DNA from: Acidobacteriota bacterium
GTDB taxonomy: Bacteria; Acidobacteriota; Terriglobia; Acidiferrales; UBA7541
Assembly: GCA_021818865.1 (NCBI GenBank)
Contig: JAKASX010000012.1
Location: 1 to 57,171, forward strand
Direction of reading: 5' to 3'
DNA: 57,171 bases
The stretch's first letter is position 1; each line of letters begins with the position of its first letter. Positions 1-57,171 of this stretch are shown here, one piece after another. Both the position numbers and the translations under genes were made by a program. The notes under the pieces were generated by a model, which did no database searches, was not told the DNA's origin, and was given only the letters and a program-made list of their open reading frames with translations.

Positions 1-409
1 TCGATCGTCAATCTCCCGATGCAATAAATTACCGTTTCATCGCCCTGCGTGTGCGTGCGGAGTTTCAATCCGGTAATCGCGGCTTCTGGTTGGTCCGAAG
101 ACATCACAGCTCCCCCACGGCAAAATGCGCTGCTGCGAAGAAAGGCTTCTCCCACGCCTTGTACTGCATTCACCAGGCGAACGCAAGCGATTTTCGACGC
201 CCTGCCCACTTGCCCACTGGGCGAATGCTGCACGGCCCAAACGGCGCGGCAAGCATGCACGATGCGAAAATCGGCGTTTGCTGCGAATGGATTCTCCCAT
301 ATGCTTGTGGCCCGGGTTTCCCGCCGGTAAGATGGAGGGAACTTTCCCCGGCCGCGCTGCGTTTGTTAATAATGGGAGCTTAACGTGCGGCCCGAGAGGC
401 TGAAGCGGT
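1..409. other. Upstream region without a recognisable gene
   Basis: No reading frame here has a plausible ribosome site, domain or protein-like composition; the open frames are short and Arg/Cys-rich, as expected from random high-GC sequence. The last part should carry the promoter of the sigma-factor operon. A GGAACTT at 338-344 resembles the -35 box of ECF promoters, and GTTTGTTAATAAT follows at 361-373, but the spacing is not a clean match, so autoregulation is only a possibility. Confidence 0.5.
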
Positions 410-979
410 TTGGAATCCGACGCGCAACTGGTCGAAAACTGTCTACGCGGCGACCAGGCGGCTTGGGAGGAACTGGTACGACGCCACGCCAGCCGGCTCT
501 ATCAGCTTTTCTACCGCTTCACCGGCAATCGCCAGGAAACCGAGGATCTCACGCAGGACGTTTTCTTGCGCATCTATCAAACCTTGCGCAGCTATCGTCC
601 CGCCGAGGGCAGCTTCAAAACCTGGCTGACCAGCGTCGGGCGCAACCTGCTGATCGACCATTACCGTCGCGCACGCCACGATCGGCAAACCAGCTCGCTC
701 GACGACGAGGAGGCGCCGGTGCCCGAGCGCGCTTCGCCGCGTCCCGGCCCCGAATCCGCCGCGCGCAACGAGGAACTCGGCCGCCAGATCGATCGCGCTC
801 TCTTGGAGCTGCGGCCCGAGTTGCGCGAAGCTGTCATTTTGCGCGACCTTCAGGAACTCGAATATCGCGAGATTCAGCAAATCCTCGGCGTCCCCGAGGG
901 TACCGTGAAGTCCCGGATCAACCGGGGCAGAATTGAACTCGCGAGGGTCTTGGAACGTATGGGAATAAGAGCGGAGTAA
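410..979 (+). CDS. RNA polymerase ECF-type sigma-70 factor
   Basis: An alternative sigma factor that directs RNA polymerase to a small stress or envelope regulon. The 189-aa length is typical of ECF sigmas. Region 2 spans about residues 21-89, with the EDLTQDVFLRIYQ segment and the SFKTWLTSVGRNLLIDHYRR DNA-melting part. Region 4 spans about 128-186, with the helix-turn-helix EYREIQQILGVPEGTVKSR. The start is a TTG at 410; no ATG fits better, and the next GTG/ATG codons would remove region 2. The stop TAA directly abuts the ATG of the anti-sigma gene at 980, so the two are translationally coupled, the usual layout of an ECF sigma with its own inhibitor. Family assignment is firm; the regulon is unknown. 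Confidence 0.93.
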   Translation: MESDAQLVENCLRGDQAAWEELVRRHASRLYQLFYRFTGNRQETEDLTQDVFLRIYQTLRSYRPAEGSFKTWLTSVGRNLLIDHYRRARHDRQTSSLDDEEAPVPERASPRPGPESAARNEELGRQIDRALLELRPELREAVILRDLQELEYREIQQILGVPEGTVKSRINRGRIELARVLERMGIRAE

Positions 980-1648
980 ATGACGATGGCCTGGAACTGC
1001 CAGGAAACGGAAGACCGGCTGCTCGACGCTCTTGAGGGAACCCTCCCTCCCGCCGAGCAGGCCGAATGGAACGCCCACGCGGCGGCTTGTTCCCGCTGCT
1101 CGGCGCTCGCCGCCGGCGTGCGCGGGGCCGTTGCGTCCCTCCGCCAACTCGAACCGGTCGAGCCCCCTCCCTGGCTCCTGACCCGCATCATTCAGCAAAC
1201 CAGCGGCCCGCGCCGCGAGCGCCGGCGTCTGGCCTGGCTCGATTTCCTCTTCCATCCGCGGTTCGCGCTGAGCGTCGCCGCCGTTTTCATCACGCTTTCG
1301 ATCCTGGTCCACACCTTTGCCGGCGCGCCCGGTTCGGTCGCCGCCCTCAGCCCCGTTGAAGCTTTTCGCCAGTTCGACCGCCGCGCTCATCTCGTCTACG
1401 CGCGTGGCGTGAAATTCTTCAGCGACCTCCGCGTCGTCTACGAAATCCAGTCCCGCTTCCAGCCGCAAACCACCGGCACGCCCGCGCCTTCTTCCCACAA
1501 GAAAAGTACCGGCCAGACCGAGCAGCTTCTCTACAATCGCCTCGAAAGCCGCCTGCGCGCTCCGGCCGTCGCCGCGCATGACGTTCCAGCGCCCGCGCGC
1601 CGCGCGCCGCGCGCACATTCTCATCCCGACCGAGGGAGATCCGCATGA
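980..1648 (+). CDS. Zinc-finger anti-sigma factor, single-pass membrane protein
   Basis: Probably holds the preceding sigma factor at the membrane. The N-terminus has a ZAS-type motif HAAACSRC (His33, Cys37, Cys40), with an additional Cys7 upstream. One membrane helix lies at about residues 94-114 (FALSVAAVFITLSILVHTFAG). The ~110-residue part after it would be periplasmic; it ends in an Arg/Pro-rich tail with no recognised domain. Length 222 aa. The gene starts on the base after the sigma stop codon and its own stop overlaps the next start (ATGA at 1645-1648), so it is the second gene of an operon. Inhibition of the neighbouring sigma is inferred from family and position. Confidence 0.87.
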   Translation: MTMAWNCQETEDRLLDALEGTLPPAEQAEWNAHAAACSRCSALAAGVRGAVASLRQLEPVEPPPWLLTRIIQQTSGPRRERRRLAWLDFLFHPRFALSVAAVFITLSILVHTFAGAPGSVAALSPVEAFRQFDRRAHLVYARGVKFFSDLRVVYEIQSRFQPQTTGTPAPSSHKKSTGQTEQLLYNRLESRLRAPAVAAHDVPAPARRAPRAHSHPDRGRSA

Positions 1649-2436
1649 ACTGCGCCACCCATCCCGATCGAGAAACGGCCGCCTATTGCCGCGTTTGCGG
1701 AAAGCCGCTCTGCAGCGAGTGCGTCCGCAACGTTCGCGGCGCCATTTATTGCGAGGGCTGCCTCGCGGCTGTGCTGAGCGGCGCTCCGGTGAGCGCACCG
1801 GCCGGCGTTCCCGCTGGCCCGCACGCGCCCAATCCGGCCGTGGCCGCGGCGCTCGGCTTCATTCCCGGTCTCGGCGCCATTTACAACGGCGAATACGTGA
1901 AAGGCCTGATCCACGTCGCCGTCTTCGCCGGAATCATTTCGATTCTCAATTCCGTTTCCAACTCAGGCTCCGGCACCGCGGGACTCGGCGCGTTTTTCGG
2001 CATCGGCCTCGCCTGCTTTTATTTCTACATGCCGATTGAAGCTTATCGCACAGCGCGCATGAAGCAGGCCTCTGCCTACGCCGCCTACGCTCCCGCCCCG
2101 CCAATCGCTGCGCCGCTCGTTTCCCCCGCCGGCGCGCCCGCTGCGACACCCGGCGCTGCTCCCTCAGCCGGTTTCGCCGCTGGCCCGGCCGCGGGTCCAG
2201 GCGCTGCTCCTCCCGTTGCGCCCGCGCCACAAGTGCCCGCGCCGCACCCACACAGTTCCATGGCCGGAGCCATCGTCCTGATCGTTCTGGGCGTGCTGAT
2301 TCTTTTCGCCAATCTCGGCTGGCTCACGCGCTTGTGGGTGGGCCATTGGTGGCCGCTGATTCTGATCGGCCTCGGTGTGTGGCTGCTCTGGAAACGGTTC
2401 CACGAAACCTCCGGCGCCGGAGGCCCGCGTCTATGA
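1645..2436 (+). CDS. B-box-type zinc finger / TM2-like membrane protein with C-terminal LiaI/LiaF-like helices
   Basis: Three parts can be read. Residues 1-40 carry eight metal ligands in B-box order (Cys3, His6, Cys15, Cys18, Cys23, Cys26, Cys36, Cys39). Residues ~64-115 match the TM2-like hairpin pattern, NPAVAAALGFIPGLGAIYNG followed by Lys-Gly and a second hydrophobic helix. After a Pro/Ala-rich linker (~135-200) two hydrophobic segments around 205-255 (IVLIVLGVLILFANLGW and WWPLILIGLGVWLLW) resemble the membrane region of LiaI/LiaF-like proteins. The start overlaps the anti-sigma stop by 4 bp. This arrangement is common in Acidobacteria but has no assigned biochemical role; a membrane-sensing partner of the sigma/anti-sigma pair is inferred from the operon only. 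Confidence 0.78.
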   Translation: MNCATHPDRETAAYCRVCGKPLCSECVRNVRGAIYCEGCLAAVLSGAPVSAPAGVPAGPHAPNPAVAAALGFIPGLGAIYNGEYVKGLIHVAVFAGIISILNSVSNSGSGTAGLGAFFGIGLACFYFYMPIEAYRTARMKQASAYAAYAPAPPIAAPLVSPAGAPAATPGAAPSAGFAAGPAAGPGAAPPVAPAPQVPAPHPHSSMAGAIVLIVLGVLILFANLGWLTRLWVGHWWPLILIGLGVWLLWKRFHETSGAGGPRL

Positions 2437-2642
2437 CCGCCTGGCGCAACTGTGCGTGCGCTCGCTGCCGCACGCGAGGCCTGATGGGTCCGGCGGTTCT
2501 GATCACGCTCGGCGTCCTGTTTTTCGCCAGCCAATACAGCCGCTATTCTTTCGGCGACCTGTGGCCGATCCTGCTGATTGTGATCGGAGCGGTAAAGGTG
2601 GCCGAAGCGCTCGCTTCGAGCGAAGGCCACGTCGGCCCGTGA
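2433..2642 (+). CDS. Small LiaF-like (DUF5668-type) membrane protein
   Basis: A 69-aa protein starting at the ATG that overlaps the previous stop (ATGA at 2433-2436). It has a Cys-containing N-terminus (WRNCACARCRTRG) and two membrane helices (MGPAVLITLGVLFFASQY and LWPILLIVIGAVKVAEAL). The pattern is the same as the end of the preceding protein and the start of the next one, so three consecutive genes share this membrane module. A longer reading frame upstream in the same phase is rejected because it would run deep into the preceding gene. Function unknown; probably part of the same membrane complex. Confidence 0.66.
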   Translation: MTAWRNCACARCRTRGLMGPAVLITLGVLFFASQYSRYSFGDLWPILLIVIGAVKVAEALASSEGHVGP

Positions 2643-2649
2643 GCGACCG

Positions 2650-4071
2650 ATGAGCAACGGTTACGGCTACCCCCGCAGACGCAGTTCCATTTTCGGCGGC
2701 TTGCTCCTCATCGCGATCGGCCTCATTTTCCTGCTCCACTATCTCCGGCCGGGCCTCGTGCATCTCGGCCAGATTATCCGCTTCTGGCCCGTCCTGCTGA
2801 TTTTGTGGGGACTCGCCCGCCTGTGGGATCATTTCGCGGCGAATCGCGCCCACCAGACCGCGCCGCCAACCGTCAGCGGCAGCGATCTGCTTCTCGTGCT
2901 TCTCGTGATCGTCGGCGTCGTCGCCATCGTCGCCTACGACCGCATCCATCGCCGCATGGGCTGGGAGCCGGGTTTCGATTTCTTCGAAACTCCGTACACC
3001 TTCACCGCTACGCTGCCCTCCGCACCCGTCGCTCCGGCCACGCGCATCGATCTCCGGACGCCGCGCGGCAATATCAGCGTCCATCCCCAGCCGTCGAAGG
3101 ATCTCAATATCGTCGTCACGAAAATCGTTCGCGCGCGCGATCCCAACGCCGCTCGCCAGGCCGCCGACGCCACCACCGTTTCCGTCACGCCAGTCGATGG
3201 CGCCCTCCGCGTCGAACCGCAAATCCCCTCCGGCCGCGACGTCCGCGTCAGCTACGACGCCGCCGTTTTGCCCAACACGTCGCTTTCCGCTTCCACCGGT
3301 GGTGGCGACGTCCACGTCACCGGGATTCAAGGCGATATTTCCCTCAGCGCCGCGGGCCAGGTGGACGTGTCGCAAACCGGCGCGAACACCACCGTCAATA
3401 TGCACCGCGGCGACGCCAGCATTCATTCGATTTCCGGCAACGTCTCGATCAACGGCCGCGGCGAACAGGTAAGCGTCGGCGAAATCGGCGGCAGCGTCGC
3501 GATCGACGGCGAATTCTTCGGCCCGATTCGCGTCCTGCGCGTCTCGAAAGCCGTTCAGTTCAATTCCTCGCGCACCACGCTCAGCGTCAGCGGCTCGCTC
3601 GGACGCCTCGTCATGGATTCCGGCCGCTTGATTCTTTCCGATTCGCCCGGCGACGTCTCGCTCGAGACGCGCGCCAAGGATATTCGCGTCGAAAACGTCA
3701 CCGGTGCCGTGCACGTGGCCGATCGCGACGGCAACGTAGAATTGCGCTACAGCCATCCGCCGCGCCACAAAATCGACGTCACCAACCGCTCCGGCGATAT
3801 CGAGCTCTTCTTGCCCTCCGATTCCTCGTTTTCCATCACCGCGTTTTCCCGCTCCGGCGATATCACCAGCGATTTCTCCTCGCCCTCGCTCCGCGTCGTC
3901 GAGACTACCCCCAACGCCCGCCTCGACGGCTCGACCGGCTCCGGCGGCCCTTCGATCACGCTGACGACCACTTACGGCACCATCCACATCCGCCGCGCGC
4001 CGCCCACTCCCGCCGCGCCGCCATCGCCGCCAGAAACTCCTTCCACTCCGCGCACACGCAAAACCCGCTAG
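2650..4071 (+). CDS. DUF4097-type beta-strand repeat protein with N-terminal membrane helices
   Basis: Residues ~14-62 contain two hydrophobic segments of the LiaI/LiaF type (FGGLLLIAIGLIFLLHYL and WPVLLILWGLARLW) and a third at ~78-98 (LLLVLLVIVGVVAIVAY). From ~115 to ~450 the sequence is a run of short beta-strand repeats of the kind RTPRGNISVHPQ, STGGGDVHVTGIQGDISL and NRSGDIELFLPSDSSFSITA, which is the DUF4097 'adhesin-like' signature. The C-terminus is Pro-rich. It starts 7 bp after the preceding stop and closes the operon. Proteins of this family are often tied to envelope-stress regulators; a structural or sensing role outside the cytoplasm is inferred. Confidence 0.82.
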   Translation: MSNGYGYPRRRSSIFGGLLLIAIGLIFLLHYLRPGLVHLGQIIRFWPVLLILWGLARLWDHFAANRAHQTAPPTVSGSDLLLVLLVIVGVVAIVAYDRIHRRMGWEPGFDFFETPYTFTATLPSAPVAPATRIDLRTPRGNISVHPQPSKDLNIVVTKIVRARDPNAARQAADATTVSVTPVDGALRVEPQIPSGRDVRVSYDAAVLPNTSLSASTGGGDVHVTGIQGDISLSAAGQVDVSQTGANTTVNMHRGDASIHSISGNVSINGRGEQVSVGEIGGSVAIDGEFFGPIRVLRVSKAVQFNSSRTTLSVSGSLGRLVMDSGRLILSDSPGDVSLETRAKDIRVENVTGAVHVADRDGNVELRYSHPPRHKIDVTNRSGDIELFLPSDSSFSITAFSRSGDITSDFSSPSLRVVETTPNARLDGSTGSGGPSITLTTTYGTIHIRRAPPTPAAPPSPPETPSTPRTRKTR

Positions 4072-4086
4072 CGCTCAAGCGCCTTT
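4071..4086 (+). terminator. Weak candidate terminator after the sigma operon
   Basis: GCGC-TCAA-GCGC followed by CTTTTC lies immediately after the stop codon of the DUF4097 gene. The stem is only four to five pairs, so this is weak. The position between two convergent operons makes a terminator plausible. Confidence 0.3.
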
Positions 4087-4134
4087 TCAGTTGTCTTTAG
4101 CCGTAGTGTTGGGGCCGCGGTGTTGGTTGGTCGC

Positions 4135-6843
4135 TCACTCGTTGCGAAGAGACGTCACGGGATCCACCCGCATCGCCCTTCGCGCGGGAACGTAGCAGGC
4201 GAAGATGGCGACGCCAAACAGAACAGCGGTCGCCCCGAGAAACGTCGCCGGGTCGCCCGGAGACAATCCGTAAAGCAGGCTCGCCAGCATGCGCGTGAAC
4301 GCGAGCGCTCCGGCAATGCCGATTGCCACGCCAATCAGCGCCAATTTGAGGCCGCCTCCGACGACCATCCTGAAAACGTCACCCCGCTGGGCCCCGAGCG
4401 CCACGCGAATCCCAATCTCGCGCGTGCGGAGCCTCACTGAATACGCGGTAACACCGTAAAGGCCTATGCAGGCCAGGAACAGAGCGAAAACACCATAGAG
4501 TCCGGTCAGTCGTGAAATCAGCCGCTCTTCGTTGAAATTTTCCGCAATCTGCTCGGGAAGACTGACGATCTTGATCGCGGTCAGATTGGGATTAGTCGCA
4601 GCCAGCGCGCGCCGCACCGCGGGCTCCATCCCCTCCGGGCTGCCCGCAACGCGCAATTCGATGTCGCCGATATACTCCAGAAAGCCCATCCCTGATGGCA
4701 CCCTTTGCAGAAGCGGCAGGAAGAACATCGGATGGTCGCGCCGGTAATAATACTTGGCGTTCTCCACCACCCCCACGATCTGATAATTCACGCCTTCCTT
4801 CACATCCGCGAAACCGAAATGCTTCCCGATCGGGTTTTTTCCACGGAGGTACTTCCTGACGAAAGCCTCGTTGACTACGGCAATTGGCCGCGACGCGGGC
4901 GTGTCCTCCGCGGTGATATCGCGCCCCAGGAGAATCCGCGTGCCCATGGTTCTGAAGAAATTCGGGCTGACCAGGTCGAAACACGAAAAGATTCGCTCGC
5001 CGGGCTCGCGCCCCTCCACGTGTATCGGCCACTCGAAGTTGGTGTCTTCCATCGGGCCGTACGCCGACAAAGAAGCGCTCACCACGCCCGGGATTCGCGG
5101 AAGCCGCTGCGTAAGCTGTTGGTAAAGGCCGTAGAGCTCTCCCGGCTTATATCCGGCAGTGACAGGATTAACCTCCGCAACCAGACGACCCTCGGGCTCA
5201 AAACCGAATTTCTGTGTTTCGAGATTGCGCAGGCTGCGCATCAGCAGGCCGGCGCCGACCAGCAAAATGACCGAAAGGGCCAGCTGGAGCACCACCAGAA
5301 ACCCACGCGCGGATGAACTGCGGTCGCTCGCCGAGCGGCCGGCTCCGTGCAAGGCTTCGGCTGGCTCGGAACGCGATCCAATCCAGGCCGGCGCCATGCC
5401 GAATACAACGCCTGTCACGAGGGAGAGCAGAAAGGCGAAACCGAGCACTGCCACCGACGGCTCGGCACTCACGGGGACGTAACCAACTCCGCGGAACTCG
5501 AGCAACAGAATGACGCGCACCACGACAAACGCAATGAAGAGCCCTGCAAGGCCACCAGCCAGCGCTAGAAGCACGCTTTCCGTGACGGCCTGGCGGACCA
5601 GCCTCGCGCGCGGCGCGCCCAAGGCGACCCTGACCGCCGTTTCAGCGCGCCGAGCGGCGCCACGCGCCAGCAGCAACGTGGCGACGTTGGCGCAGGCGAT
5701 CAAAAGCACCATCGCGGAAATGATTGCAAGCAGGAAAAGTCCCGAAGCATTCTCGTGTTGCAGGACGTCGATGCCCGCTGCCGCGGGGGTCAGGATGATT
5801 CGAGTTTTCTCGGCCTTCGCGCGGTCGTGGCCGCCAAGCCCGATCTGGACGCTCAGCCAGTTCCGCAATTCGACTGTCAACTGCGATTGCACGGCGGCGG
5901 GGTTTGCGCCGCGCCCGAGCCGTCCGATGACGTATAGCCAGTTCGAATCCGTTCGGTTCAGTAACGCGTTTGGCCCGTCCAGGATCGGCTCAGTGGCCAG
6001 AGGCAGCCACAGGTCGGGCGGGCTCGCGATCATTCGGTCGCCATAGAAGCCGGGTGGTGCAATCCCTGCGATGGTGAACGGCACCGTATTGACGACGAGC
6101 GTTTCGCCGACCACGGAGGGTTGGCCACTGAAGTCCTGCTGCCACGCACGGTAGCTGATGACGGCGGCCGGCAGCGCGCTCGCTCTGTCGTCTGTCGAAT
6201 CGATCAAGCGCCCGGCAAACGCGCGAAGTCCGAGCATCGTGAAATAGTCGCCAGAGACAAATTCGCCCACAAGAGGCTGCGGGGGAGCATCAGAGCCGCC
6301 GCGCCGTACGGCGAAGTTGTCAAGGCCGCCGGCGAAGGCTGCCATCTGGCTGAATTCCGGGGTGTGCTCGCGTAACTGCCGATAAAGGGGGTAAGAGAAT
6401 ATGCTCCAGCGACTTTGCACGCCGCCAATATTGCAACACTGGTGAGTGTCGCCGAGACGATAGAGCTCGGCAGGTTTGGACACCGGCAAGGTCCGGAGCA
6501 TGATGCCGTCGATTAGCGTAAAAATCGCCGTGTTCGCGCCGATGCCGAGCGCGAGCGTGAGAATCGCGACTATGGTGAATCCCGGCGATTTGCGCAGAAC
6601 CCGCAGCGCGTAGCGGACATCAATCAGAAAGTTTTCCAGACGCGGCCAGCGCCAGATTTCGCGGGCATTCTCTTCCGTGATCATGACGTTGCCGAATTCA
6701 CGCTGCGCCGCGTGCTCCGCTTCCTTGCGCGTCATGCCAGACGCGACAAGCTCTTCGACCTTTTCGTCGAGATGCGCACGAATCTCTTCGGAGAGATCGC
6801 CGTAAAGTTGCTTTCGCCGGAAAATGCGTTTCAGCCAGCTCAT
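4135..6843 (-). CDS. ADOP-family ABC transporter permease (MacB/FtsX-like), third of three
   Basis: A large permease of the acidobacterial duplicated orphan permease type, 902 aa from the ATG at 6843 (MSWLKRIFRRKQL). The N-terminal cytoplasmic prefix (~1-60) contains YGDLSEEIRAHLDEKVEEL and ends with an EFGNV motif. The first membrane helix follows at ~80-105 (GFTIVAILTLALGIGANTAI), then a MacB-like periplasmic core domain, an FtsX helix group, a second periplasmic domain and a second FtsX helix group ending YVPARRAMRVDP. This duplicated layout defines ADOP. No ATPase is encoded nearby, so the partner is unknown. An in-frame ATG at 6894 overlaps the stop of the gene before it, but the intervening 17 codons are mostly a REP-like palindrome, so 6843 is preferred; GGGAAAA lies upstream of it. 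Substrate unknown. Confidence 0.88.
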   Translation of the reverse strand: MSWLKRIFRRKQLYGDLSEEIRAHLDEKVEELVASGMTRKEAEHAAQREFGNVMITEENAREIWRWPRLENFLIDVRYALRVLRKSPGFTIVAILTLALGIGANTAIFTLIDGIMLRTLPVSKPAELYRLGDTHQCCNIGGVQSRWSIFSYPLYRQLREHTPEFSQMAAFAGGLDNFAVRRGGSDAPPQPLVGEFVSGDYFTMLGLRAFAGRLIDSTDDRASALPAAVISYRAWQQDFSGQPSVVGETLVVNTVPFTIAGIAPPGFYGDRMIASPPDLWLPLATEPILDGPNALLNRTDSNWLYVIGRLGRGANPAAVQSQLTVELRNWLSVQIGLGGHDRAKAEKTRIILTPAAAGIDVLQHENASGLFLLAIISAMVLLIACANVATLLLARGAARRAETAVRVALGAPRARLVRQAVTESVLLALAGGLAGLFIAFVVVRVILLLEFRGVGYVPVSAEPSVAVLGFAFLLSLVTGVVFGMAPAWIGSRSEPAEALHGAGRSASDRSSSARGFLVVLQLALSVILLVGAGLLMRSLRNLETQKFGFEPEGRLVAEVNPVTAGYKPGELYGLYQQLTQRLPRIPGVVSASLSAYGPMEDTNFEWPIHVEGREPGERIFSCFDLVSPNFFRTMGTRILLGRDITAEDTPASRPIAVVNEAFVRKYLRGKNPIGKHFGFADVKEGVNYQIVGVVENAKYYYRRDHPMFFLPLLQRVPSGMGFLEYIGDIELRVAGSPEGMEPAVRRALAATNPNLTAIKIVSLPEQIAENFNEERLISRLTGLYGVFALFLACIGLYGVTAYSVRLRTREIGIRVALGAQRGDVFRMVVGGGLKLALIGVAIGIAGALAFTRMLASLLYGLSPGDPATFLGATAVLFGVAIFACYVPARRAMRVDPVTSLRNE

Positions 6844-6859
6844 CTTCCACTTTTCCCGG

Positions 6860-6881
6860 GCACGGCCAAGAGTGGCTGTGC
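6860..6881. repeat. REP-like palindrome between ADOP genes 2 and 3
   Basis: GCACGGCCA-AGAG-TGGCTGTGC, a 9-bp stem with one mismatch, sits between the stop of the middle permease and the canonical start of the third. It has the same relative position as the palindrome at 9510-9529. The reading frame stays open across it. Confidence 0.6.
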
Positions 6882-6890
6882 TACAAAAGT

Positions 6891-9542
6891 TCATTCGTTC
6901 CGCAGCGCCGTAACGGGATCTACCTTCATCGCCCGCCGCGCGGGGATGTAGCAGGCGGCCAGCGCAACGAGCAGGAGCAGCACGGCGACGCCGACGTAGG
7001 TCAACGGGTCAACGGGTCCGATCCCGTAAAGCAGGCTCCGCATGAAACGGGTCAGGAACAGCGACCCGGCAATGCCGACCGCTGCGCCGATAGCCGCCAG
7101 CCGCAAGCCTTCGCCGACCACTTGGCGGACCACCTCTCCCGGCGACGCCCCAAGCGCCATACGCACGCCGATTTCTTGACGCCGGCGGCTGACCGAATAG
7201 CCGAGCACGCCGGAAATCCCTATGGCGGCCAGAACGGTGGCCAGCCCGGCGAAGATACCGACCAGCGCGGTTCGAAAACGCTGAGGGGCGACCGCGCTAT
7301 CGAAAGCGCGGGCCAGCACGGACACCTTCACGGGCAAGTCAGGGTTGACCGAACGGATCGCATCGCGCAACAGAGGGGACAAGGCGGCCGCGCCCTGTGG
7401 CCCTCGGGCCAGGAACGTGGCCATCCAGAACGGCGCCTGATCGAAAGGAACGTAAATCGCGGCGCTGGGCGGCTTGCCAAGCCAGGTCACCACATCGCCC
7501 ACCACGCCGACGATCCTGCAGAGCGGTTCTTTCCCTGACTTCAGAATATGGCCAAGCGGGTTCGTGCCGCGGAAGGAAGTACGAACAAGGGCATGGTTGA
7601 CCGCGCAAACGGGCGCGCTCGACGCCGAGTCGCTCATGCTAAAGTCACGTCCGGCCAGCAGCGGCACGTGCATTAACGCGAAATAGCCGGGAGTAACCGG
7701 GCGATACGCAGCGCCCTCCGGCCGGCCAGGCGGCTGTCCGGCCACGGTGTACCCGAAGGTGAACTCCACCCCGAGCGCGGGCGCCCCCATCGCCGCCGCG
7801 GCCTGCGTCACTCCAGGCTCAGCTCGCAGCCGGTCGAGCGTCGCCGAGACGAATGCTCGCCACTGTTCCCTCGAACGATGGATCGAGCGCGGGAGGGTGA
7901 CCGAAGCCGCGGCGATTCCGTCCGCGTCGAAACCGGGGTCGGTCGAAATCAAGCGGGAGAAGCTGCGAAGCAGAAGCCCGGCGCCCACCAGCAACATCAC
8001 AGCCAAGGCCACTTCCAGGACAACCAAGGCCTGCCGCAGCCTTCGGCGACCGCTTCCACTGAGGCCTCGGCCGCCCTCCTTGAGCGTGGCGTAGATGTTC
8101 ACCTCCGACGCATGCCAGGCGGGGAACGAGCCGAAGAGGATTCCGGCGATCACAGACACCACGGCAGTGAATTCAAGGACGCCGGTGTTCACCGTAATGC
8201 CGCGGAATGGAGTGACCGACTGCGGAATCCAGTTGCCAAGCGTGCCAACCGCGAGGAAGGCGAGACAGGCGCCAAGGGCGCCGGCCGCAAGCGAGAGTTC
8301 CGCGCTTTCGATAAGCACACTACGCACGATTCGGTTCTTGCCCGCGCCAAGCGCCATGCGCACAGCGGTCTCACGCTCGCTCGCACTGGCCCGGGCCAGC
8401 AGTAGATTCGCCACGTTCGCGCAGGCGATGAGCAGCACCAAACCCACCGCGCCGAACAACAGATCGAGCTCCGTGCGATAGCTTTTGGAAACTTCGTTCT
8501 CCAGGAAAGTCACACCCAGCCTTACACCGGCTCTGTCCCGGAAAGTCTTCCGCACGTCCGCCCCACCAACAGCGGCAAACTGGGCGCGGGCCTGCTCGAT
8601 AGTGGCGCCGGGCTTGAGGCGCCCCAGGAGCTGAAGGTAAGCGACGCCTTGTCCTCCTCCCATGCCTGCGGCGAACGACTTGATTGCCGGGTCGGAAGCC
8701 ATCGGCAACCAAACGGAAGGCGACTGAGCCAGTTCCGGGAAGCGAAGATGACCAGGGAAAACGCCGACGACCGTGAATGGCTCGCCCGCAATGACGACGG
8801 TTTTGCCGAGAACCGAATGAGCTCCGACGAAGCGGTTCTTCCACAAGGACTCGCTGATCAGCGCCACGGGCGCCGCGCCCGGGCGATCTTCCGCATGGGT
8901 GAAAGGCTGGCCGATGACAGGGCGGACGCCGAGGACGCGAAACAAGTTCGCACTCGAAACGATGCCGCCCTCTTCCGCAGGCTTGCCCGGAGAGGAGATG
9001 GCGAACGACCAGGTGTGAAAGGCGCTCAGGTCCTCGACGGCTGGCAAACGGCCGCGAAGGCGGGTGAAGAAAGGTCGCGAGAAGATGAGGCTGTGATGGT
9101 CCCGATAAAAAGTGACGATACCGCCGGAATGCGGATAGGGGAGCGGGTGCAACAAAGCGGCGTCCACGACACTGAAGATGGCGGTGTTGGCACCTATGCC
9201 GAGAGCGAGCGTGAGAACCGCGACGACACTCAATCCCGGCGATCTGCGCAGAACCCGCAGCGCGTAGCGGACATCAATCAGGAAATTTTCGAGCACGGGC
9301 CAGCACCAAATCTCGCGCGCATTTTCTTCTGCGAGCGTCACGTTCCCGAATTCGCGGCGTGCCGCATGCTCGGCTTCTTCTCGCGTCATGCCCGACGCGA
9401 CGAGTGCATCGACTTTTTCGTCCAGGTGCGCGCGGATTTCTTCGGAGAGATCGCCGTAAAGTTGTTTTCGCCGGAAAATGCGTTTCAGCCAGTACGTAGT
9501 CTCCCTCCGGCACAGGCTGAAGCCTGTGCTACTCGGGCTCAT
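6891..9542 (-). CDS. ADOP-family ABC transporter permease (MacB/FtsX-like), second of three
   Basis: Same architecture as its neighbours: prefix domain with LYGDLSEEIRAHLDEKVDAL, first helix SVVAVLTLALGIGANTAIFS, MacB-like periplasmic core, two FtsX blocks, terminal CYIPARRAMKVDPVTALRNE. From the ATG at 9542, which overlaps the upstream stop (ATGA), it is 883 aa. Where the sister genes begin M-S/N-W-L, this gene has ACG-TAC-TGG at 9497-9489, preceded by GGAGGG at a 5-nt spacing. So the ancestral start appears to have changed from ATG to ACG. Translation must then begin at the coupled ATG at 9542, adding residues encoded by a REP-like palindrome, or at the ACG itself. The rest of the frame is intact. 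No ATPase gene is nearby; transport role is inferred from family. Confidence 0.86.
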   Translation of the reverse strand: MSPSSTGFSLCRRETTYWLKRIFRRKQLYGDLSEEIRAHLDEKVDALVASGMTREEAEHAARREFGNVTLAEENAREIWCWPVLENFLIDVRYALRVLRRSPGLSVVAVLTLALGIGANTAIFSVVDAALLHPLPYPHSGGIVTFYRDHHSLIFSRPFFTRLRGRLPAVEDLSAFHTWSFAISSPGKPAEEGGIVSSANLFRVLGVRPVIGQPFTHAEDRPGAAPVALISESLWKNRFVGAHSVLGKTVVIAGEPFTVVGVFPGHLRFPELAQSPSVWLPMASDPAIKSFAAGMGGGQGVAYLQLLGRLKPGATIEQARAQFAAVGGADVRKTFRDRAGVRLGVTFLENEVSKSYRTELDLLFGAVGLVLLIACANVANLLLARASASERETAVRMALGAGKNRIVRSVLIESAELSLAAGALGACLAFLAVGTLGNWIPQSVTPFRGITVNTGVLEFTAVVSVIAGILFGSFPAWHASEVNIYATLKEGGRGLSGSGRRRLRQALVVLEVALAVMLLVGAGLLLRSFSRLISTDPGFDADGIAAASVTLPRSIHRSREQWRAFVSATLDRLRAEPGVTQAAAAMGAPALGVEFTFGYTVAGQPPGRPEGAAYRPVTPGYFALMHVPLLAGRDFSMSDSASSAPVCAVNHALVRTSFRGTNPLGHILKSGKEPLCRIVGVVGDVVTWLGKPPSAAIYVPFDQAPFWMATFLARGPQGAAALSPLLRDAIRSVNPDLPVKVSVLARAFDSAVAPQRFRTALVGIFAGLATVLAAIGISGVLGYSVSRRRQEIGVRMALGASPGEVVRQVVGEGLRLAAIGAAVGIAGSLFLTRFMRSLLYGIGPVDPLTYVGVAVLLLLVALAACYIPARRAMKVDPVTALRNE
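9510..9529. repeat. REP-like perfect palindrome between ADOP genes 1 and 2
   Basis: GCACAGGCT-GA-AGCCTGTGC, a perfect 9-bp stem with the GGCTTCAGCC-type core, lies between the stop of the first permease and the ancestral start position of the second. It matches in type the palindromes at 36506-36521 and 47095-47106. Confidence 0.65.
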
Positions 9543-12226
9543 TCGTTGCGCAGCGCCGTCACCGAATCCACTTTCATCGCCCGGCGCGCCGGCACGTAGC
9601 ACGCCAGCAGCGCGACGCCTGCCAGCAGAACCGAAGCGCCAAGGTACGTAATCGGATCAAGCGGCGATACGCCGTAAAGAAAGTCGCCTACGAGCCGCGC
9701 AATCGCGGCGGCCGCCAGGATGCCCGCAACGAGGCCTGCGCCCACGATGAAGACTCCCTGGCGCAGAACCATTCGCAGAACATCCGCCTGCTGCGCGCCG
9801 AGCGCCAGCCGGATGCCAATTTCGTGCGTTCGCTGGCTCGCGCCATAGGACACGACGCCGTAGATGCCCACAAGGGCGAGCGCGAATCCCAAAATTCCGA
9901 GCAACGATGCCAGCCCCGCGCCAATCTGGAAAAGCTGGAAGCTGTTGATGTTGTACAGCTCGGCGGTCATCGTCTGGATATCCATCACCGGGATTGTCGG
10001 AGCGAGGGAATGAACGGCGTCCACAACCTCGCGCTCCATGGCGGCAGCAGGGAGGCTGGCGCGTACCTGCAGCGTCACCGGCATTCGATAATCGTAGTTT
10101 TGCGACAGCGGAACGAACAGGAATGGCCCGACTCGGCGCCAAAAATCGACCCTCCCCCTGCTGTTCCCCGCCACGCCGACAACCTCAATCGGATGTTTCG
10201 GGTCATCCGTTCTCGAGAAATGCCTCCCGATGGGATTTTCGCCGGGCCAGTATTCCTTGGCCATCGCCTGGTTGATGACAGCCACACTGGGCGAGGTCCT
10301 GGCGTCGGAATCGAGAAAGCCGCGGCCCGTCAGCAAGGGAATGCCCATGGTTTTGAAATACTGCGACGAAACCGCGTTGTAGCCTGCCGACAGAGGGCTT
10401 CGCCCCGCAGGCGGCTGCCGGCCTTGGATTTTCAAATCCATTTCAAGGTCCACGGGCCCCATGGGAACGGTTTCCGCAAGACTCGCGCTGCCGACGGCGG
10501 GGAGAGCCCGCACGCGTGCGAGCAGGCCGCTCAGAAAACTGCTGGCCTGAGCCTTGTCATACCCGGCCTGACGCGGATCGATCGTGAAATTAAGGACGTG
10601 CCTGGGTTCAAACCCCAAGGGCGCGTGCTCGGCGCTTTCGAGGCTTCGCACAAACAATCCGGCGACGATTAACAGCATCAGCGAGCCGCCAACTTGGGCG
10701 ACAACGAGAATGCTGCGAGTCCGCTGATGGCCGGCCGCGACCGTCCGGCCACCCTCGTGGAGAAGATCATTCAGATTGCCCCGCGTCGCGCGAAGCGCCG
10801 GCGCGATTCCAACGATAAGAGCGGTCACGAGCGCCGTTCCAAAGGCGTAAGCGAACACCCGCCAATCGAACCGAAAGTCCAGCGCAAACGGGACAGATGC
10901 CATCAGCCTGATCGAACCGAGCCATCGGCTCGCGAGCAGACCCAAAGCGATCCCGCCCGCGCAACCCAGCAGCGCCAGAAGAAAACTCTCCGTCAGCAAC
11001 TGGCAGACCAACCGCTCGCGCCCGCCACCGACGGCGGAGCGGAGGGCCATCTCCCGCTGACGGGCGGTACCGCGCACCAGCAACAAGTTCGCGATATTCA
11101 GGCAGGCGAGAATCAACACCGACCCGGCGAGCGTCAGAAAAAGCGCACTCAGGAGGGCGATTGCATTCATCAGGCTCGGGTCGCTGACCGGGCTCAACGG
11201 GCCCAGCGCGTAAGCAACCAGGTTTCTCCACTTCCTGTCGGCCGGGTGCTTCTTCGCGATCCGCCGCGCAAGCACGGTCAGCGCCGGCTGAGCCGAGGCA
11301 AACGTAAAGCCCGGTTTCAATCGAGTGACGACGATCAAGCCGAAGCCGGTCGATTCCGGATTGGTTCGAAAATCCTTCTTCAGATCGCCCGTCACGGCCG
11401 CCATGCCCAGCGGCAAATAACCCTGCGCATCGATGAGTGCCGTGATACCGTGAAATCCCTTCTGCGCCACGCCAATGACGGTGACCGGATGCCCGTTGAT
11501 CAGCACCTGCTTGCCAATCTCTCCGGGGTCGCCGCCGAAATGCGCCTTCCAGTAGGAATAGCCAAGAACAATCACAGGTTCGTCATCAAAACGGCTCCCG
11601 GCTGCCGGCTTGATCAAGGTCCCCAGCGCCGGTTTCACTCCCATCGTTTTGAAGAAGTTGCCCGTGACATAATCGGTCCAGATTGGCTCATTGCTGCCTC
11701 CGGCGCTCAACCCGTCCCGCTCGAAGGATGTCGTACCCGCCACTGCGGAAAACACGGCAGTCGATTGGTTGCGGATTTCTACATAATCGGGATAGGAAAA
11801 TCCATTACCGTAGTCTCCCCTCGCGTACTGCTTGGCGAGCGTGGCCACTCTCTCAGGCTTCTCAATCGGTGGCTGCCGGAAAGCCAATAAGTCCACCACG
11901 CTGAAGATGGCCGTGTTCGCGCCAATCCCCAGCGCCAGCGTGAGAATAGCCACCACGGTGAATCCCGGCGATTTGCGCAGCACGCGCAGCGCATAGCGCA
12001 CGTCAATCAGGAAATTCTCCAGCCACGCCCAGCGCCAAACCTCTCGAGCATTTTCTTCGGTGAGCATAACGTTCCCGAATTCCCGCCGCGCCGCATGTTC
12101 CGCTTCTTTTCGCTCCATCCCATTTGCGACGAGCGCTTCAACTTTTTCATCGAGATGCGCGCGAATCTCTTCCGACAAATCGCCGTATGTCCGCTTTCGC
12201 CCGAAAATCCGTCTCAGCCAATTCAT
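9539..12226 (-). CDS. ADOP-family ABC transporter permease (MacB/FtsX-like), first of three
   Basis: 895 aa from the ATG at 12226 (MNWLRRIFGRKRTYGDL), which overlaps the PadR stop by 4 bp (ATGA), so it is translationally coupled to the regulator. The order is: prefix domain with DLSEEIRAHLDEKVEALVAN, first helix TVVAILTLALGIGANTAIFS, MacB-like periplasmic domain, FtsX helices with the NIANLLLVRGTARQREMALR segment, second periplasmic domain, second FtsX group ending YVPARRAMKVDSVTALRNE. Sister genes share the pattern but differ in the periplasmic parts, suggesting different ligands or partners rather than recent copies. The missing ATP-binding subunit is typical of ADOP clusters. A longer in-frame extension into the PadR gene is rejected. 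Confidence 0.88.
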   Translation of the reverse strand: MNWLRRIFGRKRTYGDLSEEIRAHLDEKVEALVANGMERKEAEHAARREFGNVMLTEENAREVWRWAWLENFLIDVRYALRVLRKSPGFTVVAILTLALGIGANTAIFSVVDLLAFRQPPIEKPERVATLAKQYARGDYGNGFSYPDYVEIRNQSTAVFSAVAGTTSFERDGLSAGGSNEPIWTDYVTGNFFKTMGVKPALGTLIKPAAGSRFDDEPVIVLGYSYWKAHFGGDPGEIGKQVLINGHPVTVIGVAQKGFHGITALIDAQGYLPLGMAAVTGDLKKDFRTNPESTGFGLIVVTRLKPGFTFASAQPALTVLARRIAKKHPADRKWRNLVAYALGPLSPVSDPSLMNAIALLSALFLTLAGSVLILACLNIANLLLVRGTARQREMALRSAVGGGRERLVCQLLTESFLLALLGCAGGIALGLLASRWLGSIRLMASVPFALDFRFDWRVFAYAFGTALVTALIVGIAPALRATRGNLNDLLHEGGRTVAAGHQRTRSILVVAQVGGSLMLLIVAGLFVRSLESAEHAPLGFEPRHVLNFTIDPRQAGYDKAQASSFLSGLLARVRALPAVGSASLAETVPMGPVDLEMDLKIQGRQPPAGRSPLSAGYNAVSSQYFKTMGIPLLTGRGFLDSDARTSPSVAVINQAMAKEYWPGENPIGRHFSRTDDPKHPIEVVGVAGNSRGRVDFWRRVGPFLFVPLSQNYDYRMPVTLQVRASLPAAAMEREVVDAVHSLAPTIPVMDIQTMTAELYNINSFQLFQIGAGLASLLGILGFALALVGIYGVVSYGASQRTHEIGIRLALGAQQADVLRMVLRQGVFIVGAGLVAGILAAAAIARLVGDFLYGVSPLDPITYLGASVLLAGVALLACYVPARRAMKVDSVTALRNE

Positions 12227-12570
12227 GATTTCGCCGGAGCCAGCACCCGCGTGATGCCTTCGAGCATCTGCTCGAATTTCGAGACTTCCCGTTCCAGATG
12301 TTTCGCGCCTTTCGCCGTCAGCCGGTAAATCCGCACGCGCCGGCCGCTCGCCGAAACGCCCCATTCCGCCGTCACCAGACCCTCTTTCAGCAGCCGCTGC
12401 AGCGCCGGATAGAGCGAACCCTCCTCGACGCGCAGCAATTCGTCCGAGCGCTCGCGGATGTGCTGCACCAGCGCGTAGCCGTGGAGCGGCCGGCGGCGCA
12501 GGATTTCCAGCACCATCATTTCCAGCGCGCCGGGAAACAGGTCGCGCGGCTCTTCTTTTCGTTTCGGCAT
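12223..12570 (-). CDS. PadR-family transcriptional regulator
   Basis: 115 aa, start at the ATG at 12570 (MPKRKEEPRDLFPGALEMMV) with AAAGAGG about eight bases upstream; a TTG one codon earlier is less likely. Winged-helix core: LEILRRRPLHGYALVQHIRE, the recognition-helix region LLRVEEGSLYPALQRLLKEG, and the wing VSASGRRVRIYRLTAKGAKHL, followed by a short dimerisation helix. PadR proteins are ligand-responsive repressors and in Acidobacteria commonly precede ADOP permeases. It is the first gene of a four-gene operon and probably represses it through the palindrome at 12611-12624. Confidence 0.92.
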   Translation of the reverse strand: MPKRKEEPRDLFPGALEMMVLEILRRRPLHGYALVQHIRERSDELLRVEEGSLYPALQRLLKEGLVTAEWGVSASGRRVRIYRLTAKGAKHLEREVSKFEQMLEGITRVLAPAKS

Positions 12571-12610
12571 CAACGGGCCTCTTTGCGGATCGGGCGTTCG
12601 GCCTATTTCA

Positions 12611-12624
12611 GTCTAGGCCTAGAC
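12611..12624. promoter_or_regulatory. Probable PadR operator palindrome
   Basis: GTCTAGGCCTAGAC is a perfect 14-bp palindrome placed just downstream of the -10 box of the PadR-ADOP promoter, where a bound dimer would block RNA polymerase. PadR autoregulation through such palindromes is known for the family; binding here is inferred. Confidence 0.7.
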
Positions 12625-12625
12625 C

Positions 12626-12654
12626 AACATAGTCTCCTGATGTGTTGGTGTCAA
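12626..12654 (-). promoter_or_regulatory. Sigma-70 promoter of the PadR-ADOP operon
   Basis: Reading the minus strand: TTGACA at 12654-12649, a 17-bp spacer, and TATGTT at 12631-12626. The -35 is a consensus match and the spacing is ideal. The next bases are the palindromic operator, about 40 bp before the PadR start. Confidence 0.75.
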
Positions 12655-12764
12655 GAGGGAGATCGCATGGGCGGTTTTCAACCCCGCGCCTGACGGCTGA
12701 GATGATCGTGGCGCCGCGACGAGGGGTCGCCGGGAAGATGGCGCTGGCACGGCAGCAGGAAAAG

Positions 12765-12856
12765 CGGCTGGCTGGAAGCCGGTGCTACAACAAGCGGCGT
12801 ACGACACAAGATGGCGGGGTGTGACGATACGAAAAGACGCCGGCTGGAAGCCGGCG
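12765..12856. repeat. Two REP-like palindromes downstream of the acyltransferase gene
   Basis: CGCCGGCT-GGA-AGCCGGCG at 12838-12856 is a perfect 8-bp stem; a related GGCTGGCTGGAAGCCGG stretch lies at 12766-12782. Both are followed by short GCGCTAC/GTGCTAC-like tags, as in the REP elements around 47100 and 47780. They lie 3' of the gene that ends at 12896. The rest of 12574-12895 holds the PadR promoter and no gene. Confidence 0.5.
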
Positions 12857-12895
12857 CCACGACAGACGGCGCTACGATGGACGCGCTACGACAGG

Positions 12896-15658
12896 CTATA
12901 GGTCGAGCGTGCCGCGGACGACGTTGTCCTCGAGATCGTGCTGCAGCGAAAAGCCCAGCCGCTTGCACACCGCGCGCATTTCGAAATTTTCGGGAAGGAT
13001 ATTCGCAATCACTTTCTTCAGTTTTTCCGCCCGCGCCGCTTCAATATTCCGCCGCACCAGTTCCGTGCCGAGGCCGCGATGCTGGAATTCATCCAGAATC
13101 ACCACGGCGATTTCAGCCGCGTCGGTGCCATGAATCTTGCTCAAGCGCGTGACGCCCAGAATCCGCCGTTCGCCGCTCTCGGGGTCGCGCCATTCGCCGA
13201 CCAGCGCGAGTTCGCGGTCGTAATCGATGAAGCAGATCCGCGTCAGCCGCTCGTGCGCGGTGCGCGTGGAGAGTTTCATCGGCTGGAAATAGCGCAGGTA
13301 GACGCTGCGCTCGGAAAGTTTTTCGTGGAATTTGATGATGAGCGGCTCGTCCTCCGGCCGAATCGGCCGAATCGTGATCGGCGTGCCGTCTTTCATCGTC
13401 CATTCGCCGGCGTACTGCGTCGGATACGGCCGGATCGCCGGCCGCGGCAACTGATCTTCGGCCACATCCGCACCGTGGAGCACCACGCGCGCGTCGAGCG
13501 CCAGCAAACGCTCGGGCGTGGCGAGCAGCGGATTGATGTCGATTTCCCGAATCCACGGTTGTTCCACCACCAGTTCGCTGAATCGCACCAGCAAATCCTC
13601 GAGCGCCGTTAAATCCACCGGCGCGCGTCCCCGCACGCCCTGAAGCGCGGTGAAAATTCGCGTCTGTTCCATCATCCGCCGGGCAAGCGTCGAATTGAGC
13701 GGCGGCAGCGCCAGCGCGCTATCCCGCGAAATTTCCACCAGTTGCCCGCCGGCGCCAAAAAGCAGCACCGGGCCGAATTGCGCATCGATGGAGCTGCCGA
13801 CGATCAGCTCGTATCCATCGAGTTTGGCCATCGGCTGCACCGTCACGCCCAGGAAATGTCCGGGCCCTTTTTTCTCTTCCACCAGGCGTCGAATCTCATC
13901 GAACGCGAACCGCACCTGTTCTTCCGTTTTCAAATTCAGCTGCACGCCGCCCACGTCCGTCTTGTGCGAAATCGTTTCCGAATACAGCTTCACGGCGACC
14001 GGATACCCGATTTCGCCGGCGATGCGCGCGGCCTCGCGCGCGCTTTCCGCGATTTCCGTGCGCACGCACGGAATCCCGTACGCGCTCAAAAGCTGTTTCG
14101 ACTCGTATTCGGTGAGCAGCGTGCGGCCGGCGTCGCGCACGCTTTTCAAAATGCTTTCGGCACGCGTCCGGTCGACCGTCTCCTCGCGCCGCAGCGAAGG
14201 CGTTTCGTACAGCCCTTTCAGGTTGTACGCGTATTTGCGCATGTAGGTGAACGCCTTCACAGCGCTGTCGGGAAACGGAAACGTCGGGATGCCGGCGCGA
14301 TTCAAAATCTCCTCGCCGCCCGCCACTTCCGCGCCGCCCATCCAGCTCGCCAGCAGGGGTTTTCCCGTCGAACCCGCGTACGGCCGCAGCTGTTCGGCGA
14401 TCTGCGTGGGTTTCGTCATCCCTTGCGGCGTCAAAATCACCAGCATGCCGTCGATACCCGCGTCTTTCGACGCTATTTCGAGCGCCTTCGCGTAGCGCTC
14501 TGGATCGGCGTCGCCCAAAATGTCGATCGGATTGTTGTGGCTCCAGTGCGGCGGCAGAAACGCGTCGTATGCCTCGAGCGTCTCCGCCGAAAGCTGCGCC
14601 AGTTCTCCTCCCTGCGCGACCAGCGCGTCCGTCGCGAGCACGCCGGGCCCTCCCGCGTTCGTCAGAATGGCCAGCCGCGGCCCACGCGGCAGCGGCTGTT
14701 TCGCCAGCACCTCCGACATGTAGAAAATGTCCGCAATCGAATCCACGCGCAGCACGCCCACGCGCCGGAACGCCGCATCCAGCACTTCGTCGCTGCCCGT
14801 CAGCGAGCCGGTATGCGAAGCCGCCGCTTTCGCCGCCGCCGCGCTCCGCCCGGCCTTGATCACGATCACCGGCTTCGAAAGCGTCACTTCGCGCGCCGCC
14901 GAAAGAAACGACCGCGCGTCGCCCACCGATTCCATGTAGATGACGATGCTTTCCGTCCGCGCGTCGTGCCCGAAATAATCGATCAGGTCGCCCCAATCCA
15001 CGTCGAGCATCGAGCCGATCGAAACGAATCCGCTGAAACCCACCAACTCGCGTAAGCTCCAATCCAGCACCGCCGTGCACAGAGCCCCGCTCTGGCTGAT
15101 GAACGCCACGTTCCCAGGCCGCGCCATCGCGCTCGCAAACGTGGCGTTCAAGCCGCCGATCGGATTCATCACGCCCAGGCAGTTTGGCCCAATCAGGCGC
15201 ATTTTTCCGCGAATGATTTCCGCGATCTGCCGCTCGAGCCGCTGGCCCTCCTCGCCGTGCTCCTTGAATCCCGCCGAAATCACGATCGCCGAGGGCACGC
15301 CCAATTCCACCGCCTCGCGCAAAATCCCCGGCACCGTCGCCGCCGGCGTCGAAACCACCACCAGATCCGGCTTCTCCGGCATCTCCCGCAAATCCCGATA
15401 CGCGCGAATCCCCAGCACGTTCGGTCGCTTCGCATTGATCGGATACACCGTGCCGCCGAAGGGCGAACTGAGCAAATTCCACAGCACGCTGCGTCCCACG
15501 CTCCCCGCCCGTTCCGTCGCGCCAACCACCGCTACGGTCTTCGGCTGAAAAATCGGATCGAGCGGATGGCCCTCCACGCGCAGAACGTCGTGGGCCGGAT
15601 CGAGGGTGATTTTTCCTGAACCGGTTTTGGGTTGAAGCCTTGCAGTGCGCGTGTTCAT
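12896..15658 (-). CDS. Bifunctional NDP-forming acyl-CoA synthetase / GNAT acetyltransferase (Pat-like)
   Basis: A 920-aa fusion. Residues ~35-165 form a CoA-binding Rossmann domain ([20 protein letters not shown]). Residues ~180-480 are the succinyl-CoA-ligase-like part, with [15 protein letters not shown] and the SHTGSLTGS loop around His282. Residues ~500-735 are an ATP-grasp domain ([27 protein letters not shown]). Residues ~760-915 are a GNAT domain ([18 protein letters not shown]) with the acetyl-CoA loop QHRGLGTEL. This is the order of protein lysine acetyltransferase Pat/PatZ, of similar size (about 890 aa). His282 occupies the place of the phospho-histidine of ADP-forming acyl-CoA synthetases, so ligase activity may be retained. 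Likely role: acetylation of metabolic enzymes, with or without acyl-CoA synthesis. Single gene. Confidence 0.87.
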
Positions 15659-15996
15659 GCGTTCCTCGCTTTACCGGAAACCCGTTTCGCCGCCGCGTCC
15701 ATCGTGATTTTTCGCGATTCGCAATCGCCGCCGCAGCGGTGTGGAATGGCGGGTTTCTCCTGCATGGGAAGCCTGTCGAAGCAATTCAGGCGATGCCGGA
15801 AGCACGGCCGCCTGTTCCTCATTCGAGTGTAGCGAGCCGCGGCGCGCCTTGACAGGAAATTTTACGGCCGTACGCTCCGCGCTCGCCCGCCACGCAAAAT
15901 GGCGGCCTCGTTCCGCAATCGGTTCTGTTAGAATCGCGCCGCCGCGCGCCCTCGCCCGCCGGCGACGCGAACGTTTTTTCTGCGGAGGCTCTCGTT
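15659..15996. other. Divergent intergenic region
   Basis: About 340 bp between the divergent acyltransferase (minus) and GH3 glycosidase (plus) genes. It must hold both promoters, but no convincing -35/-10 pair, operator or structured RNA could be picked out by eye. No coding frame is supported. Confidence 0.45.
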
Positions 15997-18714
15997 ATGC
16001 GCAAAACATTTCCCTGGCTGCTCCGGATACAGGCCGCCGCACTCCTGCTCGTGCTTTCCTGCGTCTCCGCGTTCGCGCAAAAAGCCCAACCGCGCGCCGC
16101 GGCCAAGCCGTCTTCGACGCCGGCCTATCTGAATCCCAATCTCCCCGTCTCCGTTCGCGTGAAGGATCTCGTTTCCCGCATGACGCTGGCCGAAAAAGCC
16201 TCGCAAATGATCAATAACGCCGCCGCGATTCCCCGCCTCGGCGTTCCCGCCTATCACTGGTGGAGTGAAGCGCTGCACGGCGTCGCGCGCTCGGGCGCCG
16301 CAACCGTTTTTCCCGAACCGATCGGGCTGGGCGCCACGTGGGATCCGGGGCTCGTGCACCAGATCGCCCGCGCGATCTCCTACGAAGCACGCGCCAAATT
16401 CGAATGGGACCAGCGCTCGGGCAACACGCGCGACGGCCGCGGCCTCGATTTCTGGGCGCCCAACATCAATGTCTTCCGCGATCCGCGCTGGGGCCGCGGC
16501 CAGGAAACCTACGGCGAGGATCCCTTTCTCACCGGCCGTTTCGCCGTCGCCTTCGTCACCGGCATGCAAGGCAGCAATCCCCGCTATTACCGCACCATCG
16601 CGACGCCCAAGCATTTCGCCGTGCATAGCGGCCCGGAAATGATTCGCCACGTTTTCGACGCCCGCGTCTCCCCAGAGGCTCTGGAAGGCACCTATCTCGC
16701 CGCGTTTCGCGCCGCCGTCACCGCCGGCCACGCCGGTTCGATCATGTGTTCGTACAACGCGGTGGATGGCGCTCCTTCGTGCGCCTCGAAAATGCTCTTG
16801 CAAGATCATCTCCGCGACGCCTGGAAATTCCACGGCTACGTTGTTTCCGATTGCGGCGCCATCAGCGATATCTGGGACAATCACCACTACGCCCCGGACG
16901 CAGTTCACGCCGTCGCAGACGCCGTCGAAGCGGGCACCGATCTTTCCTGCGGCAACCAATTTCTCGCCGTGCCCGCCGCGGTCCGCGCCGGCCTTCTGAG
17001 CGAGCAGGACGTCGATCGCGCTGTCGAACGCCTCTTTCGCGCACGGTTCCGGCTCGGCCTTTTCGATCCGCCGAGCATGGTTCCCTACGCCCACACGCCT
17101 CTTTCGGAAATCAATTCTCCGGCACACCGTGAGCTGGCTCTCGAAGCCGCGCGCGAATCCATGGTTCTCCTCAAAAACGAAAATTCCATTCTTCCCTTCG
17201 GCCCCAGCGTTCATTCCATTGCCATCGTCGGCCCCGAGGCCGATCTGGTCGCCTCGCTCCTCGGCAATTACCACGGCACGCCGGTGAATCCCGTTACGCC
17301 GCTCGCGGGCATGGTTCGCCGCTTCGGCAAAAGCACTCGCCTGCTCTACGCCCAGGGCTCGAAACTCATTTCGCTCTTGCCCGTGCCCGTCCCCGCGAGC
17401 GCGCTTGCTCCGCCCGGCGCGCCACGCGCGGCGAATTCAGCCGCCATCGGTGGCCTCATCGGCGAATATTTCGACAACGCCGACTTCCGCGGCGCGCCCG
17501 TACTCACCCGCACTGACACTTCGGTCGATTTCGATTGGCAGGGCGTGCGACCGTCGCCGAAACTCGAGAAAAGCTCGTTTTCCGTCCGTTGGACCGGCAC
17601 GTTCACGCCGCCCGCGCCGGGCAATTACGCGCTGGGCGTGCACGTCGACCGCTGCTACGGCTGCCGCGCCGGCGAGTCCGACGAATTTCGCCTGTATCTT
17701 GATGGAAAACTTTTCGCTCAGCGCGACACCACGCCCGATCTGATGATTCCCATTCATTTCGCGAGCACGGCGCCGCACGCGATTCGCCTCGATTACGTTC
17801 ATCCCGGCCCGGATCAGGACGCCGGCGTCACGCTGCTCTGGGACGCTCCCGCCAGCGCGCTGCGCGATCAGGCGCTCGCCGCGGCCAGGCAAGCTGACGT
17901 CGTCGTGGCGTTTCTCGGCATCGATTCCAACCTCGAAAGCGAAGAAAATACGAGCATGAACTTGCCGGGCTTCCGTGGGGGCGATCGCACGCGCCTCTCG
18001 CTGCCGCAGGGGCAGGAAAAATTGCTCGAAGCGCTCGGAACCACCGGCAAGCCGATCGTTCTCGTGCTCGAAAGCGGCAGTGCCCTCGCCGTGGATTGGG
18101 CGAAAGCTCACGCCGCCGCGATTCTAGAAGCCTGGTATCCCGGCGAAGAGGGTGGCACAGCCATCGCCCAAACTCTTGCGGGCGACAACAATCCCGCCGG
18201 CCGTTTGCCCGTCACCTTCTATCAATCCGTCTCCCAATTGCCGCCGTTCGAGGACTATTCGATGCGCGGACGCACCTATCGCTTTTTCACCGGCCAGCCG
18301 CTCTATCCTTTCGGCTTCGGGCTGAGCTATTCGCATTTTTCCTACAGCGATTTGCAGCTTTCCTCAACCGCGGTCGATGCGGGCCAGCCGCTCGAAGCGA
18401 GCGTCACCGTCCGCAACACCAGCGCGCGCGACGGCGACGAAGTGGTGGAAGCGTATTTGCGCTTTCCGCCTTCGCCCGGCGCTCCCATTCGCGCCCTGCG
18501 CGGGTTCGAGCGGATTCACTTGAAGGCGGGGCAAGCGGAAACAGTCCATCTGCGGCTCTCGCCGCGCGATTTGAGTGAAGTGAATTCAGCGGGGGAAACC
18601 GTAGTCGCGCCCGGAACGTATCATCTGAGCGTCGGCGGCGCGCAACCCGGGAGCGGCCTGCCCACGCTGGAAGCTACGTTTGCCATTCGCGGAGCCAAGA
18701 CGTTGCCGCAGTGA
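15997..18714 (+). CDS. Secreted glycoside hydrolase family 3 beta-glucosidase/beta-xylosidase with PA14 domain
   Basis: 905 aa with a clear signal peptide (MRKTFPWLLR, hydrophobic core, AFAQ cleavage around residue 27). The GH3 catalytic barrel occupies ~50-360: substrate-pocket KHF at 205-207 and the nucleophile loop YVVSDCGAISD with Asp285. The alpha/beta sandwich domain is interrupted by a PA14 domain at ~480-610 (IGEYFDNADFRGAPVLTRT; GNYALGVHVDRCYGCRAGES). The acid/base region is likely within ESEENTSMNLPGFRGGDR, and a fibronectin-III-like C-terminal domain ends the protein (GDEVVEAYLRF). It would cleave non-reducing beta-D-glucosyl or xylosyl ends in the periplasm; overall similarity to beta-xylosidase-type GH3 proteins suggests plant polymer degradation. 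Exact substrate cannot be read from sequence. Confidence 0.9.
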   Translation: MRKTFPWLLRIQAAALLLVLSCVSAFAQKAQPRAAAKPSSTPAYLNPNLPVSVRVKDLVSRMTLAEKASQMINNAAAIPRLGVPAYHWWSEALHGVARSGAATVFPEPIGLGATWDPGLVHQIARAISYEARAKFEWDQRSGNTRDGRGLDFWAPNINVFRDPRWGRGQETYGEDPFLTGRFAVAFVTGMQGSNPRYYRTIATPKHFAVHSGPEMIRHVFDARVSPEALEGTYLAAFRAAVTAGHAGSIMCSYNAVDGAPSCASKMLLQDHLRDAWKFHGYVVSDCGAISDIWDNHHYAPDAVHAVADAVEAGTDLSCGNQFLAVPAAVRAGLLSEQDVDRAVERLFRARFRLGLFDPPSMVPYAHTPLSEINSPAHRELALEAARESMVLLKNENSILPFGPSVHSIAIVGPEADLVASLLGNYHGTPVNPVTPLAGMVRRFGKSTRLLYAQGSKLISLLPVPVPASALAPPGAPRAANSAAIGGLIGEYFDNADFRGAPVLTRTDTSVDFDWQGVRPSPKLEKSSFSVRWTGTFTPPAPGNYALGVHVDRCYGCRAGESDEFRLYLDGKLFAQRDTTPDLMIPIHFASTAPHAIRLDYVHPGPDQDAGVTLLWDAPASALRDQALAAARQADVVVAFLGIDSNLESEENTSMNLPGFRGGDRTRLSLPQGQEKLLEALGTTGKPIVLVLESGSALAVDWAKAHAAAILEAWYPGEEGGTAIAQTLAGDNNPAGRLPVTFYQSVSQLPPFEDYSMRGRTYRFFTGQPLYPFGFGLSYSHFSYSDLQLSSTAVDAGQPLEASVTVRNTSARDGDEVVEAYLRFPPSPGAPIRALRGFERIHLKAGQAETVHLRLSPRDLSEVNSAGETVVAPGTYHLSVGGAQPGSGLPTLEATFAIRGAKTLPQ

Positions 18715-18777
18715 AGCGCGGCTGTACGCGATATTTTCGATCGGTGCGCAGTTGGGTTGTAGCGGCTTGGCGTAGGG

Positions 18778-18831
18778 TCGGGATCCTCCGGGCCCGGCCC
18801 CGAAGGATCGGACCGGGCCCTCAGGATGACA
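18778..18831. repeat. REP-like hairpin element, GGATCCT...AGGATGACA type
   Basis: TCGGGATCCT opens and CTCAGGATGACA closes an element with an internal GGGCCCGG/CCGGGCCC inverted repeat (18790-18797 and 18813-18820). It lies between two convergent genes and could also act as a two-way terminator. A second copy of the same outer arms lies inside the kinase gene at 28860-28898. Confidence 0.6.
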
Positions 18832-18860
18832 GCCACGATTTCTTGCGGCGGGAACGGCGG

Positions 18861-19157
18861 CTAGCCGCCGGCAATCGCGGCGATTACGTACAGCGGCTCC
18901 TTGCCCGAAGCGATGGCCTCGGGCAACGGAGCATCCAGCGGCTCGTGCGAAATATCCTCGTCGCAGGCGAAAAAACGCAGAAACGGCCGGCGCTGCTGCG
19001 TCGCGTGATCGCGAATCGTTCCGGCGAGGCTCGGATACCGCGCTTCGAGCGCGTCGAGCACGCTGGCCACGGTCGCCTGTCCCTCGATCTCCAACTGCAC
19101 TTCGCCGCCCGTTCCGCCGAGCTTCCGCAAATGCGACGGCAGCACGACGCGAATCAT
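18861..19157 (-). CDS. MoaD/ThiS-family ubiquitin-fold protein
   Basis: 98 aa, starting at the ATG at 19157 that overlaps the stop of the upstream propeller gene (ATGA). The pattern is MoaD-like: [15 protein letters not shown], then [18 protein letters not shown], and a C-terminus ending AIAGG with the di-glycine that carries AMP or sulfur in this family. There are no molybdopterin or thiamin genes nearby, so it may not be the housekeeping MoaD or ThiS. Translational coupling to a BNR propeller protein suggests a shared function, unknown at present. A longer frame extending into the upstream gene is rejected. Confidence 0.82.
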
Positions 19158-20332
19158 GGCAGCGTTTGCGCTTCGACGCTCAGCACCGAGGGCAGATCGC
19201 GCACGATCGCTTCCCACGAGTTCCCCGCGTCGGCCGAAGCGTAAATTTGTCCGCCGGTGGTTCCGAAATAAATCCCGCAGGGTTCCAGCCGATCCACGGC
19301 CATGGCGTCGCGCAGCACGTTCACGTAGCAATGCTCCTGCGGCAGCCCTTTCGTCAGCGGCTCCCAATCCCCGCCGCCAGTGCGGCTGCGGTAGACGCGC
19401 AGCTTCCCTTCGGGCGGGATGCGGCCGGCATTCTGGTCAATCGGAATGACGTAGATGGTTTCCGGTTCGTGCGAGTTCACGTCAATCGGGAAACCGAAAT
19501 CGCTTGGGAGTCCCGTGCCGACTTCTTTCCACAAATCGCCCGCGTCGTCCGTGCGCAGCACCCCGCCATGCAGTTGCATGAAGAGATGGCCCGGCCGCGC
19601 GGGATTCATCGCGATGTGGTGAACGCAGAAGCCGACTTCGGCGTTCTTGTCGGGCAGATAGTCGGAATGCAATCCGCGATTGATCGGCTTCCACGTCTTT
19701 CCGCCGTCGTCGCTGCGGAACGCTCCGGCCGCGGAAATGGCGATGTAGATCCGGTTCGCGTCACTCGGGTCCAGAATGATCGTGTGCAGGCACATTCCGC
19801 CCGCGCCCGGCTGCCATTTCGGCCCGGTGCCGTGCCCGCGCAGGCCGGCGAGTTCCTGCCAGCTGTGCGCGCCGTCGGTCGAACGAAACAGCGCCGCGTC
19901 CTCCACTCCCGCATAGACCGTCTCGGGATCGTTCGGCGACGGCTCCAGGTGCCACACGCGCTTGAATTCCCAGGGATGCTGCGTGCCATCGTACCACTGG
20001 TGCGTCGTCAGCGGTTTGCCGGTCTCGGCGGAAGCGTCGTAGACGAATCGGTTGCTCTCGCCCATCGGCCAGCCCTGTGGCGATTTGCCAACTCCGCCGC
20101 CGGGCGCTTCCCACGTCTTGCCGCCGTCGCTCGACCGCTGAATCACCTGGCCGAACCAGCTGTTCGTTTGCGAAGCGTAAATTCGATTGGGATCGGCGGG
20201 AGATCCCTTCATATGGAAAATTTCCCAGCCGTTGAAGAACGGCCCGCTGACGTCCCAGGTTTTCCGTTTTCCATCCGCCGTCAGGATGAAGGCGCCTTTC
20301 CGCGTCCCCACCAGCACTCGCGCTTTGCTCAT
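19154..20332 (-). CDS. BNR/sialidase-like beta-propeller protein
   Basis: 392 aa from the ATG at 20332, with GAGGGAGA seven bases upstream. No signal peptide: the N-terminus is [20 protein letters not shown], so the protein is probably cytoplasmic. Repeats of the Asp-box type recur along the chain, for example [52 protein letters not shown] and [11 protein letters not shown], which build a propeller like sialidases and sortilins. It lacks the Arg triad I would look for in a true sialidase, so hydrolase activity is not supported. It is followed, with 4-bp overlap, by the MoaD-like gene, and preceded on the same strand by an HxlR regulator 73 bp away. Confidence 0.84.
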
Positions 20333-20405
20333 CGCTCGTCTCCCTCTTTCAAGTGATTCAGCCGCAATGCCGTCGCCCATCGGCCCCGCGCCGCATTCGC
20401 GCCGA

Positions 20406-20891
20406 CTACGTTTTACCGCGCTCGCTTCCCCAATCGGGCAAAATCCATTTCCCATCCACTTGCAACGGAGCCTGGTCGTCTTCGCGCCATCGCCGACGAA
20501 CTTCCGCCAGAATCGCTTTCCGGTGCTCCGCCATCTGCTCGATCAGGCCGCATGGCGCGCCGGTTTCTTCATGCCGCGCGCCCCAAATCAGCAGTTCCAG
20601 CAGCACCGGCGCGAGATCGATTCCCTTTTCCGTCAGCCGGTAGCTGACTTTCCGCCGGTCTTCGCCGTCGGTTTCCGCGACGATGATGCCCGCCGCTCCC
20701 AGCCGCCGCAATCGCTCGGACAGGATGTTGCTCGCGATGCCTTCGCCAGACTGTTCGAACTGCTTGAACGTCCGGTAGCCGCGCACCATCAAATCCCGCA
20801 CGATGAGAAGCGACCAGCGGTCGCCAAATACCTCGAGCGACGCGCTTACAGGACAGCCGGACCGCAATTTTTTTCTGGACTTCCCACGCAC
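20406..20891 (-). CDS. HxlR-family winged-helix transcriptional regulator
   Basis: About 161 aa from a GTG at 20891. A TTG at 20927 is also in frame but lies inside a palindromic operator and would add 12 residues with no family match. The MarR-like winged helix shows the HxlR pattern: a conserved Cys in [40 protein letters not shown], the recognition helix [20 protein letters not shown], and the wing [20 protein letters not shown]. These regulators often sense reactive electrophiles or redox state through the conserved Cys. It is upstream of and co-directional with the propeller/MoaD pair, so it may control them as well as itself. Confidence 0.87.
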
Positions 20892-20912
20892 TCGCGGCAA
20901 GATACCCGTCTT

Positions 20913-20929
20913 ACTTGCAAAATGCAAGT
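20913..20929. promoter_or_regulatory. Probable HxlR operator
   Basis: ACTTGCA-AAA-TGCAAGT is a perfect 7-bp inverted repeat around a 3-bp centre, directly upstream of the HxlR gene. An AT-rich TAAAAC lies just beyond it on the minus strand as a possible -10. Autoregulation is inferred from position. Confidence 0.65.
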
Positions 20930-21598
20930 TTTATTTTCACGAAGCATGCGGCGTGCTCGTCCAGCAGGCCAGTTACGCTTCCTTGATTTTTGTGTGGCCC
21001 GGCATTGCGTGACGAACTCCTGTGGTCCGATGGCCGCGCGGCAGGTTCGAGGGTGGCGTGGGAGGGTGACACACCCTGTCGAGCAAAAAATCCGGTAGGT
21101 GGTTTTGTTTCAGCGAGATAATTATTGCAGGGTGTCACTTTTTGGGCCTCTTTTACGTGGACGACGAGGCCTGAAATCGGAGTTACGGCCCTCCTTGGGC
21201 GGGCGAACCGCATTCCTCTCCATGCGAGCCTCGGCATGTGACGCTTCCTCCTTTGCGCGGGTAAAGGGCCGCTGTTTTTCCGCACGCGACGGCATTTTCG
21301 CGCGATGCGGATGCGAGCGCGAGTGGTGGTTCTACGTAAGGCATGGTCATTGTTTGGGCCGTGTAGATGGCTGTTGGGGCGATTACGCCTGAAGTGATTC
21401 ACTGCGACCCTTCCGGAGCTTCGGTCTTCAACCTCTCCGGGCAACCGAGCGGTCCTTTTCAGCGCCGGTACGATCCGCTGCGCCTTGACAACAGCTTCGT
21501 TCTTATCAAGGGGAGACCGTCGGGGCTGCTTTCGGGTTAGAGTTTTCGGAGGCTCAAAGCCGGCTCCCACCGGCAGCGACTGCGGAAGCGACCGGCGG
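20930..21598. other. Long intergenic stretch with inverted repeats, no supported gene
   Basis: About 670 bp with no convincing coding frame; the frames present are basic, low-complexity shadows. It contains a compact hairpin AGGGTG-ACA-CACCCT at 21063-21077 and a related arm CAGGGTGTCAC at 21128-21138, which can pair with GTGACACACCCTG at 21066-21078 across about 50 bases. Towards 21550 a short GGCTCAAAGCCGGCTCCCACC stretch looks like a gene relic but cannot be assigned. Confidence 0.45.
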
Positions 21599-22036
21599 CT
21601 AATGGAGCCGCTCACGCAGCCGCTCGAGAAGCGATCCCGAGCGCATGCGTCGCAGCGTCGCGGCCCAGCGGTCCTCCACGCGCAGTGTTCTCTGCATATC
21701 TCTCTCTTCCTGCCGCATCAACTCGAGAACTCTGGTGTCCTCGTCGTTCTCAAGCCAGTACCCGTGCTGATTCTCACAGAACTCCATCTGCAGATCGTAA
21801 AACCGGTACTGGAAGCGTCTCAGGGGAGCGGCGCATTCGGGACACTTCGAGGCCGTCGGGACCGAGCTTGGAACGAGCGTGCCCTTATCATGCTCGCCGA
21901 AGTCGAAGGCCTCGTTCTCAAGCTCTTCCAGTTCCTGCCGCTGGAACCACATTCCTTTACAGGAGGGACAAGACTGCACAGCGATTTTGTGCCGAACCGC
22001 GGGTGTCAAGTCCACATTACAACTGGGACATTTCAA
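21599..22036 (-). CDS. Zinc-ribbon (TFIIB-type) protein
   Basis: 145 aa. The start is a TTG at 22036: GGAGGT precedes it with ideal spacing and the next residues are KCPSCNVDL, the usual beginning of zf-TFIIB proteins; the ATG or other codons further upstream lack such a site. Metal ligands: Cys3, Cys6, Cys23, Cys26 form the first ribbon (CPSC...CPSCKGMWF). A second, degenerate set is Cys65, Cys68, Cys87 and perhaps His91 (CPECAAPL; EFCENQHGYWL). The C-terminal 45 residues are a charged helix. Function unknown; family members are small nucleic-acid- or protein-binding modules. Confidence 0.75.
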   Translation of the reverse strand: MKCPSCNVDLTPAVRHKIAVQSCPSCKGMWFQRQELEELENEAFDFGEHDKGTLVPSSVPTASKCPECAAPLRRFQYRFYDLQMEFCENQHGYWLENDEDTRVLELMRQEERDMQRTLRVEDRWAATLRRMRSGSLLERLRERLH

Positions 22037-22211
22037 GTCGACCTCCGAGCGAAACGGAAGCTGTAACCAAGTACATGCTCCGTCCCGCACAGTTTGAAGT
22101 CAAGGTCAGCGCCCTTTGCTCGATGCCTGGGGCAGCGGGGACCGGGAGAGCGAGTCATGGGATGGCCTCCTACAAGGCGGCGTATCCCCGGAAATTTGGG
22201 TGGTCTGGGGC

Positions 22212-23504
22212 TCAGCGTTCGGCGAGTTGCTCGATTGTCTGGAAAAATGCGGGGAAGGAAACGCCGACGCATTCCGCGTTTTGGATCGTCGTTTCGCCCT
22301 CGGCCGCGAGACCGGCCACGGCAAACGCCATCGCGATCCGATGATCGCCGTACGGCTCGATTTCGGCGCCGTGGAGCGGCCCGGCTGAGCGACCGGCCAC
22401 GGTGATTCCGTCGGGAAAGGATTCGGCGCGGCCGCCCATGCGGCGGATATTTTCCACGAGCGCGGCAATGCGGTCGGTTTCCTTCACGCGCAGCTCGCGC
22501 GCGTCGAGAATGGTGATGCCGCGCTGGGTGAACGGCCCGAGCGCGGCGAGCATCGGCAGCTCGTCAATCATCCGCGCAGAGACGCCGCCGCTCGCCACGC
22601 CGCCATCGAGCGGCGCGTGGCGGACTTCGATATCGCCGCGCGGTTCGCCGCCAACCGTGCGCTCGCCGCTGACGCGAATTTTCGCGCCCATCGAAATCAA
22701 GAAATCGAGCACCGCCGTCCGCGTAGGATTCAGCCCGACGTGCCGGAGGCGCAATTCGGATCCGGGCAGGAGCAGCGTGGCGGCAATCAGAAAGGTTGCC
22801 GCGGAAAGGTCGCCCGGAACTTCGAGCGTGCGCGCTTCGAGCGGCGATCCGCCGGCGATGGTCGCCATGCCCGCCGTCGCAGCAATGCGCGCGCCGAATT
22901 CCGCGAGCGCGCGTTCGGTGTGGTCGCGCGTGGCCACCGATTCGGTTACCGTGGTCGAGCCTCGCGCGTAAAGCCCGGCCAGCAGCACGCACGATTTCAC
23001 CTGCGCGCTCGGAATCGGCATTTCGTAGCGGATCGCCTCGAGTTCTCCACCGCGAATGCGCAGCGGCGGAAATTCTCCCCGCTCCGCCTCCACCTTAGCG
23101 CCCATGCGCGTGAGCGGCTCGACGATGCGTTTCATCGGCCGCCGCCGCAGTGAATCGTCGCCGGTCAATACCGATTCGAACGCCTGGCCTGCGAGCACGC
23201 CAGCCAGGAGCCGCAGCGTGGTTCCCGAATTTCCGGCGTCAAGCGGCGCCGCAGGCGCGCGCAATCCGTCGAGGCCATCGCCTTCGATTTCCACGTGTCC
23301 GTTTTCGCGCCGCACGCGGGCCCCGAGGGCCTCGATGCAGCCAAGCGTGCTCGCGCAATCCGCCGCAGGTGAATAATTTTCGATCGTGCTGGCGCCGCGC
23401 GCGATCGCGGCCAGCAGCGCGTAGCGGTGAGAAATGGATTTGTCGCCCGGCAACGAGGTTTCGCCGCAAATTCGCCGCACCGGCGTGATTTTCTGTTCGC
23501 TCAT
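22212..23504 (-). CDS. aroA: 3-phosphoshikimate 1-carboxyvinyltransferase (EPSP synthase)
   Basis: Makes 5-enolpyruvylshikimate-3-phosphate from shikimate-3-phosphate and phosphoenolpyruvate, the sixth step of the chorismate pathway, in the cytoplasm. At 430 aa it is the usual length. Family motifs are complete: LPGDKSISHRYALLAAIA near the N-terminus, LDAGNSGTTLRLLAG (PEP and shikimate-3-P binding), GDDSLRRRPMKR, and near the C-terminus LRVKETDRIAAL and EPYGDHRIAMAFAV. The second residue after the LPGDKS lysine region and the AGNSGTT loop look like the glyphosate-sensitive pattern, but class is not certain. It stands alone here; no other aromatic pathway genes are in the window. Confidence 0.96.
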   Translation of the reverse strand: MSEQKITPVRRICGETSLPGDKSISHRYALLAAIARGASTIENYSPAADCASTLGCIEALGARVRRENGHVEIEGDGLDGLRAPAAPLDAGNSGTTLRLLAGVLAGQAFESVLTGDDSLRRRPMKRIVEPLTRMGAKVEAERGEFPPLRIRGGELEAIRYEMPIPSAQVKSCVLLAGLYARGSTTVTESVATRDHTERALAEFGARIAATAGMATIAGGSPLEARTLEVPGDLSAATFLIAATLLLPGSELRLRHVGLNPTRTAVLDFLISMGAKIRVSGERTVGGEPRGDIEVRHAPLDGGVASGGVSARMIDELPMLAALGPFTQRGITILDARELRVKETDRIAALVENIRRMGGRAESFPDGITVAGRSAGPLHGAEIEPYGDHRIAMAFAVAGLAAEGETTIQNAECVGVSFPAFFQTIEQLAER

Positions 23505-23866
23505 GCGCGGATTCTAGCATGCGCCTCGCCCGGCCCACGGAACGCGGCCGCGTGCTTCCGATTCGCACTCGCTGCTGAGCGATTTCCCTCTCGGCCGCGT
23601 AAAAGGGCGCGGTCCGCCGACCATTGAGCAGACCCGGACTCGCCAACCAAACCGTATTCACTTGCAATGATTTGACTTAGCAAAACCCCGCCAAAACGCC
23701 GCTGGCACCCCGATTGCTGTCCTTACCAGTGAGTGCGGGGCGCTGTTCGCAAGACCGGCCCCCGCAGGGAATCTGGCTCGATTCCGAGAAGCCATTTTCG
23801 GGCCATTTCCCTGGGACCTTTTGCGACTGCCTCCGGACTCGACCACGCGTTACGGAGGTGAGCGCC
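23505..23866. other. Divergent intergenic region
   Basis: About 360 bp between aroA (minus) and the TonB-family gene (plus). No coding frame is supported and no clear promoter pair could be assigned; the AT-richer stretch ATTTGACTTAGCAAAACC around 23667-23684 is the most promoter-like part. The final bases hold the strong ribosome site of the TonB gene. Confidence 0.4.
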
Positions 23867-24706
23867 ATGGGCACCCACACATTCCCCGTGATTCTCCCGC
23901 CGGAAACACAAAAACCGCAGCCGCGCAAAATCGAGCTCTCCGCGCCGCCGGCGAATGACGCTTTCCTCGCCGCTATTTTGCACTCGCAGCTCGAAGAGAA
24001 AAGGCGCAGCCCGCTCGATTGGTTGGTTTCCGCGATCGTCCACACGCTTTTGATCGTCACGCTTCTGCTCATTCCGCTGTACTTCACGCAAAAGCTCAAT
24101 CTGGTCGAGCTGCAAGGCGCCTGGCTCGTCGCGCCGCCGCCCCCTCCGCCACCACCGCCTCCAGCCGCGCCTCGTGCGCCCGCCAGCCAGCCGCCGAGTT
24201 TCGTGCACCGCGGCCAACTCGTCGCGCCGACAGCCATCCCCAAAAAAGTGACGATCGTGAAAGAATCGGCGCAACCGCCCGAAATGGGAGCCGGCGTGCC
24301 AGGCGGAGTTGTCGGCGGGGTGCCCGGTGGACAAATCGGTGGAGCGCTCGGAGGAATTCTCGGCAGCGTGGGAACGCCAGCCGCCGTTCCGCCGCCGGCC
24401 GAGACGCAACGCCCGCGGATTCTGCGCGTGGGCGGCGAAGTGAAGGCGCCGAAACTCATTCATTCGGTCGACCCGGTTTATCCGTCCGTGGCAAAAGTTG
24501 CCCGGATTACCGGCAGGGTCGTTATCGAAGCGGTGATTGACGAGCACGGCAACGTCGTTCGAGCGCAGGTGCTGAGCGGCAATCCCATGCTGGTTCAGGC
24601 GGCGCTCGACGCCGTCTCTCAATGGAAATACGAACCCACGCTTCTGAATGGCCAGCCGATCGCCGTCGAAATGAAGGTCTTCGTGGACTTCGTGCTTCGG
24701 GACTAG
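23867..24706 (+). CDS. TonB-family energy transducer
   Basis: 279 aa from the ATG at 23867, which has GGAGGTGA with good spacing. The layout is classic: a cytoplasmic N-terminus (~55 residues), one membrane helix at ~58-78 (VSAIVHTLLIVTLLLIPLYF), a Pro-rich periplasmic spacer starting with eleven prolines after VAP, a Gly-rich stretch (~140-170, GVPGGVVGGVPGGQIGGALG), and the C-terminal TonB domain at ~195-279 (VDPVYPSVAKVARITGRVVI ... VSQWKYEPTLLNGQPIAVEM). It passes proton-motive energy from ExbB/ExbD to outer-membrane receptors. ExbB/D are not in this window. It may energise the large receptors at 38329-46828, though many TonB proteins exist in such genomes. Confidence 0.88.
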   Translation: MGTHTFPVILPPETQKPQPRKIELSAPPANDAFLAAILHSQLEEKRRSPLDWLVSAIVHTLLIVTLLLIPLYFTQKLNLVELQGAWLVAPPPPPPPPPPAAPRAPASQPPSFVHRGQLVAPTAIPKKVTIVKESAQPPEMGAGVPGGVVGGVPGGQIGGALGGILGSVGTPAAVPPPAETQRPRILRVGGEVKAPKLIHSVDPVYPSVAKVARITGRVVIEAVIDEHGNVVRAQVLSGNPMLVQAALDAVSQWKYEPTLLNGQPIAVEMKVFVDFVLRD

Positions 24707-25395
24707 GTTGCGGACCGGGCCCGTGCTCGGGCGGGAGGCAGCGGCGAATCGCCCTAGCCGCCATAAAACGCGGACAGGATGCGCCACACGGCGAGAAAAC
24801 ACCTCCCGAAATTCTCGCGGGAAGTGACCGAGATTCTCCGCCGTGAGATGTGATCCCTGGCTCGTTGCGTTCCGGCGGCTTGCAGCGCGCCCCCCACGTC
24901 CCTCAAAACGTTGGCAGCCGGCATGCCGATGAGCGCCAACCGGGGTTGCCAATGGAGATTCGGGTTAAAAGAGCTTCGGGAACCGTACGGGTACCTGGGC
25001 TCATCGGTTATGGCAGGTTCGCGGGGCTTGTTTCTTTCCCAATGTTTAGCTTAGTATGTCGGACACTGGCAGGCCTGCGGACCTATAAGCGGAGTGCTTC
25101 GGAGGAGGAGAAATTCGGCACCTGCGCCTGTTTTGGGGGACAAAGCGGAGGCGAGGCAGGCAACGTGCGTTTTGCTTGCTGCGTTGGTTTGTCCCTCTCT
25201 CTTGAAGTTGCAGCCGCGGTCTGGAAGTTTTCCGCAGCCGGCATAGCGTAAGCTCCGCGATGCGCTCGACGGGACCTGCGTGGGGGGTGCGCTTCCTGGT
25301 GAAGTAAACGGGAGGGGGAGCTGAGGGAACGGGTGTGACGTTCCGCGGCATTCCACGGACGAAATCCTCGAAAAAACAATGGGGGGAGAAAACCT
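24707..25395. other. Long intergenic region and leader of the beta-helix gene
   Basis: About 690 bp without a supported gene; a 133-residue frame at 24850-25251 has no family features and no ribosome site. TTGTTT (25028-25033) and TAGTAT (25052-25057) with an 18-bp spacer form a possible promoter, which would give a leader of roughly 330 nt. Within it GACGGGACCTGCGTGGGGGG followed by TTCCTGG (about 25268-25305) loosely resembles the conserved block upstream of the TonB-dependent receptors. Confidence 0.4.
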
Positions 25396-26706
25396 ATGGA
25401 AAAGATCCGGCAGCGGATGTGCACGATCGGAATCCTGGTGCTTTTGTGCGCCGCAGGCGGCATGGCGCCGCGGGCCTTGGCGGCGACCTTGTGCGTGAAC
25501 GCGAAAAACCCGGCCTGCTACGCGACGATTGGCGCGGCGGTGTCGAATGCGGTTTCGGGAGACACGATTCAGGTGGCGCCAGGGACCTACCATGAGGACG
25601 TGGTGATTGGTATTCCCCTTACACTGATGGGAAGCAATTCCGCGAACACGATCATTGATGCCACGGGCTTGGCCAACGGCATCTATATCGACGGCCTGGA
25701 TAACGCGGGACTGAGTGGCGTGACCGTCTCCGGATTCACCGTCCAAAACGCGAACTTCGAGGGCATCCTGGTCACAAGCGCCTCTGACGTGACCATTCAG
25801 GGGAATCGGGTCATGGGCAACGACGCCAGTCTGGTTTTCGCCACAACGTCGTGTCCCGGCCTGCCATCTTTCGAGACGGCCGAAGGCGAGGATTGCGGCG
25901 AGGGGATCCATCTCTCCGGCGTCACCCAGTCGTCCATAACCGGCAACCTGATTCAGAGAAATTCGGGAGGGATTCTGATCAGCGACGAGACAGGCCCGAC
26001 GCATGACAACCTGATCGCCAAGAACGTCGTCAAGAACAATTCGTTCGACTGCGGAATCACGATCCCTTCGCATCCGCCGGCCGGCGGGTTGAATGGCGGG
26101 CACCCGTTTGGAGTTTACGACAACACGATCCAGCAGAATACCGTCCTCAACAATGGCGGCAGCGGTGTTGGCGCCGGAATCGGCTTGTTCGGATTCCTGC
26201 CCGGCGCCCGCGTCTCCGGCAACCTCATCTCGAACAACGTGATCATCGGCAACGGCCTGCCCGGCGTCACCATGCACGCCCATACGCCCGGTGAGGACAT
26301 GAATGGCAACACGATTACCGGGAACTATATATCCGGAAATGGGCCCGACTCCGCAGATGCCGCCACGCCGGGACCGGCCGGGATCAACCTGTATATCAAC
26401 GTGCACGGCGCGACCGGACCGTCGGGGATCGTGGTCACGAAGAATGTAATCAAGGACGAGGAAGACGACGTTGTGGTGCACGCGCCGGAAACGGTGGATG
26501 TGCAGTGGAACAACCTGAACGGCGTCGGCGACATGGGCGTCGTGAACCTGGGAACGGCAAGCGTGGACGCTTCAAACAACTGGTGGGGATGCGCCGGAGG
26601 TCCGGGTGCGTCCGGCTGCTCGGAAATGCAGAGTGCGAACGTGACGGCGACGCCCTGGTTATCGTCGCCGGCGGTTCCAAACGGCTCCCCACAAGCGCAA
26701 CAGTGA
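25396..26706 (+). CDS. Secreted right-handed parallel beta-helix protein
   Basis: 436 aa with a signal peptide (MEKIRQRMCTIGILVLLCAA, cleavage near ALAA at ~29) and a strong ribosome site (GGGGGGAGAA). The mature start ATLCVNAKNPACYATIGAAV is the typical opening of pectate-lyase-like 'probable surface' helices, and PbH1-type coils follow, for example VSGFTVQNANFEGILVTSAS, GNRVMGNDASL, GNLIQRNSGGILISD, NTIQQNTVLNNGGSG, NNVIIGNGLPG and GNYISGNGPDS. The family includes NosD-like and polysaccharide-acting proteins, and no catalytic residues can be assigned. Cys pairs in the coils suggest disulfides outside the cytoplasm. Monocistronic, convergent with the kinase gene downstream. Confidence 0.83.
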   Translation: MEKIRQRMCTIGILVLLCAAGGMAPRALAATLCVNAKNPACYATIGAAVSNAVSGDTIQVAPGTYHEDVVIGIPLTLMGSNSANTIIDATGLANGIYIDGLDNAGLSGVTVSGFTVQNANFEGILVTSASDVTIQGNRVMGNDASLVFATTSCPGLPSFETAEGEDCGEGIHLSGVTQSSITGNLIQRNSGGILISDETGPTHDNLIAKNVVKNNSFDCGITIPSHPPAGGLNGGHPFGVYDNTIQQNTVLNNGGSGVGAGIGLFGFLPGARVSGNLISNNVIIGNGLPGVTMHAHTPGEDMNGNTITGNYISGNGPDSADAATPGPAGINLYINVHGATGPSGIVVTKNVIKDEEDDVVVHAPETVDVQWNNLNGVGDMGVVNLGTASVDASNNWWGCAGGPGASGCSEMQSANVTATPWLSSPAVPNGSPQAQQ

Positions 26707-26869
26707 GATAAGATCGGCTTGGGGCGCGTCCCATCGCGCCTGCGGGCAAACGATCGGCGGCACGTGGGGTGGGTTGGAGACGTGGCCTCTTGGCCATTGC
26801 CCGTCGGCGATAGCTCGCGCCTGATCGTCTTGCGCGATCGCCGCCCCATGCTGCCGTAAGAAATGCAGA

Positions 26870-29800
26870 CTAGCGCGACAGCTTGGTGTATTCGGATTTG
26901 GCTTGCTGGAGCAAGGCGAGATTGGGATCGGCTGAGTGCCAAAGCGCGAGGAAATTCTGATAAGAAGTCCGCGCGGCTCCGGTTTCGCCCGCCATCGCCT
27001 GGGCGCGAGCCAGATCGAGCTGAGCGAGCGCGCCAATCTCGAAATTCCCCATGGCGCTGCGATGGTCAATCATTTGTTGGAATGCCGCGGCGGCCTGGGC
27101 GCCCTGTTTTTCCTGTAACAACGCCAGCCCGCGAAGATAGACGGGATACATTGACGCTACGCCGCCGAGCGGCGACGGGGTAGCCAGAGCATAAGGCGCG
27201 GTGGGATCGAGAGCCTGAACGGCCTGTGCCGCGTCGTGATGATCGAGCGCAATGGCGGCGCGGATGCACGGCAGCCAGTAATTATTGAGCATGGTGTCGC
27301 TGGGATATTGCTTCGCCAGGCTGTCGGCAACGGGCTGGGCGCCCGCGGCATCGCCGGCGCGAGCAAGAGCAAGCGCGGACACCGCCTGCGTGTAGCGATC
27401 GAGACCCTGCGTTTTGAGAAGCGTCGTAGCGATTTGAATTGCGAGAGCGGGATTACCCATTTCGGATTCGCGAATCGCCGCGTCGAGATTCCATTGCCAA
27501 GCATCTTCCTCCAAGCCGTCGCGCTTGGCCGTGGCAACGGCTCGATTGTCGAGCGTTCGCGCCTGCGCCAGATGTCCGCCATAGGCCGCGGTGTCGGCTT
27601 GCAACGTGAGAAAGACGTCCTCGGCGCCCACTTTTCCCACAGCCCATGCCGCTTCCTTCCGCATCAGTGAGGGATTGTTTTGCAGAAAGCCGAGCGTATA
27701 AAGGGGGAAATGGACGGTAGGCGCGTCGAGGTGGCGCGACAACGCCTGTTCGGCGGTCGAGCGGGCTTCGTCAAAACGGCCAAGCACGATATAGTCGGAC
27801 GCGAGATTGCCGTAGCCATTGACGTTGTCCGGATTGAGCCGGAGGGACTGGAGCGTTTGGTTCACCGCGCCGTCCCAGTTGCCGGAGTCCGAATACACGG
27901 TGCCCAGATCCAAGTAGGGGATGGAATCCCGTGGATAGGTTTGCTCCCATTGCAGCAAGCTCCGCTTCGCCTTGTCAAAATCTCCCAGCGATTGCATGTA
28001 ATACATGCTTTCGATGTGGAAACGCTCGCGCTCGGAAACGCGATTGCGCAGGTCGTAGGCTTTGGTGAGGTTCTGTGCGGAAAGGGCTAATTCGCCCAGA
28101 TTCCCATACGAAATGCCCATCGCCGCGTAAGCCATGGCGAAATTCGGATCGAGCTGAATGGCTTGCTGATAGTAGGGAATCGCGCTGGTGTCGCCAACCT
28201 GGAAATTCATTTTGCGGCCCGTGGTGTAGGCCTTCAGCGCCGGGAGCGATGACGTCGTTGCTTCGGCCAGCGGCGCATTGAATTTTTGGATCGAAGCGAG
28301 CGATTCGCCCAGTTTTCCGCGCAGCTTCGTCACCGCCGTTCCCAGCGCTGCCAGAACGTCTTCCGGCCGGTTCGCGGTCACCTGCTCCTGCGCGATCGAA
28401 TTTCCATTCTGGCAATCCAAAGCGTTCAAGCCGACCACAAATTCGCTGCCAATCAGCGATATCGAGCCGTCAATCGTCGCCGTGCTTGACGTCCGCTCGC
28501 AGATTTCCCGCGCGATGCTGCCGGTAATTGGGGAATTCGCCGCGCGGCCCATCAGCCGCAGCGTTCCTTCCACTTGCCGGTTCGGCAGAATATTCAGAAA
28601 TGGCGATTGCGCGAGTTGGACTTCGAGCGCCTGCTTCATCGTCCCGTCGAAAACTGTTTGCCCGGTGGTATTCGAGAAATCGGCCAGAACGATCGTATCC
28701 TTCGACGTGAGTTTTGGCCCGCGATGCAGGAAGAAATACGTCCCACCGGCAATCGCCGCAATCACCACCATCGCGGCAGCCAGGATCGGCCAGCGGCGTT
28801 TCGGCGCGGGCGGCGCGATGACCGAGCCGCTGGAGAATCGGGGCGTGGTAGCACCGCTCTCGGGATCCTTCGCCCGCTGCGGCGGGCTCAGGATGACATC
28901 ATTTGAGGGTGCCGCGGGAGCCTGAGCTGGTGGCGTTGCGGCAGCCGTTGTGGCAGCGGTCGTCGCCGTCGACGTGGTTCCCGCGGCAGGCATGGCGGCC
29001 GTGCGCGCGGCGGTGCGGCCGGAATCGAGATCGCGCTTGAGCCGCTGAAGTTCAGCGCGCAGATCCGCCGCCGTCTGGTATCGCAGCGCCGGATCCTTAT
29101 CAATCGCGCGGTCGATCACGCGATCGAGATCGGCTGGAAGCCTGGGGTTGAGCCTCGACGGCGGCGCGGGTTGCGCATGCAGAATCGCATCGAACGTCAA
29201 GCCGACGGTGGAAGCGGAGAACGCCGTGGTTCCCGCGGCCATTTCGTAAAGCACCGCGCCAAAACTGAAAAGATCGGAGCGATTATCGAGCGGTTCGCCG
29301 CGCACCTGCTCCGGCGACATATACGCGATGGTCCCGACGGTGGTGCCGGGACTGGTGAGCATTTCCGGCGCGGCGGTTGCAAGCGTCGGCTCATCGGCGT
29401 TCCCCGCGCCGCGCGGATTGGTCACTTTTGCCAAGCCGAAATCGAGGAGTTTCGCGTGGCCGCGGTCGGTAATGAAAATATTCGCCGGCTTGATATCGCG
29501 ATGCGTGATCCCGCGCGTATGCGCCGCGTCGAGCGCGTCGGCGATTTCGATGCCGATTTCCAGCTGCCGCTCGATGCGAATCGATCCGGCTCCGATCACG
29601 CGGTTGAGCGGCTGCCCTTCGAGCAGCTCCATCACCAGAAACGGCTTGCCCTGCCATTCGCCGATGTCGTGAATCGTGCAGATATTCGGGTGATTCAGCG
29701 CGGCCGCGGCCTGCGCTTCGCGGCGCAGGCGTTCGAGAGATTGCGGATTCCGCGCGAATTCTTCGGGCAGGAATTTCAACGCGACGGCGCGGCGCAGGCG

Positions 29801-29896
29801 CGTGTCCTCGGCCTTATAGACCACGCCCATTCCGCCGGACCCGAGCCGTTCGAGTATGCGGTAATGCGAAACTGTCTCCCCGATCAATTCCCCCAC
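26870..29896 (-). CDS. Membrane Ser/Thr protein kinase with C-terminal TPR domain
   Basis: 1008 aa, start GTG at 29896 (a TTG three codons later is also possible). Residues ~12-285 are a Hanks-type kinase: glycine loop [14 protein letters not shown], Lys41 in [16 protein letters not shown] (Asp134 catalytic), DFG at 152-154, and [11 protein letters not shown] low-complexity Ala/Thr/Pro linker (~295-365) leads to a membrane helix at ~369-390 ([20 protein letters not shown]). The C-terminal ~600 residues, predicted periplasmic, contain an FlgO/TolB-like segment followed by tetratricopeptide repeats ([40 protein letters not shown]). This is a common acidobacterial architecture, probably coupling an external signal to phosphorylation. 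The linker residues 333-347 are encoded by a REP-like element. Confidence 0.92.
28860..28898. repeat. REP-like hairpin element inside the kinase gene
   Basis: TCGGGATCCT, then an internal CGCCCGC-TGC-GGCGGG hairpin, then CTCAGGATGACA: the same outer arms as the intergenic element at 18778-18831. On the minus strand it is translated in frame as [15 protein letters not shown] (residues 333-347) between the kinase domain and the membrane helix. Confidence 0.65.
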
Positions 29897-30336
29897 CTTC
29901 TCCGCGCCAGCATCCTACGATGCGCCACGGGGAGGGTCAAGGGAAACCACCCCAAACGGCTGTGGCCGAGGGCGAAAACAGCCACAGGAAGCACGCCGCG
30001 CATGGAAACCGCTCTCCACAGCCGTGCGGGAGCAAAGCGCGCCGCGCAAAGGCGCCGAGGTCGCCGGAACCGGGAGCCTCTTGGGCATTTTCGCGCTCAC
30101 AACCGCGCCATTTCGCCATGCTCTTGCGTTCGTCCTGCGTCCAAACCGCGCTCTAACCCATAGATTCCGCGTGCAAAAGGATATATCGCCGATTTCGCCT
30201 CTACTGGCAGGAAACGTGCACATCAGGAAGGCAATTCGAGCCCGAACTGGGCGAACAGGGGGACGAACTCGCTCGGCTCGGTTTCGTTCGGCAGGCAAAC
30301 CTGCCGCCATCCCTCGCCGCACGAGGAGCGAAAGCA
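29897..30336. other. Divergent intergenic region
   Basis: About 440 bp between the kinase (minus) and Hsp20 (plus). No supported gene. The AT-richer GCAAAAGGATATATCGCC at 30172-30190 may be the promoter of the Hsp20 gene, but no good -35 is visible, and there is no CIRCE-type inverted repeat. Confidence 0.4.
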
Positions 30337-30861
30337 ATGAAAGAGCAAGTCTCTCCACTCGCCACAACGGGAGGCATCACTCCACTCCGGCTTACCAGCA
30401 TGGAGAACATTTTCCAGGATATGCGCGACGCTTTCGACGCCATCGCGCGCCGCGCCTACGAAATCTTCGAAGCCAACGGCCGCCAGTTCGGCCGCGACAT
30501 GGAAGACTGGTTCCGCGCCGAGCGTGAACTCCTCCATCCCGCTTATCTCGAAATCACCGAATCCGATAGCGAGCTGGACGCGAAAATCGAAGTGCCCGGC
30601 TTCGACGCCAAGGAACTCGAAATCAGCGTCGAGCCCGGCCGCGTGACGCTCGCCGGCAAGCACGAAACGGCCAAGGAAGAGAAAAAGGAAAAAATGCTGT
30701 ACTCCGAGCGGCGCGCCAATCAAATCTTCCGCTCGTTCGAACTTCCCGCCGAAGTCGACCCCGAAAAAGTCACCGCAACCCTCAAGGACGGCGTGCTCAA
30801 CCTGAAAATGCCGAAAGCCGCTGCCCCGAGGAAAATCAAGGTCGAGCCGAGGGCGGCATGA
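30337..30861 (+). CDS. Hsp20/alpha-crystallin small heat-shock protein
   Basis: 174 aa with an AGGAG-type ribosome site. Holds unfolding proteins in a refoldable state without ATP, as large cytoplasmic oligomers. The alpha-crystallin domain spans ~72-165: ITESDSELDAKIEVPGFDAK, ELEISVEPGRVTLAGKHET, and the closing ATLKDGVLNLKMPKA with the conserved G-V-L. The C-terminal IKVEP carries the I-x-V/I oligomerisation motif. The N-terminal ~65 residues are a helix-rich arm (ENIFQDMRDAFDAIARRAYE). Its stop overlaps the start of a small basic frame (ATGA at 30858-30861). Confidence 0.94.
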   Translation: MKEQVSPLATTGGITPLRLTSMENIFQDMRDAFDAIARRAYEIFEANGRQFGRDMEDWFRAERELLHPAYLEITESDSELDAKIEVPGFDAKELEISVEPGRVTLAGKHETAKEEKKEKMLYSERRANQIFRSFELPAEVDPEKVTATLKDGVLNLKMPKAAAPRKIKVEPRAA

Positions 30862-31040
30862 GCCGGAAATCCTCCAGCCGCTCCTCACGCAAGCAAACCG
30901 GCGCCGGCGTGACATCCTCCGCCGGCCAGCCCTGCTCCTGGCACTACGCCCGCACTCTTCCCGTGCAAACCCGGCTGACGCGGGCGGGCAAGAAGAGCCG
31001 GGCGCGCGCCGCGGCCGCGAAATCGCGGTCGCGCGGATAG
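30858..31040 (+). CDS. Small basic protein, possible
   Basis: A 60-aa frame that begins at an ATGA overlap with the Hsp20 stop, which favours real coupled translation. The product is rich in Arg, Lys, Ser and Ala, with an unstructured look at both ends (SRKSSSRSSRKQ; KKSRARAAAAKSRSRG) and one Cys and Trp in the middle. No family is recognised. It may be a nucleic-acid-binding tail protein or simply a chance frame in high-GC sequence. Confidence 0.3.
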   Translation: MSRKSSSRSSRKQTGAGVTSSAGQPCSWHYARTLPVQTRLTRAGKKSRARAAAAKSRSRG

Positions 31041-31390
31041 AAATTCCGGGCGCGGCCATTCGCGGCCCAATCCCCGCGAATGCATCCGGCGCTCGAAACC
31101 GGTGTGATGCCCGGCCGCGGCTCCCAGTCCGCCCCTAGGGAGCGCATCCAATCCCCCCCTGACGGCGGCCGGCATCCAGCCCCGAGACCGGCGGGCAGTT
31201 CGCAAAGCGAATTGCCCGCCGGCTTCTCTTCCAATCCTTTTCCGCGTCCGCGTCATCTCAAGAAGTGGCTGGCACGCTCCGTTTCCACCGTCGCCCATTC
31301 TCCAGCCCGGACGGGGTGGCGTGCAGGCATCACCCTCCCGTTGGGCATTTGATTGCCGCCCGGCGTCGGAATATCATGGGAGACAGATCT
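31041..31390. other. Intergenic region with one strong hairpin
   Basis: About 350 bp after the Hsp20 unit and before the S55-type gene. Apart from the hairpin at 31188-31222 nothing was recognised; the open frames across it are shadows. The promoter for the following gene should lie in the last 150 bp, but no clear boxes were found. Confidence 0.45.
31188..31222 (+). terminator. Strong 16-bp hairpin, terminator or attenuator candidate
   Basis: The arms 31188-31203 (CCGGCGGGCAGTTCGC) and 31207-31222 (GCGAATTGCCCGCCGG) pair over all 16 positions with a single G-T wobble around an AAA loop. A pyrimidine-rich CTTCTCTTCCAATCCTTTTCC follows rather than a clean T-run. It probably ends the Hsp20 transcript or precedes the S55-type gene as a leader structure. 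Confidence 0.5.
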
Positions 31391-33169
31391 ATGAGCAGGC
31401 TCGTGTTTCGCTCCGTTGCGGCCTTGGCCGCGCTGTTGTTCACTTGCTCTCTTCTGGCTGCTCCCACGCCGGCTCTTCTGCCGCTCAGCCAGATCAAACC
31501 CGGCATGACCGGCGTCGGGTACACCATTTTCTCCGGCGATAAAATTCAACCTTTCAACGTCACGGTGATCGGGGTCTTGCCGAATCTCGTCGGCCCGAAG
31601 CAAAACGTCGTGCTGGTGAAGCTCTCGAGCCCCGAAATCACCCAGAGCGGCGTCGTCGCCGGCATGAGCGGCAGCCCCGTCTACATCGACGGGAAGCTCG
31701 CCGGCGCGATCTCCTACAAATTCGGCACGTTCACCCGCGAAGCCATCGCCGGGATGACGCCCATTGAAGAGGAACTCGCCGTCAGCGGCTCCCGCGAGCC
31801 CGCTTCCGGCGCCCTAAGCGCCAGCGATTCCTCCGCGGACCGGCATTACTCTCTGCCCGGCGGCTGGGCTCAGCAGGTCGGGGTCGGCACGGGCGCTTAT
31901 CTCGAGCCGATTGCTTCTCCGCTCGTCTTTTCCGGTTTTTTGCCGTCGGTGATCGGCCGCTACAGTTCGCAACTCGAGAAATACGGCATGCTGGCCACCG
32001 AAGGCGGTTCGGTTCCCGCCAGTCCTTCGGACGCTTCTCTCGAGCCCGGCGACATGGCGGGTCTCGTCCTCATCAGCGGCGATCTATCCGTTTCCGCCGG
32101 TTGCACCGTCACCGCGCGCATCGGCAACCAGGTGTATATGTGCGGCCATCCGCTCTTCGGCTTCGGCAAGGTTCACATCCCGATGGCCCGCGCGCACGTC
32201 GTGGCCACGCTCGCCTCCGCGATGAGTTCCACGAAAATCATGAATACCGGCGGCCTGATCGGCTCGATCACCGAAGACCGCATCACCGGCGTCATGGGCC
32301 GCCTGGGTCCGGCTCCGCCGATGATTCCGCTTTCGCTTTCCATCGAATCCGGCGGCGCGGTGAAGCAGTTTCATTTCCAGGTCATGCAGAATTCGAAGCT
32401 GACGCCACTGCTCGTCTCGATGGCGACGCTCAACGGCGTTCGCTCGAATCTCACCTACAACGAAGGCACTACGTTCCGGCTCGAGGGCACGATCGATATC
32501 GCCGGCCACGGCTCGGTCCATCTGAGCAATATGTTCGCGCCGACCGACCAGCCGATGCCCGACGCTTTCCCCATCGCCGCGCAGGTGGAGGGCGTCTTCA
32601 ACGAAATCTTTCACAATCCTTACGAGCAGCCCCACATCACCGGCATTCAGTTGAGCGTCAGCAGCCTGCCGAACGCGCGCTGGGCCTCGATCGACAACGC
32701 CTGGAGCAGCAAAAAGGAAGTTCATCCCGGCGAAACCCTCACCGTCAAGGTCGCGCTGCGCCCCTATCGCGGCTCGCCGTACCTCCGCGAAGTCCCCGTT
32801 ACCATTCCCGCGCAGGCTTCGCCCGGCGTTCTTCACATTCTCGTGAGCGACGCCGCGACGCTCGACCGCATCGAGCAATATTTCCCGTTTGGGCCCACCG
32901 CCCGCCTCGCCGATCTGAATCAGTTGATTCGGCTGCTCAACGAGGAGCGGACGAACGACCGCCTCTACGTCGCTCTGCTTCAGGCCAGCCCGACGATGCT
33001 CGTCGAGGATAAGCGGCTGCCCAACGTTCCGCTCTCGGAAATCAACGTGCTCGGCGAGCGCAATCCCGGCCGCACCACCGTGCTCTGGCAATCGGAGCTG
33101 GGTGAGCGCTCGGTGCCGATGCATGAAGTCATCACCGGCCACCAGTACCTCACGGTCACGGTGAAATAA
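31391..33169 (+). CDS. Secreted SpoIVB/S55 peptidase-domain-like protein
   Basis: 592 aa from the ATG at 31391, with GGGAGA seven bases upstream; an ATG five codons earlier is possible. A signal peptide is clear (FRSVAALAALLFTCSLLAAP). The opening PLSQIKPGMTGVGYTIFSGD and the GVVAGMSGSPVYIDGKLAGA segment (Ser93/Ser95) match the S55 pattern seen in acidobacterial homologues. A second conserved motif, QVYMCGHPLFGFGKVH, supplies His253. In Bacillus SpoIVB the GH motif comes before the GMSGSP serine, whereas here it comes after, so catalysis cannot be assumed. The rest has beta-rich segments. The downstream propeller gene starts only 22 bp later, so the two are probably co-transcribed. Confidence 0.8.
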   Translation: MSRLVFRSVAALAALLFTCSLLAAPTPALLPLSQIKPGMTGVGYTIFSGDKIQPFNVTVIGVLPNLVGPKQNVVLVKLSSPEITQSGVVAGMSGSPVYIDGKLAGAISYKFGTFTREAIAGMTPIEEELAVSGSREPASGALSASDSSADRHYSLPGGWAQQVGVGTGAYLEPIASPLVFSGFLPSVIGRYSSQLEKYGMLATEGGSVPASPSDASLEPGDMAGLVLISGDLSVSAGCTVTARIGNQVYMCGHPLFGFGKVHIPMARAHVVATLASAMSSTKIMNTGGLIGSITEDRITGVMGRLGPAPPMIPLSLSIESGGAVKQFHFQVMQNSKLTPLLVSMATLNGVRSNLTYNEGTTFRLEGTIDIAGHGSVHLSNMFAPTDQPMPDAFPIAAQVEGVFNEIFHNPYEQPHITGIQLSVSSLPNARWASIDNAWSSKKEVHPGETLTVKVALRPYRGSPYLREVPVTIPAQASPGVLHILVSDAATLDRIEQYFPFGPTARLADLNQLIRLLNEERTNDRLYVALLQASPTMLVEDKRLPNVPLSEINVLGERNPGRTTVLWQSELGERSVPMHEVITGHQYLTVTVK

Positions 33170-33191
33170 CATCCCCGAAGGAGACGCCCGG

Positions 33192-35510
33192 ATGCCACGC
33201 GCTTGGCGAATTCGTGCGGTGTGCCTCGCTGCCGCCTTTCTCATCTGCCTGCCGGTTTTCGCCGAGCACACCCGCTTCTGGCGAACCACCAACTACGCCG
33301 ATTTCGAGCGCGGCACCGCCAAGGACGTCGCCCTCTGGAGCGACGGCAAAATCGTTCCCGCCGCCGAATTCAAAACCTTCTCCGATCCCAATCTCGCCTA
33401 TCTCTGGTCCCTTCGCGCCGATTCCAAGGGCCGCCTCTACGCCAGCGGCGGCTCGAACGCCCGCGTTTTCCGCATCGAACCCGACGGCCACGCCAAGGTG
33501 ATTTTCCAGTCGCCGGAACTCGCGGCCCAGGCGATGGCCTTCGATTCTCACGACGATCTCTACGTTGGCACCTCGCCCGACGGCAAGGTCTACAAAGTAA
33601 CGCCCGAGGGCCAGTCCAGCGTCTTCTTTAATCCGAAAACGAAATACATCTGGTCGCTCGCCGTCGCTCCCGATGGCGTCGTTTTCGTCGGCACCGGCGA
33701 CAAAGGCGAAATCTACGCCGTCACGCCGCAAGGTAAGAGCGATCTCTTCTATAAGAGCGACGAGCGCCACATCCGCGCACTCGCTCTCGACGGCCACGGC
33801 CATCTGATCGCCGGCACCGATCCCAGCGGACTCGTGATTCGCATCGGCATTCAGCCCGGCGCCGCGGGCGCTCCGCCGAAGGCCGGCCGCGCGTTCGTCG
33901 TCTACGAAACCGCGGGCCAGGAAATCACCTCGCTGGAATTCGGACGTCGCGGCAATCTCTACGTCGCCTCGATTGGCGCCAAAGCCGGCGTCCAGCCTGG
34001 AATTTTCGCTTCGCCCACCGCCGGCGCGTTCGTCATCTCGGCGACGCCCACGGTCACCGTCGTCGCCGGAAACCAGAAACCGACGACACCCACACCGGCT
34101 CAAGTCGCCGCGCCTCAGGTCGTGCCTTTCGTTCCTTTCGCCGCCACTCCCGGCGGCAGCCACGTCTATCGCATCGCTCCCGACGGCTCGCCCAAGCTTC
34201 TCTGGCAGTCGCAGACCGATCTCGTTTACGCGCTGGGTTTCAGCAAATCCGGCAAGCTGCTGCTCGGCACCGGCAACAAAGGCGACGTGATCCAACTCGA
34301 AGGCGACGAAATCTTCTCCAAAGTCGCCGGCACCTCCACCGGCCAAGTCACTGGTTTCGCCAGCGGCCCCGACGGCCGCGTCTACCTCTGCACGGCGAAT
34401 CCCGGCAAAATTTTCTCGCTCGGTCCCGGCATCGCTCCCGAAGGCACCTTCACCTCCACGCCTTTCGATGCCCACATCTTCTCGCGCTGGGGCCGGCTGA
34501 ACTGGTGGGGACGCGACGCCAGCGACGGCCGCGTCAGCTTTTACGTTCGTTCGGGCAACACCTCCAACCCCGACAAAAACTGGAGCCGTTGGTTCGGCCC
34601 TTACACCACACCCGAGGCCCAGCCCGCTGGCTGTCCGCCGGCGCGTTTCGCCCAGTGGAAAGTGGTCTTTCATCCCACTGCCGGCGTCACGCCCACTCTT
34701 TCCTGGGTCAGCCTCGCCTATCTCCGCAAAAACGTCGCTCCCGTCATTGACGACGTGGTGATGGAGGATCCCGGCATTCGCGTTCGCATGCTCCAGCTCG
34801 GCCAGATTTCGAGCGAAATGGCACGTCCGGTGCAGCTGCGCATGCCTTCCACGGGCCAAGTCGGCCCCAATCGCATCGTCGCTCCGGAAAGCGCGCCCAC
34901 CGCCGCCGTCCAATTCGAGGCGCCGCCGCAGGGCTTTCGCGACAAGGGATGGCAGAGCGTCCTCTGGAGCGCGCACGACGCCAATGGCGATACGCTCGAA
35001 TATTCCGTCTACTATCGCGGCGAAGGCGAGCAAAACTGGAAGCTGCTCAAGGACCATCTCCGAGTGCCCTATTATTCCTGGGACACCGCAACGATGCCCG
35101 ACGGCCCCTACTATCTGAAAATCGTCGCCTCCGACGCGCCTTCGAACCCGCCCGCGCAGGCACTCGATGACTCCCGCGTCGGTCCGCGTTTCGTCGTTGA
35201 CAACACGCCCCCGGTCATTTCCGATCTCCACGCCGTGGCCACCGGCGACGACGCCGTCGTCGAATTTTCCGCCAAGGATCCCTCGAGCACGCTCTCCCGC
35301 GCCGAATACAGCGTCGATGCCGGCCATTGGACGCTCGTTTGGCCCATTGGCGAGCTGAGCGATGCGCCGCAGGAAAGCTACCGCATCCAGCTCAAAAAAC
35401 TCGCGCCCGGCGAGCACACGATCACCGTGCGCGTCTTCGATCTCTACGAAAATTCCGGCATCGCCAAAACCACCTTCGATGTGGGCTCGGCCGGCGCCGG
35501 CGCTCGCTGA
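33192..35510 (+). CDS. Secreted beta-propeller protein with C-terminal Ig/fibronectin-like part
   Basis: 772 aa with a signal peptide (RIRAVCLAAAFLICLPVFAE) and GAAGGAGA before the start. From ~40 to ~420 there are NHL/SMP-30-like blades: LYASGGSNARVFRIEPDG, LYVGTSPDGKVYKVTPEGQ, VFVGTGDKGEIYAVTPQGK, LIAGTDPSGLVIRIG and LLLGTGNKGDVIQLEGD. A discoidin-like or sandwich segment follows (VSFYVRSGNTSNPDKNWSRW), and the last ~200 residues form Ig-like strands (DGPYYLKIVASDAPSNPPAQ; LAPGEHTITVRVFDLYENSG). Probably periplasmic or surface-bound; no catalytic motif. It follows the S55-type gene closely, and 38 bp later the PLP enzyme begins, so a transcript of three genes is possible. Confidence 0.78.
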   Translation: MPRAWRIRAVCLAAAFLICLPVFAEHTRFWRTTNYADFERGTAKDVALWSDGKIVPAAEFKTFSDPNLAYLWSLRADSKGRLYASGGSNARVFRIEPDGHAKVIFQSPELAAQAMAFDSHDDLYVGTSPDGKVYKVTPEGQSSVFFNPKTKYIWSLAVAPDGVVFVGTGDKGEIYAVTPQGKSDLFYKSDERHIRALALDGHGHLIAGTDPSGLVIRIGIQPGAAGAPPKAGRAFVVYETAGQEITSLEFGRRGNLYVASIGAKAGVQPGIFASPTAGAFVISATPTVTVVAGNQKPTTPTPAQVAAPQVVPFVPFAATPGGSHVYRIAPDGSPKLLWQSQTDLVYALGFSKSGKLLLGTGNKGDVIQLEGDEIFSKVAGTSTGQVTGFASGPDGRVYLCTANPGKIFSLGPGIAPEGTFTSTPFDAHIFSRWGRLNWWGRDASDGRVSFYVRSGNTSNPDKNWSRWFGPYTTPEAQPAGCPPARFAQWKVVFHPTAGVTPTLSWVSLAYLRKNVAPVIDDVVMEDPGIRVRMLQLGQISSEMARPVQLRMPSTGQVGPNRIVAPESAPTAAVQFEAPPQGFRDKGWQSVLWSAHDANGDTLEYSVYYRGEGEQNWKLLKDHLRVPYYSWDTATMPDGPYYLKIVASDAPSNPPAQALDDSRVGPRFVVDNTPPVISDLHAVATGDDAVVEFSAKDPSSTLSRAEYSVDAGHWTLVWPIGELSDAPQESYRIQLKKLAPGEHTITVRVFDLYENSGIAKTTFDVGSAGAGAR

Positions 35511-35548
35511 TGCGCCGCCCGTTCGCTTCTTTGGAGTAAAACGGACCG

Positions 35549-36499
35549 ATGGCTTCCGGCCCCGATTTCGAACAGATCCGCCAGGCGCGCGAGCGCATCG
35601 CGCCCTACGTCTATCGCACCCCGGTCCTGCGCAGCGCCTCGCTCGATCGGGCCTCCGGCGCGCGCCTCTTCTTCAAATGTGAAAATTTCCAGAGAACCGG
35701 CTCCTTCAAAATCCGCGGAGCCACCAACGCCATCTATTCGCTCGGTGAGGGAATCGCCTCGCGCGGCGTCGTCACGCATTCTTCCGGCAATCACGGCGCG
35801 GCCGTCGCCTACGCCGCTCGTGGCCGCCACATTCCGGCCTGGGTTGTCGTTCCGGAAAACGCGCCGGAAATCAAGCGCCGCGCCATCGCCGATTTTGGCG
35901 CGGAAATCGTCACCTCGAAACCCACGCTGGATTCCCGCGAATCCGCCGCTCGCGAAATCCTCGATCGCACCGGCGCCACGCTCATCCATCCCTACGACGA
36001 CGACCGCATCATCGCCGGGCAGGCCACTGCCACTGTCGAATTGATCGAGGAAGCCGGCGAACTCGACTACATTTTCGCTCCCGTCTCCGGCGGCGGCCTT
36101 CTTTCCGGCACCGCGATCGCCGCCCAGTCGCTCCAGCCGCGCATTCGCATCGTCGGCTGCGAGCCGGCTCGCGCCGACGATGCGTTTCGCTCCCTTAAGT
36201 CAGGTCATCTCGAAAAAAACGTGACCGCCGATACCATCGCCGACGGCCTCCGCGCCTCGCTCGCTGAGCGCACCTTCGCCATTCTCCGCGAGCGCCTCGA
36301 CCGCATCATTCTCGTCGAGGAAAGCGAGATCATCGCCGCCATGCGCCTCGTATGGGAACGCATGAAAATCATCATCGAGCCTTCCTCCGCCGTTCCCGTT
36401 GCCGCCGCGATTTCCGGCAAACTCGATCTCTCCGGCCGGCGCGTGGGCATCGTACTTTCCGGCGGCAACGTCGATCTCGCCCGCTTCTTCGACTCGTAA
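35549..36499 (+). CDS. PLP-dependent threonine/serine dehydratase (fold type II)
   Basis: 316 aa. Deaminates threonine to 2-oxobutyrate or serine to pyruvate, or may racemise serine; single-domain enzymes of this length cannot be separated by sequence alone. Evidence: Lys54 in RTGSFKIRGATNAI binds pyridoxal phosphate, SSGNHGAAVAYAA binds the substrate carboxylate, SGGGLLSGTAIAA binds the phosphate, and the C-terminal VLSGGNVDL anchors the ring nitrogen. There is no C-terminal ACT regulatory domain, so it is the catabolic, non-feedback-regulated type. Start ATG at 35549. It follows the propeller gene by 38 bp but the functional link is unclear. Confidence 0.92.
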   Translation: MASGPDFEQIRQARERIAPYVYRTPVLRSASLDRASGARLFFKCENFQRTGSFKIRGATNAIYSLGEGIASRGVVTHSSGNHGAAVAYAARGRHIPAWVVVPENAPEIKRRAIADFGAEIVTSKPTLDSRESAAREILDRTGATLIHPYDDDRIIAGQATATVELIEEAGELDYIFAPVSGGGLLSGTAIAAQSLQPRIRIVGCEPARADDAFRSLKSGHLEKNVTADTIADGLRASLAERTFAILRERLDRIILVEESEIIAAMRLVWERMKIIIEPSSAVPVAAAISGKLDLSGRRVGIVLSGGNVDLARFFDS

Positions 36500-36505
36500 A
36501 GTGGC

Positions 36506-36521
36506 GCAGGCTTCAGCCTGC
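36506..36521. repeat. REP-like palindrome after the dehydratase gene
   Basis: GCAGGCT-TC-AGCCTGC is a perfect 7-bp stem with the GGCTTCAGCC core, seven bases after the stop codon. It may act as a transcript end. It belongs to the same class as the palindromes at 9510-9529 and 47095-47106. Confidence 0.55.
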
Positions 36522-36555
36522 GGCCGACTTTCTTCCTCCAAACCAACTGCCCGCC

Positions 36556-36584
36556 TTGACCCAAACGAGCCGAGGCGTTACCTT
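36556..36584 (+). promoter_or_regulatory. Probable sigma-70 promoter of the thioredoxin-fold gene
   Basis: TTGACC at 36556-36561, a 17-bp spacer, and TACCTT at 36579-36584. The same -10 hexamer and spacer length occur in the promoter at 42460-42488. Transcription would begin near 36591, almost at the earliest possible start codon. Confidence 0.5.
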
Positions 36585-36607
36585 CCTCTTGCGTGGGGGA
36601 TGCGTAC

Positions 36608-37882
36608 GTGAAGTGGCGAAGCGTGGTGAAATCCGCCGCGTTCGCCGCACGCACCGCCTCTTCTCTACTCATGCAGCGTTTCAGCATCGCCGTGCTTTCT
36701 CTCGCCGCCTTGGGCGTCGCCATGGCGACCGTCGCCGTTGCGTCTCCCGCGCGCACTACTGCCTCGAGTCGCTCGCGATTTGAACCCTCGGCGTCGCGCC
36801 TCTCCGCTCCCGGCCCCGATTTTCCCGGCCTGACCTCGATGGACGTGAAGGCACCCGATTTTCCCAAGCCCGGCGCCAAGGTCTCCGGCACCACCTGGAT
36901 CGATTCCCCTCCGCTCACCCTCGCCGAGTTGCGCGGCAAAGTCGTCATGATCGATTTCTGGGAATACACCTGTATCAATTGCATTCGCACGTTCGCCCAG
37001 AGCAAAGAGTGGTGGAATCGCTACCGCAAGTACGGCTTCGAAATCATCGGCGTCCACGACCCCGAATTCACGTTCGCCTACAACGTCGCAAACGTCCGCG
37101 CCGCGGTCGCGCGCTTCGGCATTCCCTGGCCCGTTGTCGCCGACGATTGGTTTTCCATCTGGAAGTCCTACAACAACAATTCCTGGCCCAGCCGCTACCT
37201 GATCGACGCGAATGGCTACATCCGCTACAACCGCGTCGGCGAAGGCGCCGACCGCGCCTTCGAGCAGGCGATCCGTTATCTGCTCATCCAGGCCCATCCC
37301 GGCCTGAAATTCCCCGCCAGCTATACCCTCCCCAACTATGAGGACGTTTTCGCTCCCGGATGCGGCGGCGTTCCCACCGACGAAATGTACGTCGGCCCCA
37401 CCTACAACCGCGGCATCGTCGCCAATCCCCATCCCTACCACCCCGGCGAAACCGAGAATTACAAAATGCCCTCCCAGGTCGGCGACGGCCGCGCCGGCCT
37501 TTCCGGCAAATGGGAAACCGATCCGAGTGGCATGATTTTCGAAGGAAAATCGCAGCAACCGGGCCCCAAAGCCGGCCGGCTCCGCATGCGCTACCACGCC
37601 GCAGAGCTCTATTCCGTCATGCACGTCCCCCAGGGCGAGCCCCAGCGCCTCTACATCCTCCAGGACGGACGCTGGCTGACGAAAACCAACCGTGGCGTGG
37701 ACGTGAAATTCGATCCGGAGGGCCGTTCCTATATTGATGTCACGAGCGGCCGCATGTATTACCTCGTCTCGAATCCCTCCATGTCCGGCCACGAAGTCGA
37801 CCTCATCCCCTCCGCGCCGGGCCTCATGATTGATTCCTTCACGTTCGGCAATAATTGCCAGCGCGATTTCCCTCATCTCTAG
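36608..37882 (+). CDS. TlpA/DipZ-like thioredoxin-fold protein, exported
   Basis: 424 aa from the GTG at 36608 (GGGGGA seven bases upstream); a GTG at 36593 and an ATG at 36671 are alternatives. A hydrophobic segment at ~24-46 (FSIAVLSLAALGVAMATVAV) is a signal peptide or anchor. The redoxin domain (~80-225) has MIDFWEYTCINCIRTFAQ with the active-site pair Cys122-x-x-Cys125, and WPSRYLIDANGYIRYNRVGE with the cis-Pro region. The CINC motif is that of DipZ-like reductases. A beta-rich domain of about 190 residues follows (LSGKWETDPSGMIFEGKS), as in the C-terminal part of DipZ-type proteins. Likely a periplasmic disulfide reductase or transfer protein; its redox partner is not in the window. Confidence 0.84.
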   Translation: MKWRSVVKSAAFAARTASSLLMQRFSIAVLSLAALGVAMATVAVASPARTTASSRSRFEPSASRLSAPGPDFPGLTSMDVKAPDFPKPGAKVSGTTWIDSPPLTLAELRGKVVMIDFWEYTCINCIRTFAQSKEWWNRYRKYGFEIIGVHDPEFTFAYNVANVRAAVARFGIPWPVVADDWFSIWKSYNNNSWPSRYLIDANGYIRYNRVGEGADRAFEQAIRYLLIQAHPGLKFPASYTLPNYEDVFAPGCGGVPTDEMYVGPTYNRGIVANPHPYHPGETENYKMPSQVGDGRAGLSGKWETDPSGMIFEGKSQQPGPKAGRLRMRYHAAELYSVMHVPQGEPQRLYILQDGRWLTKTNRGVDVKFDPEGRSYIDVTSGRMYYLVSNPSMSGHEVDLIPSAPGLMIDSFTFGNNCQRDFPHL

Positions 37883-37966
37883 CGATTCGCCGTCCTCGCC
37901 GAAGCCGGTTTTGCGGTCCCTCGACATTCTGCTTGCTCGCTGAAAGCCCGTGGCGAAAAACCCTTC
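37883..37966. other. Intergenic segment upstream of the receptor promoter
   Basis: Short stretch after the thioredoxin-fold gene and before the TTGACA box of the first receptor. Nothing recognisable; no clear terminator after the stop codon at 37882. Confidence 0.35.
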
Positions 37967-37995
37967 TTGACAATGGGAATTGACAAGGGTAGTGT
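37967..37995 (+). promoter_or_regulatory. Candidate promoter of the first TonB-dependent receptor
   Basis: TTGACA at 37967-37972, 17-bp spacer, TAGTGT at 37990-37995. A second TTGACA at 37980-37985 overlaps the spacer. The first one aligns with the promoter of the sister receptor at 42460, relative to the conserved leader block. Confidence 0.45.
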
Positions 37996-38071
37996 CTGTC
38001 GAATCATTCGTCTCTGTTCTGTTGGGGCGACGGCTCAGAAACGCTATTTTTCGTTTGTCGAAGTGGGCGAG

Positions 38072-38328
38072 TTCACAGGACCGAAGTCGGGAGGGGGGCG
38101 GGTTCCTGTGTTTGGGGCGAACGGTAGTCGGGCGGGTAGCATCTTCGCATCCGATCGAGGCGGGGCGGCCTCTGCGGCTCGGTTGCGCCCGTCGCTTTCG
38201 GCTGAATTCCGCTCGGCAAGCAGTCATCTCCTCGCATCTTTTCCCGAATATTGCGGCATCTTGGCATCTTTCCTTCTTGGGGAATGTGCGAAAGCAATCG
38301 GCCTTCGGGCCTTTGCGGAGGTGTCTGC
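38072..38328 (+). promoter_or_regulatory. Conserved, probably structured leader of the first receptor
   Basis: The block at 38072-38140 has CACAGGA (38074-38080) and TCCTGTG (38104-38110) as complementary arms around a GGGAGGGGGGCGG loop, then GGCGAACG and CGGGCGGGTAGC. The same order of elements occurs at 42566-42640. A second hairpin, GGCC-TTCG-GGCC (38300-38311), lies just before the GGAGGTG ribosome site. The distance from the block to the start codon (~219 nt) matches the sister leader (~226 nt). A regulatory RNA is inferred. Confidence 0.5.
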
Positions 38329-41300
38329 GTGCGAAAGTGGCGTTCGGTTTGGCTCACTTTTTTAACTGTTAGTTTGCTCGCGTTGTTCCCCGTTGGTCTG
38401 TTCGCCCAGTCGGCAACCACGGGGATGGTGCAAGGTATTGTTGCCGATCCCACGGGCGCCGTGGTGCCTGGCGCAAAGGTGACGCTCACCAATAAGTCCA
38501 CGGGCGTCGCCCTCACCAGCAGCACCGACGCGACCGGACGTTTTCTCTTCCCCGCCGTCAATCCCGGCGATTACACCGTCCAGGTCATCGCAACCGGATT
38601 CCAGCGCTTCGTCGTCGCTCAGCTGGCGGTTTCGGTCACCAAAACCTACACGATCCCGGTCAAACTGAAAATCGGCACCGCGTCACAGACCGTGACGGTC
38701 AAGGAAATCGCCGGCGCCGAACTCCAAACCACCAACGCCTCCATCGGGACCACCCTCGGCGGAAACACACTCCAATTTCTTCCCACCGCTCAGCGCAACG
38801 TCAGCTCGCTCCTCAGCCTGCAGCCCGCCGTCGCCCCGATGATCGTCGGCAGCGACGTTCGCGGCGGTCAGGTGGCCGGCGCCGATAGCGACCAGACCAC
38901 TTTCCTCGTTGACGGCGGCGACGCCACCAACGACCTGGAAGGCACCGGCAACTACGAAGCGATTCCCGGCCAGACCCAACCCGCGCCGGCCATTGCCGTG
39001 AACGTGGAAACCACGCAGGAATTCCGCGTGGTGGACGCTGGCCCGACGGCGGGGCTAAACCGCTCGTAGGGTGGCCAGATTTCCATCGTCTCCAAGCACG
39101 GCACCAACCAGTTCCACGGTTCCGTCTACGAGTACTACACGGGAAGCACGCTCGGCGCCAACAGTTGGTCCCTCAATCGCATTGGCCATCCAAAGCCGCA
39201 CCAAGTCAATAATCGTTTCGGCTTCACCTTTGGCGGTCCGCTGCTCAAGAACAAGCTCTGGTTCTTCGGCAACTACGAAGGCCGCCGTTTCCGCCAAAGC
39301 GCCACCGTGGGCACCGATGTCCCCACCGCCATGGCCCGCCAGGGCACCCTGCAATTCAAGGACGCCTCCGGAAACGTCGTTGCTTACAACCTGGCCACCT
39401 CCACTCTCTGCGGCACCTCCGGCACCACCCTCTGCGATCCGCGCGGCATCGGCATCGATCCCACCATCCAGACCTATTGGGGCAACGAGCCGCTGCCCAA
39501 CGTACCCGGCACCGGCGACGGCCTCAACAGCGAGGAATATCTGCAGTCCATGGCCGAGCCCGACAACGAAAACTACGGCCTGCTTCGTCTCGACTACGCC
39601 ATCAATTCGCGCTGGCATTTCTTCGCCACCTACCGCGAACAGAAAATCCTCTTCAACACCGGCGATCAATTCGATATCACGCCTGGCAGCCAACATCTGA
39701 TCAGCGCCACGCCCGTTCAACCGCATTTCGCCACGTTCATGCTCACCGGCCAGATCGGCTCCCACCTCACCATGCAAACCCATGGCTCCTATATGCGCGA
39801 TTGGTGGGGATGGAATCGCGCCTCGCTCGCGAATCCTTCCAACGTAACCGGCCTTGGCGGCACCCTCCAAGTTTCGGGTGAAGGACAAACGGGCAACGCC
39901 GGCGCAAGCAAGCCCTGGGCCGACCCCATCAACTTCAATACGCAGCAGGGCCGCGCCCGCACCTGGGATGGCCGCGATTGGTACCTTGCCGAGGACGATA
40001 GCTGGCTCCACGGCAACCACACCTTCCAGTTCGGCGGCGCCTGGTATTTCTGGAACATCCAGCACGTCCGCACCGACGACGTTCTCGGCGGTCTCACCAG
40101 CGGGCCCATCTATTGGGTCAGCTCGATCAATTCCTCGAGCGGCTCCTACGTCAACACGCCTTCCAGCGAGCGCCCGCCCACCTGCAGCAGCACGCTCACG
40201 TCCAATTGCCTGCCCAGCAGCCAAGTCACCGTCTGGAATGCGATGTATTCCGCCATGCTCGGTCTGGTGGATCACTCTTCCCAGGTCGCCACGCGCGACG
40301 GCAATTTCAACGCGTTGCCGCTCGGCTCGCCGCTTGTCGACAACGTCCATGTCGGCGCCGTCTACACCTACTGGCAGGACATCTGGCAGATGAAGCCCAC
40401 GATCACCTTCACTTACGGGCTGAGCTGGGGCCTCCAGTTCCCGCCCAAGGAGATCAACGGCAAGCAGGCCCTCCAGCTCTTCTCCGCTACCGGCCGGCCT
40501 GTCTCCAACATCAACGCCTATTTCCAGGCGCGCCAGCAGGCGCTCGACGCGGCCAATTTCTCCGCCCTCCAGGGCCTCGACAACTTCAACTTCGCTCCCA
40601 TCGGCTCTGTTTCAGGCTACACGCGTCCGGTGAACACCTATTGGGGTTCCGTCGGGCCGCGCGTCGCCATCGCCTGGCAGCCGCCATACCACAACCGTTT
40701 CTTCGGCAACCGTGAGACCGTCATCCGCGCCGGCTACTCGATCGTGTGGAATCGCACGAACGCCGTCGGCCTCGTCATGACGCCTCTGCTCGGCACCGGC
40801 CTTGCGCAGATCATCGGCTGCAACGCACCCACCGAGGCCAATGGCGCCTTCAGCGCGTGCAGCGGCGGGAGCACGGATGCCACTAACGCGTTCCGGATTG
40901 GCCTTGACGGCAGCTCGCTGCCCTTGCCAACCCCTTCGAGCGGCTACCCGGTCACGCCGACGAGCCCCTTCGGCTCGCACTACGGCTTCAACCTCGATCC
41001 CGCCATCACCCCGCCGTGGTCCCACAACGTCACCTTCGACATCCAGCGTTCCTTCCCGCACAACTGGCTGGTGGATGTCGGCTACATCGGCCGCTTCAGC
41101 CGCAACCTCGAAAACGGCGGCGATACCAACTCCTCCGATATGTTCGCCAGGGACCCCATTTCCGGCCAGACGCTGGCGCAGGCCTTCGACGCGGTTTCTC
41201 AGTTCCTGCGCGGCGGCGGCAAATGCACCACCACCGGGGGAATTGTTTCCTGCCCGGGTTTGGCGCCGCAGCCCTTCTTTGAAAACATGGCTGTCGGCAC

Positions 41301-42297
41301 GAGCGGCAACCCCAACTATTGCCAATCCAAGTACGGCACCTCTTGCACCGACGTCGCCGCCGCGCGCCAGCCGGGCTACGCCATCAATGGCGCTCTGGCC
41401 AACTTCATGGACTTCGGCTACGACCTGATCGCTTACCAGCCCATCGACCCGATGCAGTTCAATTTCAACTTCTGGAACTTCGGCGGCGGCTGGGCCAACT
41501 ACAACGCCGGCTTCATCTCCGTCCACAAGGCGTTCAGCCAAGGGTTGAACTTCACGTTCAATTACACCTGGTCCCACTCCCTGGGCACTCAGGGTCTCAA
41601 CCAGCAGTACATCATCTATGGCAACCCTTCGCCCTTCGACCAGTCCACGGGCTATGGCAGTGCCTCGTTCGACCGGCGCAACGTCTTCAACGCGACCTGG
41701 TATTACGTGCTGCCCTTCGGTAAGGGCCAGCGCTTCTCCACCAGCAACGCGTTCTTCAACCACATCATCGGCGGTTGGTACAGCTCCGGCATCTGGACCT
41801 GGCAATCCGGCCTGCCCATCTGCATCGGCGCCGATGGAAACTACGGCGATCCTTCCGGCGGTGCCGTCAACAACACCTGTGCGCAAAGCACGATGTCCCT
41901 CTTCGGCCTTTCCGGCCAATACTCAAACGTCGCCGGCTCGAACGGCATCGGCACCAACGGCGATCCGGCCAAGGGCGGCAGCGGCATCAATTTCCTTGCC
42001 GATCCGGCCGCTGTCTACGCCTCTCTGAGCCGTCCCCTGCTGACGCAAAACCTGCGGCCGTTCGACCCCAATTTTGCCGCGCCGTCGTCGTGGAACGTGG
42101 ACCTCTCGGTTGGCAAGAATATCGCCTCCACCGAACGCTACAAGGCCTACTTCACCGCCGACTTCTTCAACGCGTTCAACCTCTTCCAACCCGCCAATCC
42201 CACGCTCGATATGAACGTCCCATCCGCCTTCGGCGTTGTTACCGGCCAGGCGAACAGCCCGCGCACCATCCAGCTCGGGTTGCGGTTCGAGTTCTAA
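38329..42297 (+). pseudogene. TonB-dependent receptor (Oar-like) interrupted by an in-frame amber codon
   Basis: Start GTG at 38329 after GGAGGTG, aligned with the sister gene's ATG. Signal peptide (VWLTFLTVSLLALFPVGLFA), carboxypeptidase-regulatory-like domain (~30-115; VQGIVADPTGAVVPGAKVTL), plug domain (~125-245; DQTTFLVDGGDATNDLEG), then a TAG at 39067-39069 after LNRS. The same phase continues without any other stop for ~1,075 codons (GGQISIVSKHGTNQFHGSVY onwards) to the C-terminal IQLGLRFEF, whose last Phe is the outer-membrane assembly signal. The sister gene has CAG (Gln) at this spot (43583-43585), so one C-to-T change explains it. Without readthrough only signal, regulatory and plug parts (246 aa) are made. 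Full length would be ~1,322 aa. Recent decay, or a sequencing error, is likely. Confidence 0.88.
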
Positions 42298-42459
42298 CCT
42301 TAGCCTCTCGCGGCCCCGGCCTGCCGGGGCCGGGGAGCCTCTTTTAGGGGCAGCACGATGGCGGCGCGGCTCGCCGCGCCGCCATCTCCTTCTTTTCCAT
42401 CGCAAAACCCACCCTTCGGCCCGGTTTCCCCGTCCCTATGTTCGCTCGGAAATTCCCAC
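42298..42459. other. Segment between the two receptor genes
   Basis: Holds the terminator of the first receptor (42312-42345) and then ~110 bp with no gene or clear signal, before the promoter of the second receptor. Confidence 0.4.
42312..42345 (+). terminator. Terminator of the first receptor gene
   Basis: GGCCCCGGC-CT-GCCGGGGCC, 15 bases after the stop codon, then GGGGAGCCTCTTTT. The hairpin is almost identical to the one after the sister gene at 46841, including the flanking TAACCTTAGCCTCTCG. Confidence 0.7.
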
Positions 42460-42488
42460 TTGACAGCCAGGGTCCCAAGGGCTACCTT
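42460..42488 (+). promoter_or_regulatory. Promoter of the second TonB-dependent receptor
   Basis: TTGACA at 42460-42465, 17-bp spacer, TACCTT at 42483-42488. The predicted start near 42495 gives a ~340-nt leader before the ATG at 42833. Confidence 0.55.
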
Positions 42489-42565
42489 CTACCCCGACAA
42501 CAGTATCCCGGGCTTTGGTGGGGCAGCGGCCCAGGTAATGTTTAAATCGTTCACCCAAGGGCGGA

Positions 42566-42832
42566 TTCACGGGACCTAAGTAGAAGTGGTGGGGGCGGAA
42601 TCCTGTGGTAAAGGCGAACGACATTTGGCCGGGTAGCTGCTTTTCCGTGGGTTGGCGTGCGGCGCTTCTTCTCTGGTCGTCGCAGCCAGCTGCTCCGGCC
42701 GTGTCTTGCACGGTGCATACGCTACCCCTTCTTCTTTCTCACCTCGCCGTAGTTCCTGGCGATTCGGTTCCCATCATCTCCTCTCGGGTGTGCGCAAGCT
42801 AACGGGCTTCTTGCCCGTCCGGAGGTGTTTGC
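42566..42832 (+). promoter_or_regulatory. Conserved, probably structured leader of the second receptor
   Basis: Arms CACGGGA (42568-42574) and TCCTGTG (42601-42607) pair with one G-T wobble around a GGTGGGGGCGG loop, followed by AAGGCGAACG and GGCCGGGTAGC. Before the ribosome site, ACGGGC-TTCTT-GCCCGT (42802-42818) replaces the GGCC-TTCG-GGCC hairpin of the first leader: different bases, same pairing. GGAGGTG then precedes the start. Function unknown. Confidence 0.5.
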
Positions 42833-45800
42833 ATGCATAAGAGGCGCGCTGCATTGCTCGCCTTTGTCTCTGCCTGCCTGTTGGCACTCTTCCCGATCGG
42901 TTTGCTCGCTCAGTCGGCAACCTCGGGCGTAGTGCAGGGCACAGTGATGGATCCCACCGGGGCGGTTGTGCCTGGCGCAACGGTGACGCTCACCAATAAA
43001 TCCACTGGCGTCACGTTGAGCACCAGCACGGACGCGACGGGGCGCTATCTGTTCCCCGCCGTCAACCCCGGCGATTTCACTCTGAAAGTGACCGCAACCG
43101 GCTTCCAGACGTTCGTCGTCGCGCAACTCACGGTTGAAGTCACAAAAGCCTATACGGTCCCGGTGAAGCTGAAGATCGGCACCGCGTCACAGACGGTGAC
43201 GGTCAAGGAAGTCGCCGGCGCCGAACTCCAGACCACCAACGCTGCCATCGGCACGACGATCAGTGGTAGCACGCTCCAGTTCCTGCCCGAAGCCCAGCGC
43301 AACGTGGCCGCGCTGCTCAGCCTTCAGCCGGCCGTCGCGCCGGAGACTGTGGGCGGCACGGTGCAGGGCGACGTCATGGGCGGGCAAGTTGCCGGAGCCA
43401 ATAGCGACCAGACCACCTTCCTCGTTGACGGCGGCGACGCCACAAACGATTTGGAAGGCACTGGCAGTTACATCGGCATTCCCGGCCAGCCACAACCGGC
43501 TCCGGGCATCATGGTCAACACCGAGGCCACGCAGGAATTCCGCGTGGTTGACGCCGGCCCGACGGCCAACATGAACCGTTCGCAGGGCGGCCAGGTTTCC
43601 ATCGTTTCCAAACACGGCACCAACCAATTCCACGGTTCCGTGTACGAGTACTACACGGGCGACGCGCTTGGCGCCAACAGCTGGACCAACAACACCTACG
43701 GCGTTCCAAAGCCTCACACCGTGAACAACCGGTTCGGATTCACCTTTGGCGGTCCGCTGCTCAAGAACAAACTATTCTTCTTCGGCAACTACGAAGGACG
43801 CCGATTCCGGCAGAGCGCTTCGTTCAGCACGGACGTGCCCACGGCGACGGCCCGGCAGGGCATCTTGCAGTTCCAGGACCAAGCCGGAAACGTCATCGCC
43901 TACAATCTGGCCACTTCAACCCTCTGCGGCGCCAGTAACAACCAAGCCTGCGATCCTCGGGGCATCGGCATCGACCCGTTGATTCAGCAGTATTGGAGCA
44001 ACGAGCCGCTGCCCAATCAGCCGGGTTCGGGCGACACATATAACAGCGTCGGCTTCGTTCATTCGTATGCCGAGCCGGATAACGAGAATTACGGTATGCT
44101 TCGGCTCGACTACACGATCAATTCCCGCTGGCACCTGTTCGGCACGTATCGCGAGCAGAAAATTGTCTTCAGCACTCCAGACCAAGTCGACATCATCCCT
44201 GGCCAACAGCAACTGATCAGCGCGACTCCGGTACAGCCGCACTTCGCCACCTTCATGCTCACCGGCCAGATCGGCTCCCACCTCACCCTCCAGACGCATG
44301 GTTCCTACATGCGCGACTGGTGGGGATGGAACCGCGCAATCCCCGGGAACCCCTCGAACGTGACGGGTCTCGGCGGCGTGTTGCAGGTTTCCGGCGAAGG
44401 CCAGACCGGCAGCGGCGGCTCAACCCATCCGTTTGCCGATCCGATCAACTTCAATACCCAGCAGGGCCGCGCCCGCACGTGGGACGGCCGCGACTGGTAT
44501 CTGGCTGAAGACGCCAGTTGGCTGCACGGCAACCACACGTTCCAGTTCGGCGGCGCATGGTATTTCTGGAACATTACGCACATCCGTACTGACGACGTTC
44601 TGGGCGGCTTGACCAACGGCTTGATTTACTGGGTCGAAAACGGGAGCCCGAACAGCGGAAGCTTCGTCAACGTAACGGCCTCTCAGCGGCCGCCCACTTG
44701 CGCGAACTCCAGCCAAACGAATTGCCTGGCGCCCGGGTTATCCTCCATCTGGGATGCGGAATACTCGTCGATGCTGGGCCTGGTGGACCACTCCTCGCAG
44801 ATTGAAACCCGGAACGGCCAGTTCCAGGCGAATCCGCTGGGCACACCGCTCGAAGACAACGTTCACATCGGCTCCGTGTACACCTACTGGCAGGACATCT
44901 GGCAGATGAGGCCGACGATCACATTCACCTACGGCTTGAGCTGGGGTCTCCAGTTCCCGCCGGAGGAAATCAACGGCTTGCAATCCATCATGGAATATTC
45001 CGCGAACGGGCAACCGTTTTCCAACCTCAACGCCTATTTCCAGGCACGACAACAGGCGATGGATGCGGCCAATTGGACGGGGATCAATGGTCTCAATAAC
45101 TTCCAGTTCGCCCCGATCCACGCCGTTCCTGGGATCTCGCGTCCGCTAAGCACCTACTACGGCGCGCTCGGCCCGCGCGTGGCGATCGCCTGGCAACCGC
45201 CATACCACAACCGCTTCTTCGGCAACCGTCAGACCGTCATCCGCGCCGGCTACTCGATCGTGTGGAACCGCACGAACGCCGTCGGACTCGTGATGACGCC
45301 TCTGCTCGGCACCGGGCCGACGCAGATCGTTGGCTGCAACGGACCCTTGATGAGCGGGGCATGCAGCAACGGGAGCACGGACGCCACTAACGCGTTCCGG
45401 ATCGGCATTGACGGCACATCGCTGCCTCCGCCGGCACTGACGAGCGGCTACCCGGTCTCCGTGGCTGCTCCGTTCGGAAGCGCCTACAACTTCGGGCTCG
45501 ACTCGGCGTGGACGCCGCCGTACTCGCACAACGTCACGTTCGACATCCAGCGTTCGTTCCCGAACAACTGGCTGGTTGACGTCGGCTACATCGGGCGCTT
45601 CAGCCGCAATCTCGAGCAGGGCGCCGATTTGGGCGCTTCGGACATGTTCGCCAAGGATCCGATTTCGGGCCAGACCTTGGCACAGGCATTTGACGCCGTC
45701 TCCCAGTACCTCCGGGGCGGCGGGACTTGCACGGTGCCGAACCCGAACCTTCCCGCGAGCGCCACGAACGTGGCCTCGTGCCCCGGCCTTGCGCCGCAGC

Positions 45801-46828
45801 CCTTCTTCGAGAACATGGCTGCGCCGGGGACGGGCGGACCTGCCTACTGCCAATCGACCTATGGCAGCTCTTGCACGGCGGCAGCTGTGTACACCGATCC
45901 GAGCGACGCTTTTAACGGCAGCTTGGGCGGATTCATGGAGTTCAACTACGACTTCATTTCCCAGCAATCGCTGGATCCCCTCCAGTACGTCTTCAACTTC
46001 TATAACTACGGCGGCGGCTGGGCAAACTACAATGCCGGGTTCATCTCGGTGCACAAGGCGTTCAGCCAGGGACTGAACTTCACGTTCAACTACACTTGGT
46101 CGCACACTCTGGGCACCCAGGGACTGGACCAGCAGTACATCATTTTCGACAACCCGTCGCCTTACCAGCCCTCGACCGGCTACGGCACCGCGCCCTTCGA
46201 CCGGCGAAACGTTTTCAACGCAACCTGGTACTACGCGCTGCCCTTCGGCCACGGCCAACGGTTCGCGTCGAGCAATTCGTTCATCAACCGCATCATCGGC
46301 GGTTGGTACTCGTCGGGAATCTGGACGTGGCAATCGGGCTTGCCGCTGTGTATCGGCGCTGACGGCAACTACGGCGACCTCGCCGGGGGCTCGACGATCG
46401 CCGGCACCTGCGCGCAGAGCACGATGTCTCTCTTCGGCCTCTCCAGCCGGCACGACAACATCAGCGGTTCGAGCGGCATCGCAACGGCCGGCAATCCCGC
46501 AAACGGCGGCAGCGGGATCAATTTCTTTGCCAATCCCGTCGCCGTCTTCAACAGCCTCAGCCGACCGCTGTTGACCCAAAACCTGCGACCGTTCGATCCC
46601 AACTTCGTTGAACCATCGTCGTGGAACGTGGACCTCTCGTTCGGCAAGAACATCATCGCCACCGAACGCTACAAGGCCTACTTCACCGCCGACCTCTTCA
46701 ACGCGTTCAACATCGTGCAGTTCGCCGATCCGTCGCTCGACATGGGCAACGCCGCAGGGTTTGGCGTGGTGACCGGTCAAGCGAACCAGCCGCGTTCGAT
46801 TCAGCTCGGCTTGCGTTTCGAGTTCTAA
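42833..46828 (+). CDS. TonB-dependent receptor, Oar-like, with carboxypeptidase-regulatory-like domain
   Basis: 1331 aa, start ATG at 42833 with GGAGGTG upstream. Signal peptide (RAALLAFVSACLLALFPIGL, cleavage at LLAQ), carboxypeptidase-regulatory-like Ig domain (~32-118; VQGTVMDPTGAVVPGATVTL, SLFPAVNPGDFTLKVTATG-type strands), plug (~125-250; DQTTFLVDGGDATNDLEGTG; NMNRSQGGQVSIVSKHGTNQ), and a very large beta barrel (~300-1331) ending IQLGLRFEF with the terminal Phe. It would import a large or scarce substrate, probably a carbohydrate or peptide polymer, using TonB energy. Substrate not readable. It is a close tandem paralogue of the interrupted receptor before it, with conserved leader and terminator. 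Confidence 0.93.
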   Translation: MHKRRAALLAFVSACLLALFPIGLLAQSATSGVVQGTVMDPTGAVVPGATVTLTNKSTGVTLSTSTDATGRYLFPAVNPGDFTLKVTATGFQTFVVAQLTVEVTKAYTVPVKLKIGTASQTVTVKEVAGAELQTTNAAIGTTISGSTLQFLPEAQRNVAALLSLQPAVAPETVGGTVQGDVMGGQVAGANSDQTTFLVDGGDATNDLEGTGSYIGIPGQPQPAPGIMVNTEATQEFRVVDAGPTANMNRSQGGQVSIVSKHGTNQFHGSVYEYYTGDALGANSWTNNTYGVPKPHTVNNRFGFTFGGPLLKNKLFFFGNYEGRRFRQSASFSTDVPTATARQGILQFQDQAGNVIAYNLATSTLCGASNNQACDPRGIGIDPLIQQYWSNEPLPNQPGSGDTYNSVGFVHSYAEPDNENYGMLRLDYTINSRWHLFGTYREQKIVFSTPDQVDIIPGQQQLISATPVQPHFATFMLTGQIGSHLTLQTHGSYMRDWWGWNRAIPGNPSNVTGLGGVLQVSGEGQTGSGGSTHPFADPINFNTQQGRARTWDGRDWYLAEDASWLHGNHTFQFGGAWYFWNITHIRTDDVLGGLTNGLIYWVENGSPNSGSFVNVTASQRPPTCANSSQTNCLAPGLSSIWDAEYSSMLGLVDHSSQIETRNGQFQANPLGTPLEDNVHIGSVYTYWQDIWQMRPTITFTYGLSWGLQFPPEEINGLQSIMEYSANGQPFSNLNAYFQARQQAMDAANWTGINGLNNFQFAPIHAVPGISRPLSTYYGALGPRVAIAWQPPYHNRFFGNRQTVIRAGYSIVWNRTNAVGLVMTPLLGTGPTQIVGCNGPLMSGACSNGSTDATNAFRIGIDGTSLPPPALTSGYPVSVAAPFGSAYNFGLDSAWTPPYSHNVTFDIQRSFPNNWLVDVGYIGRFSRNLEQGADLGASDMFAKDPISGQTLAQAFDAVSQYLRGGGTCTVPNPNLPASATNVASCPGLAPQPFFENMAAPGTGGPAYCQSTYGSSCTAAAVYTDPSDAFNGSLGGFMEFNYDFISQQSLDPLQYVFNFYNYGGGWANYNAGFISVHKAFSQGLNFTFNYTWSHTLGTQGLDQQYIIFDNPSPYQPSTGYGTAPFDRRNVFNATWYYALPFGHGQRFASSNSFINRIIGGWYSSGIWTWQSGLPLCIGADGNYGDLAGGSTIAGTCAQSTMSLFGLSSRHDNISGSSGIATAGNPANGGSGINFFANPVAVFNSLSRPLLTQNLRPFDPNFVEPSSWNVDLSFGKNIIATERYKAYFTADLFNAFNIVQFADPSLDMGNAAGFGVVTGQANQPRSIQLGLRFEF

Positions 46829-46840
46829 CCTTAGCCTCTC

Positions 46841-46877
46841 GTGGCCCCGGCCTGCCGGGGCCACGGAGCCGATTTTT
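46841..46877 (+). terminator. Terminator of the second receptor gene
   Basis: GTGGCCCCGGC-CT-GCCGGGGCCAC, an 11-bp stem 12 bases after the stop codon, then GGAGCCGATTTTT. The outer pairs differ from the sister terminator at 42312 but still match, which supports a functional stem. Confidence 0.75.
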
Positions 46878-46947
46878 CGGTGGGGCAGCATTGGGGCGGC
46901 CCGGATGTTCGGGCCGCCCTCATTTATTTTGGGGAGCGAGGCCCGTC

Positions 46948-47037
46948 TAGCGGCTGACTTCAGCCCGCCATTCCTTGCGTCGCAGCAACAGCCTGCCGCC
47001 CTCCCGACTGCTTTGCGACACATTCCAGACGGCGCTA
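46948..47037. repeat. Degenerate REP-like unit
   Basis: TAGCGGCTGACTTCAGCCCGCC opens and ACGGCGCTACAC closes a ~90-bp unit of the same plan as the two clearer units at 47089-47163 and 47714-47790, with more mismatches. It is part of the repeat field downstream of the receptor genes; 46878-47158 otherwise holds no gene. Confidence 0.45.
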
Positions 47038-47088
47038 CACACGCTCCTTCACGGCGCGGACGCCGCCGTATCGCCGTGGCAATTGTGC

Positions 47089-47163
47089 AGCGGCGGGCTT
47101 CAGCCCGGCATTGCCTCTCGTTCGCTTCAAACACCACATGCCGCCCTGAAGGGCGGCGCTACG
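47089..47163. repeat. REP/BIME unit on the 3' side of the RAYT gene
   Basis: GCGGCGGGCTTCAGCCCGGC, a TTCGCTTCAAAC spacer, then GCCGCCCTGAAGGGCGGC and GCTAC. The two palindromes (GGGCTTCAGCCC; GCCGCCCTGAAGGGCGGC) face each other. It abuts the end of the RAYT frame and mirrors the unit at 47714-47790 on the other side. Confidence 0.7.
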
Positions 47164-47692
47164 CCCGGTCTGCGTGCCCGCTACGCTTCCATGGCGGTGA
47201 CCACAAGGGCTGCTTAACAATGCTTTGCGGCCAATCCAGCGTCATGGAGCCCGAGTGCGGAAAATCGCGCGGGTCGGTGGATAGACCTCTTCGAACAGGG
47301 TTCATCCAGATATACCAAGCAACCTGTTCCATTGCAGCTTCTCGCCGCAGGATATGGTCATAGAACCTCGCCCGCCAAAGACTCAGCCCACTCCGCTTCC
47401 GGTATTCAAACGCGGTGAATTGCTTGAACCGGGCCACGAAAGAAGGCAGCGAGCTGTTCTGCCCAAGTCCTTCGGCCAACCAGTGAACGTGGTCCGGCAT
47501 GAAGCGGAAGGCGTGTACGCCAAATCCACACGAAATCGAGGCTTCGCGCAGCCGTGCAAGGCAGCAGGAAACCCAGTGCGGGTCCGCGAGGAAGGACCCG
47601 CGGCGATAACAGCAAATCGTGACAAAGTAGAGCCGCCGTCCGACGTACGCTCGTGCGGGAAGGCGAATTCGTTTCCGTTGGAGGGGCGTCTT
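47159..47692 (-). pseudogene. REP-associated tyrosine transposase (RAYT), apparently without a start codon
   Basis: A single-strand DNA transposase of the TnpA_REP (IS200-like) family that acts on REP palindromes. The frame can be read from just after a TAG at 47695: KRIRLPARAYVGRRLYFVTI, CCYRRGSFLADPHW, then PDHVHWL with the HUH pair (His-x-His), the RARFYDHILRRE segment, and AWYIWMNPVRRGL with the probable catalytic Tyr. No ATG, GTG or TTG occurs in frame before the ATG at 47500, which would delete the N-terminal third. So the gene is probably inactive, or begins at an unusual codon. Length of the readable part (177 codons) fits the family. REP units flank it on both sides. Confidence 0.75.
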
Positions 47693-47713
47693 CTAAGGCT
47701 CTTCACCACTGGC

Positions 47714-47790
47714 GTAGCGGCGGCTTCGGCCCGCCATTATCCCTCATCCGCTTCAAAAAGCGTGTGCCGCCCTCAATGGCGGCGCTACAC
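47714..47790. repeat. REP/BIME unit on the 5' side of the RAYT gene
   Basis: GTAGCGGCGGCTTCGGCCCGCC, a CATCCGCTTCAAAAAG spacer, then GCCGCCCTCAATGGCGGC and GCTACAC. The same plan and spacer (CGCTTCAAA) as the unit at 47089-47163. Confidence 0.7.
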
Positions 47791-47813
47791 AAATTTCGCG
47801 CTGGTGCGGCCGG

Positions 47814-48809
47814 TTATCGGGAGGAACGCAGAGAGGCCTGGAGCGCCGTGCGCACTTTCCGCAGTTTGGGCGCCTGTGGATTCTTGGGAAAATGACTGAG
47901 GAAACTGTTCAACTCATTCAGCGCCTCCTGATTCCGCCCGAGCAGAATCAGGTCGTCGTAATAGAGCAGGTGCGCCGAAGGCAGATCGGGCCGCAGCTTG
48001 CGCGCGGCCGATAGATAGGAATACGCGCCTTTCGCATTTTTCTCGCCCAGGAGGATGCGGCCCATCTCGAGCTGCGCCAGCCAGTCGCTGAATCGAAGCC
48101 GGATCGCGCGGTTGAACTGCTTTTTCGCCTCGTGCGGCTTCCCTTCCTGCATCCGCAGGTACCCGAGGTAGGCGTAGACGCGCGAGCTGTTTTTCTTCAA
48201 GTGCATCGCGCGGTCGATCATCTTCTGTGCCGCGTCGAAATGATGCTGGTCGGCTTCCGTGGCGGAAAGTCTCAAATAGCTGTCCACGTAAAACGGGCAG
48301 ATCCCCACGGCCTTCTGGAAATAGGTTGTCGCCTTCGCCGCTTGGCCGGCGTTCATCGCCGAAACCCCCTTCGCATACTGCGAGAGAGCTTCTTTCGGAA
48401 CCGTCGGATCTTTCGCGGCTCCGCCCATGGTCGCCGGCGTCAGCGTGATAAAGAGCGTTCGCGGCGCCATGTCGCAGGAAACCACCGAATCCACGTATCG
48501 CGCGTAGCCCTGCGCGTCCACTTCGATTTCGTAGTAATTGTCGCCGTCGGGAAGGTCCAGGAAATAGAAATAGCCGGTCGGGTCCGTCGTCGCCTGTTTC
48601 AACGCGGCGCCGTAGGCATTTTCCAGAGTCACCGTCAGGTTCGCTCCCGGCTTTCCATTCGGCAGCCGCACCTGCCCCTGCACGGTCTCGACACCAGTTT
48701 GAGTGGGAATCTGGGCCCCGGGCACGGGAATCGTCATACCCGCCTGGGCGCGAGCGGAAACACCCCAACCCAGCGCCAGAAAAACGAATAGAAGAGCGCG
48801 TGACCTCAT
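47814..48809 (-). CDS. Exported TPR protein with carboxypeptidase-regulatory-like domain
   Basis: 331 aa from the ATG at 48809 (GGAAGG five bases upstream); an ATG eight codons earlier is less likely. Signal peptide: RALLFVFLALGWGVSARAQA. Residues ~38-120 are a carboxypeptidase-regulatory-like beta-sandwich (VETVQGQVRLPNGKPGANLT; YFYFLDLPDGDNYYEIEVDA). Residues ~140-315 hold four or five tetratricopeptide repeats (AAKATTYFQKAVGICPFYVD; SSRVYAYLGYLRMQEGKPHE; NQEALNELNSFLSHFPKNPQ). Such proteins are common in Acidobacteria and probably act as periplasmic scaffolds. No enzyme motif. It reads towards the REP field at 47790. Confidence 0.83.
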   Translation of the reverse strand: MRSRALLFVFLALGWGVSARAQAGMTIPVPGAQIPTQTGVETVQGQVRLPNGKPGANLTVTLENAYGAALKQATTDPTGYFYFLDLPDGDNYYEIEVDAQGYARYVDSVVSCDMAPRTLFITLTPATMGGAAKDPTVPKEALSQYAKGVSAMNAGQAAKATTYFQKAVGICPFYVDSYLRLSATEADQHHFDAAQKMIDRAMHLKKNSSRVYAYLGYLRMQEGKPHEAKKQFNRAIRLRFSDWLAQLEMGRILLGEKNAKGAYSYLSAARKLRPDLPSAHLLYYDDLILLGRNQEALNELNSFLSHFPKNPQAPKLRKVRTALQASLRSSR

Positions 48810-48934
48810 TGCGCCTTCCCCCATCCCTCTCATTTACACCCCCACGGCAACAAAATCAAGGGCGAAAATGGCGGGGGCCATTGGGCACGGTCGGTTCTGG
48901 GCGCTGGAGTCGAATCCCGTCCGCCGGCCCGCGC

Positions 48935-49315
48935 TTACGCGCGCGGTTGCGGGAAAACGATATGCCAGAACCCCGCCACCGGCGAATCGAACTGCACCAG
49001 GGCGCAATATCCATCCGCGTGTTTCGCCGGAACCGAACTCAGGCGGAATCCCTGGCGATCACCCGTGAACGCGATCTTCAATTCCCCGCTCCGTCCTTCG
49101 GGCACGCTTTCCTGCGCCACCACCAGGGCCTCCCGATCGCTCACCCAGACGGTGTAAGCGGGAACCGAAACCGTCTGTCCCCGTTCGCTGTATTCGAGCG
49201 TCACGCCGATCCGGATCGTCAATCGGTGTCGCCGCAACCGGTCCAATCCGAGGTGCAGACGGCCGCTCGAAGAAGGCGTCGCCGTCCGCGCCACGGCCTT
49301 CTCCGTGGTTTCCAT
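48935..49315 (-). CDS. Small hypothetical protein, possibly PilZ-like
   Basis: 126 aa from the ATG at 49315, with AGGTGA seven bases upstream. The middle part has the look of a PilZ-type six-strand barrel: LDRLRRHRLTIRIGVTLEYS at the start (an RRxxR-like basic motif), WVSDREALVVAQESVPEGRS, and DGYCALVQFDSPVAGFWHI at the end. The canonical D/N-x-S-x-x-G c-di-GMP motif is replaced by a degenerate WVSDREA, so ligand binding is doubtful. A longer in-frame start at 49414 is not supported. Monocistronic. Confidence 0.5.
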   Translation of the reverse strand: METTEKAVARTATPSSSGRLHLGLDRLRRHRLTIRIGVTLEYSERGQTVSVPAYTVWVSDREALVVAQESVPEGRSGELKIAFTGDRQGFRLSSVPAKHADGYCALVQFDSPVAGFWHIVFPQPRA

Positions 49316-49656
49316 GGCACAGATCACCTGATTCTTTCCCGGGGTGCTGGAGACGCAGCGGCAAGAACGCGGACGCGGAGGCGCTGTTTCCCAAGCTACC
49401 CTGCAATCTGACAAAACGACATGGGAAAGATAGCCCGCCCCACCCGCCGGGCCAATGGTACCTCCGGCTCATTTTGTCACAAGGCTGAAAGCAAGTGCCG
49501 CACGCGTCCAGCGGCTGGAAGAGCCCTCCAGCCGTCTGCATGGATTCTCAGCCTGTGGCTCGGCCACACGCCAAGTGGCAGACTTCCAGCCTCTGCCTGT
49601 GGCCTGCCTCTATCCAATTTGAGTCGGGTAAAAAAACCTGCGCCAGGGCGGGCCTG
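49316..49656. other. Intergenic region with a REP-like hairpin
   Basis: About 340 bp between two minus-strand genes. CGGCTGGA-N7-TCCAGCCG at 49512-49534 is a perfect 8-bp stem, and CAGCCTGTGGCTCGGCCACACG follows at about 49552-49572. It lies 3' of the RND pump gene and may serve as its terminator. No coding frame is supported. Confidence 0.45.
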
Positions 49657-52600
49657 CTACAGCCGTCCGCCCTCTTCTTCTCCGCCTGTCACCATCACCG
49701 CATCGCCGCCATGGCCATTTCCATTGCCTTCGGCGCCTATGGCGATAGGAACGAGTTCGGGCGCCGGCTTGCGCCGCAGCCGCCGCACCAGGCCCACCAG
49801 CGATTCCATGTAGAGGTAGAAGACCGGCGTCAGGTACAGCGTCACGATCTGGGCCAGGATCAGCCCACCCACCACCACGAGTCCCAGCGGCCGCCGCGAT
49901 TCCGCGCCCGAACCCCAGCCCAGTGCGATCGGCAGCGTGCCCATGATCGCCGCCATCGTCGTCATCATGATCGGCCGGAATCGAATCACCGCGCCCTGAT
50001 AAATCGCTTCCCGCGGCAGCTTGTTTTCGCTTCGCTGCGCTTCCAGCGCGAAGTCAATCATCATGATCGCGTTCTTCTTCACGATCCCGATCAGCATGAT
50101 CAGGCCGACGAATCCGTACAGGTCCAGTTCCTTGCCAAACACCATCAGCGTCAGCAATCCGCCAAAGGCTGCCGCCGGCAGGCCCGAAAGAATCGTCAGC
50201 GGATGGATGAAGCTCTCGTAGAGAATCCCCAGGATGATGTAGATGACCAGCACCGTCACGATCAGGAGGATTCCCAGCGTCTGCAAAGATCCTTGAAACG
50301 CCTGCGCCGTGCCCTGGAAACTCCCGGTGATCGTCGCCGGCAGCACTTCGCGCGCCAGCCGTTGCACTTCGTTCACCGCCGTGCCCAGCGAAAAGCCCGG
50401 CGCCAGGTTGAACGACAGCGTCACCGCCGGCGATTGCCCGATGTGGTTCACCGTCAGCGGCCCGTAGCTCCGCGTGATGTGCGCAACCGTGTCCAGCGGC
50501 ACCAATTGCCCACCCGACGAGCTGACGTAGAGCAGCGAAAGCGTCTGCGGATCGTTCTGGAATTTTGGCTCGAGTTCCGTTTCCACCCAGTATTCGTCGT
50601 TCGGCGCGTAAATCGTCGAAATCTGCCGGCTGCCATACGCGGTGAACAGCGAGTCCTCGATCTGTTCCGCCGAAAGCCCCAGCGCCGACGCCTTGTTCCG
50701 GTCGATCACCACGTTCACCTGCGGATTCTTCATTTGCAGGTCGCTCGCCACGTCCACCAGTCCCGGCAACTGCCGCATCTTGTCTTCGAGGATGGGCGCG
50801 TAGTGGTACAGCTCTTCCGTATCCGGGCTCGACAGCGCGTATTGATACTGGCTCTTCGTCATGTGCCCGCCGATATTGATCGGCGGAGGATTCTGCAAGA
50901 ACACGCGGATGCCCGGCACGCTGTTCACTTTCGGCCGCATCTCCGCCATCACTTCGTCGGTGCTCAGGTGGTGCGCGATCCACGGCCGCAGATCGCTCAC
51001 CCAGCGCTCGAGCGTCGGATGCCCGGCAGCCTTCGCCTTCAGCCAGTTATAGGTCGGCGAGGGAGCCCACTGGCGCTCGTTCAGCGGTTTCAGGTGCGCG
51101 AACAGGTGTCCGGTGTTGTTGGCGCCCATAAATCCGCCGCCCGCCGTCGAGAAAAACTGGTCCACGTTCGGATCGGCGATGACGATTTTGTTCAGCGCCA
51201 TCTGGTACTTCTTCAGCATGTTGAAGCTGACGCCCTGCACCGCCTCGTCGTACACGAGAATCTCGCCGCTGTCGCCGCTCGGAATGAACCCTTTCGGAAT
51301 TTTCACGAACTGCCACGCCGTCACCGCTACCATCACGCCCGCCAGCGAAATCGTCAGCAGCCGGTGATCCAGCGCCCAGCGCAGCGTCCGCTCGTACCCG
51401 CCCAGCATCGCGTCGAAGCCACGCTGCGTCCCCCGGTACATCCGCCCGTGCCTCGCCGTTTCCTTTTGCTGCCGCAAAAACCGGCTGCACAGCATCGGCG
51501 TCAGCGTCAGCGAAACGAATCCCGACACCACCACCGCCATCATGATCACCACGGAAAATTCGTGCAGCAGCCGCCCCAGAATCCCGCCCATGAACAGCAC
51601 CGGCAGAAACACCGCAGCCAGCGACAGCGTCATCGAAACGATCGTGAACCCGATTTCGCGCGACCCGCGCAGCGCCGCTTCCATCGGCCGCTCGCCCATC
51701 TCCATGTGGCGCACGATGTTTTCCAGCATCACGATCGCGTCGTCCACGACGAAACCCACCGATAGCGTCAGCGCCAGCAGCGACAGATTGTCGAGCGTGT
51801 ACCCCAGCTCGTACATCACCGCAAACGTCCCCACGATCGACATTGGCAGCGCCAGGCTCGGAATGATCGTCGCCGAAAAATTCCGCAGGAACAGGAAAAT
51901 CACCAGCACCACCAGGCACACCGCCAGCCACAGCGTGAACTTCACGTCGCTCACCGACGACCGGATGTCCTGCGACCGGTCGTACAGCGTATCCACGTGC
52001 ACCGAGGGCGGAATCTGCGAAATCAGCTGCGGCAGGATCTTCTTGATCCCGTCCACCACGTCCACCGTGTTCGTCCCCGGCTGCCGCTGGATCGCCAGAA
52101 TCACCGCGCGCTGGTTGTCGTATCGCTGCGTGTTGAACCAGCTGATCGCCTTGTCGTTCTGGATGCTGTTCAGCACCTGGCCCAGATCTTCCAGCCGCAC
52201 CGGCGATCCGTTCCGGTACGCCACGATGATCGGCCGGTACGCCGCCGCCGTATTCAATTGCCCGGTTGCCTGCACCGTGTAGGCCGTGTCCGGGCCCCAG
52301 AGCGTTCCCGTGGGCAAATTCGCGTTGGCGTTTTGCACCGCGGTGATCACTTCGTTCAGGCCGATCTGCCGCGCCGCCAGTTTCAGCGGGTTCAGCTGGA
52401 TGCGCACCGCGTATTGCGCCGAGCCGTAGACGTTCACTTCGGCCACGCCGCTCACCATCGAGATGTGCTGCCCGAGCAGCGTTTCCGCGTATTGGTCCAC
52501 TTGGTAAATCGGCAGCGTGCCCGAACTCACCGCCAGGTACAGAATCGGCTGGTCGGCCGGATTCTGCTTCGAGTAGGTCGGCGGGCTCGGCATGTTCGGC

Positions 52601-52959
52601 GGGAGCTGGTGGCTGGCGCTCGCGATCGCCGCCTGCACGTCCTGCGCCGCTGCGTCTATGTTCCGGCTCAGCTTGAATTGCAGCGTGATCGACGTCGAGC
52701 CCAGCGAACTCTGCGAGTTCATCGAATCCAGGCCCTGAATCGTCGAAAACTGTTTCTCCAGCGGCAGCGCCACCGAAGACGCCATCGTCTCCGGGCTCGC
52801 TCCCGGCAAACTCGCGTTCACATTGATCGTGGGAAAATCGACGTTCGGCAGGTCGCTCACCGGCAGCGACAGGTAGCCCAGAATGCCGAAGAGCAGGATG
52901 GCAAACATAGCCAGCGTCGTCATCACCGGCCGGCGAATGAAAAGTTCGGCGATGCTCAT
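49657..52959 (-). CDS. RND efflux pump, inner-membrane permease (AcrB/MdtB-like)
   Basis: 1100 aa, typical RND length. A proton-driven pump that expels drugs or other amphiphiles through a periplasmic adaptor and an outer-membrane channel. Visible features: N-terminal SIAELFIRRPVMTTLAMFAI helix; the PN1 start LPNVDFPTINVNASLPGASP and ASSVALPLEKQFSTIQGLDS; the proton-relay helix TLSVGFVVDDAIVMLENIVR with two adjacent Asp; and the C-terminal helices ending PLGLVVVGGLILAQIVTLYL. The sequence is closer to the MdtB/MuxB type than to AcrB in its N-terminal motifs. It lies 21 bp after the adaptor gene; no TolC-type gene is present. The long plus-strand frames over this gene are shadows. Confidence 0.95.
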   Translation of the reverse strand: MSIAELFIRRPVMTTLAMFAILLFGILGYLSLPVSDLPNVDFPTINVNASLPGASPETMASSVALPLEKQFSTIQGLDSMNSQSSLGSTSITLQFKLSRNIDAAAQDVQAAIASASHQLPPNMPSPPTYSKQNPADQPILYLAVSSGTLPIYQVDQYAETLLGQHISMVSGVAEVNVYGSAQYAVRIQLNPLKLAARQIGLNEVITAVQNANANLPTGTLWGPDTAYTVQATGQLNTAAAYRPIIVAYRNGSPVRLEDLGQVLNSIQNDKAISWFNTQRYDNQRAVILAIQRQPGTNTVDVVDGIKKILPQLISQIPPSVHVDTLYDRSQDIRSSVSDVKFTLWLAVCLVVLVIFLFLRNFSATIIPSLALPMSIVGTFAVMYELGYTLDNLSLLALTLSVGFVVDDAIVMLENIVRHMEMGERPMEAALRGSREIGFTIVSMTLSLAAVFLPVLFMGGILGRLLHEFSVVIMMAVVVSGFVSLTLTPMLCSRFLRQQKETARHGRMYRGTQRGFDAMLGGYERTLRWALDHRLLTISLAGVMVAVTAWQFVKIPKGFIPSGDSGEILVYDEAVQGVSFNMLKKYQMALNKIVIADPNVDQFFSTAGGGFMGANNTGHLFAHLKPLNERQWAPSPTYNWLKAKAAGHPTLERWVSDLRPWIAHHLSTDEVMAEMRPKVNSVPGIRVFLQNPPPINIGGHMTKSQYQYALSSPDTEELYHYAPILEDKMRQLPGLVDVASDLQMKNPQVNVVIDRNKASALGLSAEQIEDSLFTAYGSRQISTIYAPNDEYWVETELEPKFQNDPQTLSLLYVSSSGGQLVPLDTVAHITRSYGPLTVNHIGQSPAVTLSFNLAPGFSLGTAVNEVQRLAREVLPATITGSFQGTAQAFQGSLQTLGILLIVTVLVIYIILGILYESFIHPLTILSGLPAAAFGGLLTLMVFGKELDLYGFVGLIMLIGIVKKNAIMMIDFALEAQRSENKLPREAIYQGAVIRFRPIMMTTMAAIMGTLPIALGWGSGAESRRPLGLVVVGGLILAQIVTLYLTPVFYLYMESLVGLVRRLRRKPAPELVPIAIGAEGNGNGHGGDAVMVTGGEEEGGRL

Positions 52960-52980
52960 CTCTCTGGTCCCTCGCGCCGC

Positions 52981-54099
52981 CTACAGGCTGGTGCGAATCT
53001 CCACTTTCGAGCCCGGCACCAGCCGCAACTGCCCTTCCGTCACGACCGTCTCACCCGGCTGCAAACCGCTGGCGATCACCGCCTGGCCCTGTTCCTGCCG
53101 CTGCACCGTCACCGTCCGCATCTGCACGGTGTTGTCCTTGTCCACCACCCAAACGTATTTGCTGTCCTGGCTGTTCTGGAGCGCGATCGACGGCACCACG
53201 GTTACGCCCGATTCCTCGCCCAGCTGCAAATTCACCGAAACGAATTCCCCCGGCCACAGCCGCCGGTCCGTGTTCGCAAACGTTCCCTTCAGTTTGATCG
53301 TTCCCGTCGTCGCGTCCACGCTGTTGTCGATGAAGGTCAGCCGCCCGATTTCGGGATGCTCGGTGTCGCTCTGCGTGTAGACTTTGACCGGAGCTCGCGC
53401 CGCGAGCGCCAGCCGCACTTTCCCCAGCAGATTCTCCGGCACGGAAAAATCCACGTAGATCGGATTGATCTGGTTGATCGTCACCAGCGCCGGCGTGCTG
53501 TTCGCCTTCACCACGTTCCCCGGGAAAACACCCAGCGATCCCGTCTTGCCGTCCATCGGCGAATAGATTTTGCAGTAGGAAAGCTGCAGCCGCGCCGCTT
53601 CCACCGCCGCCTTGTCCGCCACCACCGTCGCGTTGGCGGAATCCGCCTGCGACTGATACTGGTCGTACTGTTGCCGCGAAACCACCCCTTGCTCGAAAAG
53701 CTGTTTGTACCGCGCCGCCGTCACCACTGCGATTTGGGCCTGCGCGGTGTCCCGTTCCATGTCCCCGGTCGCCTGGTCCAGCACCGCCTGAAACGGCCCC
53801 GGATCCAGAGTGAACATCAGTTGCCCCTTCCGAACGAAATCCCCTTGCTGGAAAAACACCTTTTCCAGTTGGCCGGTGACCAGCGTCTCCACCTGCACGT
53901 TCGAATACGCTTCTCCGGTCCCGATTGCTTCCACCGTGATCGGCAGGTTCTCCTTCACCGATTGCGCCACGCGCACCGGCACCGCCGCCGGCGTTTGCGC
54001 CGCCACGGGCGCCACCTTTCCGCTCGTACACCCCGCCAGCCCGGCCAGCGCCGCGAGCGCGGCGGCGATAAGCAGTCTTCTCCCCGTCTCTCGTTTCAT
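52981..54099 (-). CDS. RND efflux periplasmic adaptor (membrane fusion lipoprotein)
   Basis: 372 aa from the ATG at 54099 (MKRETGRRLLIAAALAALAG). The lipobox LAGC at ~22-25 marks a lipoprotein anchored to the inner membrane. Adaptor order: first barrel-sandwich strand (VEAIGTGEAYSNVQVETLVT), lipoyl half (GQLEKVFFQQGDFVRKGQLM), helical hairpin (~100-170; QATGDMERDTAQAQIAVVTA), second lipoyl half (LSYCKIYSPMDGKTGSLGVF), beta-barrel (LAARAPVKVYTQSDTEHPEI), and membrane-proximal domain at the end (LQPGETVVTEGQLRLVPGSK). It links the downstream pump to an outer-membrane channel. First gene of a two-gene operon; an intrinsic-terminator-like hairpin lies 170 bp upstream. Confidence 0.94.
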   Translation of the reverse strand: MKRETGRRLLIAAALAALAGLAGCTSGKVAPVAAQTPAAVPVRVAQSVKENLPITVEAIGTGEAYSNVQVETLVTGQLEKVFFQQGDFVRKGQLMFTLDPGPFQAVLDQATGDMERDTAQAQIAVVTAARYKQLFEQGVVSRQQYDQYQSQADSANATVVADKAAVEAARLQLSYCKIYSPMDGKTGSLGVFPGNVVKANSTPALVTINQINPIYVDFSVPENLLGKVRLALAARAPVKVYTQSDTEHPEIGRLTFIDNSVDATTGTIKLKGTFANTDRRLWPGEFVSVNLQLGEESGVTVVPSIALQNSQDSKYVWVVDKDNTVQMRTVTVQRQEQGQAVIASGLQPGETVVTEGQLRLVPGSKVEIRTSL

Positions 54100-54269
54100 C
54101 TCAGAACTGGGTAAACACTTTCTTGGACGGTTCCCAGGCCGCGCAAGTTTCGTCCTTTCCGCGCGCCCTGGCGCCGGCAATTTCGCCTGCCGGTCTCGCG
54201 TTCAAACGTTTTGGCCCGCAACGGTTCTTTCCGGCGGGAAACACTCTGCAGATCATGCCCAGGCAAGGG

Positions 54270-54295
54270 AAAAACGCCGCCTCCGAGGGGCGGCG
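54270..54295 (-). terminator. Intrinsic-terminator-like hairpin upstream of the efflux operon
   Basis: On the minus strand CGCCGCC-N7-GGCGGCG is followed directly by a run of five T. It points towards the adaptor gene and lies ~170 bp before its start, so it could end an upstream minus-strand transcript or attenuate the efflux transcript. 54100-54371 contains no gene. Confidence 0.55.
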
Positions 54296-54371
54296 GTTTC
54301 GGTTCTCCTCTTATTAAAGTTATCGCTTGGCGAGCCAAACGGTCAACTCGGGCCTTCCCTGTGCTAACATC

Positions 54372-55748
54372 ATGGGCTTGTTCGTGCAGTCCAATCTCAA
54401 TCTGGAGACTCCCTTGGCCGCGCCGAAAGGATTTTTGCTTGCTCCGAAACCGCTCGCTTCGCTCGACGACTACATCGCCATCGGCGGCGGCCAGGGGCTC
54501 AAGCGGGCGCTCACGATGACCTCCGCCGATATCATCGCCGAGGTCAAAAAGGCCGGCCTGCGCGGCCGCGGCGGCGCCGGTTTCCCCACCGCGATCAAGT
54601 GGACCACGATCTCCCAAAGCCCCTGCCCCACCCGCTACCTGGTCTGCAACGCCGCCGAAGGCGAACCCGGCACCTTCAAGGACCGGACCATGATTCGCCG
54701 CAATCCCTATCAGCTCGTCGAAGGGATTCAGGTGGCCGCTCTCGCGATCCACGCTAAGAAGTGCTTCATCGGCATGAAAACCAGTTTCGAGCGCGAATAC
54801 CTGCGCCTTTCCGCCGCCATCGACGAAATGGCCGCTCATGGGCTCATTCACACTCCCGTGCAGATCGTTCGCGGCCCCGAGGATTACCTGCTCGGCGAGG
54901 AGCGCGCGCTGCTGGAAGTCATCGAAGGCAAGGAAGCGATGCCTCGCGAGGCCGATAACCCTCCCTATCAGATCGGCCTGTTCACCCGCACCATGTTCGA
55001 CGTTTACGAACCCAATCCCACCGACGTCAACAACGCCGAAACCCTTTCCAACGTCGGCCACATCCTCCGCGAAGGAGCCGACTGGTTCCATTCCATGGGC
55101 TCGGCCGATACGCCCGGCACCATGGTCTTCACCATCTGCGGCGACGTCCAGACTCCCGGCGTCTACGAATTGCCCATGGGCACCCCGCTCCGCGAACTCG
55201 TCGAAGTCCACGGCGGCGGCACGCGCCCCGGCCGCAAGGTCAAAGCCATCTATTCCGGCGTCACCAATCCCGTCATCACCGCAGACCATCTCGATACCCC
55301 GCTCGATTTCGGCTCGATGCGCAAAATCGGCGCCGGCCTCGGCTCGGGCGGCTACATCGTCTACGACGATTCCACCTGCATGGTCCGCGTCGCCCATCGC
55401 TACGCAGAATTCCTCTGGCTCGAATCCTGCGGCCAGTGCAGTTCCTGCAAGGACGGCGGCCACACCGCAACCATCCACCTGCGCAAATTGGTGGAAGGCA
55501 CCGGTAACTCCGTCGATCTCGCCGCCGCCATTCAGGCTGCCGTCAAGGCGCCCAGCGGCACCCGCTGCTTCCTCCCGAGCGAACTCGCCAACATCGTTCC
55601 CAGCACCGCCGACGCCTACCACGACGAATTCGTCTCCCATTTCTATCGCGGCTGCCAGGGCCACGCCGATATCACGGTCCCCAAAATTGCCGATTTCGAC
55701 GAATCCGCCCGCAACTTCATCTACACCCACGGCCGCACCACCCCCTGA
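54372..55748 (+). CDS. nuoF: NADH-quinone oxidoreductase subunit F (51-kDa flavoprotein), stand-alone
   Basis: 458 aa from the ATG at 54372. Complex-I NADH-oxidising subunit type: FMN loop GLRGRGGAGFPTAIKW, NADH and FMN site YLVCNAAEGEPGTFKDR, GEERALLEVIEG, glycine-rich GAGLGSGGYIVYDDSTCMV, and the 4Fe-4S ligands ESCGQCSSCKDG plus a later Cys in GTRCFLPSELA. Passes electrons from NADH via FMN to the cluster. The usual partners nuoE and nuoG are not adjacent, so it may be a second or rearranged copy, or serve a different NADH-dependent complex such as a formate dehydrogenase or hydrogenase diaphorase. Upstream in-frame codons are less plausible starts. Confidence 0.88.
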   Translation: MGLFVQSNLNLETPLAAPKGFLLAPKPLASLDDYIAIGGGQGLKRALTMTSADIIAEVKKAGLRGRGGAGFPTAIKWTTISQSPCPTRYLVCNAAEGEPGTFKDRTMIRRNPYQLVEGIQVAALAIHAKKCFIGMKTSFEREYLRLSAAIDEMAAHGLIHTPVQIVRGPEDYLLGEERALLEVIEGKEAMPREADNPPYQIGLFTRTMFDVYEPNPTDVNNAETLSNVGHILREGADWFHSMGSADTPGTMVFTICGDVQTPGVYELPMGTPLRELVEVHGGGTRPGRKVKAIYSGVTNPVITADHLDTPLDFGSMRKIGAGLGSGGYIVYDDSTCMVRVAHRYAEFLWLESCGQCSSCKDGGHTATIHLRKLVEGTGNSVDLAAAIQAAVKAPSGTRCFLPSELANIVPSTADAYHDEFVSHFYRGCQGHADITVPKIADFDESARNFIYTHGRTTP

Positions 55749-55989
55749 GCTTTCGCCGAACGCTGTGTTTGGCCCCGACCGAGTTTGAGCCATCGGAGCA
55801 AAGCCCCGCTGTCCAGCACGCTTGCCGCACCGCCCAACCTGCGAGCCTGCACGCATGGTTTCTCCGGAAGGCCTTTCCTCATTGCCGGCGATTCGTGAAA
55901 GAGTTCTTTTCCCCGACGAATGAGCGAGAACTACGGCCATCAGCGGATTCGGAATTTGAGCCCAAACCGGAAATGTGACAGTATACGTT

Positions 55990-56005
55990 CCCCGCTCGCG
56001 CGGGG
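55990..56005 (+). other. Short hairpin in the leader of the sortilin-like gene
   Basis: CCCCGC-TCGC-GCGGGG, a perfect 6-bp stem, ten bases before the AAGGGA ribosome site of the next gene. Could affect translation. The surrounding 55749-56030 contains no supported gene. Confidence 0.35.
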
Positions 56006-56030
56006 ATTCTTGTGAAGGGATACAGATATC

Positions 56031-57171
56031 ATGACGCGAATTTCGCGGGTTGTGTATTGGGGGCTGGCTCTCGCCAGCATGTTCGCATTCAGCTTGTGCG
56101 CCGCGGCGCAGCAGGTCAATCCCGACCTCTACGCCGGCCTCAAGTGGCGTAACGTCGGACCGTTCCACGGCGGCCGCATCTCCGCCGTCACCGGTGTCAT
56201 CGGCCAACCCGGTGTTTTCTACGTCGGCACGCCACTGGGAGGCGTTTGGAAAACCACCAGCGCCGGCGTCACGTGGTTCCCCATCTTCGACCAGGTGAAG
56301 AGCGTCGATAGCATCGGCGCCATCCAGGTGGCTCCTTCCGACCCCAACATCATTTACGTCGGCGCCGGCGATCCCATCCTCGGCAGCCTCGGCAACGGCA
56401 TGTGGAAGTCCACCGATGCCGGCAAGACCTGGCGCCACATCGGCCTGGAAGACACGGTGAAGATTGATAGCATCCTGGTCGATCCCACCAACCCCAATCT
56501 GGTGATCGTCTCCGCCCTCGGCGATGCCACCCACCACGGCGGCGGCGTCTACCGCTCCACCGATGGCGGCCAGACGTGGACCAACGTCCTCAAGCCCGCC
56601 GGCTATGACGGCACCCGCCAAGTGGCCTACGACTTCGACGATCCCAGCATCATGCTGGCCGACACGCAGGGCACGGGCGGCTTTCACTTCGGTCCGCCCT
56701 CGAAGAAAAAGCCCAAGCCGCCGCTGGTCTTCAAATCCACTGACGAAGGACTGACCTGGCATCAGATGAAGATTCCGCCCTTCCCGGGCCGCGTCGCTGT
56801 CGCGATCGCCATGCACACGCATGGCCAGCGTATTTACATCGTCGGCAACAACATCGAAAAAGGCTCGGGGTTGTTCCGCTCCGACGACGGCGGCGCCACC
56901 TGGCAGCACATGGCGGGCAAGGACACCCGCATCAGCAACGGCCAGGGCGCCTATAGCTGCGGCGTCTTCGTGGACTCGCAAAACCCTGACGTCCTCTACA
57001 CCTTCAGCACCGCGATGTACCGCTCCACCGACGGCGGCGTCACGTTCCACGCCTTCAAGGGCGCGCCCGGCGGCGAGGATTACCACAATCTCTGGATCGA
57101 TCCCACGAACGGCAAGCGCATGGTGGTCGGCGCCGATCAGGGCGCCAGCGTCACCCTCGATGGCGGCCGCA
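56031..57171 (+). CDS. Secreted sortilin/VPS10-like BNR propeller protein, truncated by the window
   Basis: Starts at the ATG at 56031 (GAAGGGA ten bases upstream) and runs off the end; 380 codons are visible. Signal peptide: VVYWGLALASMFAFSLCAAA. The mature part opens LKWRNVGPFHGGRISAVTGV, the standard beginning of large secreted glycosyl-hydrolase-like BNR proteins. Asp-box repeats follow: TTSAGVTWFPIFDQ, STDAGKTWRHIG, STDGGQTWTNVLKP, STDEGLTWHQMKIP, SDDGGATWQHMAGK and STDGGVTFHAFKG. These build a sortilin-type ten-blade propeller. Full family members are ~900-1100 aa, so most is missing here. Activity is unproven; many are annotated as hydrolases without evidence. Confidence 0.86.
   Translation, partial: MTRISRVVYWGLALASMFAFSLCAAAQQVNPDLYAGLKWRNVGPFHGGRISAVTGVIGQPGVFYVGTPLGGVWKTTSAGVTWFPIFDQVKSVDSIGAIQVAPSDPNIIYVGAGDPILGSLGNGMWKSTDAGKTWRHIGLEDTVKIDSILVDPTNPNLVIVSALGDATHHGGGVYRSTDGGQTWTNVLKPAGYDGTRQVAYDFDDPSIMLADTQGTGGFHFGPPSKKKPKPPLVFKSTDEGLTWHQMKIPPFPGRVAVAIAMHTHGQRIYIVGNNIEKGSGLFRSDDGGATWQHMAGKDTRISNGQGAYSCGVFVDSQNPDVLYTFSTAMYRSTDGGVTFHAFKGAPGGEDYHNLWIDPTNGKRMVVGADQGASVTLDGGR

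Follow-up and report, generated by a model that had tools for sequence, protein, structure and literature searches.

Two receptor genes and their predicted transcripts

The window, which is the whole stretch of 57,171 nucleotides analyzed here (contig C119), carries two tandem paralogous genes for Oar-like TonB-dependent receptors (TBDRs), R1 and R2, that are 76% identical. Acidobacteria encode dozens of Oar-like receptors per genome, and their ligands and regulation are largely unknown. Each gene has a promoter-like sequence ahead of it and a pair of terminator-like hairpins behind it:

37967..37995, + strand: predicted R1 promoter, TTGACA-17-TAGTGT, identified by sequence and conserved in the G003 orthologue
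38329..42297, + strand: R1, Oar-like TBDR, GTG start, in-frame TAG at 39067
42310-42420: terminator-like hairpin pair after R1, with GGGGCAGC between the hairpins at 42347..42354 (+)
42460..42488, + strand: predicted R2 promoter, TTGACA-17-TACCTT, identified by sequence
42833..46828, + strand: R2, Oar-like TBDR with PF13620 and PF25183, ATG start
46840-46935: terminator-like hairpin pair after R2, with GGGGCAGC between the hairpins at 46882..46889 (+)

The TAG at 39067 is the single in-frame stop of R1; R2 has CAG at this position, the frame of the G003 orthologue is open, and the ~1.3-kaa frame of R1 is otherwise intact. A recent nonsense mutation, an assembly error and pseudogenization are alternative explanations. 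The arrangement of GGGGCAGC between two terminator-like hairpins is kept 3' of the R2 orthologue in G003, and the hairpin pairs behind R1 and R2 could act as a sponge or give rise to a processed 3' RNA.

Both predicted promoters are strong and sigma-70-like, are conserved in orthologues, and lie 70-80 nt 5' of a sequence block common to the two leaders. From these promoter-like sequences, transcription is predicted to start near 38000 (R1) and 42493 (R2), giving 5' UTRs of ~330 nt. Because the predicted transcript start lies ~70-80 nt upstream of the block, we place the block within the predicted 5' UTR. The parts of the two leaders, all on the + strand, are as follows:

38024..38031, +: GGGGCGAC, the R1 equivalent of the GGGGCAGC element in degenerate form, by alignment
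38052..38059, +: P1 5' strand CGTTTGTC of R1, by alignment and pairing
38074..38080, +: P2 5' strand CACAGGA of R1, by alignment and pairing
38104..38110, +: P2 3' strand TCCTGTG of R1, by alignment and pairing
38116..38123, +: P1 3' strand GGCGAACG of R1, by alignment and pairing
38162..38169, +: GGGGCGGC, G-U-wobble variant of GGGGCAGC, in the best predicted duplex of the candidate small RNA loop with R1
38299..38311, +: hairpin directly 5' of the R1 Shine-Dalgarno (SD) sequence, a second conserved leader piece absent from the original prediction
38317..38323, +: SD sequence GGAGGTG of R1, occluded in the predicted fold
42520..42527, +: GGGGCAGC, the TBDR-leader element of R2, 5' of P1
42548..42555, +: P1 5' strand CGTTCACC of R2, by alignment and pairing
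42568..42574, +: P2 5' strand CACGGGA of R2, by alignment and pairing
42601..42607, +: P2 3' strand TCCTGTG of R2, by alignment and pairing
42613..42620, +: P1 3' strand GGCGAACG of R2, by alignment and pairing
42802..42818, +: hairpin ACGGGC-TTCTT-GCCCGT directly 5' of the R2 SD sequence, conserved

Structure and conservation of the leader

The elements of the block occur in identical order in both copies (38072-38140 and 42566-42640), letter for letter as originally described, and aligning the R1 and R2 blocks gives a score 8.4 s.d. higher than order-1 shuffles do. The outer arms, CACAGGA/TCCTGTG in R1 and CACGGGA/TCCTGTG in R2, pair as had been proposed and correspond to helix P2 (CACRGGA/TCCYGTG). 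P2 is enclosed by an outer helix that the original prediction overlooked, P1, in which CGTTYRYC pairs with GGYGAACG; the GGCGAACG element described there is the 3' strand of P1, and the 5' strand begins 18-20 nt before the block. The block does start at 38072 and 42566 as first delimited, but the functional unit begins further 5' and takes in the P1 5' strand and the GGGGCGAC/GGGGCAGC element. Its distance to the start codon is similar in both copies, although the earlier figure of ~220 nt is better given as a span from ~257-267 to ~190 nt before the start.

Across seven leaders, the 15 base pairs of P1 and P2 are 89.5% standard pairs, versus 32-45% when the strands are slid. Two-sided changes were observed in 4 of the 15 (G-C/A-U and A-U/U-A in P2; A-U/G-C and C-G/G-U in P1), G-U intermediates are present, and the shuffle control for P1+P2 pairing gave 14-42 of 500. 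These compensatory changes, moderate against shuffles and drawn from seven related sequences of one genus, lend moderate support to the proposed P1/P2 fold. Single-sequence folds and minimum free energies of the leaders are not unusual for their composition and no better than shuffles, and P2 has a low probability in the full-length ensembles of several leaders. In R1-type leaders the linker is predicted to pair with the whole SD sequence. The best SD-linker duplexes of all six leaders are only modestly above shuffles (4-15% each), so that translational control through SD occlusion is a matter of inference.

The insertions and deletions within the block bear on what kind of signal it is. A leader peptide (uORF) attenuator was rejected: the block contains indels of 2 and 4 nt that break any reading frame, and no common start or stop is present. 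Variable P2 arm spacing (22-26 nt) also disfavors a DNA-level site, such as a transcription-factor operator just downstream of the promoter, which we regard as improbable. The block is indeed close to the predicted promoters, and palindromic operators such as GTAAACGTTTAC do occur in certain other TBDR leaders of the genus; but G-U pairs replace palindrome bases, the arms do not conform to a palindrome of fixed spacing, and GGGGCAGC itself is non-palindromic and lies 12-90 nt after the -10 box or near the start codon. A G-quadruplex was set aside upon inspection by eye, which indicated two-quartet potential only. The TBDR leaders L110, L184, and L182 have a palindrome, GAGTAAACGTTTACTC (AAACGTTTACTTT in L182), just after the -10 box that is like a LacI-family operator.

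Receptor homologues were gathered from 40 relatives, their leaders were read, and a covariance model was built from six leaders. The leader is present in seven copies in four species of a single acidobacterial genus (62-115 bits). Orthologues in two sister species carry it (two copies in G003 and two in G002; the sister genomes are MAGs YF1.bin127 and FK1.bin65), and the covariance model found it in G001 (62.8 bits), downstream of the same kind of gene, as judged from reading the locus, on a contig that ends before the receptor. Outside the genus, a covariance search of 89 family and 399 class genomes returned nothing credible, and those weak matches that were inspected are coding sequence without the block. 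A DNA similarity search matched the sister species alone. Rfam 15 gave no match at the gathering threshold over the window, and the R1 leader had none even at E<=5; the original prediction had likewise matched the block to no known riboswitch class.

Identity between R1 and R2 is 66% in the P1-P2 block, 55.5% at fourfold sites, and 42% in the linker, so conservation beyond ordinary spacer drift, as first claimed, is borne out. The bases between block and start codon were also said to differ; this applies to the R1 and R2 linkers but not to R1 and its sister-species orthologue, where 95% identity indicates that the linker is constrained too in the R1 lineage. The whole leader of the R1 orthologues is more conserved than synonymous sites. 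Between R2 and its sister copy, identity is 100% in the GGGGCAGC segment, 96% in the pre-SD hairpin, and 85% in P1-P2, falling to 69% in the linker and to 57% at fourfold sites. As R1 and R2 are tandem paralogues, the block might have no function and be left over from a recent receptor-gene duplication, a very improbable reading that the data already contradict, so that the refuting case named in the original prediction, conservation limited to recently duplicated receptors, does not apply: the block exceeds both linker and fourfold identity, it persists in four species while fourfold sites are near saturation, and the closest paralogue (G003:C16/G000:C45, 79-84% identical) has an unrelated leader without the block or a matching promoter. 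This last case suggests leader replacement between receptor genes. The G000:C45 and G003:C16 leaders carry GGGGCAGCGATC.

We conclude that the block is best explained as a conserved cis-acting RNA, a reading that is partly supported by predicted transcription, helix-preserving changes, variable spacing, and conservation above linker and synonymous sites. The ligand sensing that was originally raised as a possibility did not fare as well: nothing points to a ligand, and a ligand-sensing riboswitch formed by P1/P2 is unsupported. The same genome does contain a true cobalamin riboswitch (RF00174, 90.6 bits; L108 1896-2067, -) before another PF13620 receptor-like gene. The R1/R2 leaders resemble it in being structured leaders of an outer-membrane receptor-like gene, but match neither RF00174 nor any other Rfam family. 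They are likewise comparable to orphan motifs such as Acido-1 and Solibacter-1, lineage-restricted structured RNAs found by comparison (PMC2864571). Weinberg et al. (2010) listed those two as not cis-regulatory, and TonB is absent from the main text (PMC2864571); the R1/R2 leader, for its part, has no Rfam match.

P1/P2 could also be a stand-alone cis regulator that senses a ligand or protein and controls access to the SD sequence, with GGGGCAGC as a separate feature. We consider this unlikely. A long conserved leader with an extended hairpin, a conserved internal loop, and a G-rich loop would suit such a regulator, as would the occluded SD of R1-type folds and conservation throughout the R1-orthologue leader; against it, the leader is limited to one receptor subfamily in one genus, has no Rfam relative, accompanies no biosynthetic gene, and shows anti-SD pairing only slightly above shuffles. 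A second type of structured TBDR leader was observed in L102, L166, L175, and L173 (G000:C19, G003:C181, G004:C17). Its outer stem, ACUCAGCG/CGCUGAGU against CCUGACG/CGUCAGG, appears compensatory by eye, its inner hairpin is UUCUCC..GGGGAACG, and GGGCAGC adjoins the closing stem.

The GGGGCAGC element in receptor leaders

The word TGGGGCAGC is common to R2 and two diverged receptor leaders, and for this reason the leaders of 101 PF13620 receptor-like genes from five genomes of the genus (86 of them non-redundant) were compared. Aside from the -35 box and SD sequence, the standout word is GGGGCAGC. It occurs in 21 of the 86 non-redundant leaders, with 22 sense and 1 antisense occurrences, and all 101 leaders contain 26 sense and 1 antisense, versus 3 of each further upstream. 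Non-TBDR upstream regions of the same genomes contain it in 0 of 421 cases (78 kb), or 1 of 639 in an enlarged set (117 kb), and in 695 kb of coding sequence it occurs 13 times in sense and 12 times in antisense orientation, with background genes called by a simple longest-ORF rule. Many TBDR leaders hence share a common sense-strand site, as expected of an sRNA regulon (21/86 versus 1/639). With 163 sites in 3.97 Mb as the density across the genome, the excess in TBDR leaders is 28-fold (Poisson 2e-24; Fisher 7e-20). Genome-wide avoidance of GGGGCAGC is not supported, at 163 sites versus 187 for the reversed control. The element is specific to the genus, with no occurrence in 66 TBDR leaders of other genera from the family, order, and class; about three quarters of TBDR leaders within the genus are without the exact word.

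A search for the promoter followed by TGGGGCAG yielded eight matches in the five genomes: seven precede TBDR genes and the eighth precedes the G001 leader at the contig end. The reversed control yielded none. Longer promoter spacing combined with GGGGCAGC was near chance and mostly non-TBDR, and a simple EM motif search of the leaders did not separate the signal from composition. Among one-base variants, only the G-U-compatible GGGGCGGC is also clearly enriched (6 versus 0). GGGGCAGC is kept in the orthologous leaders C72/C219, C45/C16, C151/C54, and R2/C120b. It is located just 5' of P1 in R2, G002:C34, and G002:C24; R1 and its orthologue have GGGGCGAC in that place, and R1 has GGGGCGGC at 38162. 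Only one of the first 30 genome sites, L329 (G000:C20:18163), is a sense-strand GGGGCAGC upstream of a non-TBDR gene; it lies 43 nt ahead of a gene that by eye encodes a tricorn-like protease and is also present in G003.

The strand bias and leader specificity of GGGGCAGC suggest an RNA-level signal acting in trans. Because other receptor leaders share the linear GGGGCAGC and not the hairpin, a trans-acting RNA or protein is favored over a metabolite sensor, and the strand specificity and exactness of the word suggest pairing with an RNA that contains GCUGCCCC. An RNA-binding protein might read GGGGCAGC instead, or the word might be a processing or pausing signal. An exact 8-mer confined to the sense strand of TBDR leaders, and present again between the terminators after R1 and R2, would be compatible with this; the sharp, seed-like 8-mer, the enrichment of its G-U-compatible variant, and the existence of a conserved complementary loop speak against it, and we judge it possible but rather doubtful.

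A candidate small RNA and possible receptor control

The complementary loop, UCGGCUGCCCCG, belongs to a 74-nt intergenic terminator hairpin in G000 (G000:C19, ~97270) that has a U-rich tail and precedes an MFS (DHA2/EmrB-like) gene. It was located through its seed, among the first genome-ordered G000 sites, and its apical loop displays GCUGCCCC, the exact complement of GGGGCAGC. The hairpin is present in three of the five genus genomes: G003 has it at the synteny-predicted place (98.6% identical), and G004 has it behind different upstream genes (88% identical). The loop is invariant in all three, while the stem varies, including a U-A to C-G exchange. The hairpin was not found in G001 or in the ~15-20% of G002 that the search covered.

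When the 74 nt were scanned in 8-mers, only the complement of GCUGCCCC was strongly enriched in TBDR leaders (22 versus 0), with 10 versus 4 and 7 versus 3 for the adjacent windows. When 8-mers across the entire loop were compared with G-U pairs allowed, 31 of 300 shuffled 12-nt loops equal the real one, so the signal is confined to the exact GCUGCCCC window. In ~1.2 Mb searched, no other GCTGCCCC site has a strong hairpin-plus-T-run, and a search for CTGCCCC plus a T-run had no match in G000 and one in G004 that is the orthologue of the G000 hairpin. We put the probability that such a seed match arises by chance in a terminator at perhaps a few tens of per cent. The hairpin has no clear promoter and might instead attenuate the MFS gene.

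A search for a promoter with GCTGCCC had as its sole recurrent match a conserved ~170-nt RNA, which is not the partner because its GCUGCCCG sits inside the closing stem. This RNA-like element lies behind TTGACA-TATACA (G000:C51:16941+, L203; also L201, L208, L209, and L200) and is nearly identical in all five genus genomes with differing flanks. It folds far better than shuffles (z -3.9), with a long closing stem ACCUGAGG/CCUCAGGU. Rfam returned no match at E<=1 (L203) or E<=0.5 (L201), and the element is possibly a divergent 6S-type RNA.

Taken together, we propose, with a probability of roughly 0.6, that the block is the core of a conserved ~330-nt 5' UTR shared by the mRNAs of one TBDR subfamily of the genus, and that GGGGCAGC in this leader is recognized in trans by an RNA-level regulator, most probably a small RNA whose seed is GCUGCCCC. 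The predicted promoter would give rise to a leader that exposes GGGGCAGC near its 5' end to this RNA (or to a protein) and that folds as an extended hairpin of P1, an internal loop, and P2 with its G-rich loop. GGGGCAGC would be the recognition site, with the apical loop of the terminator hairpin before the MFS gene as the leading candidate partner. Pairing in the cell would alter leader folding, translation, or stability, such that the expression of many receptors would be raised or lowered together. P1/P2 and the pre-SD hairpin would form the receptor-specific part of the switch, setting the architecture of the leader.

A similar arrangement is known from Caulobacter crescentus, in which the SisA-D (alpha-R8) sRNAs, with CrfA as their sponge, use one seed to bind several TBDR mRNAs; on CCNA_03574 the SisA site is close to the start, and a G-6C change abolishes the pairing (PMC12559287). 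The likeness consists of one C-rich seed, a G-rich target in several TBDR mRNAs, and receptor levels that would be set together. In contrast, the SisA seed is UUUCCUCCCU and the one proposed here GCUGCCCC, and the SisA site is near the start, whereas GGGGCAGC is often far 5'. We liken the candidate regulon to SisA/CrfA in its working and claim no membership.

More tentatively, a genus-specific sRNA with a GCUGCCCC apical-loop seed might control about one quarter of the Oar-like receptors through GGGGCAGC in their 5' UTRs, with a structured leader added in the R1/R2 subfamily. If true, Acidobacteriota would gain, as far as the literature searched shows, their first known receptor regulon of this post-transcriptional kind, with a defined regulon and a defined seed that are open to a compensatory-mutation test. 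Its restriction to one genus and absence from sampled TBDR leaders elsewhere would imply fast turnover and a very recent regulon birth. A shared RNA-level signal would demonstrate that receptor-wide RNA control is not limited to Proteobacteria and Bacteroidota, and would offer a way into the question of how acidobacterial receptors are chosen.
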